A stretch of 64,000 nt of DNA, taken from NCBI RefSeq assembly GCF_008124615.1, contig NZ_VNIB01000016.1, forward strand, positions 1 through 64,000, given 5' to 3'. This DNA is from Geothermobacter ehrlichii (lineage in GTDB: Bacteria > Desulfobacterota > Desulfuromonadia > Desulfuromonadales > Geothermobacteraceae). The translations under genes and the position numbers were made by a program. Under the pieces are notes generated by a model. It saw only the letters and a program-made list of their open reading frames with translations, did not search any database and was not told the DNA's origin. Of this stretch, positions 1-64,000 are shown in pieces. The number at the start of each line of letters is the position of its first letter. Within the stretch, counting starts at the first letter, position 1.

Positions 1-623
1 GACTCTTCCATGCCGGCGAAAAGCTGGGCGCACAGCAGACCGGCCGGCGACCACCAGGAGAGGGAGGTGCCGAGCTCGGTGGCGGCCATGCGCGCTCCTT
101 CGAGCAGAAAGCCGGTCACGAAAATCAGCAGCAAAAGGATCAGCATCAGGGCGTTGTCGGCGACGGTGGGCAGATCCTTGGGCCGTACGAGATAACGTCG
201 CACCGCCAGCCCGACCAGCATGACCAGGCCGACCAGTCCGGCCAGGTCGAGCACGACGGAAAAGAGCAGATAGAACCCGCCCTTGAGAAAGCGGACGCCG
301 AACAACGGCTGCAGAATGTCGGCCTGCAGAAAGACCAGGGTGGTACCGATGGTCAGCAGCACGAATCCGAAGAAGAAGAGACCATGGGCCGTCCCCGCTC
401 CCTTGACGCGCAGCACCCGGGCCTGCAGGAAGACATCGCGCAGCACGCCGGCAAACCGCTCTTCGCGCCGGTCGAACCGGTCGAGGGGCTGGCCGAGGCG
501 GTAGGTGGCCAGCCGCTTGCGGATACCCCAGACCAGCACGCCGATGGCCGCCGCCACCAGCAGATACATGGGGATCAGTACCGAATGACCGACATTCCAG
601 TAGATCTCACGGGTCAGTTCCAT
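1..623 (-). CDS. ETF-linked Fe-S oxidoreductase, membrane N-terminal part (partial)
   Basis: Only the first 207 or so residues are present; the gene runs off the left edge. The visible part has about five hydrophobic helices resembling the nitrate-reductase-gamma-like (heme b) domain found at the N-terminus of the large Fe-S oxidoreductases that pass electrons from electron transfer flavoprotein to quinone during acyl-CoA oxidation in Geobacter relatives. The heterodisulfide-reductase-like Cys-rich half would lie outside the window, so the function is inferred from the fold and from the shared operator with the fatty-acid operon. Two in-frame ATGs exist (623 and 632); GGAAAGG touches the upstream one but is 9 nt from 623, so 623 is preferred. 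It is divergent from the MerR gene. Confidence 0.6.
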   Translation of the reverse strand, partial: MELTREIYWNVGHSVLIPMYLLVAAAIGVLVWGIRKRLATYRLGQPLDRFDRREERFAGVLRDVFLQARVLRVKGAGTAHGLFFFGFVLLTIGTTLVFLQADILQPLFGVRFLKGGFYLLFSVVLDLAGLVGLVMLVGLAVRRYLVRPKDLPTVADNALMLILLLLIFVTGFLLEGARMAATELGTSLSWWSPAGLLCAQLFAGMEE

Positions 624-730
624 CAGCTCCATCCTTTCCGGGTTTTTACCCCTGCCGACCGCCGTCTCCACAACGCCCGGCAAAGGGCGAAAGGCGGCCG
701 CCCATCCGGACGCAACCGGTTCGGGGGCAC

Positions 731-758
731 AGTATCATCATGTTTACGTAAAGGTCAA
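731..758 (-). promoter_or_regulatory. Promoter with LiuR-like operator for the Fe-S oxidoreductase gene
   Basis: On the minus strand TTGACC (758-753) and GATACT (736-731) form a sigma-70-type promoter with a 16-nt spacer. The 16-mer TTTACGTAAAGGTCAA at 743-758 covers the -35 box and half the spacer. Close copies occur at 880-895, 37898-37913 and 38045-38060, which identifies it as an operator; it resembles the TTTACGT/ACGTAAA palindromes known for MerR-family LiuR regulators of acyl-CoA catabolism. Confidence 0.65.
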
Positions 759-838
759 GCAGAAATATAACATCTTTTTACCCTTCCCGGCACAGGCGCA
801 AAACCCTGTATTTATCCGGCCATTTCAGACGTTTTGCA

Positions 839-867
839 TTGACAACCGAGGGGCGCATCTGTTAACA
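839..867 (+). promoter_or_regulatory. Sigma-70 promoter of the MerR gene
   Basis: TTGACA (839-844), 17-nt spacer, TTAACA (862-867). Predicted transcription start is near 874, so the operator at 880-895 would lie at about +6 to +21, a repressing position that suggests autoregulation. Confidence 0.55.
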
Positions 868-879
868 GAAGTGCCAAAT

Positions 880-895
880 GTTACGTAAAGGTCAT
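880..895 (+). promoter_or_regulatory. LiuR-like operator, site 2 (autoregulatory position)
   Basis: GTTACGTAAAGGTCAT matches the site at 743-758 in 14 of 16 positions. It ends 6 nt before the preferred start codon of the MerR gene and overlaps the place where a ribosome binding site should be. Confidence 0.6.
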
Positions 896-901
896 TCCGG
901 C

Positions 902-1309
902 ATGGACAAGATCACCTATCCCGTACAGATCGGCGAGCTGGCCAAGAGGCTCGGCATCACCACCCGCACCATCCGCTATTATGAAGAGATCGGCCTGATG
1001 GGTTCGACCGAGCGGCTGGGCGGCGGCACCCGCACCTACCAGAAAGAAGACGTACTGCGGCTCAAGTTCATCCTCAAGCTGAAGGAGCTCGGCATCACCC
1101 TGCGGGAGATGCAGGAGCTGGCCGACAACTTCGACACCAGCAACCGAGACTTCACCAAGATCACTCCCCGGCTGCTGGAGATCCTCGACCATCATATCGG
1201 CAAAGTCGACCAGAAAATCGCCAACCTCTCCTCCCTGCGCCAGGAGATCGTCGCCTACCGCCAGCGCATTCTCGACATTCTCAACGGCGATGCCCAGCCG
1301 GAGCAATGA
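902..1309 (+). CDS. MerR-family transcriptional regulator, LiuR-like
   Basis: 135-residue MerR protein. The N-terminal winged helix has the family pattern IGELAKRLGITTRTIRYYEE, then the second helix-turn-helix region and a C-terminal coiled coil; there is no Cys pair typical of metal-sensing MerR proteins, so an organic ligand (acyl-CoA or fatty acid) is likely. ATG at 902 is preferred over the upstream ATG at 878 because an operator copy occupies 880-895 and MerR proteins normally begin a few residues before the helix-turn-helix. Copies of one 16-bp palindrome at its own start, at the divergent gene and at the beta-oxidation operon make it the likely regulator of fatty-acid degradation. Its 3' end overlaps or abuts the thioesterase gene. 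Confidence 0.85.
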   Translation: MDKITYPVQIGELAKRLGITTRTIRYYEEIGLMGSTERLGGGTRTYQKEDVLRLKFILKLKELGITLREMQELADNFDTSNRDFTKITPRLLEILDHHIGKVDQKIANLSSLRQEIVAYRQRILDILNGDAQPEQ

Positions 1310-1311
1310 CC

Positions 1312-1716
1312 ATGTCGCAGCTGAGCACCGAAATCGAAATCCGCTTCTCCGATCTCGACGCCTACGGGCACGTCAACAACGCCACCTTCTTCACCTACCT
1401 GGAAACGGCGCGGGTCAAGTTCTTCCGCGACCGTTTCGCCGAACTGATGCGCAGCGGCATCCTCTTTCTGGTCGCCGAAGCGACCTGCCGCTACCTGCAG
1501 CCAATCGGACTGGACGACCGGGTGCTGATCGACGTCTGGGCGGACAAGGTCGGACGCCGCAGCTTCACCCTCGGCTACCGGATGCACGACGGCAACGACA
1601 AGGTCTTCGCCAGAGCCGGCACGGTCATGGTCTGCTTCGACCAGAAGGCCGGCACGCCCACCGCCCTGCCGGACGACTTCCGCAACGCGCTGACGGCCCT
1701 GACTCCGCAGGACTGA
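1312..1716 (+). CDS. Acyl-CoA thioesterase, 4HBT (YbgC/FadM-like) family
   Basis: 134-residue hotdog-fold protein. The sequence FSDLDAYGHVNNATFFTYLE near the N-terminus is the 4-hydroxybenzoyl-CoA thioesterase active-site pattern with the conserved Asp followed by GHVNN. Enzymes of this type hydrolyse acyl-CoA to free acid and CoA. An ATG at 1306 gives the classical 4-nt overlap with the MerR stop, but GGAG is only 2 nt away from it and 8 nt from ATG 1312, so 1312 is preferred. Cotranscription with the LiuR-like regulator fits a role in acyl-CoA homeostasis. The exact substrate cannot be read from the sequence. Confidence 0.85.
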   Translation: MSQLSTEIEIRFSDLDAYGHVNNATFFTYLETARVKFFRDRFAELMRSGILFLVAEATCRYLQPIGLDDRVLIDVWADKVGRRSFTLGYRMHDGNDKVFARAGTVMVCFDQKAGTPTALPDDFRNALTALTPQD

Positions 1717-1761
1717 ACCTCCGGCAATCCCGGCGGCCCCTCCCTTTCGCCTTGCCGAGAA

Positions 1762-2958
1762 TCAGATCTCATGCACCGGCACCTGCTCTCCCGCCTCGAA
1801 CGCGCCGCGTTCGGCGGGCAGGATGGCGATGCCGTTGGCGCGCAGCAGGGTGCTGGTGATGCCGGTGTTCTGGTCGCCGGAACTCTCCGCCAGCAGCCGA
1901 TCCCCTTCCTGCCGCAGCACGACCCGCAGCAGCAGGGTGCGCCCCGGCTTCTTTACCACCGGCCCGGCCAGGGTGGCATGCCGCATCGGCCGCATCGGCT
2001 GCGCATCTCCCTGCATGCGCCGCAGGGCCGGACGCACGAACTCCTCGAAGGTGAGCAGCGCCGAAACCGGGTTACCCGGCAGGGAAAAGACCGGCTTGCC
2101 GTCGCGCAAACCGAAGGCGGTCGGGCGTCCCGGCTTGACGTCGATCTTCCAGAACAGCTGACGCACCCCCAGCTCCTCGAGCACCACCCGCACCAGGTCC
2201 CGGTCGCCGGCGGAAACCCCGGCCGAGCTGATCAGCACATCGGCCTCCAGCCCCTCGGCCAGCCTCCGCCGCAAACTGTCACGATCGTCGGCAGCGATGC
2301 CGAGCAGCAGCGGCTCGCCACCGGCCTGCTGTACGGCTGCGGCCAGAGCCAGCCCGTTGCTGTTGACGATTTGCCCCGGACCGGGCACGGTTCCCGGCTC
2401 AACCAGCTCGTCGCCGGTGGAGACGATCGCCACCCGCGGCCGCCGGTGAACACGGACCCCGGTCAGACCCAGAGAGGCGAGAAGGTTGATTTCGGCCGGC
2501 CGCAGACAGGTGCCGGCGTGCAGCACCTCGCTGTCGGCCCGGATGTCCTCACCGCGCAGGCGGATATGGTCCCCGACTTGGGGCGGCTCGAGAATGCGCA
2601 CCCGCTCCGGGGCGACCATTTCGGTCGCCTCGTAGGGGACCACGGCGTCGCAGCCGGCCGGAGTCGGCGCCCCGGTGAGAATCCGGACGGCGGTTCCCGG
2701 CCGGACCTCGACCCCGACGCCGCTGGCGCCGGCGGCAATGGTGGCAACAACCGGCAGTTCGGCGCCAGCCACGGCGTCGGCACAGCGAACGGCGAACCCG
2801 TCCATCGCCGAATTGTCCCACATCGGCAAATCCCAGGGGGCGCAAACCGGCTCGGCAAGAATACGCCCGACCGCTTCGGCAAGAGAAACCTGTTCGACCG
2901 GCAACGGCCGGACATTGTCGAGAATCAGCTCCCGTGCGCTTTCAAAGGAACGTGGCAT
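1762..2958 (-). CDS. moeA: Molybdopterin molybdenumtransferase MoeA
   Basis: 398 residues, normal length for MoeA, which inserts molybdate (or tungstate) into adenylylated molybdopterin. Visible hallmarks are the early DNSAMDGFAV motif, the central SAGVSAGDRDLV segment of the MoaB/Mog-like domain and LPGNPVSALLTFEEFVRPAL that binds the cofactor. The start lies 34 nt inside the 3' end of the ABC ATPase gene, with GGAG 8 nt upstream of the ATG, so it is the last gene of the tupABC-moeA operon under the riboswitch. The tungstate transporter partner suggests the product may supply tungsten as well as molybdenum cofactor. Confidence 0.95.
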   Translation of the reverse strand: MPRSFESARELILDNVRPLPVEQVSLAEAVGRILAEPVCAPWDLPMWDNSAMDGFAVRCADAVAGAELPVVATIAAGASGVGVEVRPGTAVRILTGAPTPAGCDAVVPYEATEMVAPERVRILEPPQVGDHIRLRGEDIRADSEVLHAGTCLRPAEINLLASLGLTGVRVHRRPRVAIVSTGDELVEPGTVPGPGQIVNSNGLALAAAVQQAGGEPLLLGIAADDRDSLRRRLAEGLEADVLISSAGVSAGDRDLVRVVLEELGVRQLFWKIDVKPGRPTAFGLRDGKPVFSLPGNPVSALLTFEEFVRPALRRMQGDAQPMRPMRHATLAGPVVKKPGRTLLLRVVLRQEGDRLLAESSGDQNTGITSTLLRANGIAILPAERGAFEAGEQVPVHEI

Positions 2959-3656
2959 CTTTTCTGCTCCGTTTCTGATTTCCTGGACAGAGCCGGAAAC
3001 GGCCTGTCGACCTGGTGAAGAATTCCGCCGTCCATGACCAGGTGGCGCGCATCGAGCCGGCGCGGCGATTCCCGATCGTGACTGGAAAGAACCACCGTCA
3101 CCCCCTCGGCGAGCAGCCGGGCGACCAGCCCCTCGAACAACGGCAACACCTCGGCATCGAGACTGGCAGTCGCCTCGTCGAGCAGCAGCAGCTTCGGCTC
3201 AAGAACCAGCGCCCGCGCCAGTGCCACCCGCTGGGCTTCGCCGCCGGAAAGGCTGTCGGTCCGCCGCTCCTCGAACCCCACCAGATCCACGGCCGCCAGC
3301 GCCCCGGTGACAAGCTGCCGCAGCCGACGGCCCCTAATTCCCCTGAGCCGCAGGCCGAACGCCAGGTTGTGGCCGACCGTGCCGGCGAAAAGAAACGGGG
3401 TCTGTTCCACCAGGGTGATCTGGCGGCGCAGCTGCTGGCGATCCCTTTCGCTGGCGACCAGTCGGCCCTGAAAACGGATCTCGCCCCGATCCGGAGTCAG
3501 CAGCTGAGCCAGCAGCCGCAACAGGGTGCTCTTGCCGGCGCCGTTGGGTCCGGTCAGCAGGTAGAGTCTTCCGCGCTGCAGCTCGAGCCGGTCGACACGC
3601 AGGATAAAATTCTCCCGGCTGAAGAGAAGGTCGCGGATCTCGACGAGCTGTTCCAT
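2925..3656 (-). CDS. tupC: Tungstate/molybdate ABC transporter ATP-binding protein
   Basis: 243-residue ABC ATPase with Walker A GPNGAGKST, signature LSGGEAQRVALARAL and Walker B LLLLDEATASLD. It energises uptake through the permease encoded 3 nt upstream. GAGG lies 6 nt before the ATG. The substrate follows from the TupA-type binding protein in the same operon; on its own the ATPase could be for another oxyanion. The gene is translationally linked to moeA by a 34-nt overlap. Confidence 0.88.
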   Translation of the reverse strand: MEQLVEIRDLLFSRENFILRVDRLELQRGRLYLLTGPNGAGKSTLLRLLAQLLTPDRGEIRFQGRLVASERDRQQLRRQITLVEQTPFLFAGTVGHNLAFGLRLRGIRGRRLRQLVTGALAAVDLVGFEERRTDSLSGGEAQRVALARALVLEPKLLLLDEATASLDAEVLPLFEGLVARLLAEGVTVVLSSHDRESPRRLDARHLVMDGGILHQVDRPFPALSRKSETEQKRCHVPLKAHGS

Positions 3657-3659
3657 CGC

Positions 3660-4346
3660 TCACCTCTGCTGCATCGTGTTGAGAAACAGGTTGACCACCA
3701 GGGCCACGCTCAGCAGCAGCAGTCCCAGGGCCAGGCCGAAAGCGAATTCTCCCTTGCTGGTCTCCAGGGCGATGGCGGTGGTCATGGTGCGGGTATAGCC
3801 GCGGATGTTGCCGCCCAGCATCATCGCCACGCCGACCTCGGCAACAACCCGGCCGAACCCGGCAACAACGGCCGCCATCACGCCGAAACGCACCTCCAGC
3901 AGCAGCTGCCAGACGCCGCGCAGCCGGCTCGCGCCCAGGGTCAGGGCGGTGGGTAGAATACGCGGATCGGCTCCGGCCACCGCCGACAGGGTGTAATTGG
4001 CCACGATCGGCGTCGCCAGGACCGTCTGCCCCATGATCATCGCCCAGGGGGTGAAGAGCAGCCCGAAGTCGCCCAGCGGTCCCTGGCGGCTCAGCAGCCC
4101 GAAGAGCAGCAGCCCGACCACCACCGTCGGCAGCGCCATCAGGGTGTTCAGCAGGGTCAGCACGGCCCGCCGGCCGGGAAAACGGCCCAGACCGACCGCC
4201 GCGCCGATCGGCACTCCCAAGGCCGTCGAGACCAGGGTGGCGACCAGGGACGTCGACAGCGACACCCTGACGGCGCCCAGAACCTCCCGGTCAAGCTGGA
4301 CGATCAGACCGAAGGCGGTTCCCAGCGATTCGGACAGATAACCCAA
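3660..4346 (-). CDS. tupB: Tungstate/molybdate ABC transporter permease
   Basis: 228-residue integral membrane protein of the CysTW/ModB-like permease family with about five to six helices. The cytoplasmic loop that docks the ATPase is seen in GASRLRGVWQLLLEVRFGVM, the EAA-loop region. Translation appears to start at a TTG (4346-4344), with GGGAG 6 nt upstream, and the gene begins 12 nt after tupA. The TupB assignment rests mainly on the TupA-like partner. Confidence 0.88.
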   Translation of the reverse strand: MGYLSESLGTAFGLIVQLDREVLGAVRVSLSTSLVATLVSTALGVPIGAAVGLGRFPGRRAVLTLLNTLMALPTVVVGLLLFGLLSRQGPLGDFGLLFTPWAMIMGQTVLATPIVANYTLSAVAGADPRILPTALTLGASRLRGVWQLLLEVRFGVMAAVVAGFGRVVAEVGVAMMLGGNIRGYTRTMTTAIALETSKGEFAFGLALGLLLLSVALVVNLFLNTMQQR

Positions 4347-4358
4347 GGGCGACTCCCG

Positions 4359-5156
4359 TCAGTCGGCGACGTAAAAGAGCTGTTCGCCGTTGCGCCGGTA
4401 GCCGGTGATCAGCTTCCGACCCTCGGCCGAGGTCAGAAAATCCATGAATTTCCGCGCCAGCTCGACCTTGACGTGCGGATGTCGGGCCGGGTTGACCATG
4501 ATGACACCATAGGGATTGAACAGGCGCCGGTCCCCCTCGACCAGAACCGCAAGCTCGATCTTGCCCCGGTAGGCAAGGAAGGTGCCACGGTCGCTGAGCG
4601 TGTAGCCCTGCCGCTCATCGGCCATGGTGAGCACCTCACCCATGCCGCGACCGGCCTCCAGGTACCAGTCGCCCCTCGGCACGACACCGGCGGCCTGCCA
4701 GAGCTGCTTCTCCCGGGTATGGGTGCCGGAATCGTCGCCGCGCGAGACGAAGGTCGCCTTCGCCCGGGCGATCCGGCGCATGGCCATTGCGGCATCCGCG
4801 AGTCCGGCGATGCCGGCCGGATCGTCCTTCGGCCCGAGAATGACGAAATCGTTGTACATCACGTCGCGCCGGTCGACGCCGTAACCGGCGGCGACGAACT
4901 TGTCTTCCTTGCTGCGGGCATGCACCAGGACCACGTCGACATCCCCGGTCTCGCCAAGCTTGAGGGCCTTGCCGGTGCCGACGGCGATGACGTCGACCCG
5001 GCAGTTGTTGGCCTGCTCGAACGGTGGCAGCAAAACGGCCAGCAGACCGGAATTCTCGGTCGAAGTGGTGGTCGCCAGACGCAGATGCTCGACGGCAAAG
5101 GCGGGCACGGCCAGAAAAACAATCAGAAGCAGCATGGTCTGCAGCCAGATTTTCAT
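4359..5156 (-). CDS. tupA: Tungstate-binding periplasmic protein TupA
   Basis: 265 residues with an N-terminal signal peptide (MKIWLQTMLLLIVFLAVPAF then AVEH). The mature protein opens with LRLATTTSTENSGLL; the TTTS motif is the oxyanion-binding hallmark of TupA. Further family segments are VGTGKALKLGETGDVDVVLV and the late YTLSDRGT. TupA binds tungstate with high preference over molybdate in characterised members. An in-frame extension to 5315 exists but would translate the riboswitch; the ATG at 5156 has GGAG 7 nt upstream and yields a proper signal peptide. It is the first gene of tupABC-moeA. Confidence 0.92.
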   Translation of the reverse strand: MKIWLQTMLLLIVFLAVPAFAVEHLRLATTTSTENSGLLAVLLPPFEQANNCRVDVIAVGTGKALKLGETGDVDVVLVHARSKEDKFVAAGYGVDRRDVMYNDFVILGPKDDPAGIAGLADAAMAMRRIARAKATFVSRGDDSGTHTREKQLWQAAGVVPRGDWYLEAGRGMGEVLTMADERQGYTLSDRGTFLAYRGKIELAVLVEGDRRLFNPYGVIMVNPARHPHVKVELARKFMDFLTSAEGRKLITGYRRNGEQLFYVAD

Positions 5157-5269
5157 CCCATCTCTCCTTTCGGCGGGTCGTGGCTTCAGGCATTCAGGCA
5201 GTAAAAAGACCCCAATCCGCATGGAAAGAGGCCCTCTTCCGCCGCGCCCAAAAGTCGCGCCGGCCAGCT

Positions 5270-5364
5270 CTCCTTTCCAAACGTGGGAGGCACGGCCGTT
5301 TCCCGCCGTACCCATTGGCCGTCCACCCTGGGGCCACAGACCCTTTAGGTGAAACGGCTCGGAG
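5270..5364 (-). ncRNA. Moco/Tuco riboswitch (MOCO RNA motif)
   Basis: The minus-strand leader of tupA contains the conserved pieces of the molybdenum-cofactor RNA in order: closing stem CUCC (5364-5361) pairing with GGAG (5273-5270), GAGCCG, the internal GGGUGGACGGCC, AAUGGGUACGG, a GC-rich stem, and the distinctive GCCUCCC followed by GGAAAGGAG. E. coli moaA carries the same GCCUCCC...GGAAAGG 3' half. The RNA lies about 110 nt upstream of tupA and would couple tungstate/molybdate import and MoeA to cofactor supply. GGAAGAG/CTCTTTCC (about 5239-5221) could be part of the expression platform, but no clear T-tract terminator follows. Confidence 0.82.
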
Positions 5365-5370
5365 ATTCAC

Positions 5371-5683
5371 TTGGTTCTGTTTTCCGGGTCGGTGGCGTCC
5401 ACCTTCATGACCGAACGAACCTCAGCCCCCAGTAAAACAGTATTTTGTTACCATAATAGCCTGTAGTTTTTCATTTTGCACCCTTTTTTCGTCACCCAGG
5501 TAGATATGGATTTCCATCGCTCCTCCGGTCCGCCATACCGAAGCTCCTGTCTGCCATCCCTCGCGACAGATGCTGCCCAGCCCTTCCGGGCTTTATCTTT
5601 CATGTGTGTTTGAAAAGGGAACAAGAAAGGAAGGAATCCGGGCCTGTCGCCCCTGAACCTGAATCAGGCTGAAGAAAAAAACC
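5371..5683. other. Intergenic region between the mobA end and the riboswitch
   Basis: About 310 nt without a credible gene. It should hold the promoter for the riboswitch-tupABC-moeA transcript; TGCAAA then TATTAT on the minus strand around 5452-5478 is a weak candidate. A small hairpin AGCCC/GGGCT near 5578-5592 is present, but its T-rich side faces the plus strand. Nothing else was recognised. Confidence 0.4.
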
Positions 5684-6316
5684 TCACTGGCCCACCATGC
5701 CGTCGTTGCCGGCAAGCACGGTCCGGCGCAGGGCAAAATAGTCCTGTGGCGTATTGACGTTGAGAAAGGAGAGCCCCTCCGGGTCATGGCGCCGCCAGAC
5801 CGCGGGCGACATTTCCGCCACCCTGACCGCCGGAAAGAAATCGACGATGCGACGGCCGCCTTTTCGCAGAATCCTTTCCATGGCCGGCAGGCAGGCCTTG
5901 CGATAGCAGGCGTGCAGCGGCTCCAGTCCTGAAGCTGTTCGTGGAACGTGAACATCCCACCGGTTCGTCCGGCAGATATGGCGAATCAGTTCCGGCCGCA
6001 GAAAGGGCATGTCGCAGGCAACGACGAAAATCTGCGGGCTGCGGGCATGACGCAGACCGGCGTGAATTCCCGCCAGCGCCCCCCGGCCCCGGTAGACGTC
6101 AGGCACCTTGCGGCACGCAATGTCGGCATAGAGTTCGGGCGCATTGGTGACGATCAGGACCTCATCGAAAAGCTCCGCCATCAGCCGGAAGATGCGTTCG
6201 ATGAAACGTTCGCCGTCCAGCGGCAGCAGTGACTTGTCGCTCCCCATGCGCCGGCTCTCGCCACCGGCCAGGACAATCCCGGTTGTCGCGGGAACGATGT
6301 CGCTCACGGCCATCAT
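5684..6316 (-). CDS. mobA: Molybdenum cofactor guanylyltransferase MobA
   Basis: 210 residues, the usual MobA size. It attaches GMP to molybdopterin to give the MGD cofactor used by formate dehydrogenase. The N-terminal nucleotide-binding signature GIVLAGGESRRMGSDKSLL and the metal-binding VACDMPFL are present. GGAGG lies 6 nt before the ATG. It begins 12 nt after fdhE and closes the formate dehydrogenase operon, so cofactor maturation is cotranscribed with its client enzyme. Confidence 0.94.
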   Translation of the reverse strand: MMAVSDIVPATTGIVLAGGESRRMGSDKSLLPLDGERFIERIFRLMAELFDEVLIVTNAPELYADIACRKVPDVYRGRGALAGIHAGLRHARSPQIFVVACDMPFLRPELIRHICRTNRWDVHVPRTASGLEPLHACYRKACLPAMERILRKGGRRIVDFFPAVRVAEMSPAVWRRHDPEGLSFLNVNTPQDYFALRRTVLAGNDGMVGQ

Positions 6317-6328
6317 GCCGCACCTCCT

Positions 6329-7183
6329 TCAGCAACCCGTTGTTTCCTTCTTGCCGCGACTGAATCCTTCCCTGGCAGCCAGCACATCGAGCTGCAGCGT
6401 GGCGGCATCCTCGACTTCCAGTGGCAGCCCCTCACCCCTCTGGCGGCTGTCGACCACCTTCAGGTAACCGCTGCAGCTGCGACAGACATCGACCCTGCAG
6501 CCGGGCTCGCCGTCGACGGTGAAATAGGCGAGCGTCTCGTGGTCGGTGTTGCCGCAATGAATGCAGGTCAAACGATGAAACGACCACTGATGGCCGCAGA
6601 GACTGCATTGCAGCAGTTTTTTCCCTTCCTCGCCGCGCAGCTCGGCAATGGCCGGCAGACCGCCGCAAAACGGGCAATAGCCGTGCTCCCAGTCAGCGAC
6701 AACCGCTTCCGCCAGCCCGGCCTGGCGGCACCGTTCCAGGGCGGCCCCCAGGGCAGTGGTCAGGCAGTACTCGAGCAGGGCCGGCGATACTCCGGCGTCC
6801 TCTGCAGCACGTGTGACCGGCTTGCGGTCCCGGTCGAAGGCCGCGCGCAACAGAACCGGCAGATTCAGCTTTTCGGCCTGCAGGGCGCCCTGCAGGACCT
6901 GCAGTTCGTCCCGTCCCTGTTCGCCGTGCTCGCACATCACCTGGAGCAGGGAGGCAAAAAAGGTTCGTGCCGTTTCGGCATCGATCTGCAGCATTTCGCC
7001 ACGGAGCAGCGGAAAGCCCTGCCGCTGGCGCGGGGCGGCCGGTTCGGCATCGACCTCGACACGCAGAAAGGAATCCGCCTCTGAGAACAACCGGTAGAGA
7101 CAGGAATAATACCGGCAGATATCGGCCAGTGCCGGTTTGCCGGCAGCCAGTTCTTCAAGCCGTCGAAGACGTTTTTCTAGCAT
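6329..7183 (-). CDS. fdhE: Formate dehydrogenase accessory protein FdhE
   Basis: 284 residues. The C-terminal half has the four CxxC zinc/iron-binding pairs of FdhE: CPFCGG, CSLCG, CIHCG and CRSCSGYLK, the last matching the family's CxxCGxYLK. In E. coli FdhE binds and helps mature Tat-exported respiratory formate dehydrogenases. An upstream ATG at 7225 lacks a ribosome site, whereas ATG 7183 has AGGAG 6 nt upstream, so the shorter start is chosen. It follows fdnI and precedes mobA in one operon. Confidence 0.88.
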   Translation of the reverse strand: MLEKRLRRLEELAAGKPALADICRYYSCLYRLFSEADSFLRVEVDAEPAAPRQRQGFPLLRGEMLQIDAETARTFFASLLQVMCEHGEQGRDELQVLQGALQAEKLNLPVLLRAAFDRDRKPVTRAAEDAGVSPALLEYCLTTALGAALERCRQAGLAEAVVADWEHGYCPFCGGLPAIAELRGEEGKKLLQCSLCGHQWSFHRLTCIHCGNTDHETLAYFTVDGEPGCRVDVCRSCSGYLKVVDSRQRGEGLPLEVEDAATLQLDVLAAREGFSRGKKETTGC

Positions 7184-7268
7184 CTGAATCTCCTGGGACC
7201 TGGCGTTCACCCCGATTCGAATCATGCGGGGCCGCCACGACCGCCCGCGAGCCGTGGCGGCAGTTTTT

Positions 7269-7883
7269 TCACCGGTTTCCGGCTACCTTCTGAAACCACT
7301 TGCTGGCGTGTTTCCTTGCCCAGGCCTTGCGCACCTGACCGTAGAGCATCCCTTCGAGCGTGCCGGGATTGCCGATGGTGGCGAGATAGACATGAACGAT
7401 CATGCCGACCATCCAGAGAACAAAGAAGAGCCCGTGCAGCATCAGCGAGAACTGCGTCAGTTCCCGGCCGAATGCCGTCGGTTCCCAGATGACGTAGCCG
7501 GTTATTCCCATGACCAGAGCCGCAACGAAGGAAAAGATGCCGAACAGCTTCTGGCCGGCGTTGAATTTGCCTTGGGGAATGTCCTCATGCCTGCGGGAGA
7601 GGTAGCCTCCCATCTTGACGATCCAGCGCCGGTCGTCGGCATCGAAACGGCAGAGCTCACCCATATGACGCAGAAAGAGCAGCACCGAACAGACCAGGAA
7701 AACCACTCCCGCGATCTTGTGCGCCATAATTCCCTGTTGCGGTCCGCCAAACAGGCCAAAATAGCCAAAGAAGGTGTGAGCAAAGAGTCCAAGTCCCGAA
7801 AGCACCAGCAGAATGAAGGAAACGGCCAGCGTCCAGTGGACGATGCGGTCAAAGGCATCAAAACGGTCAACGTAGTTTGACAT
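7269..7883 (-). CDS. fdnI: Formate dehydrogenase, cytochrome b gamma subunit
   Basis: 204 residues with four hydrophobic helices and the FdnI/FdoI signature RRHEDIPQGKFNAGQKLFG. His residues in helices 1, 2 and 4 (for example RIVHW and MLHG) are suited to ligate two b hemes. It anchors the periplasmic FdnGH pair and reduces quinone. It starts 3 nt after fdnH with GGAGG upstream. The length is close to E. coli FdnI (217). Confidence 0.92.
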   Translation of the reverse strand: MSNYVDRFDAFDRIVHWTLAVSFILLVLSGLGLFAHTFFGYFGLFGGPQQGIMAHKIAGVVFLVCSVLLFLRHMGELCRFDADDRRWIVKMGGYLSRRHEDIPQGKFNAGQKLFGIFSFVAALVMGITGYVIWEPTAFGRELTQFSLMLHGLFFVLWMVGMIVHVYLATIGNPGTLEGMLYGQVRKAWARKHASKWFQKVAGNR

Positions 7884-7886
7884 GAT

Positions 7887-8657
7887 TCATTCACCTCCCT
7901 TGTGCTGCTGCTCATCCGGTGCATCGATCTTCTTCGGCCCGACGGTGACATAGTGCAGGGCGGCGGCGCCAAGGGCGCCCCAGAAACCGAGGATGCCGAG
8001 TGGTTTGACGACGTCCTTCCAGAAGAAGATCGACGCCGGAATGGCCGGATTCTTCGGCAGCCGGTAGGTTCCCGGCTCGTCATCGAGGACATAGAGCACC
8101 CCGAGTCCGCCGAGATCTTTCTCGCCGTAGAGTTTTTTGCCGGCGGCCCTGGCTTCGGCGATCAGCTGATCCCGGTCTCCGAACTGCAGGGTCTTGGTGG
8201 GACAGGCCTTGACGCAAGCCGGCAACAATCCGTTCTGCACCCGGTCGCTGCAGCCATGACACTTGGTCACCTTCCGTCTCGCATCGTAACGCGGCACATC
8301 GAAGGGACAGCCGTTGACGCAATAGTGGCACTCGATGCACTTGTCCCGATTGTAGGCGACCAGGCCCTCCCTGGTGTGATAGAGGGCGCCGGCAGAAGGA
8401 CAGACCTTGACGCAGCCGGCATCGGCGCAGTGCAGGCAGCGCCGGTTGATGAACAGCCAGCGCAGATCTTCTCCCCTGTCCTGTTCGATGAAGTGAATCT
8501 GGTTGTAGAGCATCGGCGTCAGATCCGGCGGATTCTCATAGCTTCCCCGGTTGACCGTGGAATCGGCCTCGAGCTTGTTCCACTGCTTGCAGGCGACCTG
8601 GCAGCTGCGGCAGGCGGTGCAACGGGTGGTATCGACCAAAAAGGCTTTTCTTTTCAT
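7887..8657 (-). CDS. fdnH: Formate dehydrogenase, iron-sulfur beta subunit
   Basis: 256 residues with four [4Fe-4S] ferredoxin-type Cys clusters (CTACRSCQVACK, CLHCADAGCVKVCP, CIECHYCVNGCP, CHGC...CVKACP). A single hydrophobic segment near residue 230 (ILGFWGALGAAALHYVTVG) matches the C-terminal anchor of FdnH. It carries electrons from the catalytic subunit to the heme b subunit. GGAGG is 5 nt from the ATG, and the gene starts 13 nt after fdnG. Confidence 0.94.
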   Translation of the reverse strand: MKRKAFLVDTTRCTACRSCQVACKQWNKLEADSTVNRGSYENPPDLTPMLYNQIHFIEQDRGEDLRWLFINRRCLHCADAGCVKVCPSAGALYHTREGLVAYNRDKCIECHYCVNGCPFDVPRYDARRKVTKCHGCSDRVQNGLLPACVKACPTKTLQFGDRDQLIAEARAAGKKLYGEKDLGGLGVLYVLDDEPGTYRLPKNPAIPASIFFWKDVVKPLGILGFWGALGAAALHYVTVGPKKIDAPDEQQHKGGE

Positions 8658-8670
8658 GATGTCCTCCCCC

Positions 8671-11600
8671 CTAGCCCAGCTTCTCGACGTTGACCATGAA
8701 CGCCTTGGTTTCCGGGATCATGGTATTGGCGTCGCCGATCGTCGGCGTCAGCAGGTTGGCGCTGTCGCCTGCATTCGGCGTGCTCCAGCCGAAGCACCAG
8801 GGCAGACCGACCTGGTGGATGGTCTTCCCCCGGATCCTGAAGGGACGGAACCGCCTGGTGACGATGGCGATCGCCTCGACGCTGCCCCGCCCCGAGCTGA
8901 CCCTGACCTTTTCACCATCTCCTATACCGCGTTCCCTGGCCAGCTCCGGACTCAATTCGACGAACAGCTGCGGTTGCATCTCCAGCAGCCAGGGGGTATT
9001 GCGGGACATGACCCCGGTCTGCCAGTGCTCGGTGACCCGGTAGGTGGTGGCAACGAAGGGATAGCGCTTGTCGGAAGTGTAAAAGACGTCTTCCGGCAGC
9101 CTGTCCTTCCCCTCGTGAAACAGTTTCATGGCCGGATTGTTCCTGGTACCGGACAGAGGGTTCGCTTCGATCGGACTCTCCAGCGGTTCATAGTGTTCGG
9201 GGAAGGGACCCTCCTTCATCTTGGCGCCGAAAATCGAGGCCACACCGTCCGGCAGCATGATGAATGACTTCTTCGAACCGGGCTGAGAGAGCGGTTTCCA
9301 GCCGCCATCGGGAACATCTCCCTCCCACCGGGTACCGGTCCACCAGATGACCGGCCGCTTTCTGTCCCACGGCACCCCGTCAGCATTGACCGAAGCCCGG
9401 TTGTAGAGAATACGCCGGTTGACCGGCCAGCACCAGGCCCACTCGGGGTAGAGGCCGATGCCACTCGGATCCCTGTGGCTGCGCCGGGCCATGTTGTTGC
9501 CGTTGCCGTTGTAGCTCTGGCAGTAGAGCCAGTTGCCCGACGAGGTGGAGCCGTCATCCTGCAGATAGGCGAAGGAGGGTACCAGGTCTCCCTTCTTGAA
9601 GGATTTGCCCTTGACCACCTTGTCGCGGAGGAAGTAGCCGTTGATCTCCCTGGCCACGGCATGGATGTCGATCTTGCGCACCCGGCCGTCCGGCATCCTG
9701 AAACCGTAATTCCAGCTCAGTTTCAGGATCGGGTCGGGAAAAGCGCCTCCTTCGGCGGCATAGCGCTGCCGGACCCGGAAATAGAGTTCGTTCATTATCT
9801 CCGAATCGTGACGGCTGTCGCCAAGGGGCTCCACCGCCTGGTAGCGCCATTGCGCCCAGCGACCCGAGTTGGTAACGCTGCCTTCCTTTTCGAACGACGC
9901 GGCAACCGGCAGGAAGAAGACCTCGGTGTCGATCCTGGCCGGGTCCATGCCCGGCCCCTTCCAGAAGGAGGCGGTCTCGTTGTCGAACAGGTTGACCACC
10001 ACCATCCAGTCGAGCCTGGCCAGCGCCCGGCGCACCTTGTTGGCATTACTGCCAGAACAGGCCGGATTCTGCCCCCAGGCGAAAAAGCCCTTGATCTGAC
10101 CGCGAATCATCCGGTCGAAAAGCATCAGCCAGGAGGCGTTCTGGCCGTCGTCCAGCTTCGGCAGCAGCTGGTAGCCGAACTCGTCCGCCGCCGTCAGGCT
10201 GGTATCGAAATGCGCCCGCAGCAGCGAGGTGATGTACTTGCCGCGGTTGCCCCACCAGTTGGCGCTTTGCGGATCGCCGGTGGTCGGCGTCGTTTTGGCG
10301 ATGTAGGTGGCCAGGTCCTTCAGGCTCGCCTTCGGCGTCGGCAGGTATCCGGGAAGGATGTGAAACAGCAGGCAGTGGTCGGTCGACCCCTGCACGTTCG
10401 ATTCGCCACGCAGGGCGTTGACCCCGCCGCCGGCGACACCGATATTGCCGAGCAGCAGCTGGATGATGGCCATGGTGCGGATGTTCTGGGTACCGACGGT
10501 GTGCTGGGTCCAGCCCATGGCGTACATGATGGTCGCCGCCCGTCCCGGCCTGCCGGTGGAGCCGTAGATCCTGTAGATCTGTTCGAGTTTTTTCACCGGG
10601 GTGCCGGTGATGTCGGAAACGACCTCGAGGGTGTAGCGCGAGAAATGCTTCTTCAGCAACTGGAAGACACAGTTCGGGTCCTCCATCTCCGGGTCGGTTC
10701 GGGGCACGCCGTTCTCGTCACGCTGGAAACCCCAGGTCGACTTGTCGTAGCTGCGGGTCTCGGCATTGTAACCGGAGAACAGGCCGTCCAGCTCCCCGGG
10801 CATCCTGAAACGCGGATCGACCAGGAAGGTCGCGTTGGTGTGCAGCCGCAGGTACTCCCGGTGATACAGCCCGTTTTCCAGGATGTAATTGATCATGCCG
10901 CCGAGAAAGGCGATGTCGGTGCCGCTGCGCAACGGCGCGTAGACATCGGCCCGGGCGCTGGTGCGGGTGAAGCGCGGATCGACGCTCAGAAGCTTGGCGC
11001 CGCGTTCCCTGGCCTCGAGAACGTAACGGAAGGAAATCGGATGATTTTCTGCAGCATTCGAGCCCATCACCAGGATGACATCCGAGTTGCGGATATCGAT
11101 CCAGTGATTGGTCATGGCACCGCGACCGAACGAGGTTGCCAGACTGGCAACCGTGGCGGAGTGTCATATTCGAGCCTGGTGTTCGATGTAGACCAGTCCC
11201 CAGCTGCGCAGCAGCTTCTGCAGCAGATAACATTCCTCGTTGTCGAGGGCGGCACTGCCGACCGAGGCGATGGCGTCGGTACGGTTGACCACCTGCCCCC
11301 TGGTGTTTTTCTCCATGAAAGTCGCATCCCGGGTCGCCTTGATGCGGTCGGCGATCTGGTCGAGCGCCCAGTCCCAGGAAACCACTTTCCACTCCTTCGC
11401 TCCCCGGGCGCGGTACATCGGCACCGTGATGCGCTTCTCGTTGTGACGCAGCTGATAGATCGAAGCCCCCTTGCTGCACAGGGTACCGCGGTTGATCGGG
11501 TGATCGGGATCACCCTCGATGTTGATCACCTCGCCCCCACGGGCATGAACGATCAGGCCGCAGCCGACCGCGCAATAGGGACAGATGGTCGTCGTTTCCC

Positions 11601-11721
11601 TGGCATACTGGATCGCCAGGGGACGGGCTTCGGCTTCCGCCGCCTTCAGACCTACACCGAGCACCGAGCCGGCTATCGCTCCGCCTGAAAACTTCAGAAA
11701 GCTTCGTCTGTTCAGTTGCAT
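8671..11721 (-). CDS. fdnG: Selenocysteine-containing formate dehydrogenase catalytic subunit
   Basis: About 1016 residues, read through one in-frame TGA (11166-11164) as selenocysteine. The context NHQARI-U-H around it, continuing SATVASLATSFGRGAMTNHW, matches the E. coli FdnG active site (NQARV-U-HGPTVASLA). The N-terminus is a Tat signal (NRRSFLKFSGG) and is followed by the [4Fe-4S] motif CPYCAVGC. The enzyme oxidises formate at a Mo/W bis-MGD centre on the periplasmic side. ATG 11721 is 9 nt from GGAGG; ATG 11727 is only 3 nt away. Conceptual translation without recoding splits the gene at 11164, which is not a frameshift because both sides are in one frame. The U residue is number 186. 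Confidence 0.96.
11134..11152 (-). promoter_or_regulatory. SECIS hairpin for selenocysteine insertion
   Basis: On the mRNA a near-perfect hairpin GGUUGCCA-GUC-UGGCAACC begins 11 nt after the UGA. This is the spacing bacterial SelB requires, and the apical AGUCU resembles the AGUCU/GGUCU loops of E. coli fdnG and fdhF. It lies inside the coding sequence. Confidence 0.88.
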
Positions 11722-11833
11722 GATCATTGACCTCCTCTACGCTGGACACATGCCCCGGAATCCGGCTCTCCGGAACCGGTCGGGACCAGGTTCAAAAACA
11801 ATTACGGCAAAAAGCATGCAGAACTGACGAAGC

Positions 11834-11848
11834 GCAATTTATATACCA
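11834..11848 (-). promoter_or_regulatory. Sigma-54 promoter of the fdnGHI-fdhE-mobA operon
   Basis: Minus-strand TGGTATATAAATTGC has the obligatory GG-N10-GC (-24/-12) with TTGC at -12. Transcription would start near 11822, about 100 nt before fdnG. The divergent neighbour is a sigma-54 activator, which supports this reading. Confidence 0.65.
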
Positions 11849-11898
11849 GTGTTTTTCTTCTGGCCGTGGTTTTCATCAATATCGGCAAGTTAGACCTC

Positions 11899-11919
11899 AT
11901 TTCGTCAACATGGCGAAAT
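11899..11919. promoter_or_regulatory. Inverted repeat, possible activator site (UAS)
   Basis: ATTTCG, 9 nt, CGAAAT: a perfect 6+6 dyad centred about 60 bp upstream of the -24 element of the fdnG promoter and in the intergenic region shared with the sigma-54 activator gene. The position suits an enhancer-type binding site. A second dyad centred on CGGTACCG lies near 11957-11964. Confidence 0.4.
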
Positions 11920-12028
11920 TTAACGCCCCTTCTGAGGTTGTATATATTTTACCAATGCGGTACCGTTGATGGGTAAAAAGTATACAGGCACAAATCTCTT
12001 CCTCCCCTTTAAAACAATGGACCGAAAC

Positions 12029-13396
12029 ATGCACGGACGGATCTATATCTGCGACGACGAAGTCGGCATGCTGCGCTATCTGAAAAAGATGCTGGCGGGC
12101 TGGGGCGCCGAGGTAAAGACCTTTGAATGCCCGCTGACCATGCTCCAAGCGTTGCGGGGAAACGGCCCGGCCGCCGATCTGCTGCTGCTGGACATCAGGA
12201 TGGCAGAAATGGACGGGCTGGAAACACTGCGCCAGGTTCGCAGCCTCCTTCCGGAGCTGCCGGTCATCATGATGACCGGACACGGCAGCATCGAGTCGGC
12301 GGTCGAGGCGATGAAACTCGGCGCCCAGAACTACCTGACCAAACCCTTTCCCCAGGAACAGCTGCGCGCCGTCATCGAACAGTCACTGCAGCGCAGGAAA
12401 CTGCTGGAAGAAAACCGCAACCTGAAACAGAAGCTGAACCGGGAATCGGGACAGCAGGAAGTCGTTTTCAAAAGTGCCCTCTTCGCCGAAATCTACGATC
12501 TCGCCATGCGGGTCACCGGTGTCGATTCCCCGCTGCTGATCCTGGGGGAAAGCGGCTGCGGCAAGGAACTCGTCGCCAGGGACGTCCATCGGCACAGTCC
12601 GCGCAGCAACGCTCCCTTTCTCGCCATCAACTGCGCCGCCCTGACCGAACCCCTGCTCGAAAGCCAGCTCTTCGGCCATGTCAGGGGGGCCTTTACCGGC
12701 GCGCTGCAAAATCGGCAGGGTCTGCTGGCCGCGGCCGAGGGAGGCACCCTGTTTCTCGACGAAATAGGCGAACTGAGTCCGGCACTGCAAGCCAAGCTGC
12801 TGAGGGTACTGCAGCAGGGAGAGTATCTGCCGGTCGGCTCCACCCGACCCAGACACGCCGATGTCCGCTTCATGGCCGCCACCAACAGAAACCTGGAGGA
12901 GGAAGTCGCGGCCGGGCGTTTCCGTGAAGATCTCTATTACCGGCTCAACGTCATCACCCTCGAACTGCCTCCCCTGAGACGTCGCCCGGAAGACATACCT
13001 CCCCTGGTCGAACACTTTCTCGCCAAGGTCGCCGAACGGCTGGGGCAACCGCGCAAACGGGCCGACAGGGAGTTTCTCACCTGCCTGCACCGCTACGGCT
13101 GGCCCGGCAACGTCCGGGAGCTGGAAAACGTCATCGAACGCAGCGTCGTCCTGGCGCGCGGCGACACCCTGACTCCCGACCTGTTGCCGGCGAAAATCAG
13201 ACACGCAGAGGTGCCTCCGGAAGCGCCCTTCCTCGAATCCTACACCCTGCGCGACGCTGAAAAACTCCAGATCAGCCGGGCGCTGGACAAGACCGGCTGG
13301 AACAAGAGCCGCGCCGCCGAACTGCTCGGCATCACCCGCAAGACCCTCGACAAGAAAATTCGCGACTTTCAGCTCGCCCCGGAGAAACCCCGTTGA
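12029..13396 (+). CDS. Sigma-54-dependent response regulator (NtrC family)
   Basis: 455 residues from ATG 12029. The receiver domain (1-120) has the acidic pocket CDDE, phospho-acceptor Asp near residue 55 in LLLLDIRM and Lys in LTKPF. The AAA+ domain (about 145-380) has Walker A GESGCGKE, the sigma-54-contacting GAFTGA loop and Walker B GGTLFLDEIGEL. A Fis-type helix-turn-helix (NKSRAAELLGITRKTLDKKI) ends the protein. Upstream ATGs at 11966 and 12017 are in frame but lack a ribosome site; 12029 has a weak GGA at 7 nt and gives a normal receiver N-terminus. Divergent from fdnG, whose promoter has sigma-54 form, so it probably activates that operon. It overlaps the next gene by 4 nt. Confidence 0.92.
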   Translation: MHGRIYICDDEVGMLRYLKKMLAGWGAEVKTFECPLTMLQALRGNGPAADLLLLDIRMAEMDGLETLRQVRSLLPELPVIMMTGHGSIESAVEAMKLGAQNYLTKPFPQEQLRAVIEQSLQRRKLLEENRNLKQKLNRESGQQEVVFKSALFAEIYDLAMRVTGVDSPLLILGESGCGKELVARDVHRHSPRSNAPFLAINCAALTEPLLESQLFGHVRGAFTGALQNRQGLLAAAEGGTLFLDEIGELSPALQAKLLRVLQQGEYLPVGSTRPRHADVRFMAATNRNLEEEVAAGRFREDLYYRLNVITLELPPLRRRPEDIPPLVEHFLAKVAERLGQPRKRADREFLTCLHRYGWPGNVRELENVIERSVVLARGDTLTPDLLPAKIRHAEVPPEAPFLESYTLRDAEKLQISRALDKTGWNKSRAAELLGITRKTLDKKIRDFQLAPEKPR

Positions 13397-14607
13397 CAAG
13401 GAGGCAATTCGTTACAGGACTGCTGCTGGGTGGACTGCTGTTTGCCCGTCCGCTTTTGGCGGCGCCCCCCCAGGGAACGGCTGACGAGATCCTGCTCGGC
13501 ATGTCCACCGTCCTGAGCGGGCCGGCCGCCGAACTCGGTGTGGAAATGCGACGCGGCGTTCTGGCCGGACTGGAACGGGCCAACCGCAACGGCGGCATTG
13601 ACGGCCGGCGCCTCCGCCTGATCAGCATGGACGACGGTTATGAACCCGAGCGAACCGCCCCCAACATGCACAAATTGCTGGAGCAGGACAGGGTGCTGGC
13701 GATCATCGGCAACGTCGGCACCCCGACGGCTATTGCGGCGCTGCCCCTGATTCGAAAAAACCAGACGCTCTTTTTTGCTCCCTTCTCCGGCGCCGGCGTT
13801 CTGCGCCACACCCCTCCCGAGCGTTTCGTCATCAACCTGCGGGCCAGTTACGCCGAAGAAATCGATGCCATGGTCCAGGCCCTGGTCGAAAAAGGCGGTG
13901 TGCCCCCCGCCAGGATCGCCTTCTTCACCCAGCGCGACGGTTACGGCGATGCCGGCTATGTCGGCGGCTTCGCGTCTCTGCGCCGCTACGGACTGAAAGA
14001 CGATCAGCAGGTGCTGCACGTCCGTTACCGTCGCAACACCCTGGCAGTCGAGAACGCTCTGGCCGATCTGCTGTTGGCCGAGCCGTCGCCTCGCGCCGTC
14101 ATCCTCGTCGGCACCTACGCTCCCTGCGCCAAGTTCATCCGCCTCGCCCGCCAGGCGGGACTCGACGCCCTGTTTCTCAACGTTTCCTTCGTCGGCAGTG
14201 CCGCCCTGGCCCGCGAACTCGGCGAGGCCGGAAATGGCGTGGTCATAACCCAGGTCGTTCCCCATCCGCAGCAAAGCGCCCTCCCGCTGGTACAGGCCTA
14301 TCGCGAAGACATCAGGAAAATCGAAGGAGCGTCTCCCAGCTTCGTCAGCCTGGAAGGTTACGCAGCCGCCCGGATTCTAGTGGCCGGACTGAAAAAGGCC
14401 GACCGTCCCCTGACCCGCTCTTCGGTCATCGACGGACTTGAACGACTCGGCCGCTTCGACATCGGACTGGGCATCCCCCTGCACATCAGCCCGACCGAAC
14501 ACCAGGCCAGTCACCGCGTATGGCCGACCCGGCTTGAAAACGGACGCATCGTCCCCGCCAGCTGGGAAGAGATCCTTCGCGACCTGCCCACGGAACGCCG
14601 ACCATGA
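13393..14607 (+). CDS. Periplasmic ABC-type amino-acid/ligand-binding protein, LivJ-like
   Basis: 404 residues of periplasmic binding protein family 6 (branched-chain amino acid type), beginning with a twin-arginine-like export signal (MTRRQFVTGLLLGGLLFARP). Opening strand ADEILLGMSTVLSGPAAELG is typical. It starts at a TTG overlapping the stop of the regulator (TTGA), with GGAG 8 nt upstream. No permease or ATPase genes are nearby; it sits between a response regulator and a membrane kinase, so it is more likely a sensor subunit that presents a ligand to the kinase than a transporter part. The ligand is unknown. Confidence 0.85.
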   Translation: MTRRQFVTGLLLGGLLFARPLLAAPPQGTADEILLGMSTVLSGPAAELGVEMRRGVLAGLERANRNGGIDGRRLRLISMDDGYEPERTAPNMHKLLEQDRVLAIIGNVGTPTAIAALPLIRKNQTLFFAPFSGAGVLRHTPPERFVINLRASYAEEIDAMVQALVEKGGVPPARIAFFTQRDGYGDAGYVGGFASLRRYGLKDDQQVLHVRYRRNTLAVENALADLLLAEPSPRAVILVGTYAPCAKFIRLARQAGLDALFLNVSFVGSAALARELGEAGNGVVITQVVPHPQQSALPLVQAYREDIRKIEGASPSFVSLEGYAAARILVAGLKKADRPLTRSSVIDGLERLGRFDIGLGIPLHISPTEHQASHRVWPTRLENGRIVPASWEEILRDLPTERRP

Positions 14608-16967
14608 AACCTCTCAAACCGGGAAGAAAAATCATTCTGCTGGTCTGGGTGCTGGTCATGATCGGCCTGTTCGTCGGCGTCGTCACCAACGGACTGATCG
14701 GCTGGACCCTGCACGACCTCAACCAGGAGCGGTTGCGCCTGGTCGCCCAGGAGCGACGGCTGACCCGCGGCGCGGAACAGCTCCGGCGCCTCAGCCGCCA
14801 GGCACAGTCGGCCCTGGGAAGCCTTCTTCAGCTCGACCTCGGTCCCATCACCGTTCCCTTTCCGGACCGAGAGCTCGAACAGCTGCGCCAGGAGCTGGAA
14901 AAAACCTCCGGCGTTCCCGACATCGGCAAGGTCAACAACGAACTCGGCCAGCAGATCCACAGCCTGCGCCGCATCTGGCAACAGGCCGTTGCCTGGCGTG
15001 CCGACTACCGGCCGGTCTACCTCGACAGTCACGAGCGAAAAAGCCTGCGACAGGTCCGGCACCTGCTGCAGAAGCTGCGGGCCGACCTGGAAATCTTCGA
15101 GGGACGGCAACGCCTAGCCGAAGCCCGCAAGATCAGACGCTGGCGACAGGCCGACCCTGCAACAGCCGACCTCATCTCGAGAGAACTGCTCGGCTCCGGC
15201 AGCCAGACCTGGCGGCGCAGCCTTGATGCCGTCAATACCGAGCTGGTCGACCTGTCCCGCATGATCGAGATTCTGGCCGGTGAAGACCGGCTGGACCAGC
15301 TTGTCGACCTCAAGGACAACCAGCTCAAACCGAGCCTGGAACGACTCGACCGGGAACTTCGCCGGCTCCGTTCCATCGGCCTGACCGGCACCGGAGAACT
15401 GCCGGCCGACCCGGTCGACAGGATCAACGAGGCACTCTTCGGCAGGGGCTACACCATCTACCGGGAATACCAGACCATTCTCCCCGGCAAGGGTGGTCTC
15501 TACCAGCTGGTTTCCCGCCAGCTCGACCTTATGCAACAACGGGAACAGATCCAGCGGGAAGCAACCCGCGAGCTGCAGCGGCTGGAGTCACTCTACCCTC
15601 CCCTCGCCAGCCTGACCCAGAAGCGCAACCAGGAACTGGCCCGCCAGGCGGAACACAGCCTGGCCAACGGGGCCCTCAACCTGTTCATGCTCAGCCTGCT
15701 GACTCTGGGCGGCTTTCTCGGCCTCGGTTTCCTGATCGTCCGCATGACAAAGGACCAGATCGCTGCCATGACCAGCCTGCGCCGCCAGAACGAGCTGATC
15801 CTCACATCGGCTGGCGAGGGTGTTCTCGGAGTCAACAGCGAAGGACGGATCGTTTTCATCAACCCGTCGGCAGAACGCATGCTCGGGTGGAACAACCAGC
15901 GCCTGACGGGCCGTCACTACAGTGAAATCCTGCCCGGAAAATCCGGAAGGCAGGCAGCCGACCCGATCCGGAACACCCTGAAAAAGGGCGACAGCTACCG
16001 CGGTGACGAGACCGTCTTCCGTCGCCGGGACGACAGTCGCGTGCCGGTGGCCTGTGCCGTAACACCGATGCTCGACGAGAACCGGCAGATCGAGGGCGCC
16101 GTCATCACCTTCATGGACATCAGCGACCGCAAGGCCGCCGAACAGACCCTGCGCCGCTACTACGACCGCCTAGCCGAACAGGAGAAGGCTCTGGCGGAAC
16201 TGAACCGGGATCTGGAACGGAAGGTGGTGGAACGAACCCTGGAACTTGAGGAGAAGAGCCGCCAGCTGATTGCGGCCAAGGAGGAGCTGGCCCACGCTGA
16301 AAAACTCGCCGCCATCGGTTCTCTCGCCGCCGGGGTCGCCCACGAGATCAACAATCCGACGGCCATCATTCGCGGCAATGTCGAAATCCTGCGGGCCCGG
16401 CTGTCGGGCGACAGGGAAACCCTGGACGAAACAGGAGAAATCCTCAGGCAGGTGGAAAGGATATCCCTCATCACAGGAAACCTGCTGGCCTTCGCCCGCA
16501 AACAGAATCTTGCGCTCAGCAACTTCGACCTTCCCTCCCTGCTTGCGGAGATCCTGGACCAGGTCAGCCACCAGGTCCCGACAGAAAACATCGACCTGCA
16601 GCTCTCTCCCGCCCCGGACCTTCCCCCCTGCCGGGGCGACAGGGAACGCCTGCGCCAGGTCTTCACCAACATCATCGTCAACGGCCTCCAGGCCATGCCC
16701 GGCGGCGGCCGCCTGACCATCACCTGCGAACATGACCACCGGGAAACACGGGTGCGGATCCTCGACACCGGGCCCGGCATCCCCGCCGAGATCCGGAAAC
16801 AGATTTTCCATCCCTTCTTTACCACCAAGACCGATGGCACCGGTCTCGGGCTGTCCGTCTCCTACGGCATCGTCCAGGCCCACGGCGGCAGGATTGTCCT
16901 GCAAAGCGAACCGGGCCGGGGCAGCTGCTTTACCGTCAGTCTCCCCCGGCCAATCCGGGACAGCTGA
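14604..16967 (+). CDS. Membrane sensor histidine kinase with PAS domain
   Basis: 787 residues: transmembrane helix about 10-35, a mostly helical periplasmic region about 36-350, second helix about 353-380, PAS domain about 390-510, a coiled-coil linker, HisKA with the H-box AHEINNPTAIIRGN (His near 580) and HATPase_c ending with DTGPGIP and GTGLGLSVSYG. It overlaps the binding-protein gene by 4 nt (ATGA). With the upstream binding protein and sigma-54 regulator it forms a ligand-binding-protein/kinase/activator trio. The PAS domain lacks an obvious heme or flavin signature. Confidence 0.92.
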   Translation: MKPLKPGRKIILLVWVLVMIGLFVGVVTNGLIGWTLHDLNQERLRLVAQERRLTRGAEQLRRLSRQAQSALGSLLQLDLGPITVPFPDRELEQLRQELEKTSGVPDIGKVNNELGQQIHSLRRIWQQAVAWRADYRPVYLDSHERKSLRQVRHLLQKLRADLEIFEGRQRLAEARKIRRWRQADPATADLISRELLGSGSQTWRRSLDAVNTELVDLSRMIEILAGEDRLDQLVDLKDNQLKPSLERLDRELRRLRSIGLTGTGELPADPVDRINEALFGRGYTIYREYQTILPGKGGLYQLVSRQLDLMQQREQIQREATRELQRLESLYPPLASLTQKRNQELARQAEHSLANGALNLFMLSLLTLGGFLGLGFLIVRMTKDQIAAMTSLRRQNELILTSAGEGVLGVNSEGRIVFINPSAERMLGWNNQRLTGRHYSEILPGKSGRQAADPIRNTLKKGDSYRGDETVFRRRDDSRVPVACAVTPMLDENRQIEGAVITFMDISDRKAAEQTLRRYYDRLAEQEKALAELNRDLERKVVERTLELEEKSRQLIAAKEELAHAEKLAAIGSLAAGVAHEINNPTAIIRGNVEILRARLSGDRETLDETGEILRQVERISLITGNLLAFARKQNLALSNFDLPSLLAEILDQVSHQVPTENIDLQLSPAPDLPPCRGDRERLRQVFTNIIVNGLQAMPGGGRLTITCEHDHRETRVRILDTGPGIPAEIRKQIFHPFFTTKTDGTGLGLSVSYGIVQAHGGRIVLQSEPGRGSCFTVSLPRPIRDS

Positions 16968-17153
16968 TCAGCCGGGCAACCCGTTTCACAACCGCTTCAG
17001 CAAATACTGACTTTGATCATCTCCGGCTTGATTTTTCAGTGTTTGGCATTAATTTTAGATTATTGTTTCGTCCCGTCATACCAGGAATGTCTGCCACAAT
17101 CGCGGGACGGTCACTTGCCCTGCCGTATTTGAACTTATGAACAGGAGGTGTCC

Positions 17154-18002
17154 ATGGCTGCATTGAAACGTCTGGCGTCACTGGTTCAGAAGCACAGAGG
17201 CCAGCTCATCAATGACTGGATCGCCCTGCAACAGGACGCCATCGCCAACCAGAAACATCTGATTTCGCAAAGCGACCTGCAACGCGACGCCGAAGATTTC
17301 TTCAACGTCTTCGAAGCCGATCTGGCCGCCGGAGAAGACGTCCCGTCCCTCGGCCAGACGCTCCTCTTTCTTGAGCGTCTGACCAACGACCGCATCGAGC
17401 GCGGCTTCTCCGCCGAGCAGATCACCGCCTCCATCTTTACCCTGAAAAAACCTCTGTTCAGGCTGCTGTCCGAACACCTGGAAGGCAGCCCCGCCGACAT
17501 TCTCGACCTGATCCAGGCCAGCTCCGACCTTCTCGATCGGCTCGGCATGCACGCCGTCACCCGGCTGGTCGACATCAAGGAAAAGCTCATTCGTCAGCAA
17601 CAGGCTGAAATGATGGAGCTTTCCACCCCGACAGTCAAAATCTGGGACGGCATCCTTGCCCTGCCTCTCATCGGCACCCTCGACAGCGCCCGCACCCAGA
17701 GCATCATGGAATCGTTGCTCGACATGATTGTCGCCACCTCCTCCACGGTGGCCATCCTCGACATCACCGGCGTGCCCACCGTCGATACCATGGTGGCCCA
17801 GCACATTCTCAAGACCGTCGCCGCGGCGCGCCTGATGGGAGCCGAATGCCTGATCAGCGGCATCCGACCGCAGATTGCCCAGACCATGGTCCATCTCGGA
17901 GTCGGCTTCCAGGACGTGACCACCAAGGCTACCCTGGCCGAAGCCCTTGCCCATGCCTTTGCCCTGCGCGGGCTGACCGTCCGCAAGCGCGAGCTGGAGT
18001 GA
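17154..18002 (+). CDS. rsbR: RsbR-type stressosome scaffold protein (STAS)
   Basis: 282 residues. The N-terminal 150 resemble the RsbRD-type sensor domain (helical, with NDWI near 20 and LISQSDLQRDAEDFF near 36). The C-terminal STAS domain carries both regulatory phosphosite regions of B. subtilis RsbRA: IGTLDSAR (Ser178 at the T171 position) and VPTVDTMVAQHILK (Thr212 at the T205 position), then LISGIRPQIAQTMVHLGV. AGGAGG lies 5 nt before ATG 17154; the GTG at 17148 overlaps it. First gene of the stressosome cluster. Confidence 0.9.
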   Translation: MAALKRLASLVQKHRGQLINDWIALQQDAIANQKHLISQSDLQRDAEDFFNVFEADLAAGEDVPSLGQTLLFLERLTNDRIERGFSAEQITASIFTLKKPLFRLLSEHLEGSPADILDLIQASSDLLDRLGMHAVTRLVDIKEKLIRQQQAEMMELSTPTVKIWDGILALPLIGTLDSARTQSIMESLLDMIVATSSTVAILDITGVPTVDTMVAQHILKTVAAARLMGAECLISGIRPQIAQTMVHLGVGFQDVTTKATLAEALAHAFALRGLTVRKRELE

Positions 18003-18005
18003 GGC

Positions 18006-18416
18006 ATGGAAAAAATCCCCATCCTCAAGGTCGGCAACTGTCTGCTGGTCAGCATCCAGATCGACATGGCCGACCAGGTGGCCCTCGACCTTCAGGACGA
18101 GCTGAGCAGGCGCATTGTCGAAACCGGCGCCAGGGGGGTGCTGATCGACATCTCCTGCCTCGACGTGGTCGATTCCTTCATCGGCCGGGTTCTGGGAGAG
18201 ATCGCCGCCACCGCCCGGCTGCTCGACGCGGTCACCGTCGTCGTCGGCATGCAGGCAGCCGTGGCGATCACCCTGGTGGAATTGGGCCTGCGGCTCGAAG
18301 GCGTTCTCACCGCTCTCAACGTCGAGATGGGCATGGACCTGCTGCAGAAACAGCTGGCCAACGTTCCGGGCCTCGAGCGAAAGACGCTGGGTCATGACCG
18401 GCCGCAAGACGATTGA
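18006..18416 (+). CDS. rsbS: RsbS-type stressosome antagonist (STAS)
   Basis: 136-residue single STAS domain. Ser57 in [15 protein letters not shown] corresponds to Ser59 of B. subtilis RsbS, the residue phosphorylated by RsbT to release the kinase. The following [18 protein letters not shown] is strongly RsbS-like. The tail is about 15 residues longer than usual and overlaps rsbT by 23 nt, suggesting translational coupling. Confidence 0.92.
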
Positions 18417-18795
18417 ACTGCGACAGGAAGCGGACCTGGTCCTGTTGCGCAAGACCTGCCGGGAAATGCTGATTCAGCTCGGCTTCCGCCTGGTCGCCCA
18501 AACCAAACTGGTGACCGCCGCCAGTGAACTGGGACGCAATGTGCTGATGCACGGCGGTGGCGGCCAGGTCCATCTCGACGTGCTGGAACGTTCCGGACGC
18601 CGGGGACTGAAGATGGAATTTGTCGATCAGGGTCCGGGCATCGCCGATATCAAGCAGGCCATGACCGACGGCTACACCACCGCGGGTGGCCTCGGCTTCG
18701 GTCTCGGCGCCGCCCGGCGACTGGCCAACGAGTTCATCATTCAGTCAATGCCCGGCCAGGGAACCCGTGTCACCATCATCGGCTGGACGGTTTGA
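18394..18795 (+). CDS. rsbT: RsbT-type serine kinase
   Basis: 133-residue GHKL kinase. N-box [13 protein letters not shown]1 box DQGPGI and G2 box [13 protein letters not shown] are intact, as in RsbT, which phosphorylates RsbR and RsbS and, when released, switches on a downstream partner. In Bacillus that partner is the RsbU phosphatase, for which no gene is present here; the next genes are an RsbT-phosphatase fusion and histidine kinases. Confidence 0.92.
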
Positions 18796-18796
18796 C

Positions 18797-19822
18797 ATGC
18801 GCGACCAGATACTCTGCGACATTCGCCACGACGCCGACGTCGGCGAGCTGCGCCGCCGGGCGACGGCCTTCTGTCGGGCGGCCGGTTTCGACGAGGAATC
18901 TCTGGGACGGGTGGCGATCGTCTGCACCGAACTGGGAAGCAACATCGTCCGTCATGCTGGCAGCGGCGGGCAGGTGATCCTGCGGCAAATCGCCGAAGCG
19001 GCCATCCCCGGCATCGAAATTGTCGCCCTCGACCACGGCACCGGCATGAGCAATGTCGAACGCAGCCTGCAGGACGGATATTCCACCGCCGGCACCTGCG
19101 GCAACGGTCTCGGCGCGGTGCAACGGCTGTCCGACCTGTTCGACATCGATGCCCGGCCCTGTCGCGGCACCGCCGTCATCTGCCGCATCTGGAGCCGGCC
19201 GCGGCCAAATCAGGCAGTCTCCCCTTTTGCAACCGGCGCCTTCCGGCTGCCGGCCAGCAACGAGACGGTCTGTGGTGACATCTGGGTCATCGACCAGGGG
19301 AACGGGCGGCTCTGCAGCCTTCTCTGCGACGGTCTCGGCCACGGCGCCCGGGCCCTCGAGGCGGCGGAAACGGCGGCCGCCGCCTTCCTGCAGGCCCGGG
19401 ACGAGCCGGTCGTCAGCCGGCTCGAACGTATTCACGAAGCCCTGCGACCGACCCGTGGCGGGGCGGTCGCCCTGATCGAGATCGATCCCGACCGCAACCG
19501 GCTGATACATGTCGGTCTCGGCAACATCGCCGTCCGCTACCGGCACCGGGGGCAGTGGCATCATCTGCTCTCCCGGCAGGGCATCGCCGGCCACATCCTC
19601 GCCGACCTGCGCCCCTGCGAAACCGCTTTCGAGGCCGGCGACCTGCTGATCATGCACAGCGACGGCCTGACGTCCCGTTGGGATCCGGCCGCCACGCCCG
19701 ACCTGTTCGAACGGCATCCCCTGCTGACGGCGGCCGTCCTCTGCCGCGATTACCGCCGCGGCGCCGACGATGTCGCGGTTCTGGTGATCAGACGGAGCGA
19801 GCCATGCAGCAACACATTCTGA
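18797..19822 (+). CDS. RsbT-like kinase fused to PP2C phosphatase (RsbX-like)
   Basis: 341 residues. Residues 1-135 form a second GHKL kinase domain (N-box VCTELGSNIVRHAG, DHGTGM, GNGLGAVQRL). Residues about 150-335 are a SpoIIE/RsbX-type PP2C domain (LCDGLGHGARALEAAETAA, LLIMHSDGLTSRW, GADDVAVLVI) with the metal-binding Asp residues kept. In Bacillus RsbX dephosphorylates RsbR and RsbS to reset the stressosome; here a kinase and its opposing phosphatase are in one chain. GGA is 9 nt before the ATG at 18797, which follows the rsbT stop by 1 nt. Confidence 0.88.
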   Translation: MRDQILCDIRHDADVGELRRRATAFCRAAGFDEESLGRVAIVCTELGSNIVRHAGSGGQVILRQIAEAAIPGIEIVALDHGTGMSNVERSLQDGYSTAGTCGNGLGAVQRLSDLFDIDARPCRGTAVICRIWSRPRPNQAVSPFATGAFRLPASNETVCGDIWVIDQGNGRLCSLLCDGLGHGARALEAAETAAAAFLQARDEPVVSRLERIHEALRPTRGGAVALIEIDPDRNRLIHVGLGNIAVRYRHRGQWHHLLSRQGIAGHILADLRPCETAFEAGDLLIMHSDGLTSRWDPAATPDLFERHPLLTAAVLCRDYRRGADDVAVLVIRRSEPCSNTF

Positions 19823-21165
19823 CCCTGCGTATCGCCTACGAACAGGATGTGGTTCTGGCCCGACAGCGGGCGGTGGTCATCGCCGACGGCCTCGGATTCG
19901 ACCGCCAGGACACCTCACGCATCGCCACGGCGGTGTCGGAATTGGCCCGCAACGCCTTCCGCCATGCCGGCGGCGGCAGCGTCCGCTTCGCCGCCGACCA
20001 CCGCCATCTGCTGATCGAAGTCAACGACCAGGGGCCCGGCTTCAGCCGTTCGCCAGATGCACCACCTCCCCCAGCCGGCAATCCTCAAAGTAGAGGCCGG
20101 GGGCTGACAGGCGTCCGCCGCATCATGGACCTCTTCGAACTGACGACCGGCCGTGACGGAACCCGCATACTGGTCGGCAAGGCCCTGCCGGCCGGACAAA
20201 ACGCTCCTGCACCCGGTCTCATCCAGGACCTGGTCCGCCGCCTGTGCCAGCAGCATCCGCAAAGCCCCTACGAAGAAATCCAGCGCCAGAACCAGGAACT
20301 TCTGACTGCGATGGCCAGCCTGCGGCAAAAACAGCAGGAGCTGGAGCAACTCAACCGCGAGCTGACCGACACCAACCGCGGCATTGTCGCCCTGAGCCGG
20401 GAGCTGGAAGAGAAGGCCGATCATCTGCAACAGGTCAACCGGCTGCAAGCCCAGTTCATCTCACACCTCAGCCATGAATTCCGCACCCCGCTCAACGCCA
20501 TACTCGGCTTGGCGCAGCTGCTGCTCGACGGCGCCGACGGAGAACTGAACCATGAGCAGCGCAAACAGCTTGGCTACATCCATCTCGCCGCGAAAAACCT
20601 GGCCGATATGGTCAATGACCTGCTCGATCTGGCCCGGATCGAAGCCGGAAAAATGACGCTGCGGGTTACGCCCTGCAGTGCCGGGCAGCTGCTCAGCACC
20701 CTGCGCGGCATGCTCAAGCCGACTCTGAACGAAAAGCAGCGGCAGGTGGAATTGGTGGTGGAAGATGTCAGCGACGACTTTCCGCTGCTGGAAACGGACG
20801 GGGGCAAACTGGCGCAGATTCTGCGCAACCTGGTCTCCAACGCCCTCAAATTCACCGAACGAGGTGAAGTCAGAGTCAGGGCCACCTACGACCGGTGGTT
20901 GGACCAGGTCAGCTTTCAAGTTGTCGACACCGGTATCGGCATCGCGCTTGAGGACCGGGAACGGATTTTCGAAGAATACACCCAGATTGACCACCGGTTG
21001 CAAGAGCAGGTCAAGGGGACCGGCCTCGGGCTGCCGCTGTCACGCAAGCTCGCCCGCGCCCTCGGCGGCGATCTCACCGTTGAAAGCACTCCCGGCCGGG
21101 GCTCCTGCTTCACCCTGCACATTCCCCGACGGCTGCAGAAACTTTCCGACAGGGAGGCGCCATGA
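19804..21165 (+). CDS. Histidine kinase with N-terminal RsbW/RsbT-like ATPase domain
   Basis: 453 residues from ATG 19804 (GGAG 6 nt upstream, 19-nt overlap with the previous gene). Residues 1-130 are an anti-sigma-type GHKL domain (AVSELARNAFRHAG, NDQGPGF, GRGLTGV). A coiled coil at about 160-215 leads to HisKA (His224 in FISHLSHEFRTPLNAILG) and a complete HATPase_c (DTGIGI, GTGLGLPLSRKLA). There are no membrane segments, so input probably comes from the stressosome through the N-terminal domain. A longer in-frame reading to 19555 has no support. Confidence 0.9.
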   Translation: MQQHILTLRIAYEQDVVLARQRAVVIADGLGFDRQDTSRIATAVSELARNAFRHAGGGSVRFAADHRHLLIEVNDQGPGFSRSPDAPPPPAGNPQSRGRGLTGVRRIMDLFELTTGRDGTRILVGKALPAGQNAPAPGLIQDLVRRLCQQHPQSPYEEIQRQNQELLTAMASLRQKQQELEQLNRELTDTNRGIVALSRELEEKADHLQQVNRLQAQFISHLSHEFRTPLNAILGLAQLLLDGADGELNHEQRKQLGYIHLAAKNLADMVNDLLDLARIEAGKMTLRVTPCSAGQLLSTLRGMLKPTLNEKQRQVELVVEDVSDDFPLLETDGGKLAQILRNLVSNALKFTERGEVRVRATYDRWLDQVSFQVVDTGIGIALEDRERIFEEYTQIDHRLQEQVKGTGLGLPLSRKLARALGGDLTVESTPGRGSCFTLHIPRRLQKLSDREAP

Positions 21166-23105
21166 CCTCAATGACTTCAACAGGCGCAAAACCAGCAAGG
21201 ATTCTGCTGGTCGACGACAATGAATTCGGCCGCTACACCACCGCCAGACAATTGCAGCAGGGCGGTTATATCGTCGAAGAGGCAACCACCGGTCAGCAGG
21301 CCCTGGAACGTGCCATGAACGAGGAATTCGATCTTGTCGTCCTCGACGTCAAGCTTCCCGACATGGATGGACGATGGGTCTGCCAACAGCTGAAGAACCA
21401 TCCACGAACCGCCGAATTGCCGGTGGTGCACTTGAGCGCCGCCGCCGTTGACGATCATGACCGGGTGAAAGGACTGGAGCTCGGGGCCGATGCCTATCTG
21501 GCCCAGCCGGTCGAACCGGCGGTGCTGCGGGCGACCATCCAGGCCCTGCTCAGAACAAAAGTTGCCATGCGCAAGGCCCGGGAGAACGAGGAGCGCTACC
21601 GCACCCTGTCGAACGAATTCCGCCAACTGCTCGACGCCCTGCCCGACATGCTCTGTTCCATCTCTCAGGAGTTTGTCATTTCCTGGGTCAACGGCGAAGT
21701 CGAAAAGCGGATGGACCTTGCCGCCGAACAACTGGTCGGCCGTCGTTGTTACCAGGTCTTTCCCGAGTGTAGCGCCGCCCACAACAAGTGCCCGGGACGA
21801 AAGACAATGCAGACCGGCCAGGAAGCGATGGAAATCCTTTCCGACAACCAGGGACGCATCTGGGAGCTGCGCTGCTTTCCAACCCGGGACGCCACTGGGA
21901 AGCTGACCGGAGTGATCGAAATGCGCCGTGACATCACCGAACAGCGGCTGCTGGAAGAACGGTTGCGTCAGACGGAAAAGCTGGAGGCGGTCGGCAAGCT
22001 TGCCGGTGGCGTCGCGCACGATTTCAACAACCTGCTCAGCGTCATCCTCTCCCTTTCCCAGCTCTGCTGCCAGCGGCTGGAGGCGGATCATCCGCTGATG
22101 CCGATCATGAAACAAATTCTGTTGGCGGCGGAACGTTCGGCGGAGATCACCCAGCAACTGCTCACCTTCGCCCGCCGCCATATCACCCGGCCGAAGCTGT
22201 TCGACCTGAACCAGAGGGTGGACAAGTCCCTGCTCATGCTCCGCCGGCTGGTCCGCGAAGACATCGAGCTGCGGTTCAGCCGCGACAGGAGCCTGCCACT
22301 TCTGCGCTTCGATCCCGCCCAGCTCGACCAGATTCTGCTCAACCTGGTTATCAACGCCCGTGACGCCATCCAGGAGAAGATGGCGCCGGGTTATCACGGC
22401 GTTATCGAGGTCGGCACGGCCTTTCGTCGGCAGGAGACCGACGGCGAGGACACCTCCGGCTGGCTGCTGCTGTCGGTGCGCGACAATGGCATTGGCATGG
22501 ACGAAGCCACCCGCAAGAAGATTTTCGATCCTTTCTTCACCACCAAGGAAGGCGGCCGCGGCTCGGGACTGGGACTGGCGACGGTCTACGGCATCGTCCG
22601 GCAAAACCGGGGAAGCATCGAGGTCGAGAGCGAACCGGGTCGGGGAAGCTGCTTCACCATCTGTCTGCCTGCCGTTTCCCACGAAGCCGACAGTCCCCTG
22701 CAGGATCATCCGGCGCCCGAAGATCTGCGCGGCAACGAAACCCTGCTGGTGGTCGACGACGAGCTGCAGGTTCTGACCGCCGCACGGCTGCTGCTGGAAG
22801 AGGCGGGCTATCGGGTTCTGACCGCCAATTCGCCTGCGGAGGCGGAAATCCTGGCTGCCGGAAACAGGGAGCTCTCACTACTGTTGACCGATGTGGTCAT
22901 GCCGAAAATGACCGGCCCGGAACTGGCCGGTCGGCTGGTGGCCGATCATCCCGGGCTGAAGGTGATCCTGATGTCCGGTTACGCCGACCAGGAAGTTTTC
23001 GAGCAGATGGCCGTCGCCTACGACGAACTGCTGCTCAAACCCTTTACCCGCGAACGCCTGCTGCGCCAAATCCGCGCCGTTCTCGACCAGCCGCGAATGC
23101 GCTGA
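21162..23105 (+). CDS. Hybrid histidine kinase, REC-PAS-HisKA-HATPase-REC
   Basis: 647 residues: receiver 1 (15-130; Asp62 in LVVLDVKLPDMDG, Lys replaced by Gln in YLAQPVEP, so its switching may be altered), PAS (about 150-265, with a Cys-rich stretch CYQVFPECSAAHNKCPG), HisKA (GGVAHDFNNLLSVILSLSQL), HATPase_c (DNGIGM, GSGLGLATVYG) and receiver 2 (about 525-645; LLLTDVVMPKMTG, LLLKPFTRERLL). It is soluble and overlaps the preceding kinase gene by 4 nt (ATGA). No DNA-binding output domain is present in the cluster, so the final target lies elsewhere. Confidence 0.92.
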   Translation: MTSMTSTGAKPARILLVDDNEFGRYTTARQLQQGGYIVEEATTGQQALERAMNEEFDLVVLDVKLPDMDGRWVCQQLKNHPRTAELPVVHLSAAAVDDHDRVKGLELGADAYLAQPVEPAVLRATIQALLRTKVAMRKARENEERYRTLSNEFRQLLDALPDMLCSISQEFVISWVNGEVEKRMDLAAEQLVGRRCYQVFPECSAAHNKCPGRKTMQTGQEAMEILSDNQGRIWELRCFPTRDATGKLTGVIEMRRDITEQRLLEERLRQTEKLEAVGKLAGGVAHDFNNLLSVILSLSQLCCQRLEADHPLMPIMKQILLAAERSAEITQQLLTFARRHITRPKLFDLNQRVDKSLLMLRRLVREDIELRFSRDRSLPLLRFDPAQLDQILLNLVINARDAIQEKMAPGYHGVIEVGTAFRRQETDGEDTSGWLLLSVRDNGIGMDEATRKKIFDPFFTTKEGGRGSGLGLATVYGIVRQNRGSIEVESEPGRGSCFTICLPAVSHEADSPLQDHPAPEDLRGNETLLVVDDELQVLTAARLLLEEAGYRVLTANSPAEAEILAAGNRELSLLLTDVVMPKMTGPELAGRLVADHPGLKVILMSGYADQEVFEQMAVAYDELLLKPFTRERLLRQIRAVLDQPRMR

Positions 23106-23149
23106 GGCCTGCGCCGTCCGAAAGATGTTTCCGGCTGCGACCGCTGTAA

Positions 23150-23318
23150 GAAATCGGCCCGACCTGAAGGTTAATGTTGCTGTCGGGCCAGGTCGTCCCA
23201 GACAACGTCCAGCGCGTGAGGTCGACTGGAACCAGTTGCGGGCCAAACCGTTCATCCGGGAGCGCTTGCTGCACAAGGTGCGCCTCGGTCTCGATGCCAC
23301 CGAGTCCGGAAACGCTGC
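23150..23318 (+). pseudogene. Decayed receiver-domain fragment
   Basis: Downstream of the hybrid kinase, two plus-strand frames joined by frameshifts spell the end of a receiver domain: RPDLK, then LMLLSGQVVPDNVQRV, then REVDWNQLRAKPFIRERLL. This parallels the C-terminus of the preceding gene (HPGLKVILMSGY...LLLKPFTRERLL). The two frameshifts and the absent N-terminal half indicate a remnant of a duplicated or once adjacent response regulator. Confidence 0.55.
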
Positions 23319-23321
23319 AGA

Positions 23322-24497
23322 CTATCGGCCCGGCAGAATCTTCTTCACCTTCCGCTTCACCCCGTCGATGACATAGGGCGTCAGACGCTTCTTCTCCTTC
23401 AGAATCCGTTTCATCAGGTCGCGCTTCTTCTCCGGAATCTCCGGGGCCGCCACCGGCACCATGCCCAGCGCCCCGTGCGGGCAGGCCGGGACACAGGCGC
23501 CGCAGCCAAGACAGGCGGCGGTATCGATCGCAAGTTGGCGCGGCCTTGCCTCCCCAGCGTCGACAAGCTCGAGGGCGGCCACATTGCAGACCCGAACGCA
23601 GAGTCCGCAGCCGACGCACTTTGCAGTATCGACCGCCACCAGCAGCCCGGTCTTGCCGACCCCCTCGGTATAGCCCGCCTGGACCCCGGCCAGCAGTTCG
23701 CAGCAGCACCGGCAGCAATTGCAGATGAAACTCGGCTTGTGGCGGATGTTATCGGTGATATGGGTCAGGTTGTGTGCCCGCGCCCGGTCGATGACCGCCA
23801 GCAGTTCGTCGACGCTCTTCTCCTCGGCAAAGCCGCGCCGCACCATGAAGCGGGCGGCATTGCCGAGAGAGATGCAGATCCCCTTCACCGGCGCCCCCTT
23901 GGCACAGCTCTGGCCGAGATGCTCCTTCTTGTGCCGGCAGTAGCACATTCCCACTGCGCCATAGCCGGCCTGGCGGATGATCTGTCGCGCCCCGTCGTAG
24001 CTGGTCACGGCGGAGCTGACCGGCACGACCTCCTCGTAAGCGAGGGAGCGGGTCAGAGGCGTCCTGCTGCCGAAGAACTCCCTGGCCTGGCCGTTCTGCG
24101 GGTCGGCATAAAGATAGTCGCTCATCAGCTTCGCCAGCTCGGCCAGCGGCAGGTCGGCGCGCTGTTTCATGAAGCTGAATTCGAAAAAGCCGATCAGGCC
24201 GGGCAACAGCAGGTAGTAGGTCGTCCCCTGGTGCGGCATATCGAGCACCAGTCCCTTGTCGGCCATGCGGTCCAGGACCTGCTCGAGGTGGTCGGCCGGA
24301 CAACCGGTGCGCTGCACCAGTTCCTCCAGGGTCGCCTCGTGCAGGGGAAACCGGCTGGCGACAAAGGCTTCTTCCTCACTGAAGAGAATCGCCAGAATCC
24401 GGCGCAGTTTCTCGTTGTCAACCAGACCGATGGGATACTTGTTGAGCCGGTCGATGAGTGGAACGATGCTGTCCTTGCTGGTGGTATGATGGCCCAT
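23322..24497 (-). CDS. 4Fe-4S ferredoxin-type protein of unknown role
   Basis: 391 residues. An N-terminal region (about 1-100) looks like a winged helix (TLEELVQRTGCPADHLEQVL). The middle holds Cys-rich motifs MCYCRHKKEHLGQSC and CNCCRCCCELL, and two classical [4Fe-4S] clusters follow (CVGCGLCVRVC, CLGCGACVPACPHGAL). The C-terminus is basic (KKRLTPYVIDGVKRKVKKIL). Such proteins are common in anaerobes and are usually annotated only as 4Fe-4S binding proteins; I do not know the reaction. ATG 24497 has AGG 7 nt upstream and is preferred over 24536. It follows the MBL-fold gene by 11 nt. Confidence 0.85.
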   Translation of the reverse strand: MGHHTTSKDSIVPLIDRLNKYPIGLVDNEKLRRILAILFSEEEAFVASRFPLHEATLEELVQRTGCPADHLEQVLDRMADKGLVLDMPHQGTTYYLLLPGLIGFFEFSFMKQRADLPLAELAKLMSDYLYADPQNGQAREFFGSRTPLTRSLAYEEVVPVSSAVTSYDGARQIIRQAGYGAVGMCYCRHKKEHLGQSCAKGAPVKGICISLGNAARFMVRRGFAEEKSVDELLAVIDRARAHNLTHITDNIRHKPSFICNCCRCCCELLAGVQAGYTEGVGKTGLLVAVDTAKCVGCGLCVRVCNVAALELVDAGEARPRQLAIDTAACLGCGACVPACPHGALGMVPVAAPEIPEKKRDLMKRILKEKKRLTPYVIDGVKRKVKKILPGR

Positions 24498-24508
24498 GGA
24501 ACATCCTT

Positions 24509-25330
24509 TCAGAGAAAATCGCTCTGGTCGACGCACTGCAGGCAGGCCCTGACCAGGTTGCCCTTGGTGAACTGAAAGCCGGTCACCAGGCTGACCACAT
24601 CTTCCCGGCCGAGCAGACGGCGGGTGATCGCCTTCGCCGGCACTCCCTGACGGGACAGCTCCCGCACCTTGGCACAGAGCTCCTCCAGATACGCGAGCTT
24701 GGCCGCCAGGGCCCTTTTGCCATCGGTGATGACGCCCCGGTGGCCACAGAAGATGGTCTGGAAGTCGTAACGGAGAACCTTTTTCAGACTTTGCAACAGC
24801 AAAGCCAGATCCTCGTCCCGGCGCAGATACCGGGTCTTTTCGGCGATGAACAGATCACCGCTGAACAACCATCCGCGTTCCGGCTCCAGGTAGCAAACCA
24901 GGTCGGCGGCGTGTCCCTGTGCGGCAAGCACCTGCAGACGATAGCCTCCCTCCAGCTCGATGCTGTCGGGAACGGTTTCGGCCTGCAACCGTTTCGGACG
25001 ACCGAAAAGCAGATGCTGGTAGGGGTACATCCGCCATCCGCTGGCAAGGGGGCGCAGTGCCAGGGCGGGGGCCAGCACCCTGGCCCCGGTCATCTTCTGA
25101 ATGCGCGCGGCATTTCCACTATGATCCTCATGATGGTGGGTGAGCAGCAGGTGCGTCAGGGGCCGTTCCCGGACGAACCGGCGCACCTGGCGCCAACGGT
25201 TGGCACAACCACTGTCGATCAGGGCCGTACCGAACCGGTAACAGATGGCGGCCGTATTGACCCCTCGATCGAAACGTCCGGCCCGCAAGCCCTCGACCTC
25301 CCCGCAATGGATGCGCTGAACAATCCCCAT
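24509..25330 (-). CDS. Metallo-beta-lactamase-fold hydrolase
   Basis: 273 residues with the metal-binding HHHEDH motif (LLLTHHHEDHSGNA), the later Asp ligand in LFSGDLF and a C-terminal His in FCGHRG: a glyoxalase-II/LACTB2-like arrangement with a helical C-terminal domain. The substrate is not evident. It lies in an operon with the downstream Fe-S protein and, 12 nt upstream, a small protein. Confidence 0.85.
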   Translation of the reverse strand: MGIVQRIHCGEVEGLRAGRFDRGVNTAAICYRFGTALIDSGCANRWRQVRRFVRERPLTHLLLTHHHEDHSGNAARIQKMTGARVLAPALALRPLASGWRMYPYQHLLFGRPKRLQAETVPDSIELEGGYRLQVLAAQGHAADLVCYLEPERGWLFSGDLFIAEKTRYLRRDEDLALLLQSLKKVLRYDFQTIFCGHRGVITDGKRALAAKLAYLEELCAKVRELSRQGVPAKAITRRLLGREDVVSLVTGFQFTKGNLVRACLQCVDQSDFL

Positions 25331-25342
25331 GGCGTCAATCGC

Positions 25343-25525
25343 TCATCCGGAAACCGCCCTGGAGGCCGACTGCCGCCAGACCGCGTCGAAGATTGCGCCG
25401 TCATGCCGGAACAGGCAGCTATCATCAGCTGGCGGACCGAAGTGCGGCACCTCGTGTAGCAGACCGACGCAGCGTTCCTCCGCTACGGCGTCCTTCATCC
25501 GGTTCATCGGGGCATACAGGAACAT
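25343..25525 (-). CDS. Small hypothetical protein (60 aa)
   Basis: 60 residues starting at an ATG with GGAGG 5 nt upstream. It ends 12 nt before the MBL-fold gene and starts just downstream of a palindromic operator, which supports translation. No domain was recognised; the sequence has two Cys and several His (LLHEVPHFG). Longer in-frame ATGs upstream would run through the operator. Confidence 0.5.
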   Translation of the reverse strand: MFLYAPMNRMKDAVAEERCVGLLHEVPHFGPPADDSCLFRHDGAIFDAVWRQSASRAVSG

Positions 25526-25553
25526 GGCAGCCTCCAGGCAGTGAAGACAGGAC

Positions 25554-25570
25554 GATAGTGTTGCACTATC
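25554..25570. promoter_or_regulatory. Palindromic operator candidate
   Basis: GATAGTG-TTG-CACTATC: a perfect 7+7 dyad 29-45 bp upstream of the small-protein start, between it and the terminator of the previous operon. The position is right for control of the 25525-23322 operon. The binding protein is unknown. Confidence 0.5.
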
Positions 25571-25599
25571 CGTCGCCGAGGAACTCTCCAATTCAGGTT

Positions 25600-25630
25600 A
25601 AAAAAAATGGGGGGCCGTCCTGGCCCCCCG
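25600..25630 (-). terminator. Rho-independent terminator of the beta-oxidation operon
   Basis: On the minus strand GGGGGGCC-AGGAC-GGCCCCCC is followed by an A and a run of T residues (plus-strand run of A at 25600-25607). It lies about 90 nt after the last gene and closes the long transcript that starts near 38025. Confidence 0.9.
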
Positions 25631-25718
25631 CATAACAGGGAGAGTCACGTACCGGCAACTCGGAGAGAGAGTCTCCCGGGACGGTACCTGGTTGAACCTT
25701 TCATTGTTTCGCCGCCGG

Positions 25719-26270
25719 CTATCCGCCCAGCATCCCTTCCTTCAAATCTTCGTCGGCCGGCTTTTGGCCAAGGTAGATCAGCAGTACGCCGCGAGCCAAT
25801 TCCGGTGAGTGAAGTTCCCCCAGCTTGCGGCCGTTGTGGCTGGCGCTCACGGTGCCGTCGGCAGCGATGAGCAGATCGACCCGATCACCTTCGACAAAAT
25901 CGGCGTCGAACCAGTGCAAAAAGGTCTTGGCCGGAACACTGTCCATCAACGCCGGACTGTTCTTGGCGAAACCTTCGGCGAAGGCATCAACGATCTTTTC
26001 CTTTTTGACCTTGCTGTAGAGAAAGTCCATCCGGATCAACTTGGCGCCGGGGGCGGCAAGCACCTCCTCGGCCGTGCGCACCGGCTGTGCTGTGTAGAGA
26101 GAACCGACATAGATTTTGAAAAAGAATTTCTTGCGGATACCGTAGCCGTTGAGCTTCAGTGTTTCACCGGCCACCTGAACCTGTGGCGTCAATTTGACCC
26201 CGGCGACCTCCACGGCCATAGCCGGCAGTCCCCAAAGCAGCAGCATCAAGAACACGACCAGTCTTTTCAT
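25719..26270 (-). CDS. Chalcone-isomerase-like domain protein, secreted
   Basis: 183 residues with a signal peptide (MKRLVVFLMLLLWGLPAMA). The mature part VEVAGVKLTPQVQVAGETLKLNGYGIRKK...KIYVGSLY is the bacterial chalcone-isomerase-like fold (PF16036 type), a family related to fatty-acid-binding proteins. The position at the end of a fatty-acid operon suggests a lipid-binding role; catalysis is not implied. Its ATG overlaps the stop of the broken DUF4442 gene (ATGA). Confidence 0.85.
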   Translation of the reverse strand: MKRLVVFLMLLLWGLPAMAVEVAGVKLTPQVQVAGETLKLNGYGIRKKFFFKIYVGSLYTAQPVRTAEEVLAAPGAKLIRMDFLYSKVKKEKIVDAFAEGFAKNSPALMDSVPAKTFLHWFDADFVEGDRVDLLIAADGTVSASHNGRKLGELHSPELARGVLLIYLGQKPADEDLKEGMLGG

Positions 26271-26671
26271 TCTCTCCTCCCGGCCCTCACGGGCTCTTTG
26301 CGACGGACATAAAGCGTCTTATGTATCCGGGCGACCACCTCGCCCGCTTCATCGGTGACAGCAACCGTAAATTCCGGCCGGCAAGGGCGGCCATCCTCCG
26401 TCGCCGTCCGGATGGCAGCCACCTGCTGTTCGCTGAGGCGTATTCCCGACCCAGCTTCTGCATCAACACCAGAACGAAATGCGGATCGACCATGGCGTAG
26501 AGACTGCCGCCAAAATGGACGCCCATGGCATTACGATTGTACCAGCGCAGGCGCATCCGCACATCGAGCTCCAGCCAGTCGGCGCTGACGCGCTCGACCT
26601 TGACCCCGGCCCCCAGGCAGGGTCCATAGAGATTGAGTCCCAGTCTGAGCAACCAGGGGGGGCAGCCTCAT
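26267..26671 (-). pseudogene. Broken DUF4442 thioesterase-like gene
   Basis: Homology to DUF4442 hotdog proteins is spread over three frames. ATG 26671 starts MRLP, but a run of seven C (26656-26662) shifts the frame; with six C it would read MRLPPWLLRLGLNLYGP. The next frame continues to MGVHFGGSLYAMVDPHFVLV and LMQKLGREY. The expected VWDKAA-type core (about 20 residues) is missing, and the family's C-terminus resumes in another frame as RLSEQQVAAIRTATEDG through VVARIHKTLYVRRKEP, ending at a TGA that overlaps the next ATG. A TTG-started 121-residue ORF (26287-26652) exists but has a nonsense C-terminus. Sequencing error in the C run cannot explain the internal deletion. Confidence 0.75.
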
Positions 26672-26672
26672 C

Positions 26673-27194
26673 TCACGCAACCCCGGTACGCACCTTGTCC
26701 CAGGGCTTGATCTGCCAGGTCACCTGGGCGACGGCAACCAGGTTGCCCTGTTGGTCGTGGACCTCCGTCGCCAGGGTCGTCAGCACCCGGTCACTGGTGG
26801 CCAGGGGTTTGAGCACCCTCTCCTTCAACTCCGCGTCACTGAGTCGCGAGGTGGCGACAATGGCTCCCTTTGCCTGATAACGGTAATCGATCTCCAGCTT
26901 CGCCATGATCAGCCGGTAGCGACTCGGATTGAGCCGGGAGAGAAAGAGCAGCCCGGACGAGAATTCGGCCACCGTGGCGATACAGCAGGCATGGATGCCG
27001 CGAAGATGATTATGATTGCGTCGCCGGTAGGGGGCCGCGGTCTGGACCTGGTCCTGATCGATGGCAAGGACACGGATCCCATGCGGCCGGTTGAAGGGAA
27101 TCAGCCGGCCAAGCAACAGGTTGAGAAGCCAGAGACGAAATTTGGAACGCCGCGCCCCTTCCAGCAGGGCCGGCAAGCGAGCGAATCCTTTCAT
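26673..27194 (-). CDS. DUF4442 (hotdog) thioesterase-like protein
   Basis: 173 residues of the DUF4442/PaaI-like hotdog family, seen in NHNHLRGIHACCIATVAEFS (central helix region) and YRYQAKGAIVATSRLSDAEL. Probable role in acyl-CoA or acyl-lipid hydrolysis, inferred from the fold and operon. ATG 27194 overlaps the stop of the dienoyl-CoA reductase gene by 4 nt, and a GGAGGTGAC-like ribosome site precedes it. A paralog follows 1 nt downstream but is broken. Confidence 0.8.
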   Translation of the reverse strand: MKGFARLPALLEGARRSKFRLWLLNLLLGRLIPFNRPHGIRVLAIDQDQVQTAAPYRRRNHNHLRGIHACCIATVAEFSSGLLFLSRLNPSRYRLIMAKLEIDYRYQAKGAIVATSRLSDAELKERVLKPLATSDRVLTTLATEVHDQQGNLVAVAQVTWQIKPWDKVRTGVA

Positions 27195-29185
27195 GTCACC
27201 TCCCGTCCGGCCCGGTAACCCTGATGAACGGCATCGAAGACCATGGCCGGTCTGCGGGCGTCGCCGATCACCTGGCAAGGAATATCGAGCTCCTCACAGG
27301 CGGCCTGCAATGGGTTTTCGGCACGGGTGCCGGTGGCGAGAACCACAGTGTCGGCCGGCAACAGCTCCTGCTCCGCCTCACCGGCAAGAACGACCCCTTC
27401 CGGAGTGATCGCCTCGACCCTGACGCCGGTGCGACAGGCGACACCGTAACGATCGAGATCCTGCAGCATGGTCCAGCGGGTGGTCTTGCCGAAATTGCGG
27501 CCCAGCTTGTCGAGCATCTCGACGATGGTCACCTGCTTGCAGCCGGTCGTCGCCAGCCGGTAGAGCTCTTCCGGCTCTTCCGCCCGGTGAACGAGAAGAA
27601 ACCTGAGAGTTTCCGCCGGCAGGGTCCCCTGCTCGGCCAACAGCAGCGCCGATTCGATGCCGACCGCGCCGCCGCCCACGATGACGACGCGCCGCCCCGT
27701 TTCCGCCTTGCCGCGCAGCAGATCCCAGGCCTGAACCACGTGCGGCAGATCACTGCCGGGAATGGGCGGTGCCTGCGGCTCACCGCCGGTGGCCAGAATC
27801 ACCTGGTCCGGGCGCTGCTGCCGCAGCAGCTCGGCGTCGACCCGCCGCTCGAGCACCACCTCCACGCCGACCTCGACCACCTGGCGGGCCAGATCGCGCG
27901 CCAGCAGGACGAATTCCTCCCGGCCGGGAGGCGCCCCGGCCAGTTCGAGCTGGCCGCCAAGACGGGGGCCGGCCTCCATCAGCGTCACCCGGTGCCCCTG
28001 ACGGGCGGCGGCGATCGCCGCCGTCATGCCACCGGCTCCGCCGCCGACCACCAGCACCCGGCGCGGCTCGGCCGGCGCCGGGACCTCCTCCAGCTCGTGG
28101 CCGGCCCGCGGATTGCACAGACACTCGACATGCTGAAAGCGGAACAGGGCGTCGAAGCAACCCTGGCCGCAGGCGACACAGTGGACGATCTCCCCTTCCC
28201 GTCCTGCCGCGGCCTTGTCCGGCAGCTGCGGATCGGCGATCAGCGCCCGCCCCATGGCGACAGCATCACACCAGTCTTCGGCAATCAGGCGGCGGGCATC
28301 GGCCGGATCGTTGATCCGGTGTCCGGCGATCACCGGCACCTCGACCCGTTGCCGGATGCCGCGCGCCAGGTAGGCGAAGGCGCCGCGCGGCACCTTGGTC
28401 ACGATCTGCGGCATCTGCGCCTCGTGCCAGCCGACATTGACGCTCAGCGCGTCGGCGCCGGCGGCGACCAGGGCCTGGGCGAATTCCTGCATCAGTTCCC
28501 GACCGATGCCTCCGGGCATGAAATCATTGCCGTTGAGCCGAACGATCAGCGGCAGCCCGCTGGCCTGCTTGACCTGCCTGACCACCTCGACACCGAAACG
28601 CATCCGGTTCTGGCGGGACCCGCCCCAGCCGTCCTCGCGCCGGTTGGTCAGCGGCGAAAGGAAGGAGCTGATGATGTAACCGGTACCGGCCAGCACCTCG
28701 ACGGCGTCGAATCCGGCCTCGGCCACCCGCCTGGCGGCCTCGGCAAACGCCTGGATCAGTCCTTCGATCTCGTCCTCGCTCAAGGCGCGCGGCGTCTCGC
28801 CGGTCAGCCGTGACGGCACCGGTGACGGCGCCACCGGCTGCCTGCCGCCGGTCAGCATGGAATGATTGTAGCGGCCGGCGTGATTGATCTGGATGGCCGC
28901 CCGGGCGCCGCCGTCGCGGATGGTTTCGGCCAGACGCCGCAGTCCCGGAATGAAGGCATCGTCGTGAGCGCCGATATGACCGGGATGGGCGGCCAGCTCG
29001 TCGATGCTGGCGTAGCCGCAGCTGATCAGGCCGGCCCCGCCTTTGGCCCGCTCGGCATAGAACGCCAGCAGCCGGTCGCTCACCCGGTAGTCTTCGGCCA
29101 TGTTCAGATGCATGGCCGGCATGATGATGCGGTTCTTCAGCTGCAAAGAGCCGATGGTCAGTGGTTGAAAAAGAGGATCGTTCAT
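27191..29185 (-). CDS. fadH: 2,4-dienoyl-CoA reductase / old yellow enzyme family oxidoreductase
   Basis: 664 residues in the FadH arrangement: an FMN-binding TIM barrel (1-350, PLTIGSLQLKNRIIMPAMHL), a [4Fe-4S] segment (CVACGQGCFDALF...CLCNPRAG) and an FAD/NAD(P)H domain (VLVVGGGAGGMTAAIAAARQ, VVIVGGGAVGIESALLLAEQ). FadH removes conjugated double bonds during oxidation of polyunsaturated fatty acids; operon context favours this, although enoate reductases share the layout. E. coli FadH has 672 residues. Confidence 0.85.
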   Translation of the reverse strand: MNDPLFQPLTIGSLQLKNRIIMPAMHLNMAEDYRVSDRLLAFYAERAKGGAGLISCGYASIDELAAHPGHIGAHDDAFIPGLRRLAETIRDGGARAAIQINHAGRYNHSMLTGGRQPVAPSPVPSRLTGETPRALSEDEIEGLIQAFAEAARRVAEAGFDAVEVLAGTGYIISSFLSPLTNRREDGWGGSRQNRMRFGVEVVRQVKQASGLPLIVRLNGNDFMPGGIGRELMQEFAQALVAAGADALSVNVGWHEAQMPQIVTKVPRGAFAYLARGIRQRVEVPVIAGHRINDPADARRLIAEDWCDAVAMGRALIADPQLPDKAAAGREGEIVHCVACGQGCFDALFRFQHVECLCNPRAGHELEEVPAPAEPRRVLVVGGGAGGMTAAIAAARQGHRVTLMEAGPRLGGQLELAGAPPGREEFVLLARDLARQVVEVGVEVVLERRVDAELLRQQRPDQVILATGGEPQAPPIPGSDLPHVVQAWDLLRGKAETGRRVVIVGGGAVGIESALLLAEQGTLPAETLRFLLVHRAEEPEELYRLATTGCKQVTIVEMLDKLGRNFGKTTRWTMLQDLDRYGVACRTGVRVEAITPEGVVLAGEAEQELLPADTVVLATGTRAENPLQAACEELDIPCQVIGDARRPAMVFDAVHQGYRAGREVT

Positions 29186-29208
29186 AACGTCTCAATCCTT
29201 CGCAGGCG

Positions 29209-30156
29209 TCAGATCACCCGCGCGAACGCCTCCGCCAGCGGTTCGAACAGGCCGATCTTGCGCAGCGCCTGCTGCAGCCGCCGGGGTTCACGCAGAAAAT
29301 CCTGCATGAACGCTACTTCAGATGCCTTGAGATAGAGATGAAAGGGATGCTGCGCCTGCTCGGCGAAAAGTCCCAGCACGATCGAAGCGAGATTGCCGTC
29401 GCCGAGAAGATGCTCGCGGATCCGTTCCGTCCGCTCCAGCAGCTTGCCGACGTAGAAGAGGATCACCCCCTCGACGCTCTCCACCGTCCGGCGATGGCCG
29501 GGGCAGATCCGGCGACCGCGCAGGGTGCCCATCCGCTCCAGGGAAGCGCAATAGGCCCGGTAATTGTTGAAGCGCTCGCCCGTCTCCAGATCGATGTCGA
29601 ACAGGGGTGACTGGAAAATCCCCTCGAGCAGCACGTCCCCGGTCACCGCCCAGCCATCGCCGACATAGACCAGGTCGGACTGCGAATGCCCCGGACAGGG
29701 AACGACCTCGAACCCGAGCCGCGCCGGCAGATCCGACTCTTCGATGACACGGGCATCGGCAGGAAATTCCGGAAAGACCGAGCCGTCCTTCATGATCAGG
29801 CGGTAGTTCTCGATAAAGTCCCGGGAAAAACCATGGGCGTAGAGCAGTTCGGCGATCCCGGCCAGGCGCTCCTGGTGCCTGGCCATTTTCAGCGCATCCC
29901 GGTAGGGAACATGGACAATCGCCCCGTACTCCCGCTCCAGCCAGGCCGCCAGACCGTAATGGTCGATGTGGCAATGGGTGCAGACCACGTGACGCAGCCG
30001 CTTCAGGTCAAGCCGCTGCCGCAGAAGTTCCTTCGCAACCTCCGTCGGCGGCCCGGTGTCGAACAGGACCAGCTCGCCGTTCAGCTCGATGCTGTAGCAG
30101 TGCACCTCGCCCACCGGGTAGGGCGTGTCAAAGGTATGCTGGATGATGGTGGACAT
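29209..30156 (-). CDS. Metallo-beta-lactamase-fold hydrolase
   Basis: 315 residues with the HCHIDH zinc motif (VVCTHCHIDHYGLAAW), CPGHSQSD, TGDVLL and CPGHRRTV: a full glyoxalase-II-like metal site and a helical C-terminal domain. MBL-fold proteins of this type in beta-oxidation clusters may be thioesterases, but the substrate is unproven. It is located between fadE and fadH on the same strand. No good ribosome site precedes the ATG. Confidence 0.83.
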   Translation of the reverse strand: MSTIIQHTFDTPYPVGEVHCYSIELNGELVLFDTGPPTEVAKELLRQRLDLKRLRHVVCTHCHIDHYGLAAWLEREYGAIVHVPYRDALKMARHQERLAGIAELLYAHGFSRDFIENYRLIMKDGSVFPEFPADARVIEESDLPARLGFEVVPCPGHSQSDLVYVGDGWAVTGDVLLEGIFQSPLFDIDLETGERFNNYRAYCASLERMGTLRGRRICPGHRRTVESVEGVILFYVGKLLERTERIREHLLGDGNLASIVLGLFAEQAQHPFHLYLKASEVAFMQDFLREPRRLQQALRKIGLFEPLAEAFARVI

Positions 30157-30254
30157 TGAGTTACTGCCGTCTCCAGAAGTCAGGAGTCAAAAAAGCAACG
30201 CGATTAAGCAAACCGGTAGGCCGTTGAGGTTGGGGCAGCTCCAAGGATCGCGCA

Positions 30255-30300
30255 GATCCGAGGGGCTGGACGTAGTCAGCTACGCCTCGCCCCTCGGATC
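30255..30300. repeat. Intergenic hairpin element
   Basis: GATCCGAGGGGC (30255-30266) pairs with GCCCCTCGGATC (30289-30300). A second nested dyad CGTAG-TCAG-CTACG occupies 30271-30284. It lies in the 180-nt gap between fadE and the MBL-fold gene. No T tract follows, so it looks like a REP-like element or an mRNA-stabilising structure rather than a terminator. Confidence 0.6.
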
Positions 30301-30339
30301 AAGCATAATGCGGGAGATGCCCCCATACCGACGACCGGC

Positions 30340-32124
30340 TTAAAACAGATACTTCTCGTCCTCGATCGCCCCCTGCGCCAGCTCCCGCTTCGCCTGCAGC
30401 AGACCGCTGGCGTCATAGCGGGTGAAGCGACGCACGCCGGACAGGAGCATGGTCAGGGTGTCGCCCTCCTCGAGATAGAAGGCGCCCCGACGGGCGGCGC
30501 TGGCGGCCACCTCGGTGGCGTTGAAACAGAAGACCTTGACTGCTGCTGCGAGCAGCCGGCGCTTGCGCTCGGTCGCTTCGGGACCGACCTTTTCCGCCCG
30601 CAGAATGGCGCTTTCGATGGCGAAGATCTGGATCGCCAGGTCGGCGGCAGCCAACAGGATCTCCTGCTCGTCGACCAGCTTGTTCATGTACTTCTGTACG
30701 CCGCTGCCGGCCAGAATCAGGAACAGGGTCTTGAGATTGGCCAGCAGCTGCTTCTCGGCGGCGAAAGGCACCGACTCGTCGAGCTCTTCGAAGCTGGGGG
30801 TCATCAGCGACTCGAAGGCCTTCATCGCCTCGGCCTGCAGCGGCAGCTCGCCCTTCATCGCCTTGCGCAGGATCATGCCCGGAATCAGCAGCCGGTTGAT
30901 CTCGTTGGTGCCCTCGAAGATGCGGTTGATGCGCTCGTCGCGGTAGTAGCGCTCGGCCGGATAATCGGCGACAAAACCGTAACCACCGTGAATCTGCACC
31001 ACCTCGTCGACGGTGCGCGCCAGCACCTCGGAACAGAAGACCTTGGAAATGGCGCATTCGGTAGCGTACTCCTCGATCGCCTTCTGGTATTCCTCGTAGT
31101 AGTTGTCGATCCCCTTCTCGATGGAGGCCAGCTTGGTGTCGAGCAGACCGGCCAGCCGGTAGACCAGGGATTCGGAGGCATAGATGTCGGCGGTCAGGTT
31201 GGCAATCTTCTCCTGGATGGCACCGAAGGAACTGATCTGCTTGCCGAACTGCTTGCGCTCGTTGGCGTACTTGACCCCTTCGACCAGGGCCATCTTGGCG
31301 GCGCCGGTGACCCCGGCCGCCAGCTTGAAGCGGCCGACGTTGAGGACGTTGAAGGCGATCTTGTGCCCCTTGCCGATCTCGCCGAGTACGTTTTCGACCG
31401 GCACCTTGCAGTTGTCGAGAATGATCTGGGTGGTCGACGAGCCCTTGATGCCGAGTTTCTTCTCCTCGGCACCGACCACCAGACCCTCGAAATCACGCTC
31501 GACCAGAAAGGCGGTGAAGTGCTCCTTGTCGATCTTGGCGAACACGGTGTAGAGCTGGGCGAAACCGCCGTTGGTGATGAACTGCTTGGTGCCGTTGAGG
31601 ATGTAGTACTTGCCGTCCTCGGAGAGGGTGGCGGTCGCCTGGGCGCCGAGAGCGTCGGAGCCGGAACCCGGCTCGGTCAGGCAGTAAGCGGCGCACCATT
31701 CGCCGGAGATGATCTTCTCCAGGTATTTCTGCTTCTGCTCCTCGGTGCCGTAGTAGATCAGCGGCAGAGTGCCGATGCCGGTATGGGCGGCGAAGGCGAC
31801 GGAGAAGGAACCGGCCGGCGCGATCTTCTCCCCGACCAGCATGCTGGTCGCCTTGTCCAGTTCCAGCCCGCCGTATTCCTCGGGCGCGTCCATCATCAGC
31901 AGGCCGAGTTCGCCTGCCTTGGCCATCGCTTCGACCACCAGATCGAAGTTGCCCGCCTCGATCTCCTCGAAGTTGGGCAGAATTTCGTTGGTGACGAACT
32001 GTTCCGTCGTCTCGCCGATCTGCCGCTGCTCGTCGGTGAATTCCTCCGGGATGAAGATATCCTCGCAGCTGCTCTCGGCAATGAGATATTCGCCGCCCTT
32101 GAGTATTTTTCGCTCCATTTTCAT
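30340..32124 (-). CDS. fadE: Acyl-CoA dehydrogenase
   Basis: 594 residues, the same length as the Bacillus FadE (YusJ) type. Acyl-CoA dehydrogenase signatures are CLTEPGSGSDALGAQATA and QIHGGYGFVADYPAERYYRD; the catalytic Glu lies in RIFEGTNEINRLL. The C-terminal 190 residues form the extra helical domain of long-chain enzymes. It performs the first oxidation of beta-oxidation and passes electrons to ETF. An AGGAG ribosome site lies 8 nt before ATG 32124. With the upstream genes it gives the order fadN-fadA-fadE. Confidence 0.93.
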   Translation of the reverse strand: MKMERKILKGGEYLIAESSCEDIFIPEEFTDEQRQIGETTEQFVTNEILPNFEEIEAGNFDLVVEAMAKAGELGLLMMDAPEEYGGLELDKATSMLVGEKIAPAGSFSVAFAAHTGIGTLPLIYYGTEEQKQKYLEKIISGEWCAAYCLTEPGSGSDALGAQATATLSEDGKYYILNGTKQFITNGGFAQLYTVFAKIDKEHFTAFLVERDFEGLVVGAEEKKLGIKGSSTTQIILDNCKVPVENVLGEIGKGHKIAFNVLNVGRFKLAAGVTGAAKMALVEGVKYANERKQFGKQISSFGAIQEKIANLTADIYASESLVYRLAGLLDTKLASIEKGIDNYYEEYQKAIEEYATECAISKVFCSEVLARTVDEVVQIHGGYGFVADYPAERYYRDERINRIFEGTNEINRLLIPGMILRKAMKGELPLQAEAMKAFESLMTPSFEELDESVPFAAEKQLLANLKTLFLILAGSGVQKYMNKLVDEQEILLAAADLAIQIFAIESAILRAEKVGPEATERKRRLLAAAVKVFCFNATEVAASAARRGAFYLEEGDTLTMLLSGVRRFTRYDASGLLQAKRELAQGAIEDEKYLF

Positions 32125-32203
32125 CCTCGTTTCTCCTGATCCTGCGTTTTGTATGATCCGTCAATTCTGAAAATCGTTTGCCACCCGCTCGCACTGCTCG
32201 CTC

Positions 32204-32283
32204 AAGACACCAAGTTCGCCAAGTAAGCCCAAATAAAATCAATGATTTTCTTGGCGCCCTTGGTGCCTTGGTGCCTTGGTGGC
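32204..32283. repeat. Intergenic repeat, CCTTGGTG tandem with inverted arm
   Basis: Three perfect tandem copies of CCTTGGTG (32258-32281) follow CTTGGCGC, and an inverted arm AAGACACCAAGTTCGCCAAG lies at 32204-32223, so the segment can fold on itself. It lies between fadA and fadE. The pattern resembles short degenerate intergenic repeats common in Deltaproteobacteria. Confidence 0.55.
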
Positions 32284-32289
32284 TAAGCC

Positions 32290-33462
32290 TTACAGCTTCT
32301 CAAAAATCCCTGCGCCGCCCATGCCGCCGCCGATGCACATGGAGACCATGCCGTAGCGACCGCCGCGGCGGCCGAGCTCGTTGAGCAGGGTGGCGGTCAG
32401 CTTGGCGCCGGTGCAGCCGAGGGGATGGCCGAGAGCGATGGCGCCACCGTTGACATTGATCCGCTCCGGATCGAGATCGAGCTTGCGGATCACCGCCAGC
32501 GACTGGGCGGCGAAGGCCTCGTTCAGCTCGATCAGATCGATGTCCCGCTGCTGCAGGCCGGCCATCTCCAGCGCGGCGGGAATCGCCTCGACCGGGCCGA
32601 TGCCCATGATCTCGGGCGGTACGCCGCGCACGGCAAAGGCAACGAAGCGGGCTACGGGGTCCTTGCCGAGCTCCTTGAGGAAACGCTCGGAAACGACCAG
32701 CGCCGCCGCCGCGCCGTCGGTCATCTGCGAAGCGTTGCCGGCGGTCACCGTTCCGTCCTGGCGAAAGACCGGCTTCAGCTTCGCCAGCCCTTCCAGGGTG
32801 GTGTCCTGGCGGACGCCGTCGTCGATGGTCACCGTTTCGAGCTGCTTCTGCACCTTGTTGCCGACCACGGCGACCTGTTCAACCGCGACCGGGATGATCT
32901 CGCCTTCGAAACGCCCCTCGGCAATGGCCGCCGCCGCCTTCTGGTGGCTGGCCAGGGCAAAGGCGTCCTGGTCCTCGCGGCTGATGCCGTACTGCTGTGC
33001 CACCAGCTCGGCGGTGATGCCCATGCTGGCGTAGGTTTCCGGCCAGTCACTGACCAGGCCCGGGTTGGCACTGTACTTGTTGCCGCCCATGGGAATCATG
33101 GTCATCGATTCGGCGCCGCCGGCGACGATGCAGTCGGCGAAACCTGCCATGATCCGCTCGGCGGCCATGGCGATGCTCTGCAGGCCGGACGAGCAGAACC
33201 TGTTGATGGTCATGCCGGGAACCGTATAGGGCAGTCCGGCGCGACTGGCGGCCACCTTGGCCATGTTCATCCCCTGCTCGCCTTCGGGAAAGGCGCAGCC
33301 GAGAATGACATCGTCGATCTTTTCCGGATCGACGCCGGTCTTTTCGATCAGCCCGCGAATCGCCGCCGCCCCCAGATCATCCGGGCGCATGTCCTTGAAT
33401 TTTCCCTTTTTCGCCCGGCAACCGGGAGTCCGGTACGCTGCCAGAATGTATGCCGTGTTCAT
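32290..33462 (-). CDS. fadA: Acetyl-CoA acyltransferase (3-ketoacyl-CoA thiolase)
   Basis: 390 residues of the thiolase family with the nucleophile Cys90 in [11 protein letters not shown], the active-site His in [11 protein letters not shown] and the second Cys in SMCIGGGMG. It cleaves 3-ketoacyl-CoA to acetyl-CoA and a shortened acyl-CoA. GGAGG lies 5 nt before the ATG. It sits between the hydratase/dehydrogenase and acyl-CoA dehydrogenase genes, as in fadNAE operons. Confidence 0.94.
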
Positions 33463-33479
33463 GGTTTCCTCCGTCAGGA

Positions 33480-33613
33480 TTAACTCTTTGATTCTGTTTC
33501 AACGCAAAGTCGCCGGGGGTGGAGAGTCTGCAAAGAAACCCTTAGCGTGCCCCATGCTTTGTGATGTTCTCTGCGCCCTCTTTTATCTCTGCGTCTCTCC
33601 GTTAAGAAATGCT
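33480..33613. repeat. Degenerate intergenic repeat between fadN and fadA
   Basis: A 134-nt gap with decayed short-unit repeats (TCTCTGCG near 33568 and 33587, CAAAG words near 33504 and 33530). It is similar in style to the CCTTGGTG element in the next gap of the operon. No gene or terminator was seen. Confidence 0.35.
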
Positions 33614-36004
33614 CTAGTTCCGCAACGGCTTGCCCTTCTTCAGCATGTGCTGAATCCGCTCGGCGGTCTTCTTCTGGCCGCAGAGCCTGAGGAACGCCTC
33701 GCGCTCGAGCTTGAGCAGGTATTCTTCGCTGATCGGGGTGCCGGCGGGAACGTCGCCGCCGCAGATCACCTCGGCAATCACTCCGCCGAGATGTTCCTCG
33801 TATTCGGTGATGAAACCGCCCTGACGCATGTTCCACAGCTGGCTCTTGATGCTCGCCGCCAGAGAACGGCCCGGCGCCGGCAGCTTTTCGACCGGCCTCT
33901 GCGGACGGTAATTGACGGCGAGAGCCAGGGCTTTCTGCTTGGCGTCGGCGATCAGCCGGCTCTTGTCCATGGTCACCGAGTCGCCGCGGCGCAGGTAGTT
34001 CATGCCGAACAGCTCCATGGCGCCCATGGAAACCTTGGCCATGCCGATCTGCTGGAAGTGCTTGAACAGGAAGGGCGACACGTCGGCACCGTTGTTTCGG
34101 GCCAGTTCAACGGCGCGCAGGCACATCTCCTTGGTGCCGCCGCCGGCCGGCAGCAGACCGACGCCGATCTCCACCAGCCCCATGTAGGTTTCGGCATGGG
34201 CGACCACCGCGTCGGCATGCAGGGTGTACTCGGCGCCGCCGCCGAGGGTCATGCCGAAGGGAGCGACCACCGTCGGCACCTTGGCGTACTTGAGAGCCAT
34301 GGTCGCCTTCTGGAACTGGCGCACCATCAGGTCGATATCCTCGAACGCCCCCTCGGCGATCGCCACCGCCAGCAGCATCAGGTTGGCGCCGACCGAGAAG
34401 TTGGGGCCTTCGTTGCCGACCACCAGGGCGACGCCCTCGCGCTCGGCGCGCCTGACCGCCTTCTGGGTCAGGGAGAGGATGTCGCCGCTGATGCTGTTCA
34501 TCTTGGAATGGAATTCGAGACAGAAGACCCCGTCGCCGAGATCAAGCAGGGAAGCACCGGCGTTCTTTTCCACCAGGCCGCCGCTGCGCCGGAGGACCTC
34601 GATGTCGACCTGGCCCGCCGGCACGTCGAGCACCTTGTAGGAACGGCTGGCGAAATCGAAATATTCGCGCTGTCCCCGCTCGTTGAAGCGATAGAAGGCC
34701 TCGATTCCTTCCAGGGCCTCGGGGACGGCGACGCCATCCTTCTTCGCCCGCTCGACAAAGGCCGGCACGCCGATGGCGTCGAGCATCTCGAAGGGGCCGA
34801 GCTCCCAGTTGAAGCCCCACTTCATGGCGTTGTCGACATTGACCACGTCATCGGCAATCTCGGGAATGCGGTTGACGGTGTAGATCAGGGTATCGCGCAG
34901 GGTCCGCCAGGCGTATTCGGCTCCCTTGTCGCTGCCGTTCACCACTTCGCGCACCCGCCGTGCCGGATCGTCCACCTGCTTGACCGCCTCGATGGAGGGA
35001 AACTTCGGCTTTTCCGCCGGCCTGTACTCGCCGGTGCGCCAGTCATAGGCCAGAATGACCCGCTTGCCGTTTTCATCTTTGGTCTTCTTGTAGAAACCGC
35101 CCTTGGTCTTGTTGCCGAGCAGCTTCTTTTCGATCATCTGCTGCATGAACTCGGGAACCTTGAAGACCTCGCGCTCCTCGTCGTTCGGCAGCAACTCGAA
35201 GGAATTGTTGCCGACATGCACCAGGGTGTCATTTCCGACCAGATCGGCGGTACGGAAGGCCGCCGACTTGGGACGGGCGGTGGCCGGGCCGGCGACAGCA
35301 TCGACTTCCTCGATGCTCATGTCCATCTCCATCATGTGCCGGATACCCTTGTAGATGGCATAGACGCCGATCCGGTTGGCGATGAAGTTGGGCGTGTCCT
35401 TGGCGCTGACGATCCCCTTGCCGAGCCGACGGGAGAGGAACTCGGCCATCTCGGCGACGATTTGCGGGTCGGCCTCGTTGCAGCCGACCACCTCAAGCAG
35501 CCGCATGTAGCGCGGCGGATTGAAGAAATGGGTGACCATGAACCGCCGGCGCAGCTCGGGCGGCAGGGCCTCGGCCATGGCATTGATCGACAGACCGGAG
35601 GTGTTGCTGGAAAGGATGGCGTCCTCCTTGATGTAAGGGGTGATCCTTTCCAGCAGCTGCAGCTTGATCGGCAAATGTTCGATGATCACCTCGACCACCC
35701 AGTCGCAATCCCGCAACCGGTCCAGGTGATCCTCGAAATTGCCCGGCCGGATCAGCGTGGCGTACTCCTTGAGATAGAGGGGGGCCGGCTTCATCTTCTT
35801 CAGCCCTTCCAGGGCCGCGACGGCGATGCGATTGCGCACCTTCGCGTCCTCGAGCGTCAGTCCCGCGGCCTTTTCCTTTTCGTCCAGTTCGCGCGGTACA
35901 ATGTCGAGGAGTTCGACTTCCAGGCCGGCATTGGCCAGGTGGGCGGCAATGGTCGCCCCCATCACTCCGGCACCGAGTACGGCAACCCGATTGATCTGCC
36001 TCAT
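33614..36004 (-). CDS. fadN: 3-hydroxyacyl-CoA dehydrogenase / enoyl-CoA hydratase, FadN type
   Basis: 796 residues. The NAD-binding dehydrogenase is N-terminal (VAVLGAGVMGATIAAHLANA, then TPNFIANRIG) and the crotonase domain is near the C-terminus (GPNFSVGANLMLLAVAIAEG, TLGGGAEYTLHADAVVAHAE). This order is that of Bacillus FadN, opposite to E. coli FadB/FadJ. It catalyses hydration and the second oxidation of beta-oxidation. AAGGAG lies 7 nt before the ATG, which overlaps the acyl-CoA synthetase stop by 4 nt. Confidence 0.93.
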   Translation of the reverse strand: MRQINRVAVLGAGVMGATIAAHLANAGLEVELLDIVPRELDEKEKAAGLTLEDAKVRNRIAVAALEGLKKMKPAPLYLKEYATLIRPGNFEDHLDRLRDCDWVVEVIIEHLPIKLQLLERITPYIKEDAILSSNTSGLSINAMAEALPPELRRRFMVTHFFNPPRYMRLLEVVGCNEADPQIVAEMAEFLSRRLGKGIVSAKDTPNFIANRIGVYAIYKGIRHMMEMDMSIEEVDAVAGPATARPKSAAFRTADLVGNDTLVHVGNNSFELLPNDEEREVFKVPEFMQQMIEKKLLGNKTKGGFYKKTKDENGKRVILAYDWRTGEYRPAEKPKFPSIEAVKQVDDPARRVREVVNGSDKGAEYAWRTLRDTLIYTVNRIPEIADDVVNVDNAMKWGFNWELGPFEMLDAIGVPAFVERAKKDGVAVPEALEGIEAFYRFNERGQREYFDFASRSYKVLDVPAGQVDIEVLRRSGGLVEKNAGASLLDLGDGVFCLEFHSKMNSISGDILSLTQKAVRRAEREGVALVVGNEGPNFSVGANLMLLAVAIAEGAFEDIDLMVRQFQKATMALKYAKVPTVVAPFGMTLGGGAEYTLHADAVVAHAETYMGLVEIGVGLLPAGGGTKEMCLRAVELARNNGADVSPFLFKHFQQIGMAKVSMGAMELFGMNYLRRGDSVTMDKSRLIADAKQKALALAVNYRPQRPVEKLPAPGRSLAASIKSQLWNMRQGGFITEYEEHLGGVIAEVICGGDVPAGTPISEEYLLKLEREAFLRLCGQKKTAERIQHMLKKGKPLRN

Positions 36005-37863
36005 TGTCTGTCTCCTTGCTGGTTCTTGGAATTGGCGGACTGCCCGTTCTGATCGTAAAGGGCCTCGATCCGCTCCCGGTATTTTTCGTATATCACCTTC
36101 CGCTTCAATTTCAGGGTGGGGGTGAGCTCGCCCCCCTCCACCGAAAAGTCACGCGGCAGCAGCACGAACTTCTTGATCGTCTCGTAGGACGGCAGCTTGG
36201 CATTGAGCTGGGCGATGCGCTCGGCGAACACCGCCCGCACCTTTTCGTTGGCGACCAGCTCCTCGACATCGAAATAGTCGAGATTCTTCTGATGGCCGAG
36301 CTCGATCAGGCGCTCCATGTTCGGCGTAATCAGCGCCACCAGGTAGGGCTTGCGGTCACCGTAGACAAAGGCCTGGGAAATGTACTTGTCGAGCTTCAGT
36401 TCGTTTTCGAGCGGCTGCGGAGCGATGTTCTTGCCGCCGGCGGTGACGATCAGTTCCTTCTTGCGGTCGACGATGTAGACATAGCCCTCTTCGTCGATGC
36501 GGGCGATATCGCCGGTATGGAGCCAGCCATCCTTCATCGCTTCGGCGGTCGCCTGCTCGTTCCTGTAGTAGCCCTTCATCAGCTGCGGCCCCCGTACCAG
36601 CAACTCCCCGTCCTCGGCCAGCTTGACCTCGGTCAGATCGAGCGGCCGGCCGACCGAACCGAAGCGGATCTGGTCGAGACTGTTCAGGGTGATGGCGGGA
36701 CTGGTTTCGGTCAGCCCGTAGCCCTCGAAGGTCGGAATGCCGATGATCCACATGAACTCGTTGATCGTCTTGTCGAGAGGAGCGCCACCGGAGATGAAAA
36801 ACCTCATGTTGCCACCGAATTTCTGGCGGATCTTGGAGAAGATCAGACGGTCGTAGAAGCGGTACCGCGCCCGCAGCAGGCCGGCCGGCCGGCGCTCCAC
36901 GTAGCGCCGGTAGACATATTCGCGCCCCACCTCGATCGCCCGGTGAAACAGCTGTCTCTTCGGCGGCGACATCAGATGAACATTTTCGTAAATGCGCGAA
37001 TAGATCTTCTCGAACAGCCGCGGCACACTGACCATCGCGGTCGGCTTGACCTCCACCATGTTCTCGACCACCTTGTCGATGCTTTCGGCAAAGACGATGC
37101 GGCTGCCGCTCATCAGGGCGGCGTAATAGCCCGCCGTCCGTTCCAGCACATGGCTCAGGGGCAGAAAGCTGAGAAAGGTCTCCTGCTTGTCCCGCCCCTG
37201 CAACCGGTCAAGGCCGAGCCAGGCATCGACCAGAAAGTTGCCATGGGTGAGCATCACCCCCTTGGGCGCCCCCGTCGTCCCCGAGGTGTAGATCAGCGTC
37301 AGCAGATCATCCCGCCCGATCCGGTCGATTTCCGCCTCCAGCTCGGCCTGTTCTTCGGCGCTGATCGGATGGGAAATTTCCGAGAGCTGATACAGATGAA
37401 AGACCGGCAGACTCCGGTCGCCGATGAACCGCTCGAAGGCAATGACCATCTCCAGCTGCGGCAACCGCTCCCTGACCGCCATCAGCTTTTCGTACTGCAG
37501 GCGGGTCGAGACAAAGACGATGCGCGCCCCGGAATGCTCGAGCACATAGGCGACCTGCTCCGGCGTGTTGGTCGCGTAGATCGGCACCGAAATCGCCCGC
37601 GCCGTCAGAATGCCGAGATCGGCGATGATCCAGCCCACCCTGTTTTCCGAGAGGATCGCCACCTTGTCTCCCGGCCCGACGCCCAGCTTGCGCAGGCCGC
37701 GGGCGGCCATGAGAACCCGCTGGTAGAACTGGCCGTAGGTGAGCGACTGCCAGCGCCCATCCTTCTTGTAGGTGGTGGCAAGGCGGTCCCTGAATTCCCC
37801 GGCGCCCCAACGCAGCATTCCGGGCACCGAGACATACGGCATGGCGGCAACTTCTTTTTTCAT
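36001..37863 (-). CDS. fadD: Long-chain acyl-CoA synthetase
   Basis: 620 residues of the AMP-forming acyl-CoA synthetase (FAA1-like) family: P-loop LIYTSGTTGAPKGVMLTHGN, VEGYGLTE-type motif in FEGYGLTETSP, and GWLHTGDIARID for the hinge region. It activates fatty acids for the downstream fadNAE. Two ATGs are in frame (37875, 37863); GGAG is 6 nt before 37863 and the promoter-proximal start site near 37878 would leave almost no leader for 37875, so 37863 is chosen. First gene of the operon. Confidence 0.93.
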   Translation of the reverse strand: MKKEVAAMPYVSVPGMLRWGAGEFRDRLATTYKKDGRWQSLTYGQFYQRVLMAARGLRKLGVGPGDKVAILSENRVGWIIADLGILTARAISVPIYATNTPEQVAYVLEHSGARIVFVSTRLQYEKLMAVRERLPQLEMVIAFERFIGDRSLPVFHLYQLSEISHPISAEEQAELEAEIDRIGRDDLLTLIYTSGTTGAPKGVMLTHGNFLVDAWLGLDRLQGRDKQETFLSFLPLSHVLERTAGYYAALMSGSRIVFAESIDKVVENMVEVKPTAMVSVPRLFEKIYSRIYENVHLMSPPKRQLFHRAIEVGREYVYRRYVERRPAGLLRARYRFYDRLIFSKIRQKFGGNMRFFISGGAPLDKTINEFMWIIGIPTFEGYGLTETSPAITLNSLDQIRFGSVGRPLDLTEVKLAEDGELLVRGPQLMKGYYRNEQATAEAMKDGWLHTGDIARIDEEGYVYIVDRKKELIVTAGGKNIAPQPLENELKLDKYISQAFVYGDRKPYLVALITPNMERLIELGHQKNLDYFDVEELVANEKVRAVFAERIAQLNAKLPSYETIKKFVLLPRDFSVEGGELTPTLKLKRKVIYEKYRERIEALYDQNGQSANSKNQQGDRQ

Positions 37864-37884
37864 CGCAAGCTCCATGACCCTCTT

Positions 37885-37913
37885 CTTTTACCTTCCCTTT
37901 ACGTTCACGTCAA
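37885..37913 (-). promoter_or_regulatory. Proximal promoter with LiuR-like operator for the fad operon
   Basis: Minus strand TTGACG (37913-37908), 17-nt spacer, TAAAAG (37890-37885). The operator TTTACGTTCACGTCAA (plus strand, 37898-37913) covers the -35 box. The neighbouring GCAGAAA...CATCTTTT is nearly the same as next to the operator at 743-758, so the two control regions look homologous. Confidence 0.6.
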
Positions 37914-38031
37914 GCAGAAAAATAAAACATCTTTTGCCGGCCGCCGGCGACCACCGTTTGCGTTGGACCATTCTGTGGCCATTTCCCATTGGATCCCCGC
38001 TTCGACGACCGGAACTTCCCGTTCAAAAGGG

Positions 38032-38060
38032 CTTATATCGGACCTTAACGTTCAGGTCAA
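38032..38060 (-). promoter_or_regulatory. Distal promoter with LiuR-like operator for the fad operon
   Basis: Minus strand TTGACC (38060-38055), 17-nt spacer, TATAAG (38037-38032), a strong sigma-70-type promoter. The operator copy TTAACGTTCAGGTCAA is at 38045-38060. The leader to fadD would be about 160 nt. The rest of the 37914-38163 gap shows nothing else. Confidence 0.65.
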
Positions 38061-38163
38061 CTTAAAACAGAACATTTTTTTATAAATCTTTCGAACACCG
38101 TATACATCCGGGTCGCCACCGAGCATCTCCTACAGTCTACCAGCTTTGACCGTCCCTGCTCGC

Positions 38164-38192
38164 TTGACACCCCCGCCCCCCTGTGTTAAGCA
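38164..38192 (+). promoter_or_regulatory. hemL promoter
   Basis: TTGACA (38164-38169), 17-nt spacer ending TGTGT, TAAGCA (38187-38192). Same layout as the promoters before atpZ and cbcS. The start codon lies about 46 nt downstream of the predicted transcription start. Confidence 0.6.
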
Positions 38193-38244
38193 GTCCTCGA
38201 ACCCGTCTTTCTCCCTGAAATCAGGCACTTTGAAAGGAACGGCC

Positions 38245-39528
38245 ATGAACCAGAAAACATCGTCCAGCCTCTTCTCCCGGGCCCGCCAGGTCATACCCGG
38301 TGGCGTCAACAGCCCGGTCAGGGCCTTCAAGTCGGTCGGCCGCGACCCCCTGTTCATCACACGAGCCGAAGGCTCGCGCATCTACGATGCCGACGGCAAT
38401 TGCTATATAGATTATGTCGGCTCCTGGGGACCGATGATCCTCGGCCACTGCCACCCCAAGGTGGTGGAGGCGATCCAGCAGGCCGCCGCCAACGGCGCCT
38501 CCTTCGGCGCCCCGACGGAAAAAGAGATCATCCTGGCGGAAATGGTGCGCGAAGCCTATCCGAACATGGAGAAGGTCCGCATGGTCTCGTCCGGGACCGA
38601 GGCGACCATGAGCGCCATCCGTCTCGCCCGCGGCTATACCGGTCGCGACAAGATTCTCAAGTTCGACGGCTGCTACCACGGACATGCCGATTCCCTGCTG
38701 GTCAAGGCCGGATCCGGCGCGGCAACCTTCGGCGTGCCGACCTCGCCGGGTGTTCCCGCCGATTTCGCCAGACACACCCTGACGGCGACCTACAACGACC
38801 TCGACGAGGTCCGGAACCTGGTCAACACCAACAAGGCAGAGATCGCCTGCATCATTCTCGAACCGATCGCCGGCAACATGGGCTGCGTCGCGCCGAAGCC
38901 GGGCTTCCTCGAAGGCTTGCGCCAACTCTGCGACGACGAGGGCATCGTCCTGATCATTGACGAGGTGATGACCGGCTTCCGCGTCGCCTACGGTGGCGCC
39001 CAGGAGCGGTACGGCGTCCGCGGCGACCTCTGCTGCCTCGGCAAGATCATCGGCGGCGGCCTGCCCGTCGGCGCCTTCGGCGGCAAAAAGGAGATCATGG
39101 ATCATCTGTCGCCGGAAGGCGGCGTCTACCAGGCCGGCACCCTGTCGGGCAACCCACTCGCCATGAGCGCCGGCATCACCACCCTGCAGCTGCTCAAGGA
39201 AGAGGGCTTCTACGACCGGATCGAGGAAAAGAGCACCTACCTCGAGCAGGGACTGAAGGCCGCCGCCGAAAAAGCGTCCTTCCCCACCTGCCTGCAGCGG
39301 GTCGGCGGCATGTTCTGCACCTACTTCCAGGAAGGCCCCGTCTGGTCCTTCACCGATGCCGCCAAAAGCGATACGGAACTTTTCGCCCGCTTCTTCCGGG
39401 CCATGCTCGACGAAGGCATCAACCTCGCCCCCTCGCAGTTCGAAGCCGGCTTCATGAGCATCGCCCACAGCAAGGACGACCTGGACGCCACCATCGCCGC
39501 CGCGGAAAAGGTATTCGCCCGGCTCTGA
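38245..39528 (+). CDS. hemL: Glutamate-1-semialdehyde 2,1-aminomutase
   Basis: 427 residues, the canonical HemL length. The PLP enzyme converts glutamate-1-semialdehyde to 5-aminolevulinate in the C5 heme pathway, needed here for abundant cytochromes. Visible signatures are [18 protein letters not shown]-like start ([19 protein letters not shown]), [25 protein letters not shown] and the PLP Lys in [21 protein letters not shown] lies 6 nt before ATG 38245. A GC-rich hairpin follows the stop. Confidence 0.97.
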
Positions 39529-39542
39529 TTCCAGCCGCACAA

Positions 39543-39570
39543 CGCCGCCCGTTCGCGCGAACGGGCGGCG
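39543..39570. terminator. Hairpin after hemL (no T tract)
   Basis: CGCCGCCCGTTCG-CG-CGAACGGGCGGCG forms a long GC-rich stem 15 nt after the hemL stop. It lacks a following T run, so it may be a weak or Rho-assisted terminator, or an RNA-stabilising stem. Confidence 0.5.
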
Positions 39571-39583
39571 CCGATGAAAAGAA

Positions 39584-39612
39584 TTGACACCCCCTGGGCC
39601 CTGTGCTAATAA
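39584..39612 (+). promoter_or_regulatory. Promoter of the atpZIBE operon
   Basis: TTGACA (39584-39589), 17-nt spacer ending TGTGC, TAATAA (39607-39612): near-consensus sigma-70 promoter. Transcription would start near 39619. Confidence 0.7.
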
Positions 39613-39630
39613 AGACAGGCTTTAACCCGA

Positions 39631-39647
39631 TTGTATGCTGTATACAA
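39631..39647. promoter_or_regulatory. Palindromic operator candidate, atpZ leader
   Basis: TTGTATGCTGTATACAA is a 17-bp dyad with one mismatch, lying between the predicted transcription start and ATG 39654. A close relative, GTGTATACTGTATACTT, precedes the octaheme cytochrome gene at 41536-41552. It takes the place where a ribosome site would be expected. Confidence 0.45.
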
Positions 39648-39653
39648 TTCGCC

Positions 39654-39914
39654 ATGGGTGAGGACCGACGCCAACTTATCAGATCTCTGGGTTTTTTGTC
39701 CGGCGTCGGCATCTCGCTCGTGGCGGCCTGCATGATCGGGCTGGCGATCGGCTACTACCTCGACCGGTGGCTGCAGACATCGCCGTGGATGACGCTCGTC
39801 TGGCTGGGAATCGGCATCGTTGCCGGTTTTCGCAACGTTTTCATCCTCACCCAGCGGGAGTTGCGTCGCCAGAAGAAAAGCGAAAACGATGACCAACGGC
39901 ACCAGGACCCCTGA
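39654..39914 (+). CDS. atpZ: AtpZ-like F0F1 ATP synthase accessory membrane protein
   Basis: 86 residues with two transmembrane helices (FLSGVGISLVAACMIGLAIG and WMTLVWLGIGIVAGFRNVFI), matching the ATPase gene 1 / AtpZ family encoded before atpI in many bacteria. The role is probably in c-ring assembly or Mg2+ handling with AtpI. ATG 39654 was chosen by family length; there is no ribosome site, only an operator-like palindrome before it. It overlaps atpI by 26 nt. Confidence 0.8.
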   Translation: MGEDRRQLIRSLGFLSGVGISLVAACMIGLAIGYYLDRWLQTSPWMTLVWLGIGIVAGFRNVFILTQRELRRQKKSENDDQRHQDP

Positions 39915-40266
39915 TGAGGAGCTGTTGCGCCGGATGGCCAGACGCAACTGGCTCATTCTCGGCGCGCTGGTGCTGCTCAGCCTGCCATGGCAATCGCTCC
40001 GCATCAGCCTCGGGGTGGCCGCCGGCGGGCTGGTTGCCATCTGCGGTCATCACTGGCGCCACCGGGCGCTGCGACGCATGCTCGACTTTCCGGGGCAGGC
40101 GTCGATAGGCGGATTCCAGTTCGGCTACATGGTTCGCCTGGCCAGTCTCGGCGCCGCCATCTACCTGCTGCTGACGCGGCTGCATCTGCATCCGCTGGCG
40201 CTGGCTGCGGGGCTGATGACGGTTCTGATCAACGTCGTGACAACAACCTTGCAACGCCTTAAATAG
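39889..40266 (+). CDS. atpI: ATP synthase subunit I (AtpI)
   Basis: 125 residues, about four hydrophobic helices, of the ATP synthase I chain family that assists assembly of the c ring. The start overlaps atpZ, suggesting coupling. Position directly before atpB supports the call; sequence conservation in this family is low, so the name depends on context. Confidence 0.78.
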
Positions 40267-40286
40267 ACGGAGGAGCCTTCGGTACC

Positions 40287-40961
40287 ATGACTCATCCCTT
40301 TTTGATTTTTGGATGGCTCAAAGAGCAGCTTCACCTTCATGTCGGTGAGCACGTTCTCTACACTTGGCTGGTCATGCTGATTCTGCTGGTCCTGGCCCTG
40401 GCGGCCGGACGAAGCATCAAGCGGGTTCCCGGCAGCCTGCAGAACCTGATGGAAGTCGTGGTCGAGGGCATTTCCAACCTCGCCGAAGAGACCATGGGCC
40501 CCAAGGGCAAGCCGTACTTCCCCCTGGTCGCCACCCTGGCCCTGTTCATCCTGGTCAGCAACCTGATCGCACTGATTCCCGGTTTTGCGCCTCCGACCGC
40601 CAACCTCAACACCAACGCCGCCCTGGCGCTGACCGTCTTCGCCATGACTCACATCGTCGGCCTCAAGGAGCACGGCATCAAATACTTGAAGCACTTCATG
40701 GGCCCCATCTGGTGGCTCGCCCCCCTGATCTTCATCATTGAGATCGTTGGTCACCTGGCCCGGCCCCTCAGCCTGTCGCTGCGTCTTTTCGGCAACATGT
40801 ACGGCCATGAAATCGTGCTGATGATCTTCCTCGGCCTGGTGCCGTTCCTGCTGCCGGTGCCGATGATGCTGATGGGGGTTCTGGTCGCCTTCATCCAGAC
40901 CTTCGTCTTCACCCTGCTGGCGATGATCTACATTGCCGGCGCGATCGAGGAAGCACACTAG
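40287..40961 (+). CDS. atpB: ATP synthase F0 subunit a
   Basis: 224 residues, five to six transmembrane helices. The essential Arg lies in [20 protein letters not shown], and [20 protein letters not shown] is typical of subunit a. It forms the ion half-channels next to the c ring. GGAG precedes the ATG. F1 genes are not adjacent, as in Geobacter relatives where the F0 a/c genes form a separate operon. Confidence 0.96.
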
Positions 40962-41034
40962 ACAAAACGGGAAACCGTTCGGCCCTAACGGATCTAGGGA
41001 CAATAAAAACCATTTACGAGAAGGAGTAGGAACA

Positions 41035-41307
41035 ATGGAATTTTTCGCATGGTGCATGTTGGCTGCCGGCATCGGCATGGGTCTCGGTTCTTTCGGCACC
41101 GGTATCGGTCAGGGTCTGGCCATCAAGAGCGCCGTTGAAGGCGTTGCCCGCAACCCCGGCGCTTCCGGTAAAATCCTGACCACCATGATGATCGGTCTGG
41201 CCATGATCGAGTCCCTGGCCATCTACGTCTTCGTCGTTGCCATGATCATCCTCTTCGCCAATCCCTTCACCGAGCAGGTTCTGCAGCTGGCTGGCGCCGC
41301 TCACTGA
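41035..41307 (+). CDS. atpE: ATP synthase F0 subunit c
   Basis: 90 residues, two transmembrane helices joined by the RNPGA loop ([10 protein letters not shown]). The ion-binding carboxylate is the Glu in [14 protein letters not shown]. Helix 1 has Gln in GTGIGQGLA, and Ser at +1 and Tyr at +5 after the Glu: the residue set known from Na+-binding c rings, although the Val position is Met. AAGGAG lies 8 nt before ATG 41035. A strong terminator follows. Confidence 0.96.
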
Positions 41308-41329
41308 TTCGAACCGGCCAAAACAGCAA

Positions 41330-41366
41330 CGGGGGGATGTGCATCAGGCACATCCCCCCGTTTTTT
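41330..41366 (+). terminator. Terminator after atpE
   Basis: CGGGGGGATGTGC-ATCAG-GCACATCCCCCCG followed by TTTTTT: textbook Rho-independent terminator. Confidence 0.95.
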
Positions 41367-41465
41367 CGTCGGGCCGGTGCACCACATCCCCGTCACCCGT
41401 CTCGATCTGCTGCGTCTGCGAACCAGTCCGACGACGCCGCATTCAGCCGGCACCTAGCGTTTTAC

Positions 41466-41552
41466 CGTTGCATTTCCGTTGCATTTTTTTATTGCATGAA
41501 AATTCCAAATCGTGTAGCTTCTGTTCGTTTTGAAAGTGTATACTGTATACTT
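41466..41552 (+). promoter_or_regulatory. Control region of the octaheme cytochrome gene
   Basis: Two perfect tandem copies of CCGTTGCATTT (41466-41487) and a third TTGCAT at 41492-41497 give helically phased direct repeats, likely activator sites. Further down, GTGTATACTGTATACTT (41536-41552) contains two TATACT hexamers that could serve as -10 boxes and shares a 14-nt core with the palindrome before atpZ. No -35 consensus was found, consistent with activator dependence. The rest of the 305-nt gap shows only the upstream terminator. Confidence 0.45.
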
Positions 41553-41612
41553 CATGAAAACGAGCGGGCATTTCGCACTGCATAACAAATCACGAGCAAA
41601 AGGATCAGATTC

Positions 41613-42773
41613 ATGGCCAGTCTGAAAAACTTTTTTGCCTGGTGCAAGCGGCACTACCTGCTTGTCACGTTCCTCGGAGTCCTTTTCATCGTTGTCTTCG
41701 GATTCGTCAACATCCAGATTCTCCACATGACCTCCGAACCGGAGTTCTGCCACATGTGTCATCCTGCCCAGGGCTTCGGCCCCCTGGCCGAAGTCGACTC
41801 CTGGGAGCACTCGGCCCATGGCGAAGCCGGGGTTTCCTGTCTCGACTGCCACGGTCGACCCGGTGTTGTCGGCTACATCAAGGCAAAACTGGGGGGACTG
41901 AAAGACACCTACATGCAGCTGACCATCTCCAAGGAAGAGAAGCTCAAGATCCTGCAGAACCCCAAGGAAGATCTGGTTCCCGACCAGCAGTGCCTCTTCT
42001 GCCACTCGGATGAGGGGAACCAGAGCTACCGCAAGAAGGTCAGACTGATGAAGATCGTCCGCATGCGTCTGCTGGACGATGTCAAGAATCCCGAATTCCG
42101 CATGCACAAGGGCCTGCCCGACATCCTGACCGACACCTTCGTCGGCGGCACCCATTTCGACCACGCCATGCACCGCGAGGCCTTCGACTTCAAGTGCCGT
42201 GACTGCCATTTCGGTCTGGTCCACAACCCGTCGACCAAGACCGACCGCATGAACATGTGTGTGGCCTGCCACAAGGAGAACGAAGACAGCGAAGCGCCAC
42301 AGGTAGCCGAATGCCAGCGCTGCCACGAGGCCCAGTACGACATGAACAAGGGTATCGGCGCCAAGGATGTGGCCGGCGAGCCCGGCCTGATGTGGGGTAA
42401 CGGCATCGGTTGCCAGGACTGCCACACTGGCGTCGCCAAGGGCGTCTACCGGCCCACCAGCGAAACCTGCAGCAACTGTCACGACGAGTCCTACAAGGAG
42501 ATCTTCAACGACTGGGCCTCGGAAACCAAGGCCGAGATCGCCGACCTGCGCGAGCTGCGCATCACCGTCGAGGACGCCCTCAAGGACGCCGACAAGAAGA
42601 AGCGTGACACCAAGGCGCATTGGGAACGCTACGAAAAAGCCCTCTACAACTTCCGCCTGGTGCGCAACGACGGCACCAACGGGGTGCACAACCACGACTA
42701 CGCCCAGGCCATTCTCGCCTCGGTCAAGAAGGACTTCAACGCCATCCTCAACGCCCTCGAACAGTCCTGGTAA
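41613..42773 (+). CDS. NapC/NirT-type membrane-anchored octaheme cytochrome c
   Basis: 386 residues. An N-terminal uncleaved membrane helix (YLLVTFLGVLFIVVFGFVNI) is followed by eight CxxCH heme-binding motifs (CHMCH, CLDCH, CLFCH, CRDCH, CVACH, CQRCH, CQDCH, CSNCH). The first part resembles NapC/NirT quinol dehydrogenases; the C-terminal 130 residues form a heme-free helical region ending in a GVHNHDYAQAIL segment similar to the tail of pentaheme and octaheme reductases. Probable role: quinol oxidation and electron transfer into the periplasm. AGGA is 8 nt before the ATG. It is a single-gene transcript with its own terminator. Confidence 0.9.
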   Translation: MASLKNFFAWCKRHYLLVTFLGVLFIVVFGFVNIQILHMTSEPEFCHMCHPAQGFGPLAEVDSWEHSAHGEAGVSCLDCHGRPGVVGYIKAKLGGLKDTYMQLTISKEEKLKILQNPKEDLVPDQQCLFCHSDEGNQSYRKKVRLMKIVRMRLLDDVKNPEFRMHKGLPDILTDTFVGGTHFDHAMHREAFDFKCRDCHFGLVHNPSTKTDRMNMCVACHKENEDSEAPQVAECQRCHEAQYDMNKGIGAKDVAGEPGLMWGNGIGCQDCHTGVAKGVYRPTSETCSNCHDESYKEIFNDWASETKAEIADLRELRITVEDALKDADKKKRDTKAHWERYEKALYNFRLVRNDGTNGVHNHDYAQAILASVKKDFNAILNALEQSW

Positions 42774-42798
42774 GGACAGAGGCCTTGCTTGATCACAG

Positions 42799-42837
42799 AA
42801 ACGAAAAAGGCGCCGCAACGCGGCGCCTTTTTCGTTT
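42799..42837. terminator. Bidirectional terminator
   Basis: AAACGAAAAAGGCGCCG-CAACG-CGGCGCCTTTTTCGTTT: a GC stem flanked by A and T runs on both sides, between the convergent octaheme cytochrome and DUF2339-like genes. It can end both transcripts. Confidence 0.95.
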
Positions 42838-42848
42838 CTTCTCTTTTC

Positions 42849-44660
42849 TCAGCCCTGACGTTCCATCTCTCCATCGCCCGGAACATCTTTATCGACACCC
42901 TCGGCGTCGAGCTTCTGCCAGCGGGTCAGAACCACAGACTCGACCGATGCCACCAGGCCGAAGGAAAAGACACTGAGCACCAGCGGCACCCCCCTGGTGC
43001 TGAGCAGGTCGATCATGAACACCTTGAATGCCGCCAGCAGGGTCACCAGGATGGCGACGTTTTTCAGCTCACGGCTGTTACGCTTCCAGGCCAGGACCAT
43101 GAGGACGGCGATGGCGCTGTTGATCAGCACCGACTGCAGGCAGACAAAAGTCTCGAACTGGTTGCCGTGGATCTGGTGCAGCCCCCAGTAGAGCAGGCCG
43201 CGCGCCTGGAAGAAACCGGCCGACAGTCCGGACAGAAGGACCAGGGCGGCGCTGCGATCCGTGGGATCCAGCCGGCCGAAGACCCTGCCGATGCGCAAGG
43301 GCGGAAACTTCCGCGACCAGGAATAGTGATAGAGACCGCCAATGGCCACCAGCCCGGTTCCGGCCAGGGTGACCAGCAGATTCTTGCCGTCCGGATGCTG
43401 GTTCAGGGCCACGACCAAGCTGACACCCGAGGTGATCTGCAGCAGGTAGGAGACCCAGCGCACCCCGGAATTGTGCCACCTGACGCTCATGCGGGCCAGC
43501 CAGACCGCCACTCCGGAAAAGACGGCGGCGGCCGTCACCAGATTGCCGGTGGCCAGGGGCAGACAGAGAACCAGCAGCAGACTGCCCGCCATACTCAGGG
43601 TCGTTCCGCCCGGGGTGTACTTGATGCGGCGCTGGGCCAGCATGTGAATAAGAAAATAACAGAGCAGCGCGGCCAGGGTCCCGGTAACGCCGAGACCGAA
43701 GAAGCTCGAACCACCCCGCTCCAGAACATAATGTGACGACCAGACGACCCAGATCACCGTCAGGCTCGGCACCAGGTTGTCAAACACCGTGATAGGCCCT
43801 TCGCCGGTACGCCAAAGGCTGAAGAAAGAACTGAAGATGAAACCGAGACCGAAGATGCCGACCAGAGGGAAGAACCAGTTTTCGGCCAGCGGCTCCGGCG
43901 GCACCTGGTCGGCGAACAGATACATTCCGAGCCGCATGGCCCAGACCTGGGCGATCATCACCGTCAGCCCGAAAACGAACCAGCGCAGCCAGGACGATTT
44001 CTTCATCCGCGAAGCGTGGAACGCCAGCACATTGGCCAGCAGCAGCAGCGGCGCCAGGTAGGAGAAGAGCGGTGTGGGATAGTCGATGGCGGCTCCCGCC
44101 AGGCACATGCCGAGGGTGCCGATGATCACCGGCCCGGGCTTCTGGAACCGCTGGCTCTGGGCGGCCAGCGTCGCCCCCATCATCATGAGAATGAAATAGG
44201 CAGGAACCGGCGTCAGGGTCTTGAAATGCGCCTGGGTCTCGACAACGATCAACGACAACAGAAAGGCGCCGGCGCCGGTAAAGACCGGGGCCTTGTCGTT
44301 GCCACGGCCATAGAGGAACCAGCCGATCAGGATCAGCAACGCGGCATAACTGACGCCGAAAAGGGTACCAACCTGCTGGTTGATCAGGTGATTGTCGGTC
44401 GCCGTCCGCAGGGCCAGGGCCATGACCATAATGAAAGAGATTGTTGCCACCCGCGGCAGAAAGGACTCCTTGCCGATCCAGCCCAGCAGGCCGGAAGCGA
44501 CCTTCTGCCGGCCCTCTTCTTCCTCGGCCCTGGCGTGCAGCGCCTTGAGCGCATCGGCATCCAGACCGCTTTCAAACAGCGCCAGGCGTTTCTGGACAGC
44601 TTCCAGCTGCTGCTCGAGACGCGCGACCCGCGTCTCGAGGCTCTGCTCACATTCTTTCAT
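42849..44660 (-). CDS. DUF2339-like polytopic membrane protein
   Basis: 603 residues. A short N-terminal coiled coil (LETRVARLEQQLEAVQKRLA) precedes roughly 16-18 hydrophobic helices. This plan (coiled coil then many helices without charged signature motifs) fits the DUF2339 family of predicted membrane proteins; the function is unknown. ATG 44660 has AGGGAGG 5 nt upstream; the extension to 44789 is not supported. Confidence 0.75.
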   Translation of the reverse strand: MKECEQSLETRVARLEQQLEAVQKRLALFESGLDADALKALHARAEEEEGRQKVASGLLGWIGKESFLPRVATISFIMVMALALRTATDNHLINQQVGTLFGVSYAALLILIGWFLYGRGNDKAPVFTGAGAFLLSLIVVETQAHFKTLTPVPAYFILMMMGATLAAQSQRFQKPGPVIIGTLGMCLAGAAIDYPTPLFSYLAPLLLLANVLAFHASRMKKSSWLRWFVFGLTVMIAQVWAMRLGMYLFADQVPPEPLAENWFFPLVGIFGLGFIFSSFFSLWRTGEGPITVFDNLVPSLTVIWVVWSSHYVLERGGSSFFGLGVTGTLAALLCYFLIHMLAQRRIKYTPGGTTLSMAGSLLLVLCLPLATGNLVTAAAVFSGVAVWLARMSVRWHNSGVRWVSYLLQITSGVSLVVALNQHPDGKNLLVTLAGTGLVAIGGLYHYSWSRKFPPLRIGRVFGRLDPTDRSAALVLLSGLSAGFFQARGLLYWGLHQIHGNQFETFVCLQSVLINSAIAVLMVLAWKRNSRELKNVAILVTLLAAFKVFMIDLLSTRGVPLVLSVFSFGLVASVESVVLTRWQKLDAEGVDKDVPGDGEMERQG

Positions 44661-44931
44661 TCCAGCCTCCCTTCCTCCTGCGGGAATGATATCTGGATAC
44701 GGCAATCGGATACTGCCGCCGGAGGCCCTGCGCAGGACATGGCGGCAACATCCCATGATGCGCATCCGGAAAGAACAAAGGCACCACAACCGGCGGCAAG
44801 TCTCGGTTTTCGGCCAGCACCGGCAGCGCCACCATCAACGAGAGATTCAGAATTTTGGTACAATTATGCCAAAAAACACTCCATAAAACTATAACGGTTT
44901 TTTATTTAATTGCCAGCCATTTTTCATATTG

Positions 44932-45048
44932 TGAGCACCTGCTCATTTTATCAAATCCGTGACAATTCGCAAGAAACCGCAATTGCCTTTTATAACAAAG
45001 CCTTTATCCCATTTTCCTGTTGACAGGGATTGGGCACAGTGCTAAAGG
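44932..45048 (+). promoter_or_regulatory. cbcSTU promoter and palindrome
   Basis: TTGACA (45020-45025), 17-nt spacer ending CAGTGC, TAAAGG (45043-45048) form the promoter. A perfect TGAGCA-CC-TGCTCA dyad lies at 44932-44945, about 75 bp upstream of the -35 box. The rest of the 428-nt gap (44661-45088) is AT-rich; no gene was seen in it. Confidence 0.6.
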
Positions 45049-45088
45049 TAACAGTGTTTTATTATCAACTCTGACAGGGGGTACCGAC

Positions 45089-45559
45089 GTGAAAGGACAT
45101 GTTTGGCGACCACTCTACGTGGTCATAGGCATCGTGGTCTTGCTCTTGCTGTTCCGGTTCTTCTACGTTCCTGACGACTTCGGCATTCAGGATCAGGGCT
45201 TCACCTTCGGTTTCCATCGACTTTCCAACGAGCAGGAATGGAAGGACTTTCCCGCCAAGTACAAGGGAACCGAATACTGTAACGAGTGCCATGACGACAA
45301 GGTCGCCAGCATTTCGTCCTCCCAGCACGAGATGATTCCCTGCGAGGACTGCCACGGACCGGCCCGCAACCATCCTGAAGATCCGGAAAAACTGGTGGTC
45401 AACCGCAGCCGCGAGCTCTGCATTCGCTGCCACAGCAAACTCTTTATGCCCTCCAGCGGCCGTAATGACATTCCCGGCATCGACCCGAACACTCACAACA
45501 CGGGGATGGAATGCAGTGAGTGCCACAACCCGCACAACCCGAGCCTGGAGGATATGTAA
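45089..45559 (+). CDS. cbcS: Membrane-anchored tetraheme cytochrome c, CbcS-like
   Basis: 156 residues with an N-terminal hydrophobic anchor (PLYVVIGIVVLLLLFRFFYV) and four CxxCH motifs (CNECH, CEDCH, CIRCH, CSECH). Start is a GTG at 45089 with AGGGGG 7 nt upstream; the in-frame TTG at 45020 is the -35 box of the promoter. It precedes a four-cluster ferredoxin and an NrfD-type membrane protein: the cytochrome/Fe-S/NrfD set called Cbc4 (CbcSTU) in Geobacter, a quinone-linked complex feeding periplasmic cytochromes. The symbol is by synteny and composition. Confidence 0.82.
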   Translation: MKGHVWRPLYVVIGIVVLLLLFRFFYVPDDFGIQDQGFTFGFHRLSNEQEWKDFPAKYKGTEYCNECHDDKVASISSSQHEMIPCEDCHGPARNHPEDPEKLVVNRSRELCIRCHSKLFMPSSGRNDIPGIDPNTHNTGMECSECHNPHNPSLEDM

Positions 45560-45561
45560 CC

Positions 45562-46335
45562 ATGAAGAGACGTGATTTTCTGAAAAACACGGCGGTCTTC
45601 ATTACCGGGGCCTCGGTTTCACTGTCGGCCCTGGAGCTGGTCGACCCCAAGGAGGTGCTCGCTTCCCGGCCTGACCTGCGCTGGGGATTTCTGGTCGATA
45701 CCTACAAGTGCGTCGGCTGCGGGATGTGCGTCAAGGCCTGCAAGCTGGAAAACGACATCCCCTACGACGCCAACGTCACCCGTACCTGGGTCGAGCGCTA
45801 CGTGATCATGAAAAGCGGCGAGGTGGTCAAGGATTCACCCAAGGGCGCCCGCGACGGGTTCACCAGCAAGCTGGTCGACCAGGGCGAGTCGGGCCCCCGG
45901 CTGTTGCGCGACAAGGAGATCGCCCAGGGCTTCTTCGTCCCCAAACTGTGCAACCACTGTACCCTGCCCGCCTGCGTGCAGGTCTGCCCGGTCGGTGCCA
46001 CCTACTCGACCGCCGACGGCGTCGTGCTGGTCGATCGCAAATGGTGCATCGGCTGCGGCTACTGCATCATGGGCTGCCCCTACGGCGTTCGCTTCTTCCA
46101 CCCGGTGGTCCATACCGCCGACAAGTGCACTTTCTGCTACCACCGCATAACCAAGGGCGGCAACACCGCCTGCGCCCAGGCCTGCCCCTTCGGCGCCCGC
46201 CGCATCGGCAACCTGCGCGACCCGAACGACCCGGTGGCCAAGGAGGTCCTCAACGGCCGGGTCGGCATACTGCGTGACGAATACGGAACCAAACCCAACG
46301 TCTATTACATTGGACTGAACAAGGAGGTGCACTAG
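45562..46335 (+). CDS. cbcT: Tat-exported 4x[4Fe-4S] subunit, CbcT/NrfC/HybA-like
   Basis: 257 residues with a twin-arginine signal (MKRRDFLKNTAVFITGASVS). Four [4Fe-4S] motifs follow: CVGCGMCVKACK, CNHCTLPACVQVCP, CIGCGYCIMGCP and CTFC...CAQACP. It would relay electrons between the NrfD-type quinone-binding subunit and the cytochrome. It starts 2 nt after cbcS. Confidence 0.88.
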   Translation: MKRRDFLKNTAVFITGASVSLSALELVDPKEVLASRPDLRWGFLVDTYKCVGCGMCVKACKLENDIPYDANVTRTWVERYVIMKSGEVVKDSPKGARDGFTSKLVDQGESGPRLLRDKEIAQGFFVPKLCNHCTLPACVQVCPVGATYSTADGVVLVDRKWCIGCGYCIMGCPYGVRFFHPVVHTADKCTFCYHRITKGGNTACAQACPFGARRIGNLRDPNDPVAKEVLNGRVGILRDEYGTKPNVYYIGLNKEVH

Positions 46336-46337
46336 TC

Positions 46338-47636
46338 ATGGTTGAGCAGGTTGCCCATATGATGGTTCATGGTGAGGCCTGGACGATCAAGGACCTCTTT
46401 GTTCTCCCCAACGAATACGTCTACTGGTCGATTCAGATCGTCCTCTACCCCTACATGACCGGTCTGGTTGCCGGTGCCTTCGTCCTCTCCTCGCTGTATC
46501 ACGTCTTCGGCGTGGAGAAACTCAAGGAGATCGCCAGGTTCGCCCTGGTTTTCTCCTTCGCCCTGCTGCCGGTGGCGATGATGCCGTTGATGCTGCACCT
46601 GCAGCAGCCGTTACGGGGCATCCACGTCATGATGACCCCGCACTTTACCTCGGCCATCTCCGCCTTCGGCATCGTCTTCCTGACCTACGGATGCATCGTC
46701 GCCTCCGAGATCTGGTTCGTCTACCGCAAGTTCATCGTCGAGAGCATCGAGCGGCTGGAAAAGAAGCAGCGGCGCGGCATCGAGAGCCTGATGCTGATGA
46801 TCTACAAGGTCATCTCTCTCGGCGCCCGCGACATCAGCCCGGAAGCGCTGGAAGCCGACCACAAGGCGATCAAGTTCCTGGCCGGCCTCGGCATTCCGGT
46901 CGCCTGCTTCCTGCACGGCTACGCCGGCTTCATCTTCGGCTCGGTCAAGGCCAACGCCCTCTGGATGACCCCGCTGATGCCGGTCATCTTCATCATGTCG
47001 GCCGTCGTCTCCGGCATCGCCCTCTGCATCCTCTGCTACGCCATCTTCATGTGGCTGCGGCGCTGGGCCCTGAAGCGGGGCAAGACCTTCTTCATTCCGG
47101 AGCAGGTCGCCGGCACCATGGAGATCTCCGATGCTCAGCTGCGGGACGTCCAGACCTACGAAACCCGCATGACCTCCAAGTACCTGCTGATCTTCATGAC
47201 CCTGGCCATCACCCTGGAGCTGCTCGACATCATCTTCCGCGGCTACACGGCGGTCAAATCCTGGGACATCCTGCGCCAGGTGATCTACGAGCACGATTTC
47301 GTCAAGATCTTCATTCTCCAGTACGGCATCGGCAACGCCCTGCCCTTCCTGATGCTGCTCCTGCCGGGGCTGACCACCAGGCGGGCCTGTCTCGCCAGCA
47401 TCCTGGTCCTGTTCGGCGTGCTGATGATGCGCTGGAACGTCGTCATCGGCGGCCAGGCCTTCTCGCTGTCGTTCGCCGGCTTCATGCACTATCAGCTGCC
47501 GATCATCCCGTACAGCCTGGAGACCTTCAAGGAAGGGCTGGGAGGCGCCCTGATGGTCGCCGTCACCCCGTTCGTCATCTTCTATTTCCTCAACATGATC
47601 TTCCCGGCCTTCTACTCCGAAGAAGAAGCCCACTGA
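46338..47636 (+). CDS. cbcU: NrfD/polysulfide-reductase-type membrane subunit, CbcU-like
   Basis: 432 residues, about ten transmembrane helices, NrfD family, lacking heme ligands typical of cytochrome b subunits. Such subunits exchange electrons with menaquinone. It starts 2 nt after cbcT, and a strong terminator follows 20 nt after the stop. It has no molybdopterin partner in the operon, as for Geobacter Cbc4. Confidence 0.88.
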   Translation: MVEQVAHMMVHGEAWTIKDLFVLPNEYVYWSIQIVLYPYMTGLVAGAFVLSSLYHVFGVEKLKEIARFALVFSFALLPVAMMPLMLHLQQPLRGIHVMMTPHFTSAISAFGIVFLTYGCIVASEIWFVYRKFIVESIERLEKKQRRGIESLMLMIYKVISLGARDISPEALEADHKAIKFLAGLGIPVACFLHGYAGFIFGSVKANALWMTPLMPVIFIMSAVVSGIALCILCYAIFMWLRRWALKRGKTFFIPEQVAGTMEISDAQLRDVQTYETRMTSKYLLIFMTLAITLELLDIIFRGYTAVKSWDILRQVIYEHDFVKIFILQYGIGNALPFLMLLLPGLTTRRACLASILVLFGVLMMRWNVVIGGQAFSLSFAGFMHYQLPIIPYSLETFKEGLGGALMVAVTPFVIFYFLNMIFPAFYSEEEAH

Positions 47637-47657
47637 AGAGCCGGCACCTGACCACAA

Positions 47658-47690
47658 TAAAAAACCCCGCCCTCCGGCGGGGTTTTTTAT
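47658..47690. terminator. Terminator after cbcU
   Basis: AAAAAACCCCGCC-CTCC-GGCGGGGTTTTTT: strong, potentially bidirectional terminator between cbcU and the convergent mechanosensitive channel gene. Confidence 0.95.
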
Positions 47691-47835
47691 TGGAAGACTG
47701 ACCAGCCTGGCGACATACAGTGATTTGGGGACAAGGCCGCCGACTGACGAGGCATGAGGATTTTGAACCGTAAGTCGAATGCCGGGGAATGGGATGATCC
47801 GCAAACGGCCTTTTGCAGTTGCCGGACGCGGCGCG

Positions 47836-50247
47836 TCAGTCGCGGAGCGGGACGTCCGGCCGCAGCGCATCGACCAAGCCACCATCGACCGAACGCAGGT
47901 GCAGATCACGCTGCGGAAAGGGAATCTCGACGCCGGACTCGCGGAAGCGGGTATCGATCTGCTGCAAAATTTCGCTGCGAATGCGGAAGCGCGACGCGAT
48001 ATCACGAACGAAAACCCGGATTTCAAAGTCGAGGGAACTCTCCCCGAAGGCGATAAACAGAATGCTCGGCGGCGGATCGGTCACCGTGTCGGGGTGCTCA
48101 GTGGCGACCTCGGTCAAAATCTTCATCACCAGCGGCACATCGCTGCCATAGGCCACACCAATCGGCACCACCAGCCGGGCGACCCGGGAAGAGAGGGTCC
48201 AGTTGGTCACCTTTTCGGAAATCAGCTGGGAATTGGGAACGATGATCTCCGCATGGTCGATGGTCTCCACCACCGTCGAGCGCAGACCGATCTTCTTGAT
48301 GTCTCCCCACTCGTTGTTGACGACGATGAAGTCACCGACCTTGATCGGCCGCTCGAAGAGCAGGATCAGGCCGGAAAGAAAGTTGTTGACCATGTCCTGC
48401 AGGCCGAAACCGATGCCGACGCCCAGGGCGCCGAGAACCACCACGAAGTTCTGCAGGCTCATGCCAAGACTGCTCAGGGCAAAGAGGAAACCGATCAGCA
48501 CCACGCCGTAGTGCATCAGCTTCTTGACCGCGTCCCGCACACCGCGATCGACTCCCCTGGGAGCGAAAACCTGGATTTCGGATAGCGCCTGCAACAACCA
48601 GGAGATCTGCAGCGAAAGATAAAGCGAGAGGGTCGCCAGCAGCACCATGCGGAAGGAGATTTCGGCCGTGCCCAGGGTGACGTTCAGTTCGGCAAAAAAG
48701 TCGTACGCCTCGCCGATCGATCCGAACACCCGCCAGACAGGGAGGAGGTAGAGCAGACTGTAGCAGGCCACCGCCAGCCGCAGCAGGCGTTCGAGCCGGA
48801 TCGCCAGTTCCCCCGCGAACTCCCGGAAGAAGGGTTTGCGGGCCTTTTCCATCCGCCCGAGCAAAAAGGCGATTCCTCCCTTGCCGATGCGCAGGGCCAT
48901 GGTGGCGAAAAGGAACACCATACCGGTTTCGAAGGTCGCCTGCAGCAACCAGAAGGAAAAGTTCATGTAACCGCTGACCTGGCTGAGCAGCGAAACGCAA
49001 AGAACGACAAGGGCCGTCCACAGCAGGACACGAAAGAACCGCCCTCCGCCTTCCTTTCGGGCGATGCGGGAGACCCTGACCTGCCAGACCAGCAGGGGGA
49101 TGGCCAGCAACGCCAGAAAAGCGATGTAGATCCGGTAGAGAGGCTGCGGCAGGGCCATGAAGCGAAAGGCCGTGGTCAACAGCAGCATCAGCGCCGCCAG
49201 CATCAGCACCCGTGCCTGGCGCCGGTTCTCCAGCAGCGAGGCGGCCAGGCGAGTGGCGGACAGCACCCCCCAGCCGAGGAAGGCGAAGCGGACCAGGGGC
49301 GGCGGCGCCGGAAAGAGGGGCGCAAAGACAACCACGGCCACAAAACCACCCGCCGACCAAGGATGCCGAAGAAAGAAGATCCATTCCCTGGTCTGCAGAA
49401 AATGGCTGCGATAGGTGCGGATGAGAATGCCGCTGGCCAGCAGGGTGAGGAACATCAACCCGAACCGCCAGGCATTCTCTTTCAGATACTGCCGGTCGAC
49501 GGCCAGCGCATTTGTCAGTCCGGTGCGAACGGCGGCGAACAGTTCCGGCTTGAGCTGAACGTAGAAATCGGGACTGACGAAAGAGGGAGCGTTCTTGCGG
49601 AAGGTCGCCTTGCGCAGTTTTTCCAGCGCCAGGGAGAACCTGTCGAGATCCTTGCCGACCGCCTTCTGCCTGGCGACCACCTTTTCCTGCAAGGCCAGAA
49701 TGGCGGCCGAAACCTTCTGCAGGCCAGCATCGAAACGAGTCAGTTCTCCGGCAACCTGGCGGAAAGTCTTGTCGGGCACCTTCTCCTTCTGCCGTTTCAG
49801 CTCCGCCCGCCACTCTTTCCAGAAAGCGATTTCGGTGCTGATCTTCTGCCGGAGCTCCTCCACCGCCTGTTGGCGCCCGGTCAGCTCCTGCTGCAGCGCT
49901 GCCAGCTCCCGGTCCCGCAGCCGGTATTCGTTGTTGACCTGCAACAGCCGGTCGACATACCAGTCCTGCGGATCGCCCATGGCCGCCACCTTCTGCCGCA
50001 GCTCTTCGATGGCCGCCTCGCTTCGGGCCAACTGCTCGGCCAGTCCTTCCAGCTCGGTCAGCGACCGCACCCTGGCGTCGGCCTGTCGCAGCAGCTCAAC
50101 AACCTGGGCCTGACGGGCGCCCAGCTCGCTGATGCCCGGAAAAGCCGGTTCAGAATGCTCGGCGGTGGCCGGTTCGGCAGCCAACAAAGAGCCGGGCAGC
50201 CAGACGGTCACCAGCAGCAGAAACAGGATTACACGCTTCAGGATCAT
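47836..50247 (-). CDS. MscS-family mechanosensitive ion channel (large type)
   Basis: 803 residues. A signal peptide and a long periplasmic coiled-coil region (about 25-255) precede roughly ten transmembrane helices, then the MscS core: pore helix LGALGVGIGFGLQDMVNNFL (conserved Gly/Ala pattern) and the beta-domain FERPIKVGDFIVV. The layout is like E. coli MscK/YjeP. It releases solutes on hypo-osmotic shock. Ribosome site before ATG 50247 is weak. Confidence 0.9.
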   Translation of the reverse strand: MILKRVILFLLLVTVWLPGSLLAAEPATAEHSEPAFPGISELGARQAQVVELLRQADARVRSLTELEGLAEQLARSEAAIEELRQKVAAMGDPQDWYVDRLLQVNNEYRLRDRELAALQQELTGRQQAVEELRQKISTEIAFWKEWRAELKRQKEKVPDKTFRQVAGELTRFDAGLQKVSAAILALQEKVVARQKAVGKDLDRFSLALEKLRKATFRKNAPSFVSPDFYVQLKPELFAAVRTGLTNALAVDRQYLKENAWRFGLMFLTLLASGILIRTYRSHFLQTREWIFFLRHPWSAGGFVAVVVFAPLFPAPPPLVRFAFLGWGVLSATRLAASLLENRRQARVLMLAALMLLLTTAFRFMALPQPLYRIYIAFLALLAIPLLVWQVRVSRIARKEGGGRFFRVLLWTALVVLCVSLLSQVSGYMNFSFWLLQATFETGMVFLFATMALRIGKGGIAFLLGRMEKARKPFFREFAGELAIRLERLLRLAVACYSLLYLLPVWRVFGSIGEAYDFFAELNVTLGTAEISFRMVLLATLSLYLSLQISWLLQALSEIQVFAPRGVDRGVRDAVKKLMHYGVVLIGFLFALSSLGMSLQNFVVVLGALGVGIGFGLQDMVNNFLSGLILLFERPIKVGDFIVVNNEWGDIKKIGLRSTVVETIDHAEIIVPNSQLISEKVTNWTLSSRVARLVVPIGVAYGSDVPLVMKILTEVATEHPDTVTDPPPSILFIAFGESSLDFEIRVFVRDIASRFRIRSEILQQIDTRFRESGVEIPFPQRDLHLRSVDGGLVDALRPDVPLRD

Positions 50248-50291
50248 GCCTTCTTTACGTATTGTGGGCCAATCGGCCGTTCATCGGCGGC

Positions 50292-51524
50292 TCACGCCGC
50301 CTGGTCGGAAGCCACCGGCGCCTGAACTTCAGTCCCGCCGGCGGCGGGAATCTTTCCGGCGCTCAACAGGATGCAGCAGCCGAGCAGGCCGGCAATGAGC
50401 GAGCCGCTCAGTATGCCGAGTCGGTGGCTGAGCAGGTAGTCTTCGGCGTTGCCGCCGACATGTTCGAAGGCCAGCCCGCCGATGAACAGACTCATGGTGA
50501 AACCGATGCCGCAGAGGGCAGCCACGCCGAGCAGATGACGCTTTGTCACCCCCTCGGGGAACCGGGCCAGTCCGGCCCTGATGGCAAAAATTGAGCTGCC
50601 GTAAACCCCCACCAGCTTGCCGGCCACCAGCCCGACCATGATGCCAAGCGGCACCGAGTGGAACAGATCGCCCAGCCCCATGCCCGCCAGGGGGATGCCG
50701 GCGTTGGCAAAAGCGAAAACCGGCAGAATCAGAAAGTTGACCCAGGGATGCAGGTCGTGCTCCAGCTTGCCCGCGGGAGAGTGATTTCCATCCCGGCGGC
50801 TTTTCAGCGGCATGGCAAAGGCCAGCACCACTCCGGCCAGGGTGGCATGCACCCCCGATTTGAGAACGAAAATCCACAAAAAGACCCCGACGGTGATGTA
50901 CGCCGCCATCCGCTCGACATGAAACCGGTTGAGCAGAAAAAGAACCAGCAGGCAGGCAGCAGACATCACCAGCATGCCGACGGACAAATCCCCGGAATAG
51001 AAGAAGGCGATAATGACGATCGCCCCCACATCATCCATGATCGCCAGGGCAAGCAGAAAAACCTTCAGCGACGACGGCACCCGGTCACCGAGCAGGGCCA
51101 GGACACCGAGAGCGAAGGCGATGTCGGTGGCGGCCGGAATCGCCCAGCCGTTGAGCGCCGAGACATCGCCGACATTGATCAGCACGTAGCAGAGGGCCGG
51201 AACCACCATGCCGCCCAGAGCGGCGATGCCGGGCAGGGCAATCTGAGCCCGACTGGAAAGCTGGCCGACCATGACTTCGCGCTTGACCTTGAGACCGATC
51301 AGCAGAAAAAAGACCGCCATCAGGCCGTCGTTGATCCACAACAACAGCTGCTTGGCGATGTGGAAATGCCGGCCAAGACGCACCTCGAAGGGAGTGGCCA
51401 GGATGTAGTCGTACAGCGTCTGCAACGGACTGTTGGCGAACATCATCGCCAACGCCGTCGCCAGCATCAAAAGGATGCCGACAGACGATTCCTTTTGCAG
51501 AAACTCATTAAGCCTGGAAGGCAT
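50292..51524 (-). CDS. nhaA: Na+/H+ antiporter NhaA
   Basis: 410 residues, about twelve helices. The essential Asp pair is in LALAIMDDVGAIVIIAFFY and the early GLKVKREVMVGQLS segment is diagnostic. Exports Na+ in exchange for protons. ATG 51524 (GGAG 7 nt upstream) gives the normal N-terminus; the extension to 51569 is unlikely. It lies 44 nt upstream of the channel gene on the same strand. Confidence 0.95.
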   Translation of the reverse strand: MPSRLNEFLQKESSVGILLMLATALAMMFANSPLQTLYDYILATPFEVRLGRHFHIAKQLLLWINDGLMAVFFLLIGLKVKREVMVGQLSSRAQIALPGIAALGGMVVPALCYVLINVGDVSALNGWAIPAATDIAFALGVLALLGDRVPSSLKVFLLALAIMDDVGAIVIIAFFYSGDLSVGMLVMSAACLLVLFLLNRFHVERMAAYITVGVFLWIFVLKSGVHATLAGVVLAFAMPLKSRRDGNHSPAGKLEHDLHPWVNFLILPVFAFANAGIPLAGMGLGDLFHSVPLGIMVGLVAGKLVGVYGSSIFAIRAGLARFPEGVTKRHLLGVAALCGIGFTMSLFIGGLAFEHVGGNAEDYLLSHRLGILSGSLIAGLLGCCILLSAGKIPAAGGTEVQAPVASDQAA

Positions 51525-51582
51525 GAAAAGACTCCGAACCGGCAGGACGGGGACAGCCCCGCTGTCCACGGGGCCAAGAAGA

Positions 51583-52050
51583 TTACTGGCGTATCCGGGT
51601 CGTGCCCCGGGCGTCCTTGATCACCCGTACCCGGTCGCCGACCCTGTAGACATCGTCCGCCTCCTGAACGACAACGATGATCTCTCCATTGTCGAGTTCG
51701 ACTTCGAGTTCGATGCCGGGAACGGTAGTCGCCTTCTTCTCGGCAATGGAGCCGGCCACCGCGCCGGCGATGGCACCACCGACCACCGCCAGACTGCGAC
51801 CGGAGCCGGACCCGACCGAACTGCCGAGCACGCCGCCAAGGGCGCCGCCGGCAAGGGTACCGGCCCCGGATTGCGTTCCTTCGATGGTTACCGGCTCGGC
51901 ACGCAGAACGGTACCGTAATAGACCGAATGGCTGATGCGCGTCTGATCGCGCGAATAGACCTTGCCGGAGGTGCTCGGCGCACAACCGACCAAAATCAGC
52001 GCCAGGACAATACCGAGCGCTACGGGCGTTATCGCAAGGGTTTTATTCAT
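51583..52050 (-). CDS. Glycine-zipper outer-membrane lipoprotein, SlyB-like
   Basis: 155 residues. The lipobox is LILVGC (Cys near 23). A Gly/Ala-rich segment (GAGTLAGGALGGVLGSSVGS, then AVVGGAIAGAVAGSIAEK) is the glycine zipper typical of SlyB/Pcp lipoproteins, followed by a small beta-domain (VELDNGEIIVVVQEADDVYR). GGGGA precedes tandem ATGs at 52053 and 52050. Confidence 0.88.
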   Translation of the reverse strand: MNKTLAITPVALGIVLALILVGCAPSTSGKVYSRDQTRISHSVYYGTVLRAEPVTIEGTQSGAGTLAGGALGGVLGSSVGSGSGRSLAVVGGAIAGAVAGSIAEKKATTVPGIELEVELDNGEIIVVVQEADDVYRVGDRVRVIKDARGTTRIRQ

Positions 52051-52125
52051 CATCTTTCCCCTTTTTCCTTTCTTGCATCCAGCTGCCTGCTTCCAGCATA
52101 ACAGCTCTGTCCGCAAACAGCAGGA

Positions 52126-52662
52126 TCAGCGCCCCGGCGGAAACGCCCCCAGCAGGGTTCGGATCACGCCCGTCAGCTTGCGCATAGCGTCCCGCCGATC
52201 CTCGACCGGCTCCCGGCCGGTCGCCGTCCAGACTGTCTTCCTAGTCCTGCCGTCGAGCATGAAAAGACTCAACACCGCCACGCGTGACGAACGACGCAAC
52301 CAGCTTCCGGCATCATTCTTCTCCCACGCGATCTGAGAGCTGTAGCCGGTGGCCCCCGGCGTGTCGGCGACACGCCGGAAGATGTTGCCGCGATAATGAA
52401 CCAGCAGATCGGGATTGTTCTGTACCAGCTTCAACCCACGAGCCTCAAGCTCTGCCGCGACCGTACGTCGCACCAGTCTTTCAACCGGATCTTCCCCTAC
52501 CAGCCGGTCGACCAGCATCGGATGGCCATCATCCCACATCCAGGTTTTGAAGCGGGAAAAATCGGTGGTCGGACTGTAGTTGTGCTGATAGTGCGGCTGG
52601 GTACTGCAGCCAGCGGGCAACCAGCAGACCGCCAGAATCAGAAACATAAACAATGATCGCAT
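52126..52662 (-). CDS. DUF4136 lipoprotein
   Basis: 178 residues with a lipobox (LPAGC, Cys near 19) and the DUF4136 pattern (FSRFKTWMWDDGHP, VAAELEARGLKLVQNNPDLL, VHY). The family is found in the outer membrane; function unknown. AGGGGGG is 4 nt before ATG 52662; the longer form to 52692 is not favoured. Confidence 0.85.
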   Translation of the reverse strand: MRSLFMFLILAVCWLPAGCSTQPHYQHNYSPTTDFSRFKTWMWDDGHPMLVDRLVGEDPVERLVRRTVAAELEARGLKLVQNNPDLLVHYRGNIFRRVADTPGATGYSSQIAWEKNDAGSWLRRSSRVAVLSLFMLDGRTRKTVWTATGREPVEDRRDAMRKLTGVIRTLLGAFPPGR

Positions 52663-52681
52663 GTAACCCCCCTTGCTCTGT

Positions 52682-55087
52682 TCAGCGTCCACCGGTGGCC
52701 CGCTCCTTGTCCAAACAGTCCTCCATGCCGATGGGCAAGCGCACCGGCTGCCCCGGAATCAGGGTCACGGCCTGACTGCAGTGGCGGATATCGAGGGAGC
52801 GGCCATCCCGCAGCAGGTAGATAACCTCTTCGTGGTCCATCTCGACGGTCAGTTGCTGCCCCCGGACCTGCAGATGAAAACGCAACCGCCGGATCGCCGG
52901 CGGCAGATGGGGACGGAAGGTGATCTCGCCCTGCTCGTCCCGCATGCCGGCAAAACCGTAGACCATTACCATCCAGGTGCCCCCCATGGAGGCGATGTGG
53001 CACCCGTCCCGCACATTGCCGCCGACATCGGCCAGGTCCATCAAAATGGCGTAGCGGGCGTAATGCAGGGCCTTTTCCATGTCGCCGATCTCGGCAGCGA
53101 CAATGCTCTGAATGCAGGCCGAAAGCGATGAATCACCCGTGGTCAGAGGATCGTAATAGGTGAAATTGCGGCGTTTTTCCTCCGGGGAGAATTCACTGCC
53201 GAGCAGAAACATGGCCAGCACGATGTCGGCCTGCTTGATCACCTGATGGCGATAGATGACCAGCGGGTGATGATAGAGCAGCAGCGGAAATTTGTCCTTG
53301 GGCGTACTGGCGAGATCCCAGATCTCGCGATCGAGAAAGTTGTCGTCCTGGGGGTGAATCCCCGTCTCCTCGTCGTAAGGGATGTACATCTTCGCCGCCG
53401 CTTCCGCCCAGTCGGCGATCTCTTCGTCGCGCAGGCCGGTGCGATGAACCAGCGTCGCGTAATAGTCCGGCGCCTCCTGCCGCATGTGGGTGACCGTCTC
53501 GGCGGCATAGAGCAGATTGAGACGCGCCATCAGGTTGGTGTAGGTGTTGTTGTTGACCACGGTGGTGTATTCGTCCGGCCCGGTGACGCCGTGGATGCAG
53601 AACTGCCCGTTCAGCCGCGGGTTGAAAAAGCCCAGGTCATACCAGAGCCGGGCGGTTTCGACCAGGATTTCCGCCCCTTCGTTGTAGAGCAGGGAGATAT
53701 CGCCGGACGCCTCGACATACTTTTTCAGGGCATAGACGATATCGGCATTGATGTGGTACTGGGCCGTGCCGGCGGCGTAATAGGCCGAGGCCTCCTCGCC
53801 GTTGATCGTCCGCCAGGGGAAGAGCGCGCCCTTCTGGTTGACCTCACGCGCCCGCTGCCGCGCCCTGTCGAGCATCGAGTGCCGGAACTTGAGCAGGTTG
53901 CGCGCCACCCGTGGCGCCGTGTAGGTCAAAAAGGGGAGGACGTAGATCTCCGTGTCCCAGAAATAGTGCCCCTCGTAGGTCTGGCCGGTCAGCCCCTTGG
54001 CAGGAATCCCCGTCCCCTCGGCCCGGGCCGAGGCCTGCAAAATCTGGAACAGATTCCAGCGCAGGGCCTGTTGCAGTTCTCCCGGCGGCCGGTGGTGCAG
54101 AGCCGGATCGCCCTCGACCTCGACATCGCTGCGCGACCAGAAATCGTCCAGAAAGCTGCGCTGTCCCTTGAGCAGGCTGTCAAAGCCGTCGCGCATCGAC
54201 CGGTCGAGGGTCCGCTCGGCCCGCTCGCACAGCTCCTCACAGGGGGCGCTGCGCGAACTGTGATAGGTGATGAACTTGAACAGCTGAATAGGCTGTCCCG
54301 GACGGGCGTCGACACAGAAGACCACCTTGCTCCCTTCGTCGAAGCGTTCGGCCTTCGCTTCGTACTGACAGTCGGTGATCAGCTGGTGGTCGACACCGCA
54401 GGCGATGGTCATGCCGCTGTTGGCCACCCGGTGCGCCAGCAGCAGCCGCCAGTCGCGATTTCGGTGCACCTGGGGGATCATCACCTGGTGCGAGAACCCC
54501 CGTGCCTGCCGCGGATCTTCTTCTCCCACCTGGTTGGTCTGGTTGCCCGATATCTTCGAGGAGATCACCACCGGAGCCTCGGCATTGAGTACCGTCACCT
54601 GATAGGAGATGGCCGCCACATGCCGATGCTGCAGTGAGACCAGTCGCCGGCTCTCGATCAGCACCCGCTTGCCGGAAGCGGTTTCCCAGAGGATCTCCCG
54701 GTCGAGGGTACCGGCACGCATGTCGAGTACCCGCTCGTAGAGCTGCAGACTGGCGGTCGGCAGGAAGAAGGGTTCGTCATCGACATAGAGCTTGATCTGC
54801 TTGGCGTCGGTGACATTGAGCATGGTCTGGCCGGTCTTGGCGAAACCGTAGGCCTTTTCGCCGTAGACGATCGGCCAGGTCTCGTGGAAGCCGTTGATGA
54901 AGGTGCCGTTCTGGAAGCAAGGACGCCCCTCTTCATAGTTGCCACGCATGCCGACATAGCCGTTGCCGATGGCGAACAGGGTCTCGGTCTGGGCGAGAAA
55001 CGGCTCGTAATAGGCCGTCTCGATGATCTTCCACTCGTTGATCGGGTAGAGATGCTGGGGAGGGTTGAGGGTTTCGTGGCGGATCAT
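52682..55087 (-). CDS. Glycoside hydrolase family 65 disaccharide phosphorylase
   Basis: 801 residues of the GH65 family (trehalose, kojibiose or maltose phosphorylase). The N-terminal beta-sandwich starts ETLFAIGNGYVGMRGNYEEG; the (alpha/alpha)6 barrel has GHYFWDTEIYVLPFL and the catalytic acid Glu near residue 505 in GVTGPDEYTTVVNNNTYTN. It splits an alpha-linked disaccharide with phosphate to beta-glucose-1-phosphate and glucose. The directly downstream beta-phosphoglucomutase supports that product. The exact disaccharide cannot be told from the sequence. Confidence 0.9.
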   Translation of the reverse strand: MIRHETLNPPQHLYPINEWKIIETAYYEPFLAQTETLFAIGNGYVGMRGNYEEGRPCFQNGTFINGFHETWPIVYGEKAYGFAKTGQTMLNVTDAKQIKLYVDDEPFFLPTASLQLYERVLDMRAGTLDREILWETASGKRVLIESRRLVSLQHRHVAAISYQVTVLNAEAPVVISSKISGNQTNQVGEEDPRQARGFSHQVMIPQVHRNRDWRLLLAHRVANSGMTIACGVDHQLITDCQYEAKAERFDEGSKVVFCVDARPGQPIQLFKFITYHSSRSAPCEELCERAERTLDRSMRDGFDSLLKGQRSFLDDFWSRSDVEVEGDPALHHRPPGELQQALRWNLFQILQASARAEGTGIPAKGLTGQTYEGHYFWDTEIYVLPFLTYTAPRVARNLLKFRHSMLDRARQRAREVNQKGALFPWRTINGEEASAYYAAGTAQYHINADIVYALKKYVEASGDISLLYNEGAEILVETARLWYDLGFFNPRLNGQFCIHGVTGPDEYTTVVNNNTYTNLMARLNLLYAAETVTHMRQEAPDYYATLVHRTGLRDEEIADWAEAAAKMYIPYDEETGIHPQDDNFLDREIWDLASTPKDKFPLLLYHHPLVIYRHQVIKQADIVLAMFLLGSEFSPEEKRRNFTYYDPLTTGDSSLSACIQSIVAAEIGDMEKALHYARYAILMDLADVGGNVRDGCHIASMGGTWMVMVYGFAGMRDEQGEITFRPHLPPAIRRLRFHLQVRGQQLTVEMDHEEVIYLLRDGRSLDIRHCSQAVTLIPGQPVRLPIGMEDCLDKERATGGR

Positions 55088-55090
55088 CGG

Positions 55091-55873
55091 CTAAGCCTCC
55101 TGTTGCGACAGGGATTCCGGCAGCAGCTCGACCAAGTCACGAACCACGATATCGGCGCCGGCGGCGGCCAGCCGTTCGGCGTCGCCCTGCCGGTCGACGC
55201 CGATGACCAGACCGAAACCACCGTTGCGGCCGGCCTCGATGCCGGAAATGGCGTCCTCGACCACCACCGCCTCGGCCGGCGGCACCGACAGCAGCTCCGC
55301 CGCCTTCAGGTAGGTGTCGGGAGCCGGCTTGCCCGGCAGTCCGAGATCGCTGGCAACATGACCGTCGATACGCTGGTCGAACAGATCCTCGATCCCGGCG
55401 GCGCGCAGCACCGCCGGACAGTTCTTGCTGGCCGAAACGACAGCTGTCGCCAGCCCCTGTTGGCGCAGCCAGCGAACCAGCCGGATCGACCCCTCGAAGA
55501 CGTCGACTCGTTCCGAGGCGAGAATCTCACCTACCATGGCGTCCTTGCGATTGCCCAGGCCGCAGACCGTTTCCCGTTCGGGGGAATCGTCCGGTGAGCC
55601 ATCCGGCAATTCGATGCCGCGCGACGCCAGAAAGGAGCGCACGCCGTCGTAACGCAACCGGCCGTCGACATATTCATGGTAATCCCGCACCGAATCGAAG
55701 GGCTCGAAAGACATCTTCCGCTCGGCCGCCCACCGCTTCAGAAAAGAGTCGAACATCCGCTTCCAACAGATGGCGTGGATCTTGGCCGTTGCCGTCAGCA
55801 CGCCATCGAGATCGAACAGCACCGCCCGGTAACGGCCCCAGTCGACCGGCAGGTTCGGGTTTCCTCCGTCCAT
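55091..55873 (-). CDS. pgmB: Beta-phosphoglucomutase family HAD hydrolase
   Basis: 260 residues: HAD motif I AVLFDLDGVLTATA, motif II VVSASKN, motif III Lys in LPGKPAPDTYLKAAELL and motif IV VVEDAISGIEAGRNGGFG. Converts beta-glucose-1-phosphate to glucose-6-phosphate. ATG 55873 has GGGAGG 7 nt upstream. It is 3 nt ahead of the GH65 gene and forms a two-gene disaccharide-use unit with it. Confidence 0.9.
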   Translation of the reverse strand: MDGGNPNLPVDWGRYRAVLFDLDGVLTATAKIHAICWKRMFDSFLKRWAAERKMSFEPFDSVRDYHEYVDGRLRYDGVRSFLASRGIELPDGSPDDSPERETVCGLGNRKDAMVGEILASERVDVFEGSIRLVRWLRQQGLATAVVSASKNCPAVLRAAGIEDLFDQRIDGHVASDLGLPGKPAPDTYLKAAELLSVPPAEAVVVEDAISGIEAGRNGGFGLVIGVDRQGDAERLAAAGADIVVRDLVELLPESLSQQEA

Positions 55874-55983
55874 ATCTGCGCCTCCCGTAGTTTTCTGCAT
55901 CGAATCAGTAAATTCAATGCCTTATCGAGCATATCAGACCTTGGCCGGGAGACAAGAGTCCGCCCCCCTTTCCGCGGCATTTT

Positions 55984-56012
55984 TTGTCGAAAGCCGTCAA
56001 TTTCGCTACAGT
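55984..56012 (+). promoter_or_regulatory. Candidate promoter of the five-gene cluster
   Basis: TTGTCG (55984-55989), 17-nt spacer, TACAGT (56007-56012). A CCCCC-TGC-GGGGG hairpin lies in the leader (56060-56072) before ATG 56103. Confidence 0.4.
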
Positions 56013-56102
56013 CACGCCATCATCCCTGCTATGCTTTGAGCAGATTGAGGCCATGCGGCCCCCTGCGGGGGACAGAAGACGAGAGCGTCGAGCCACCAAT
56101 CC

Positions 56103-56951
56103 ATGTCCGAAGCCAAACAGACCGACAGACTTCTGCAGCAGATCCGGCAGGGACAGACCTTTTCCGACACTGACTACCGCGGCATCGCCCGAATCAGGGT
56201 CCGCCGCGACTTGCCGCTGGTCTGCGTCGCCCTGCACGACGGAAGCGCCTTCCCTTCCGATCTCGAACCGCTCTGCCGCCTGTCGCCGGCCGAACGCCTG
56301 TTCGAGGAAGACCCCCACACCGCCGGCCTGCTCGAAGGCATGCCCGTGCTTCTGGCCGGTCGGGAATCCCGCTATTTCTACGACCTGAACCGCTCGCCGG
56401 CAAAGGCCGTCGATCCCGTCGCCTTCGGCCGGAAAATCTGGCGCCAGGGAGCGCATCCCGATCCGGCGCGCGCCCAGGCCAGGCACCGCGCCTTCTACCG
56501 CCTGGCCGAAGTCCTGATCGACCGTCTGGTTCGGCGGCACGGACACTGCCTGGTCATCGACCTGCATGCCTACAACGCCTCGAAAATCGACCGCCCGACC
56601 CCGCTGTTCAATCTCGGCACGGCAGCCATCGACGAACGGCGCCACCGTCCCCTGCTCGACTTCCTTCTCCGCCGCCTGCAACAGATCGACCTGCCCGGTA
56701 CAACAACCCGGGTGGCGGAAAACGATGTCTTTCAGGGGCGCGGCCATTTTGTCAACTGGCTCGGCCGTCGTTTTCCCGACGTTCTGCCCCTCTGTCTCGA
56801 AGTGAAGAAAATCTACTGCGATGAACACAGCGGCGTACTGAACCGAAACGTTTACGATGCCCTGGCCGTTCAGCTGCCGGCAGCCCTGCACGACCTCTAT
56901 CGCCGCTACCGGCAACAGCACCGGAAGCGGCCGGGAGACAACGGGCCATGA
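56103..56951 (+). CDS. N-formylglutamate amidohydrolase family protein
   Basis: 282 residues. Zinc-hydrolase features of the FGase family are visible: VCVALHDGSAFP, a central LVIDLHAYN (metal ligand His) and a late Glu in LPLCLEVKKIYCDEHSGVLN. Family members cleave N-formylglutamate, but many homologues lie in unrelated clusters and probably act on other N-acyl or peptide amides. It heads a five-gene run with 4-nt overlaps and contains no histidine-degradation neighbours, so I do not assign the classical reaction. Confidence 0.8.
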   Translation: MSEAKQTDRLLQQIRQGQTFSDTDYRGIARIRVRRDLPLVCVALHDGSAFPSDLEPLCRLSPAERLFEEDPHTAGLLEGMPVLLAGRESRYFYDLNRSPAKAVDPVAFGRKIWRQGAHPDPARAQARHRAFYRLAEVLIDRLVRRHGHCLVIDLHAYNASKIDRPTPLFNLGTAAIDERRHRPLLDFLLRRLQQIDLPGTTTRVAENDVFQGRGHFVNWLGRRFPDVLPLCLEVKKIYCDEHSGVLNRNVYDALAVQLPAALHDLYRRYRQQHRKRPGDNGP

Positions 56952-59900
56952 TGTCGTTGCTGCGCAGGCTGGCCATTCAGGACGACGAAGCCGCTCCTTT
57001 TGTCTGGAGCGCCCTTGTGCTCCTGCTGGTCAACATCGCCAGCTTCGTGCTCAACAATTATGCCGAAACCACCTTCCTCAAGCGGTTCGGGGTCGAGTAC
57101 CTGCCCCAGATCACCGCCATCAACGCCATTGTCACCTTCGTTCTGCTCAATTTTTTCGGCGGCCGCCTGGGACGCGTCCGGGGCAACCGGCTCCTCTTCG
57201 GCACCCTGCTTTGCTATGCCCTGCTCTCCGCCGCCCTGCGCCTGGCCGTCAACTTTCAGTTCAGCCTCATCTACCCCCTGCTCTACATCCTGAAAACCCA
57301 GTACAACGTGCTGCTGGCCTTTCTGTTCTGGAACCTGGCCAGCGACCTTTTCAGTGCCCGCCAGGCCAAGCGTCTCTTTCCGCTGATTACCTCCGGCGGC
57401 ATCTTCGGCGCCATTTGCGGCAGTCTGGCTACCCCCGTCCTCGTCAACTGGATGCCCACCGACCAACTCCTGCTGGTCTTTGCCCTGATGGCCGGGCTGG
57501 CCGCCGTCTGCGCGCTGCCCCTCGGACGGTTCGTTCCCGTCATGCTCTCCTCCCGGCAACGACAGGCACCGGTCAGTGACATATCCCTGCTGGGAGAGTT
57601 CCGCCAAGTCGGCCCGCTGCTGCGCAGCTCGACTCTGGCGAAAATCCTGCTCCTGCTCACCCTGCTGCCGAACCTGGTCATCCCCATCCTCAACTACCAG
57701 TTCAGCTACATCGCCGACATGTCCTTCGCCGCCGAAAAGTCGCTGATCAACTTCTTCGGCTATTTCCGCAGTATCCAGAACGGCATCGCCCTGGTGCTCA
57801 GTCTGGTGGCCGGCCGGCTCTACGGCCGTTTCGGCCTGGCGGTCTCGCTCATGTTCCATCCGGCCAACTATCTTTTCGTCTTTGCCGCCCTGCTGCTGAA
57901 ATTCAACCTCCCTTCCGCCGTCTACGGCAACCTGTCGGCGGGCGTTCTTCGTCGGGCGATCAACAATCCGGCCGCTTCCGCCCTCTACAGCCTGCTCTCG
58001 CCGGAGGAAAGGGCCATCCTGCGCCCCTTCCTGCGCGGTACCGTCGTCCGCATCGCCATCCTCGCCGGCTCGGGACTGCTCTGGTTCAGCAACATGTTCA
58101 TGCCGCCCCGCTACCTCGCCGTTTACGGCCTCGTTTTCGGCGGACTGTGGCTCACCGCGGTCTTCCGGCTCAAACGCAGTTATCCGGCGATTCTCACCCG
58201 AGTGGTCGAACAGACGCTGCCCGACTTCCACCGCATGGGACGGGAATTCGGCATCCTGTTCAAGGGACAGAACCTCGAACAGACCCTGCTCGACCGGTTG
58301 CGCGACGCCGAGGGAGAGGAGGCGCGCTGGTGCGCCGAAATGCTCAAGGAGGCGGGCTGCACCGAAAAACTCGACCGGGCCATTCTCGAAAAGCTGCCGC
58401 GCACCGACGACCAGACCCGCATCCTGCTTCTGCCCCTGCTGTCGGAACATGCCGGCCGCGAGGTCCTCGACCTGTTCCTTTCGTTGCGCGATCCGCACAA
58501 GCCGCAACTGATGCTGGCCCTGGCCTGCACGGCGCATCGTGTCTTCGCCGACATGCCGGGGGACGAAGAGGAAACCACATTCCGGATCGCCGAGATCTCC
58601 GAAGTCAAGGCCTGCTTCCTCGGCTGGATGGCCAAGGACGATCCCAAGCTCCTCGACCGAACGATCGCATCCTGGATCGAATCGCCGGACCCCGGCAAGA
58701 GACGGGCCGCCTTCCTCGCCCTGCAGGCGCACGGCGAGCCCCGTCACCTGCCCCTGCTCGAACCGCACCTGACGATGGAGCAGGACCGTTCGGTACTGGC
58801 TCTGGCTCTCTACGCCCTGCCGAGAGTCGCCGGCAGCCGGAGCGGCGAACTGGTTCTGCCCTTTCTCGGCCATGCCGACCCCCTGGTCCGGCAGGCGGCG
58901 GTCAGCGCCCTGTCTCCCGAAGACGAGGCGGGGGCCCTTCGCCTTGTCCAGGCCCTCGGCGATCCGGCCGAAAAGATCCGCAAGCTGGCGATGCGCAAGC
59001 TGGAACAGCTTCCTCGCACCCTCTATCCGCTGCTGCTCGAACGCATGACCAGCCACAGCCGCTGGATCCGGGACGGCCTGTTCGAAGTGGCCACCCATCT
59101 CGAGCTGCAGGACAAGGACTTCTACCGCTTCTGCCTCAACCAGCTGCGCCAGGCCTACCAGACCCTGCTCTGGAGCGACCCGGTCGCCGACAGGCCGCAG
59201 AACGCCGCCTCCCGCCTGCTGCTGCGCCACCTGGAAGAACGGCGGCGGCAGCATCTGGCCAACGCCATCCGGGTGCTGGTGGCACGAGACGAGAACGGAC
59301 AGCTGGAAACGGCCTGGCGCGCCCTGCAGTCGTCCGAGCTCCGGCAACGCCAGGATGGCATGGAGGCCCTGGAATCGCTGCTCGCCCCCCGTCTGGCCAG
59401 GCTGATTCTTCCCCTGCTCGAGGAGACACCGGACAGAAAGCTGTACCGTCTCGCCCATCGGCATCTCGGCCTGAGAAGGGGATCGGAAAAATCGACCTTC
59501 GGCCACATGCTGGACGATACCGACTGGGTCACCGTCGTCCTGATGCTGGAATCCCTGGCCGGCTGGAAGGAAGTGGCCGGCTGGAGACAAACCATCGAAA
59601 AACTCGCCGCCGAAGGGAAGGCGGCGGTGGCCCATGCCGCCCGGCACGCCCTGCTTGCCGCCGAAGGGACATACGAGGAAGACCTGAGCTGTCTCGTCGA
59701 CCGTATCGAAAACATCCGCCACGTCGATCTCTTTTCCGAACTGACCACGGCCCAGCTCGCCGCCGCGGCCTGGAAATCGACCGTCATCCGCTGCGCCGAC
59801 GGCGAGGTGATCGCCGGTACCGAACGGCCGCACAAGGGCCTGCTGCTGACCGTCGAAGGCGAAGTCGCCTTTGTCAGGACGGACCCCGAAGCCAAGGGCC

Positions 59901-60658
59901 CGGGACGGGAACTGCACCGCATCGGCCCGGGCGACTGGTTCGGGGCCGCGGTCATGTTCGGCATGCCGCCGAAACGGATGCTCGCCGCCGTGGCACGAGG
60001 CCGGACCCTGCTGATCCAGATCGACCGGGAGACCTTTCATCAGCTCGTCCTGCAGAATCCGGAACTGGGGCTGAAAATCGCCAAGGGACTGGCCAAGGTG
60101 GTCGGCGACGTGCTGCAGGGGCTGAACCGCCCCCCGCGCCGCATCGACGACGAGCGCGGCGACGACATCTACGCCCTGCAGGGGTCCTACTGCAGCAGCG
60201 AAGACGAATGCTCTCTCTACGAACGCATGCGCCTGCTGCGCCAGATCGACCTTTTCGTCGACCTCGACAACCGGCCGCTGACCGCCCTGGCCATGGTCGG
60301 CCGGGAACAGACCCTGAAAGCCGGGGCCGAACTGCGGGAAAACGACCTCGACGGAACCGGCCTCTTCCTGGTCGCGTCGGGAGAATTGATCGTGGCGCGG
60401 CAGCGGCACCCCTTGCAGCGCAAGGGGCCGGGCAGCTATTTCGGCCTGGCATCCCTCTTCGAACTGCATATCGAGGGGCTGGTGATCCGGGCTGAAACCG
60501 ACAGCCATCTGGTGCGGATTCCGCCGGAGGAATTCCGCGCCAGCGTGCTGGAACATCCGGTGATCGCCATCAAGTGCTGCGAGGCGCTCAGTCGCCTGCA
60601 GAGCCGTCTGCTCGACGAGGTTCTCGCCGCCGACACAGTCGAAGGAGCGCCCCCTTGA
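56948..60658 (+). CDS. NTT nucleotide-transporter-like protein fused to HEAT repeats and two cNMP-binding domains
   Basis: 1236 residues. Residues 1-410 are about twelve membrane helices like the ATP/ADP (NTT/TLC) transporter family, with KTQYNVLLAFLFWNLASDLF and RQAKRLFPLITSGGIFGAICG as family-like segments. About 420-910 are soluble helical HEAT-type repeats (for example PLVRQAAVSALS). About 920-1060 and 1095-1225 are two cyclic-nucleotide-binding-type beta-barrels (LLLTVEGEVAFV, PGDWFGAAVMFG; LFLVASGELIVAR, PGSYFGLASLFELH). HEAT/CNMP-fused NTTs are known in free-living bacteria but their substrates are not established. The ATG overlaps the upstream stop by 4 nt. Confidence 0.82.
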   Translation: MMSLLRRLAIQDDEAAPFVWSALVLLLVNIASFVLNNYAETTFLKRFGVEYLPQITAINAIVTFVLLNFFGGRLGRVRGNRLLFGTLLCYALLSAALRLAVNFQFSLIYPLLYILKTQYNVLLAFLFWNLASDLFSARQAKRLFPLITSGGIFGAICGSLATPVLVNWMPTDQLLLVFALMAGLAAVCALPLGRFVPVMLSSRQRQAPVSDISLLGEFRQVGPLLRSSTLAKILLLLTLLPNLVIPILNYQFSYIADMSFAAEKSLINFFGYFRSIQNGIALVLSLVAGRLYGRFGLAVSLMFHPANYLFVFAALLLKFNLPSAVYGNLSAGVLRRAINNPAASALYSLLSPEERAILRPFLRGTVVRIAILAGSGLLWFSNMFMPPRYLAVYGLVFGGLWLTAVFRLKRSYPAILTRVVEQTLPDFHRMGREFGILFKGQNLEQTLLDRLRDAEGEEARWCAEMLKEAGCTEKLDRAILEKLPRTDDQTRILLLPLLSEHAGREVLDLFLSLRDPHKPQLMLALACTAHRVFADMPGDEEETTFRIAEISEVKACFLGWMAKDDPKLLDRTIASWIESPDPGKRRAAFLALQAHGEPRHLPLLEPHLTMEQDRSVLALALYALPRVAGSRSGELVLPFLGHADPLVRQAAVSALSPEDEAGALRLVQALGDPAEKIRKLAMRKLEQLPRTLYPLLLERMTSHSRWIRDGLFEVATHLELQDKDFYRFCLNQLRQAYQTLLWSDPVADRPQNAASRLLLRHLEERRRQHLANAIRVLVARDENGQLETAWRALQSSELRQRQDGMEALESLLAPRLARLILPLLEETPDRKLYRLAHRHLGLRRGSEKSTFGHMLDDTDWVTVVLMLESLAGWKEVAGWRQTIEKLAAEGKAAVAHAARHALLAAEGTYEEDLSCLVDRIENIRHVDLFSELTTAQLAAAAWKSTVIRCADGEVIAGTERPHKGLLLTVEGEVAFVRTDPEAKGPGRELHRIGPGDWFGAAVMFGMPPKRMLAAVARGRTLLIQIDRETFHQLVLQNPELGLKIAKGLAKVVGDVLQGLNRPPRRIDDERGDDIYALQGSYCSSEDECSLYERMRLLRQIDLFVDLDNRPLTALAMVGREQTLKAGAELRENDLDGTGLFLVASGELIVARQRHPLQRKGPGSYFGLASLFELHIEGLVIRAETDSHLVRIPPEEFRASVLEHPVIAIKCCEALSRLQSRLLDEVLAADTVEGAPP

Positions 60659-61167
60659 AGCCGTCAGAGATAAAACTTGTCTGCCTGCCGCCGGACAGGC
60701 TGGACGAGAGCCGCCTGGACATGCTGGCCGCCTTCATCCGCCGCCACGGCCGGGTACCGCCCGGCAGGGTGCGCGCCAACCTGGAGAAGGCCTACCGCAT
60801 CGCCTGGGCCGAAGTCGCCGGCCGCCTGGCCGGGGTCTCCTGCCTGAAACGCCCCCGGCCGGCCTATCTGCAGGACCTGGGCGCTCGGCTCGGTTTCGTT
60901 CTGGATGGCTTTCTGGAACGCGGCTATACTTGTGTCAGTCCCGACCGGCAGGGAGCTGGCATCGCCACGGCCCTGACGACCCGGCTGACGGAAGAGGCCG
61001 GGGATCGTCCCTTCTACGTTCTGGCGGCCGAAACCAACCCGTCGATCAACAGCATCCTGCTGGCGGGAGGCATGGTCAGAATCAAGGCTTTCGACAGTGA
61101 AAAGGCCGGTCGGCGGCTGGCCTTCTGGGTTTCTCCCCCCGGCGCCAGGCGCCTCGGGCTATCCTGA
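60655..61167 (+). CDS. GNAT family N-acetyltransferase
   Basis: 170 residues. The acetyl-CoA-binding motif A is DRQGAGIATALTTRLTEEAG, followed by a motif B-like VLAAETNPSINSILLAGGM. The substrate is unknown. Translation starts at a TTG that overlaps the previous stop (TTGA), with GGAG 7 nt upstream inside the previous gene. Co-translation with the transporter-like fusion suggests a shared pathway. Confidence 0.8.
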   Translation: MKPSEIKLVCLPPDRLDESRLDMLAAFIRRHGRVPPGRVRANLEKAYRIAWAEVAGRLAGVSCLKRPRPAYLQDLGARLGFVLDGFLERGYTCVSPDRQGAGIATALTTRLTEEAGDRPFYVLAAETNPSINSILLAGGMVRIKAFDSEKAGRRLAFWVSPPGARRLGLS

Positions 61168-61194
61168 CCCCTTACGCAAGCAACAGGAGAAACG

Positions 61195-62331
61195 ATGCGC
61201 ATCGACAACCTGCGAAAAGAGACGGCCGACGGCCTGGTCCGCATCGCGGCGACCGTGCAGTGGGAAGACTGCGACGCTCCCGACCGGGAGGTCTGGTTTG
61301 CCACCGAACCGGAGTACGCGGATGCCCTGTGGCTGACCGCCGATCCCTTTCTGCTCGGCACCCTGCTGCCGGCCCTGGAAAAGGGCGAGCGACGTCTTTC
61401 CATCGCCGCCGACCTCTGCCCGCGTCTGCTGGAGGGGCTGCAAACCGCCCTCGGCATCCTTGTCTCCTGGTACGGCGACCGTTACCGGGCCATCCCCATC
61501 GAAGGAACCGGGCTGCGACTGCCCCGTCCCGATCGCCTCGACCATACCGCCGTCTTCATGTCCGGCGGCATCGACGCCCTGGCCGCCCTGCGCATCAATC
61601 ATCTGCACTACCCGCCCGGACATCGCAACCGCATCCGCAGCGGCATTCTGATGCACGGATTCGACATCGGCGGCGTCATCCGGCATGGCAGCAAGCAGCA
61701 CGTTCACGACCGGGCCCGCCGGTTTCTGCAGCCGGTGGTCGAGGAGACCGGCATCGAACTGATTCCGGCCTGGACCAACGTCCGCCACCTGCACGACGAC
61801 AGCGCCTTCTTTCTCGGCAAATATTTCGGCGCCCTGCTCTGCAGCATGGCCCAGGCTCTGACCGGCCGTATCGACCGGGTGGTCCTTGCCTCATCCTACG
61901 ACCTGGAGAATCTCGGGCCCTGCGGTTCGCATCCGATGCTGGACCATCTCTACGGCAGTGCCGATCTCGAAGTCTTTCACGCCCAGCCGGAAATGCGCCG
62001 CATTGACAAGTTGCGCCTGATCGCCGACTGGGAAACCGGCCTGCACAACATGCGCGTCTGCCTGCAGAACGTCCCCGACCGTCTCAACTGCGGCTGGTGT
62101 GAAAAATGTCTGCGCACCATGGCCGGACTGGTCGCCCTCGGCAAGCTCGAACAATCGAGGGCCTTCGAAGAATCCGACCTGGACGCCGAACTCTTTTCCC
62201 GGGCCAGGATGACCATCAACCACCGCGAGCCTTTCTATATCGAGATGATCGAACCGTTGCGCGCCGCCGGCCGGAACGACCTGGCCGACGTCATCGTGAA
62301 CAGGCTCGCCGCCGAAGGGAAACTGCCGTGA
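61195..62331 (+). CDS. PP-loop ATPase superfamily protein (adenine nucleotide alpha-hydrolase fold)
   Basis: 378 residues. The pyrophosphate loop is AVFMSGGIDALAALR near residue 120 (SGGxDS with Ala for Ser). A Cys cluster NCGWCEKCLRTMAGL near 298-310 resembles the zinc- or cluster-binding end of QueC/ExsB and related enzymes. PP-loop enzymes adenylate a carbonyl to make amides, nitriles or thio-compounds. The family is annotated in databases mostly as hypothetical; the reaction is unknown. AGGAG is 5 nt before the ATG. Confidence 0.75.
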   Translation: MRIDNLRKETADGLVRIAATVQWEDCDAPDREVWFATEPEYADALWLTADPFLLGTLLPALEKGERRLSIAADLCPRLLEGLQTALGILVSWYGDRYRAIPIEGTGLRLPRPDRLDHTAVFMSGGIDALAALRINHLHYPPGHRNRIRSGILMHGFDIGGVIRHGSKQHVHDRARRFLQPVVEETGIELIPAWTNVRHLHDDSAFFLGKYFGALLCSMAQALTGRIDRVVLASSYDLENLGPCGSHPMLDHLYGSADLEVFHAQPEMRRIDKLRLIADWETGLHNMRVCLQNVPDRLNCGWCEKCLRTMAGLVALGKLEQSRAFEESDLDAELFSRARMTINHREPFYIEMIEPLRAAGRNDLADVIVNRLAAEGKLP

Positions 62332-63365
62332 GAATCGCCTTTCTGCGCGGACCGCTGGGGCACATCAACCCCGACACCGAAACATCGATCCTGCTGATGT
62401 ACGAATGCCATCTGCGGAGCCACCAGGTCTTTTTTCTCGAACCACACGACCTCTACATCCGCAACAACCGCGTCGTCGGCCGGATGCGGGAAATCACCGC
62501 TCCCGCCGACTGTGATCTGCACGCCTTCTGGCGTCACGCCATCGCCTGCGTCGAAGACGAGAAGAAGATCTTCGAGGAACTGCGCGAACTCGATGTCCTC
62601 TTTCTGCGCAAGAACCCGCCGCTGCTGATGGAAATGATGGAGCTGCTCGCCTCGGTCGAGGACCAGGTCTTTCTGATCAACAGCCTGCGCGGTCAGCTGC
62701 TTGGCAGCAGCAAGCTCTACACCCTCAATTTCCCCGACATCATTCCCGAAACCCACGTCTCCCGCGACCCCGCGCGACTGCGGCGGATCATCGACGATTT
62801 CGGCGGCACCATGGTGATGAAGCCGCTGCGCGGTTTCGGCGGCCAGGGGGTGATCAAGGTCAGCGCCAGTGATCCGGAAAATCTCAATTCCCTGCTCGAT
62901 TTCTACGTGCGGGTCAACGAACCCTACCACCGCCGGGAGCCGATCATGGTGCAGGAATTCATCGAGGCGGTCCGCACCGACGGCGACATACGCATCATGC
63001 TGCTCAACGGCGAAGTGCTCGGCGCTTTCCGCCGCATGCCGCACGGCACCGACTTTCGCGCCAATCTCCGCGCCGGCGGCGATTATTTTCCGCACGAACT
63101 GACGCCGCAGCAACAGCATATCTGCGACGTGATCCGCGAGCGGCTGATCCGCGACGGTCTCTATTTCGTCGGCATCGACATCATCGGCGACAAGCTGATC
63201 GAAATCAACTGCGTCAGCCCCGGTGGCATCCCGCGCATCAACCAGTTCACCAACCAGCGGCTGGAAAAGAAGGTGGTCGACTTTCTCGAAAGGATGGCGG
63301 CCGAAAAAAGCGGCGGCTCAAATCCTGTCGCGCCACGCTTCCCCCCCGAAACGGGGCTGTGTTAA
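62328..63365 (+). CDS. ATP-grasp ligase, prokaryotic glutathione synthetase-like
   Basis: 345 residues. GshB-like start (MRIAFLRGPLGHINPDTETS), pre-ATP-grasp domain with DVLFLRKNPPLLMEMMELLA, ATP-binding KPLRGFGGQGVIKV near residue 165, and metal-binding LIEINCVSPGGIPRIN at the end. Such enzymes ligate a carboxylate to an amine or thiol-bearing amino acid. No glutamate-cysteine ligase is nearby, so glutathione synthesis is not supported; a different peptide-like product is likelier. Start is a GTG overlapping the previous stop by 4 nt (GTGA). Confidence 0.85.
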   Translation: MRIAFLRGPLGHINPDTETSILLMYECHLRSHQVFFLEPHDLYIRNNRVVGRMREITAPADCDLHAFWRHAIACVEDEKKIFEELRELDVLFLRKNPPLLMEMMELLASVEDQVFLINSLRGQLLGSSKLYTLNFPDIIPETHVSRDPARLRRIIDDFGGTMVMKPLRGFGGQGVIKVSASDPENLNSLLDFYVRVNEPYHRREPIMVQEFIEAVRTDGDIRIMLLNGEVLGAFRRMPHGTDFRANLRAGGDYFPHELTPQQQHICDVIRERLIRDGLYFVGIDIIGDKLIEINCVSPGGIPRINQFTNQRLEKKVVDFLERMAAEKSGGSNPVAPRFPPETGLC

Positions 63366-63416
63366 GCTTTTTCTCATACCCTGCATTCAATCCAAGATCA
63401 CTCAGGGAGGAGAGCG

Positions 63417-64000
63417 ATGTTCAAGCTTGAGGATTCACGACTGCTGCGGCAGCAGTGCTATGTCGACGGAGAGTGGATCGACGCCGAGGACGGCGCCACC
63501 CTTCAGGTGAGCAATCCGGCCACCGGCGAACCCCTCGGCACCGTCCCCCGGCTGGGCGCGGCCGAAACCCGACGCGCCATCGAGGCGGCCGATCGTGCCT
63601 GGCGGCAGTGGCGGGCGAAGACCCCCGGCGAACGGGCCGCTATCCTGCGGCGCTGGGCGGAGCTGATGCTGGAAAACCAGGACGACCTCGGTCGGCTGAT
63701 GACCGCCGAACAGGGCAAGCCCCTGGCCGAGGCGAAGGGGGAAATCGCCTACGCCGCCTCCTTCCTCGAATGGTTCGCCGAAGAGGCCCGCCGCATCTAC
63801 GGCGACATCATCCCGCCTCACCAGAACGACAAGCGCATCCTGGTGCTCAAGCAGCCGGTCGGGGTCTGCGCCGCCATCACGCCCTGGAACTTCCCCTCGG
63901 CAATGATCACCCGCAAGGCCGGAGCGGCCCTGGCCGCCGGCTGCACCATGGTGGTCAAGCCGGCCTCGGCCACCCCCTATTCCGCCCTGGCGCTGGCCGA
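63417..64000 (+). CDS. gabD: NAD(P)-dependent aldehyde dehydrogenase, succinate-semialdehyde type (partial)
   Basis: The first 194 residues are visible; the gene continues past the right edge. [20 protein letters not shown], then [20 protein letters not shown] and [18 protein letters not shown] match succinate-semialdehyde dehydrogenases closely. The catalytic Cys and Glu lie outside the window, so substrate is by family resemblance. GGGAGG precedes ATG 63417. It is 51 nt after the ATP-grasp gene and may be a separate unit. Confidence 0.82.

Follow-up and report, generated by a model that had tools for sequence, protein, structure and literature searches.

Gene row and its surroundings

The window, a stretch of 64,000 nucleotides of Geothermobacter ehrlichii DNA (contig NZ_VNIB01000016.1), carries a row of five genes on its plus strand. 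The first, P0001 (56103..56951, ATG start, 282 aa), encodes an amidohydrolase of the FGase type, that is, of the N-formylglutamate amidohydrolase superfamily. It is followed by P0002 (56948..60658, ATG start, 1236 aa), a fusion of an NTT-type transporter with HEAT and cNMP parts, and by P0003 (60655..61167, TTG start, 170 aa), a GNAT-fold N-acetyltransferase. The row ends with P0004 (61195..62331, ATG start, 378 aa), a PP-loop enzyme with a QueC/QatC-like predicted fold, and P0005 (62328..63365, GTG start, 345 aa), a GshB-like ATP-grasp ligase. The open reading frames confirm the gene order, coordinates and junctions described in an earlier note on this DNA: three junctions are overlaps reading ATGA, TTGA and GTGA, and the remaining one is a gap of 27 nt. 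The choice of starts is backed by relatives, since for most homologues of the GNAT, PP-loop and ATP-grasp proteins the alignment begins at query residue 1. Five same-strand open reading frames in a row are not unusual per se.

The row may be longer than five genes. A GabD-type succinate-semialdehyde dehydrogenase gene, of which only the start lies in the window (63417..64000, plus strand), begins 51 nt 3' of the P0005 gene, and a GabD homologue is also close to the ATP-grasp gene in two other loci (L010 and L019); hence the transcription unit may comprise six genes. The identity of this enzyme was established on a full copy (L018:418-1875), which scores 875.8 bits with NF008415 (cut-off 828). 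A search of 55850-63600 for sigma-70-like promoters gave none, where shuffled sequences lead one to expect 0.8. A single 40-codon same-strand M-to-stop stretch is present upstream of the row, and the adjoining opposite-strand genes include those of MscK-like and NhaA proteins.

The five proteins

P0001 belongs to the FGase superfamily (PF05013, 71.1 bits, cut-off 28.9). It is 52-60% identical to four homologues from related clusters, with which it shares the conserved stretches LHxGxxFP, ESRYxYDLNR and DLHxYN. With the HutG equivalog TIGR02017 it scores 17 bits against a cut-off of 278.75, and a role in histidine degradation, already denied in the earlier note, is rejected on this ground.

In P0002, two cNMP_binding stretches and HEAT_2 exceed the Pfam cut-offs. 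The TLC/NTT domain (PF03219), which spans about residues 1-430, scores 20.0 bits, just under the cut-off of 21, and reaches 31.2 and 24.2 bits in the relatives L014 and L037. The predicted fold of residues 1-433, modelled with a pLDDT of only 68.3, matches best ATP-bound AtNTT1 (Z 33.0 over 410 residues, 3.2 A), followed by C. pneumoniae NTT1 (Z 32.8) and then by LacY (27.9). By its modelled fold the transporter is NTT-like, and its carriage of nucleotides is putative.

The NTT-HEAT-cNBD architecture was already published by Major et al. in 2017 (PMC5381601); the earlier description of the cluster as unrecognised needs correction as regards this fusion. The part of that paper available to us reports such proteins from bacteria, Deltaproteobacteria among others, to oomycetes, where the cNBD is duplicated; their domain order is identical to that of P0002, and it is suggested that adenylate cyclase may modulate transport through the cAMP that it makes. 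Ligase, GNAT and PP-loop partners are absent from that part of the account, whereas here the NTT gene is associated with a set of amide-ligase genes and, among relatives, also with cyclase genes. Pfam identifies class III cyclase genes around L012, L038 (two genes) and L039, and a custom HMM does so for L016, L052, L053, L058 and L060. In our opinion, the transporter probably senses cyclic AMP; in the NTT protein of L037 no cNMP domain was detected. Oligopeptide-type ABC genes stand between the RimK and NTT genes in L052 and L054, which fits with a peptide-like object.

P0003 is a weak GNAT match, scoring 20.0 bits with Acetyltransf_1 (just under the cut-off of 20.7), with 29-41% identity to nine cluster homologues. 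The acetyl-CoA loop, of the RGxGIG type in the homologues, reads RQGAGIA in P0003; compared with the PDB, the GNAT profile finds its best GNAT match at E 0.0074 only. Some relatives have the GNAT fused to a B12/radical-SAM protein, thus products may differ between groups. For the fused protein of L053 the nearest model is that of RiPP C-methyltransferases (TIGR03975, at 120.7 bits, under the cut-off of 281.85), and a SPASM radical SAM gene adjoins it.

P0004 has no Pfam or NCBIfam match, including QueC (PF06508), and no PDB sequence match; its L014 relative reaches only E 0.054 and 13.4 bits with PF06508 (cut-off 22), and the profile of the family finds in the PDB two chance-level matches (E about 0.7) to a protein that is unrelated by its title. 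The AlphaFold2 model, whose pLDDT drops under 50 at the GSHP loop and in some of the cysteine region, aligns by VIA-align with QatC (Z 13.8 over 302 residues, range 1-370) and with QueC (Z 11.2 over 177 residues); Foldseek gave no match at E<=0.001. Both AlphaFold models used in this work rest on shallow alignments, of 11 and 6 rows. Profile comparison, a weak test, gave 52.6 for QatC and 10.0 for QueC from the narrow alignment, and a probability of 87.7 against 25.0 from the wider one.

All 11 family members have C-x9-C-x2-C-x2-C, spaced as in the 15/15 QueC proteins of relatives, and all 11 have [ST]HP, a motif of 10/14 QatC and 0/15 QueC proteins; YPDC, VPxRN and YxQxHxxE, each present in 15/15 QueC proteins, occur in 0/11. 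By its predicted fold P0004 looks like a QueC/QatC-like enzyme, with a putative zinc-type Cys4 motif and without the QueC substrate motifs. Its own activity is in doubt, since it reads SGGIDA where 10/10 aligned relatives read SGGxDS, so that Ala replaces the last Ser. With the QueC/QatC/Cap9 family, as far as presented in the available portions of PMC13329287 and PMC13279940, P0004 shares the predicted fold, SGGxD[SA], the four-cysteine zinc-type motif, a putative QatC-like N-terminal extension and [ST]HP; in contrast, its gene partners are different, it has no Pfam or NCBIfam match, and its gene set is not among the ten clusters described in those portions.

P0004 also matches 13 plasmid records, and since identity is below 60% and all of them are typed non-mobilizable, we reject a mobile element. 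A polysaccharide-type gene lies beside or near the P0004 homologue in 4/4 examined records of the 13. The presence of such distant relatives in glycan gene clusters would agree with an enzyme that makes amides from carboxylates and is not bound to one fixed nucleobase.

P0005 carries both glutathione synthetase domains (GSH-S_ATP, 174.8 bits; GSH-S_N, 65.3 bits); its relation to GshB is taken up below.

Conservation of the set among relatives

Close homologues of the PP-loop protein (42-54% identity with P0004) occur at fifteen loci, one of them that of the window, and 15/15 also hold a GNAT gene together with one or more ATP-grasp ligase genes. The NTT gene is present in 11/15, and six loci, L037 among them, have all five gene types. 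L013, L014 and L015 are 94-97% alike, hence the 15 loci amount to about 13 independent ones; L011 and L036, which are the same contig, were counted once, and L020 repeats L010. NTT, GNAT and PP-loop genes are co-directional in 6 loci, where the ATP-grasp and FGase genes are often flipped, and GNAT, RimK and PP-loop genes run together in 8. Given that order and strand vary between groups, the linkage is not merely inherited gene order. In many relatives a second, RimK-type ligase adjoins the GshB-like one.

The same pattern holds across 296 genomes of the phylum. All 17 genomes with a strong GNAT match have a full-length NTT protein and an ATP-grasp ligase of the cluster clade, falling within the 20 full-length-NTT genomes (Fisher p 6e-25) and the 21 cluster-type ATP-grasp genomes (p 3e-24), and each of the seven genomes that carry a close PP-loop homologue belongs to the GNAT set (p 5e-10); these values take no account of relatedness among the genomes (17, in 7 families). 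Nineteen genomes are common to the NTT and ATP-grasp sets. As to the composition of the sets, G338 (E 2.8e-12), whose locus L064 is without other members, was left out of the GNAT set; 7 of 27 NTT genomes were dropped because they matched in the transmembrane part only; 18 genomes with classic GshB were kept apart from the 21; and the PP-loop set leaves out G197 and three genomes at 26-29%. A PP-loop relative in G294 (29%) adjoins an NTT gene (L042).

GNAT and NTT genes are less than 20 kb apart in 14/17 genomes and on different contigs in the other three. About half of the GNAT/NTT genomes lack the PP-loop gene and many loci lack the FGase gene, thus the common core must be able to do without these two steps; constancy is highest for the transporter, the GNAT and the ATP-grasp ligase(s). 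Co-retention of the five genes in relatives exceeds chance, and we reject a chance row. The view of the earlier note that these genes belong together is borne out: the 15 loci and 296 genomes do not show genes scattered without co-occurrence.

Presentation of the hypothesis

Since the genes recur together in distantly related bacteria, one shared small molecule is likely, and we believe that the five genes probably make and move it. From the domains, co-occurrence, predicted folds, ligase clade and cyclase neighbours we infer the reactions, the product, the direction of transport and cAMP as ligand as follows. The GshB-like ligase would activate a carboxylate with ATP and join amino-acid-type units, assisted in many relatives by the RimK-type ligase; the GNAT would cap an amino group with an acyl from acyl-CoA; the PP-loop enzyme would adenylate a carboxylate and turn it into an amide, using ammonia or an amine. 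The FGase-type hydrolase may cleave an N-acyl amide during processing or recycling of the product. The cargo of the NTT transporter would be either the product itself or a nucleotide that is required for the product or exchanged with it. Through the two cNMP domains, cAMP from neighbouring cyclases would set the activity of the transporter, so that the module is probably under cAMP control.

Taken as a whole, the idea that a single small metabolite, acetylated and amide-linked (peptide-like), is built, processed and transported by the module, with cAMP setting transporter activity, is in our estimation slightly better than an even guess. The earlier note had also proposed a small amide- or peptide-like compound, possibly transported or sensed; this, with cNMP as the sensed ligand, is still the best reading, refined by the QueC/QatC-like predicted fold of the PP-loop enzyme.

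Iyer et al. in 2009 reportedly found ATP-grasp ligases combined with GNATs in predicted peptide pathways. In the literature searched, to which that work does not belong, we found no description of the five-gene set. The general remarks on linked ligases in PMC4431377 share the combination of ATP-grasp and GNAT, and within those remarks the NTT, QueC-like and cyclase members present in our set or its relatives are not mentioned.

Alternative explanations

The product could be a compatible solute for osmotic balance, an N-acetyl dipeptide amide made by the GNAT, the ATP-grasp ligase and an amidating PP-loop enzyme; we consider this unlikely. The N-acetylglutaminylglutamine amide pathway uses the same three chemistries, and NCBIfam TIGR03103 joins its GNAT and ATP-grasp parts. 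The MscK-like and NhaA genes next door would agree with an osmotic role, weak evidence given their opposite strand. However, TIGR03103 misses both P0003 and P0005, which are separate genes here; the five include no asparagine-synthetase-type gene or domain as expected of the TIGR03103/TIGR03104 type; and an NTT protein with two cNMP domains has no place in the known pathway.

It is also conceivable, if rather unlikely, that P0005 is the GshB that works with the GshA of this genome, and that the GNAT and PP-loop enzyme acetylate or amidate glutathione, of which glutathione amide is a known derivative. Indeed the genome carries a GCS2-type GshA (glutamate-cysteine ligase) outside the cluster, a search of it for P0005-like GshB at E<=0.001 finds P0005 alone, and P0005 is 32-40% identical to 18 classic-type proteins of the phylum, sharing both GSH-S domains with bacterial GshB. 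On the other side, P0005 stays below all GshB equivalog cut-offs (TIGR01380, 237.3 vs 299.05; NF003573, 259.8 vs 272, a value that the L052 relative just exceeds with 272.3), and the cluster-type ligases form their own clade apart from classic GshB (support 95/97). Among the 21 genomes with a cluster-type ligase, 18 have no GCS2 match, the exceptions being this genome and 2 relatives, and none has PF04262, the second GshA family, whereas GCS2 is found in 17/18 genomes with classic-type GshB. By this gene content the cluster-type ATP-grasp is generally not a glutathione synthetase, and glutathione synthesis is unlikely as the general role. The earlier note, which excluded glutathione synthesis for want of GshA, was right about the cluster but not about this genome; it is the relatives that speak for another function. 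Given the true GshA of this genome, P0005 may have a glutathione role in this organism. In Photobacterium (L111) the gene right after that of a GshB-like ligase encodes an FGase domain, there fused to a MATCAP carboxypeptidase domain; custom HMMs found no NTT, GNAT or PP-loop gene in that 13-kb stretch.

A more specific form of our hypothesis, which we regard as quite unlikely, has as its product a peptide linked to a nucleobase or nucleotide: once the ATP-grasp ligase(s) had built a short acetylated peptide, the QueC/QatC-like enzyme would couple it through an amide to a carboxylated partner resembling a base or a sugar, and the NTT transporter, gated by cAMP and belonging to a family of nucleotide carriers, would move the conjugate across the membrane as a cofactor or signal.

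The QatC-like fold match and [ST]HP could instead mean that the PP-loop enzyme places a small acid on the N-terminus of a partner protein, as QatC/Cap9-like enzymes do, possibly in defence or regulation. We find this improbable: P0004 has no match among the PADLOC models, QatC included, at E<=1, the QatC profile NF041925 matches neither P0004 nor this genome, Pfam scans of selected neighbour ORFs of the cluster loci show no qatA, qatB or qatD partners, and the company of a ligase, a GNAT and an NTT protein suggests a metabolic role. Defence as such is rejected, PADLOC giving only weak HEAT and cNMP matches of P0002 and phage records no match. Finally, graspetide-like maturation of a ribosomal precursor peptide by ATP-grasp, GNAT and radical-SAM enzymes, to which the L053 fusion could be related, is highly improbable, since the overlaps and the 27-nt gap leave no room for a precursor gene in the operon of the window and P0005 has GSH-S_N and a glutathione-synthetase-type match, not one to a graspetide-maturase model.

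Implications of the hypothesis

If the peptide were indeed nucleotide-linked, NTT-HEAT-cNMP proteins would gain a first function, and QueC-type chemistry would have been put to a third use. The set shows that a protein may carry the annotation of a glutathione synthetase and yet serve another pathway, in genomes that lack GshA, and it adds a QueC/QatC-like branch with partners of its own. Coupling to a clade of amide ligases and to a GNAT gives the NTT-HEAT-cNMP proteins a concrete, testable metabolic context, and the neighbouring cyclases offer them a source of cAMP.

Gene row and domain identities

The five plus-strand open reading frames that the earlier note had claimed at 56103-63365 proved exact when checked against the sequence, with the overlaps ATGA, TTGA and GTGA and a single 27-nt gap. 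The window opens a 76-kb contig that belongs to a genome of 3.24 Mb (completeness 100), and the GC content of the five-gene stretch, 0.63-0.66, is ordinary for the window. On the other strand, adjoining the cluster, lies a pair of genes (52682-55900, minus) for a GH65-type glycoside phosphorylase/hydrolase and a beta-phosphoglucomutase-like protein.

Judged by its sequence, the first product, P0001, is an amidohydrolase of the FGase superfamily, HutG being excluded. Domain searches place P0002 among the NTT-type carriers and give it HEAT repeats as well as two domains for cNMP binding; when predicted structure was aligned, its membrane domain came closer to plant NTT1 with bound ATP (Z 33.0) and to NTT1 of Chlamydia (32.8) than to the next carrier, LacY (27.9). 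The genome encodes a further NTT-type protein (G000:C7:63330-64553), which shares 43% identity with P0002 in the membrane part. Domain search and alignment identify P0003 as a GNAT, its acetyl-CoA loop being recognisable; P0005 is a GshB-like ATP-grasp ligase that scores under the GshB cut-offs.

The PP-loop enzyme P0004 has no match among Pfam, NCBIfam and PDB sequences, and Foldseek by itself gave no significant match for its predicted structure. The best structural match of that prediction is QatC (Z 13.8 over 302 residues, almost full length), followed by QueC (Z 11.2, 177 residues) and Cap9 (Z 10.1). All 11 P0004-family proteins keep a cysteine spacing of the QueC type, but the three QueC substrate motifs occur in none of the 11; the family has an [ST]HP motif, which is present in 10 of 14 QatC and 0 of 15 QueC proteins. 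The window copy reads SGGIDA (61561-61578), with Ala in place of the last Ser of the PP-loop motif, where 10/10 aligned relatives have Ser; a homologue on a Nostoc plasmid likewise reads SGGIDA. Distant PP-loop homologues are housed in gene clusters of the glycan or surface-polysaccharide type (on plasmids at L107, L108, L109 and L110, and also at L021, L040 and L041), those in plasmid records being annotated 'hypothetical protein'. Another setting is seen at L022-L024, where the homologue accompanies a beta-keto acid cleavage enzyme and an unrelated GNAT.

Conservation of the gene set

When P0004 was searched against 84,980 species genomes, 10 loci came back, Geothermobacter hydrogeniphilus (L010) being the closest named relative found; adding the window and four other genomes brings the total to 15 distinct loci (42-54% identity). 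GNAT and ATP-grasp ligase are present at 15/15. The NTT gene is present at 11 (the L012 copy is cut by the contig end) and absent at four, where contig ends cut L013, L015 and L016, and L017 has no NTT in the 7.5 kb upstream. All five gene types occur at 6/15 loci.

The same pattern appears in one set of 296 genomes of the phylum, used for all counts that follow. A GNAT is found in 18 genomes at E<=1e-8, or 17 once G338 is dropped, and an NTT in 27 at E<=1e-40, full length in 20; P0005-like ligases are found in 39, which divide into 21 cluster-type genomes (>=54% identity) and 18 with low-identity ligases (<=40%). Every one of the 17 GNAT genomes lies within both the 20 full-length NTT and the 21 cluster-type ligase genomes, 19 genomes are common to the latter two sets, and close PP-loop homologues fall inside the GNAT set in 7 of 7 cases. 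The p values for co-occurrence, 5e-10 to 1e-26, take no account of relatedness; 7 families are represented among the 17 GNAT genomes.

Is the ligase a glutathione synthetase? The low-identity ligases track GshA, since the GshA family GCS2 is present in 17 of their 18 genomes. The cluster-type ligase does not: GCS2 is found in 3 of 21 genomes, all three of the window's own family, and the second GshA family, PF04262, in 0/21. In a maximum-likelihood tree 17 cluster-type proteins group in a single clade (95/97), which is separate from 14 classic proteins, one of these being an annotated gshB. The Photobacterium ligase falls outside both groups on a long branch. In that genome (Photobacterium sp. 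DA100, L111:6001-8995) the GshB-like ligase gene is directly followed by a fusion of FGase and MATCAP (tyrosine-carboxypeptidase-type), which looks like an add/remove pair.

Variation among relatives

At loci of the Desulfobacterales type a longer protein ends in the GNAT as its C-terminal part, and the GNAT and PP-loop genes have a second ligase, of RimK type, between them. RimK-GshB tandems recur at 5 of 7 further loci without a GNAT match nearby, and at L052 and L054 oligopeptide ABC genes sit between RimK and NTT. Class III cyclases are present at several loci, and a sulfatase-modifying-factor-type protein at others.

An extra N-terminal part is fused to the GNAT at L012:3836-5833, L014:6859-8853, L016:1979-3970 and L017:7560-9056; the L014 copy, when scanned, had no Pfam match in this part. 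At L053:10109-12421 (minus) B12-binding, radical SAM and GNAT parts form one protein, closest to RiPP C-methyltransferases and adjoined by a SPASM radical SAM gene; at L058:9938-12247 (minus), too, the GNAT is joined to a radical-SAM protein of the B12-binding kind. An HMM built here finds the N-terminal part of the four GNAT fusions in the L053 protein also. On this sequence likeness, the N-terminal part of the four is possibly a decayed radical-SAM protein.

Novelty and proposed working

Several components are already known. Publications describe the NTT-HEAT-cNMP architecture (PMC5381601), QueC/QatC chemistry (PMC13329287; PMC13279940) and, as a known theme, linked ATP-grasp/GNAT pathways (PMC4431377; PMC2922099). 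As far as the available text of the literature searched extends, no description of the five-gene combination was found.

Our observations are domain identities, fold matches and linkage only, while the reactions, the product and the part of cAMP we infer by analogy from knowledge of the families. In our opinion, the five-gene set probably works as follows. The ATP-grasp ligase, or ligases, would join units of amino-acid type; the GNAT would cap an amine, and the QueC/QatC-like enzyme would make an amide at a carboxylate. The FGase-type hydrolase would serve in trimming or recycling, and the NTT protein would move the product or a nucleotide, with cNMP in control.
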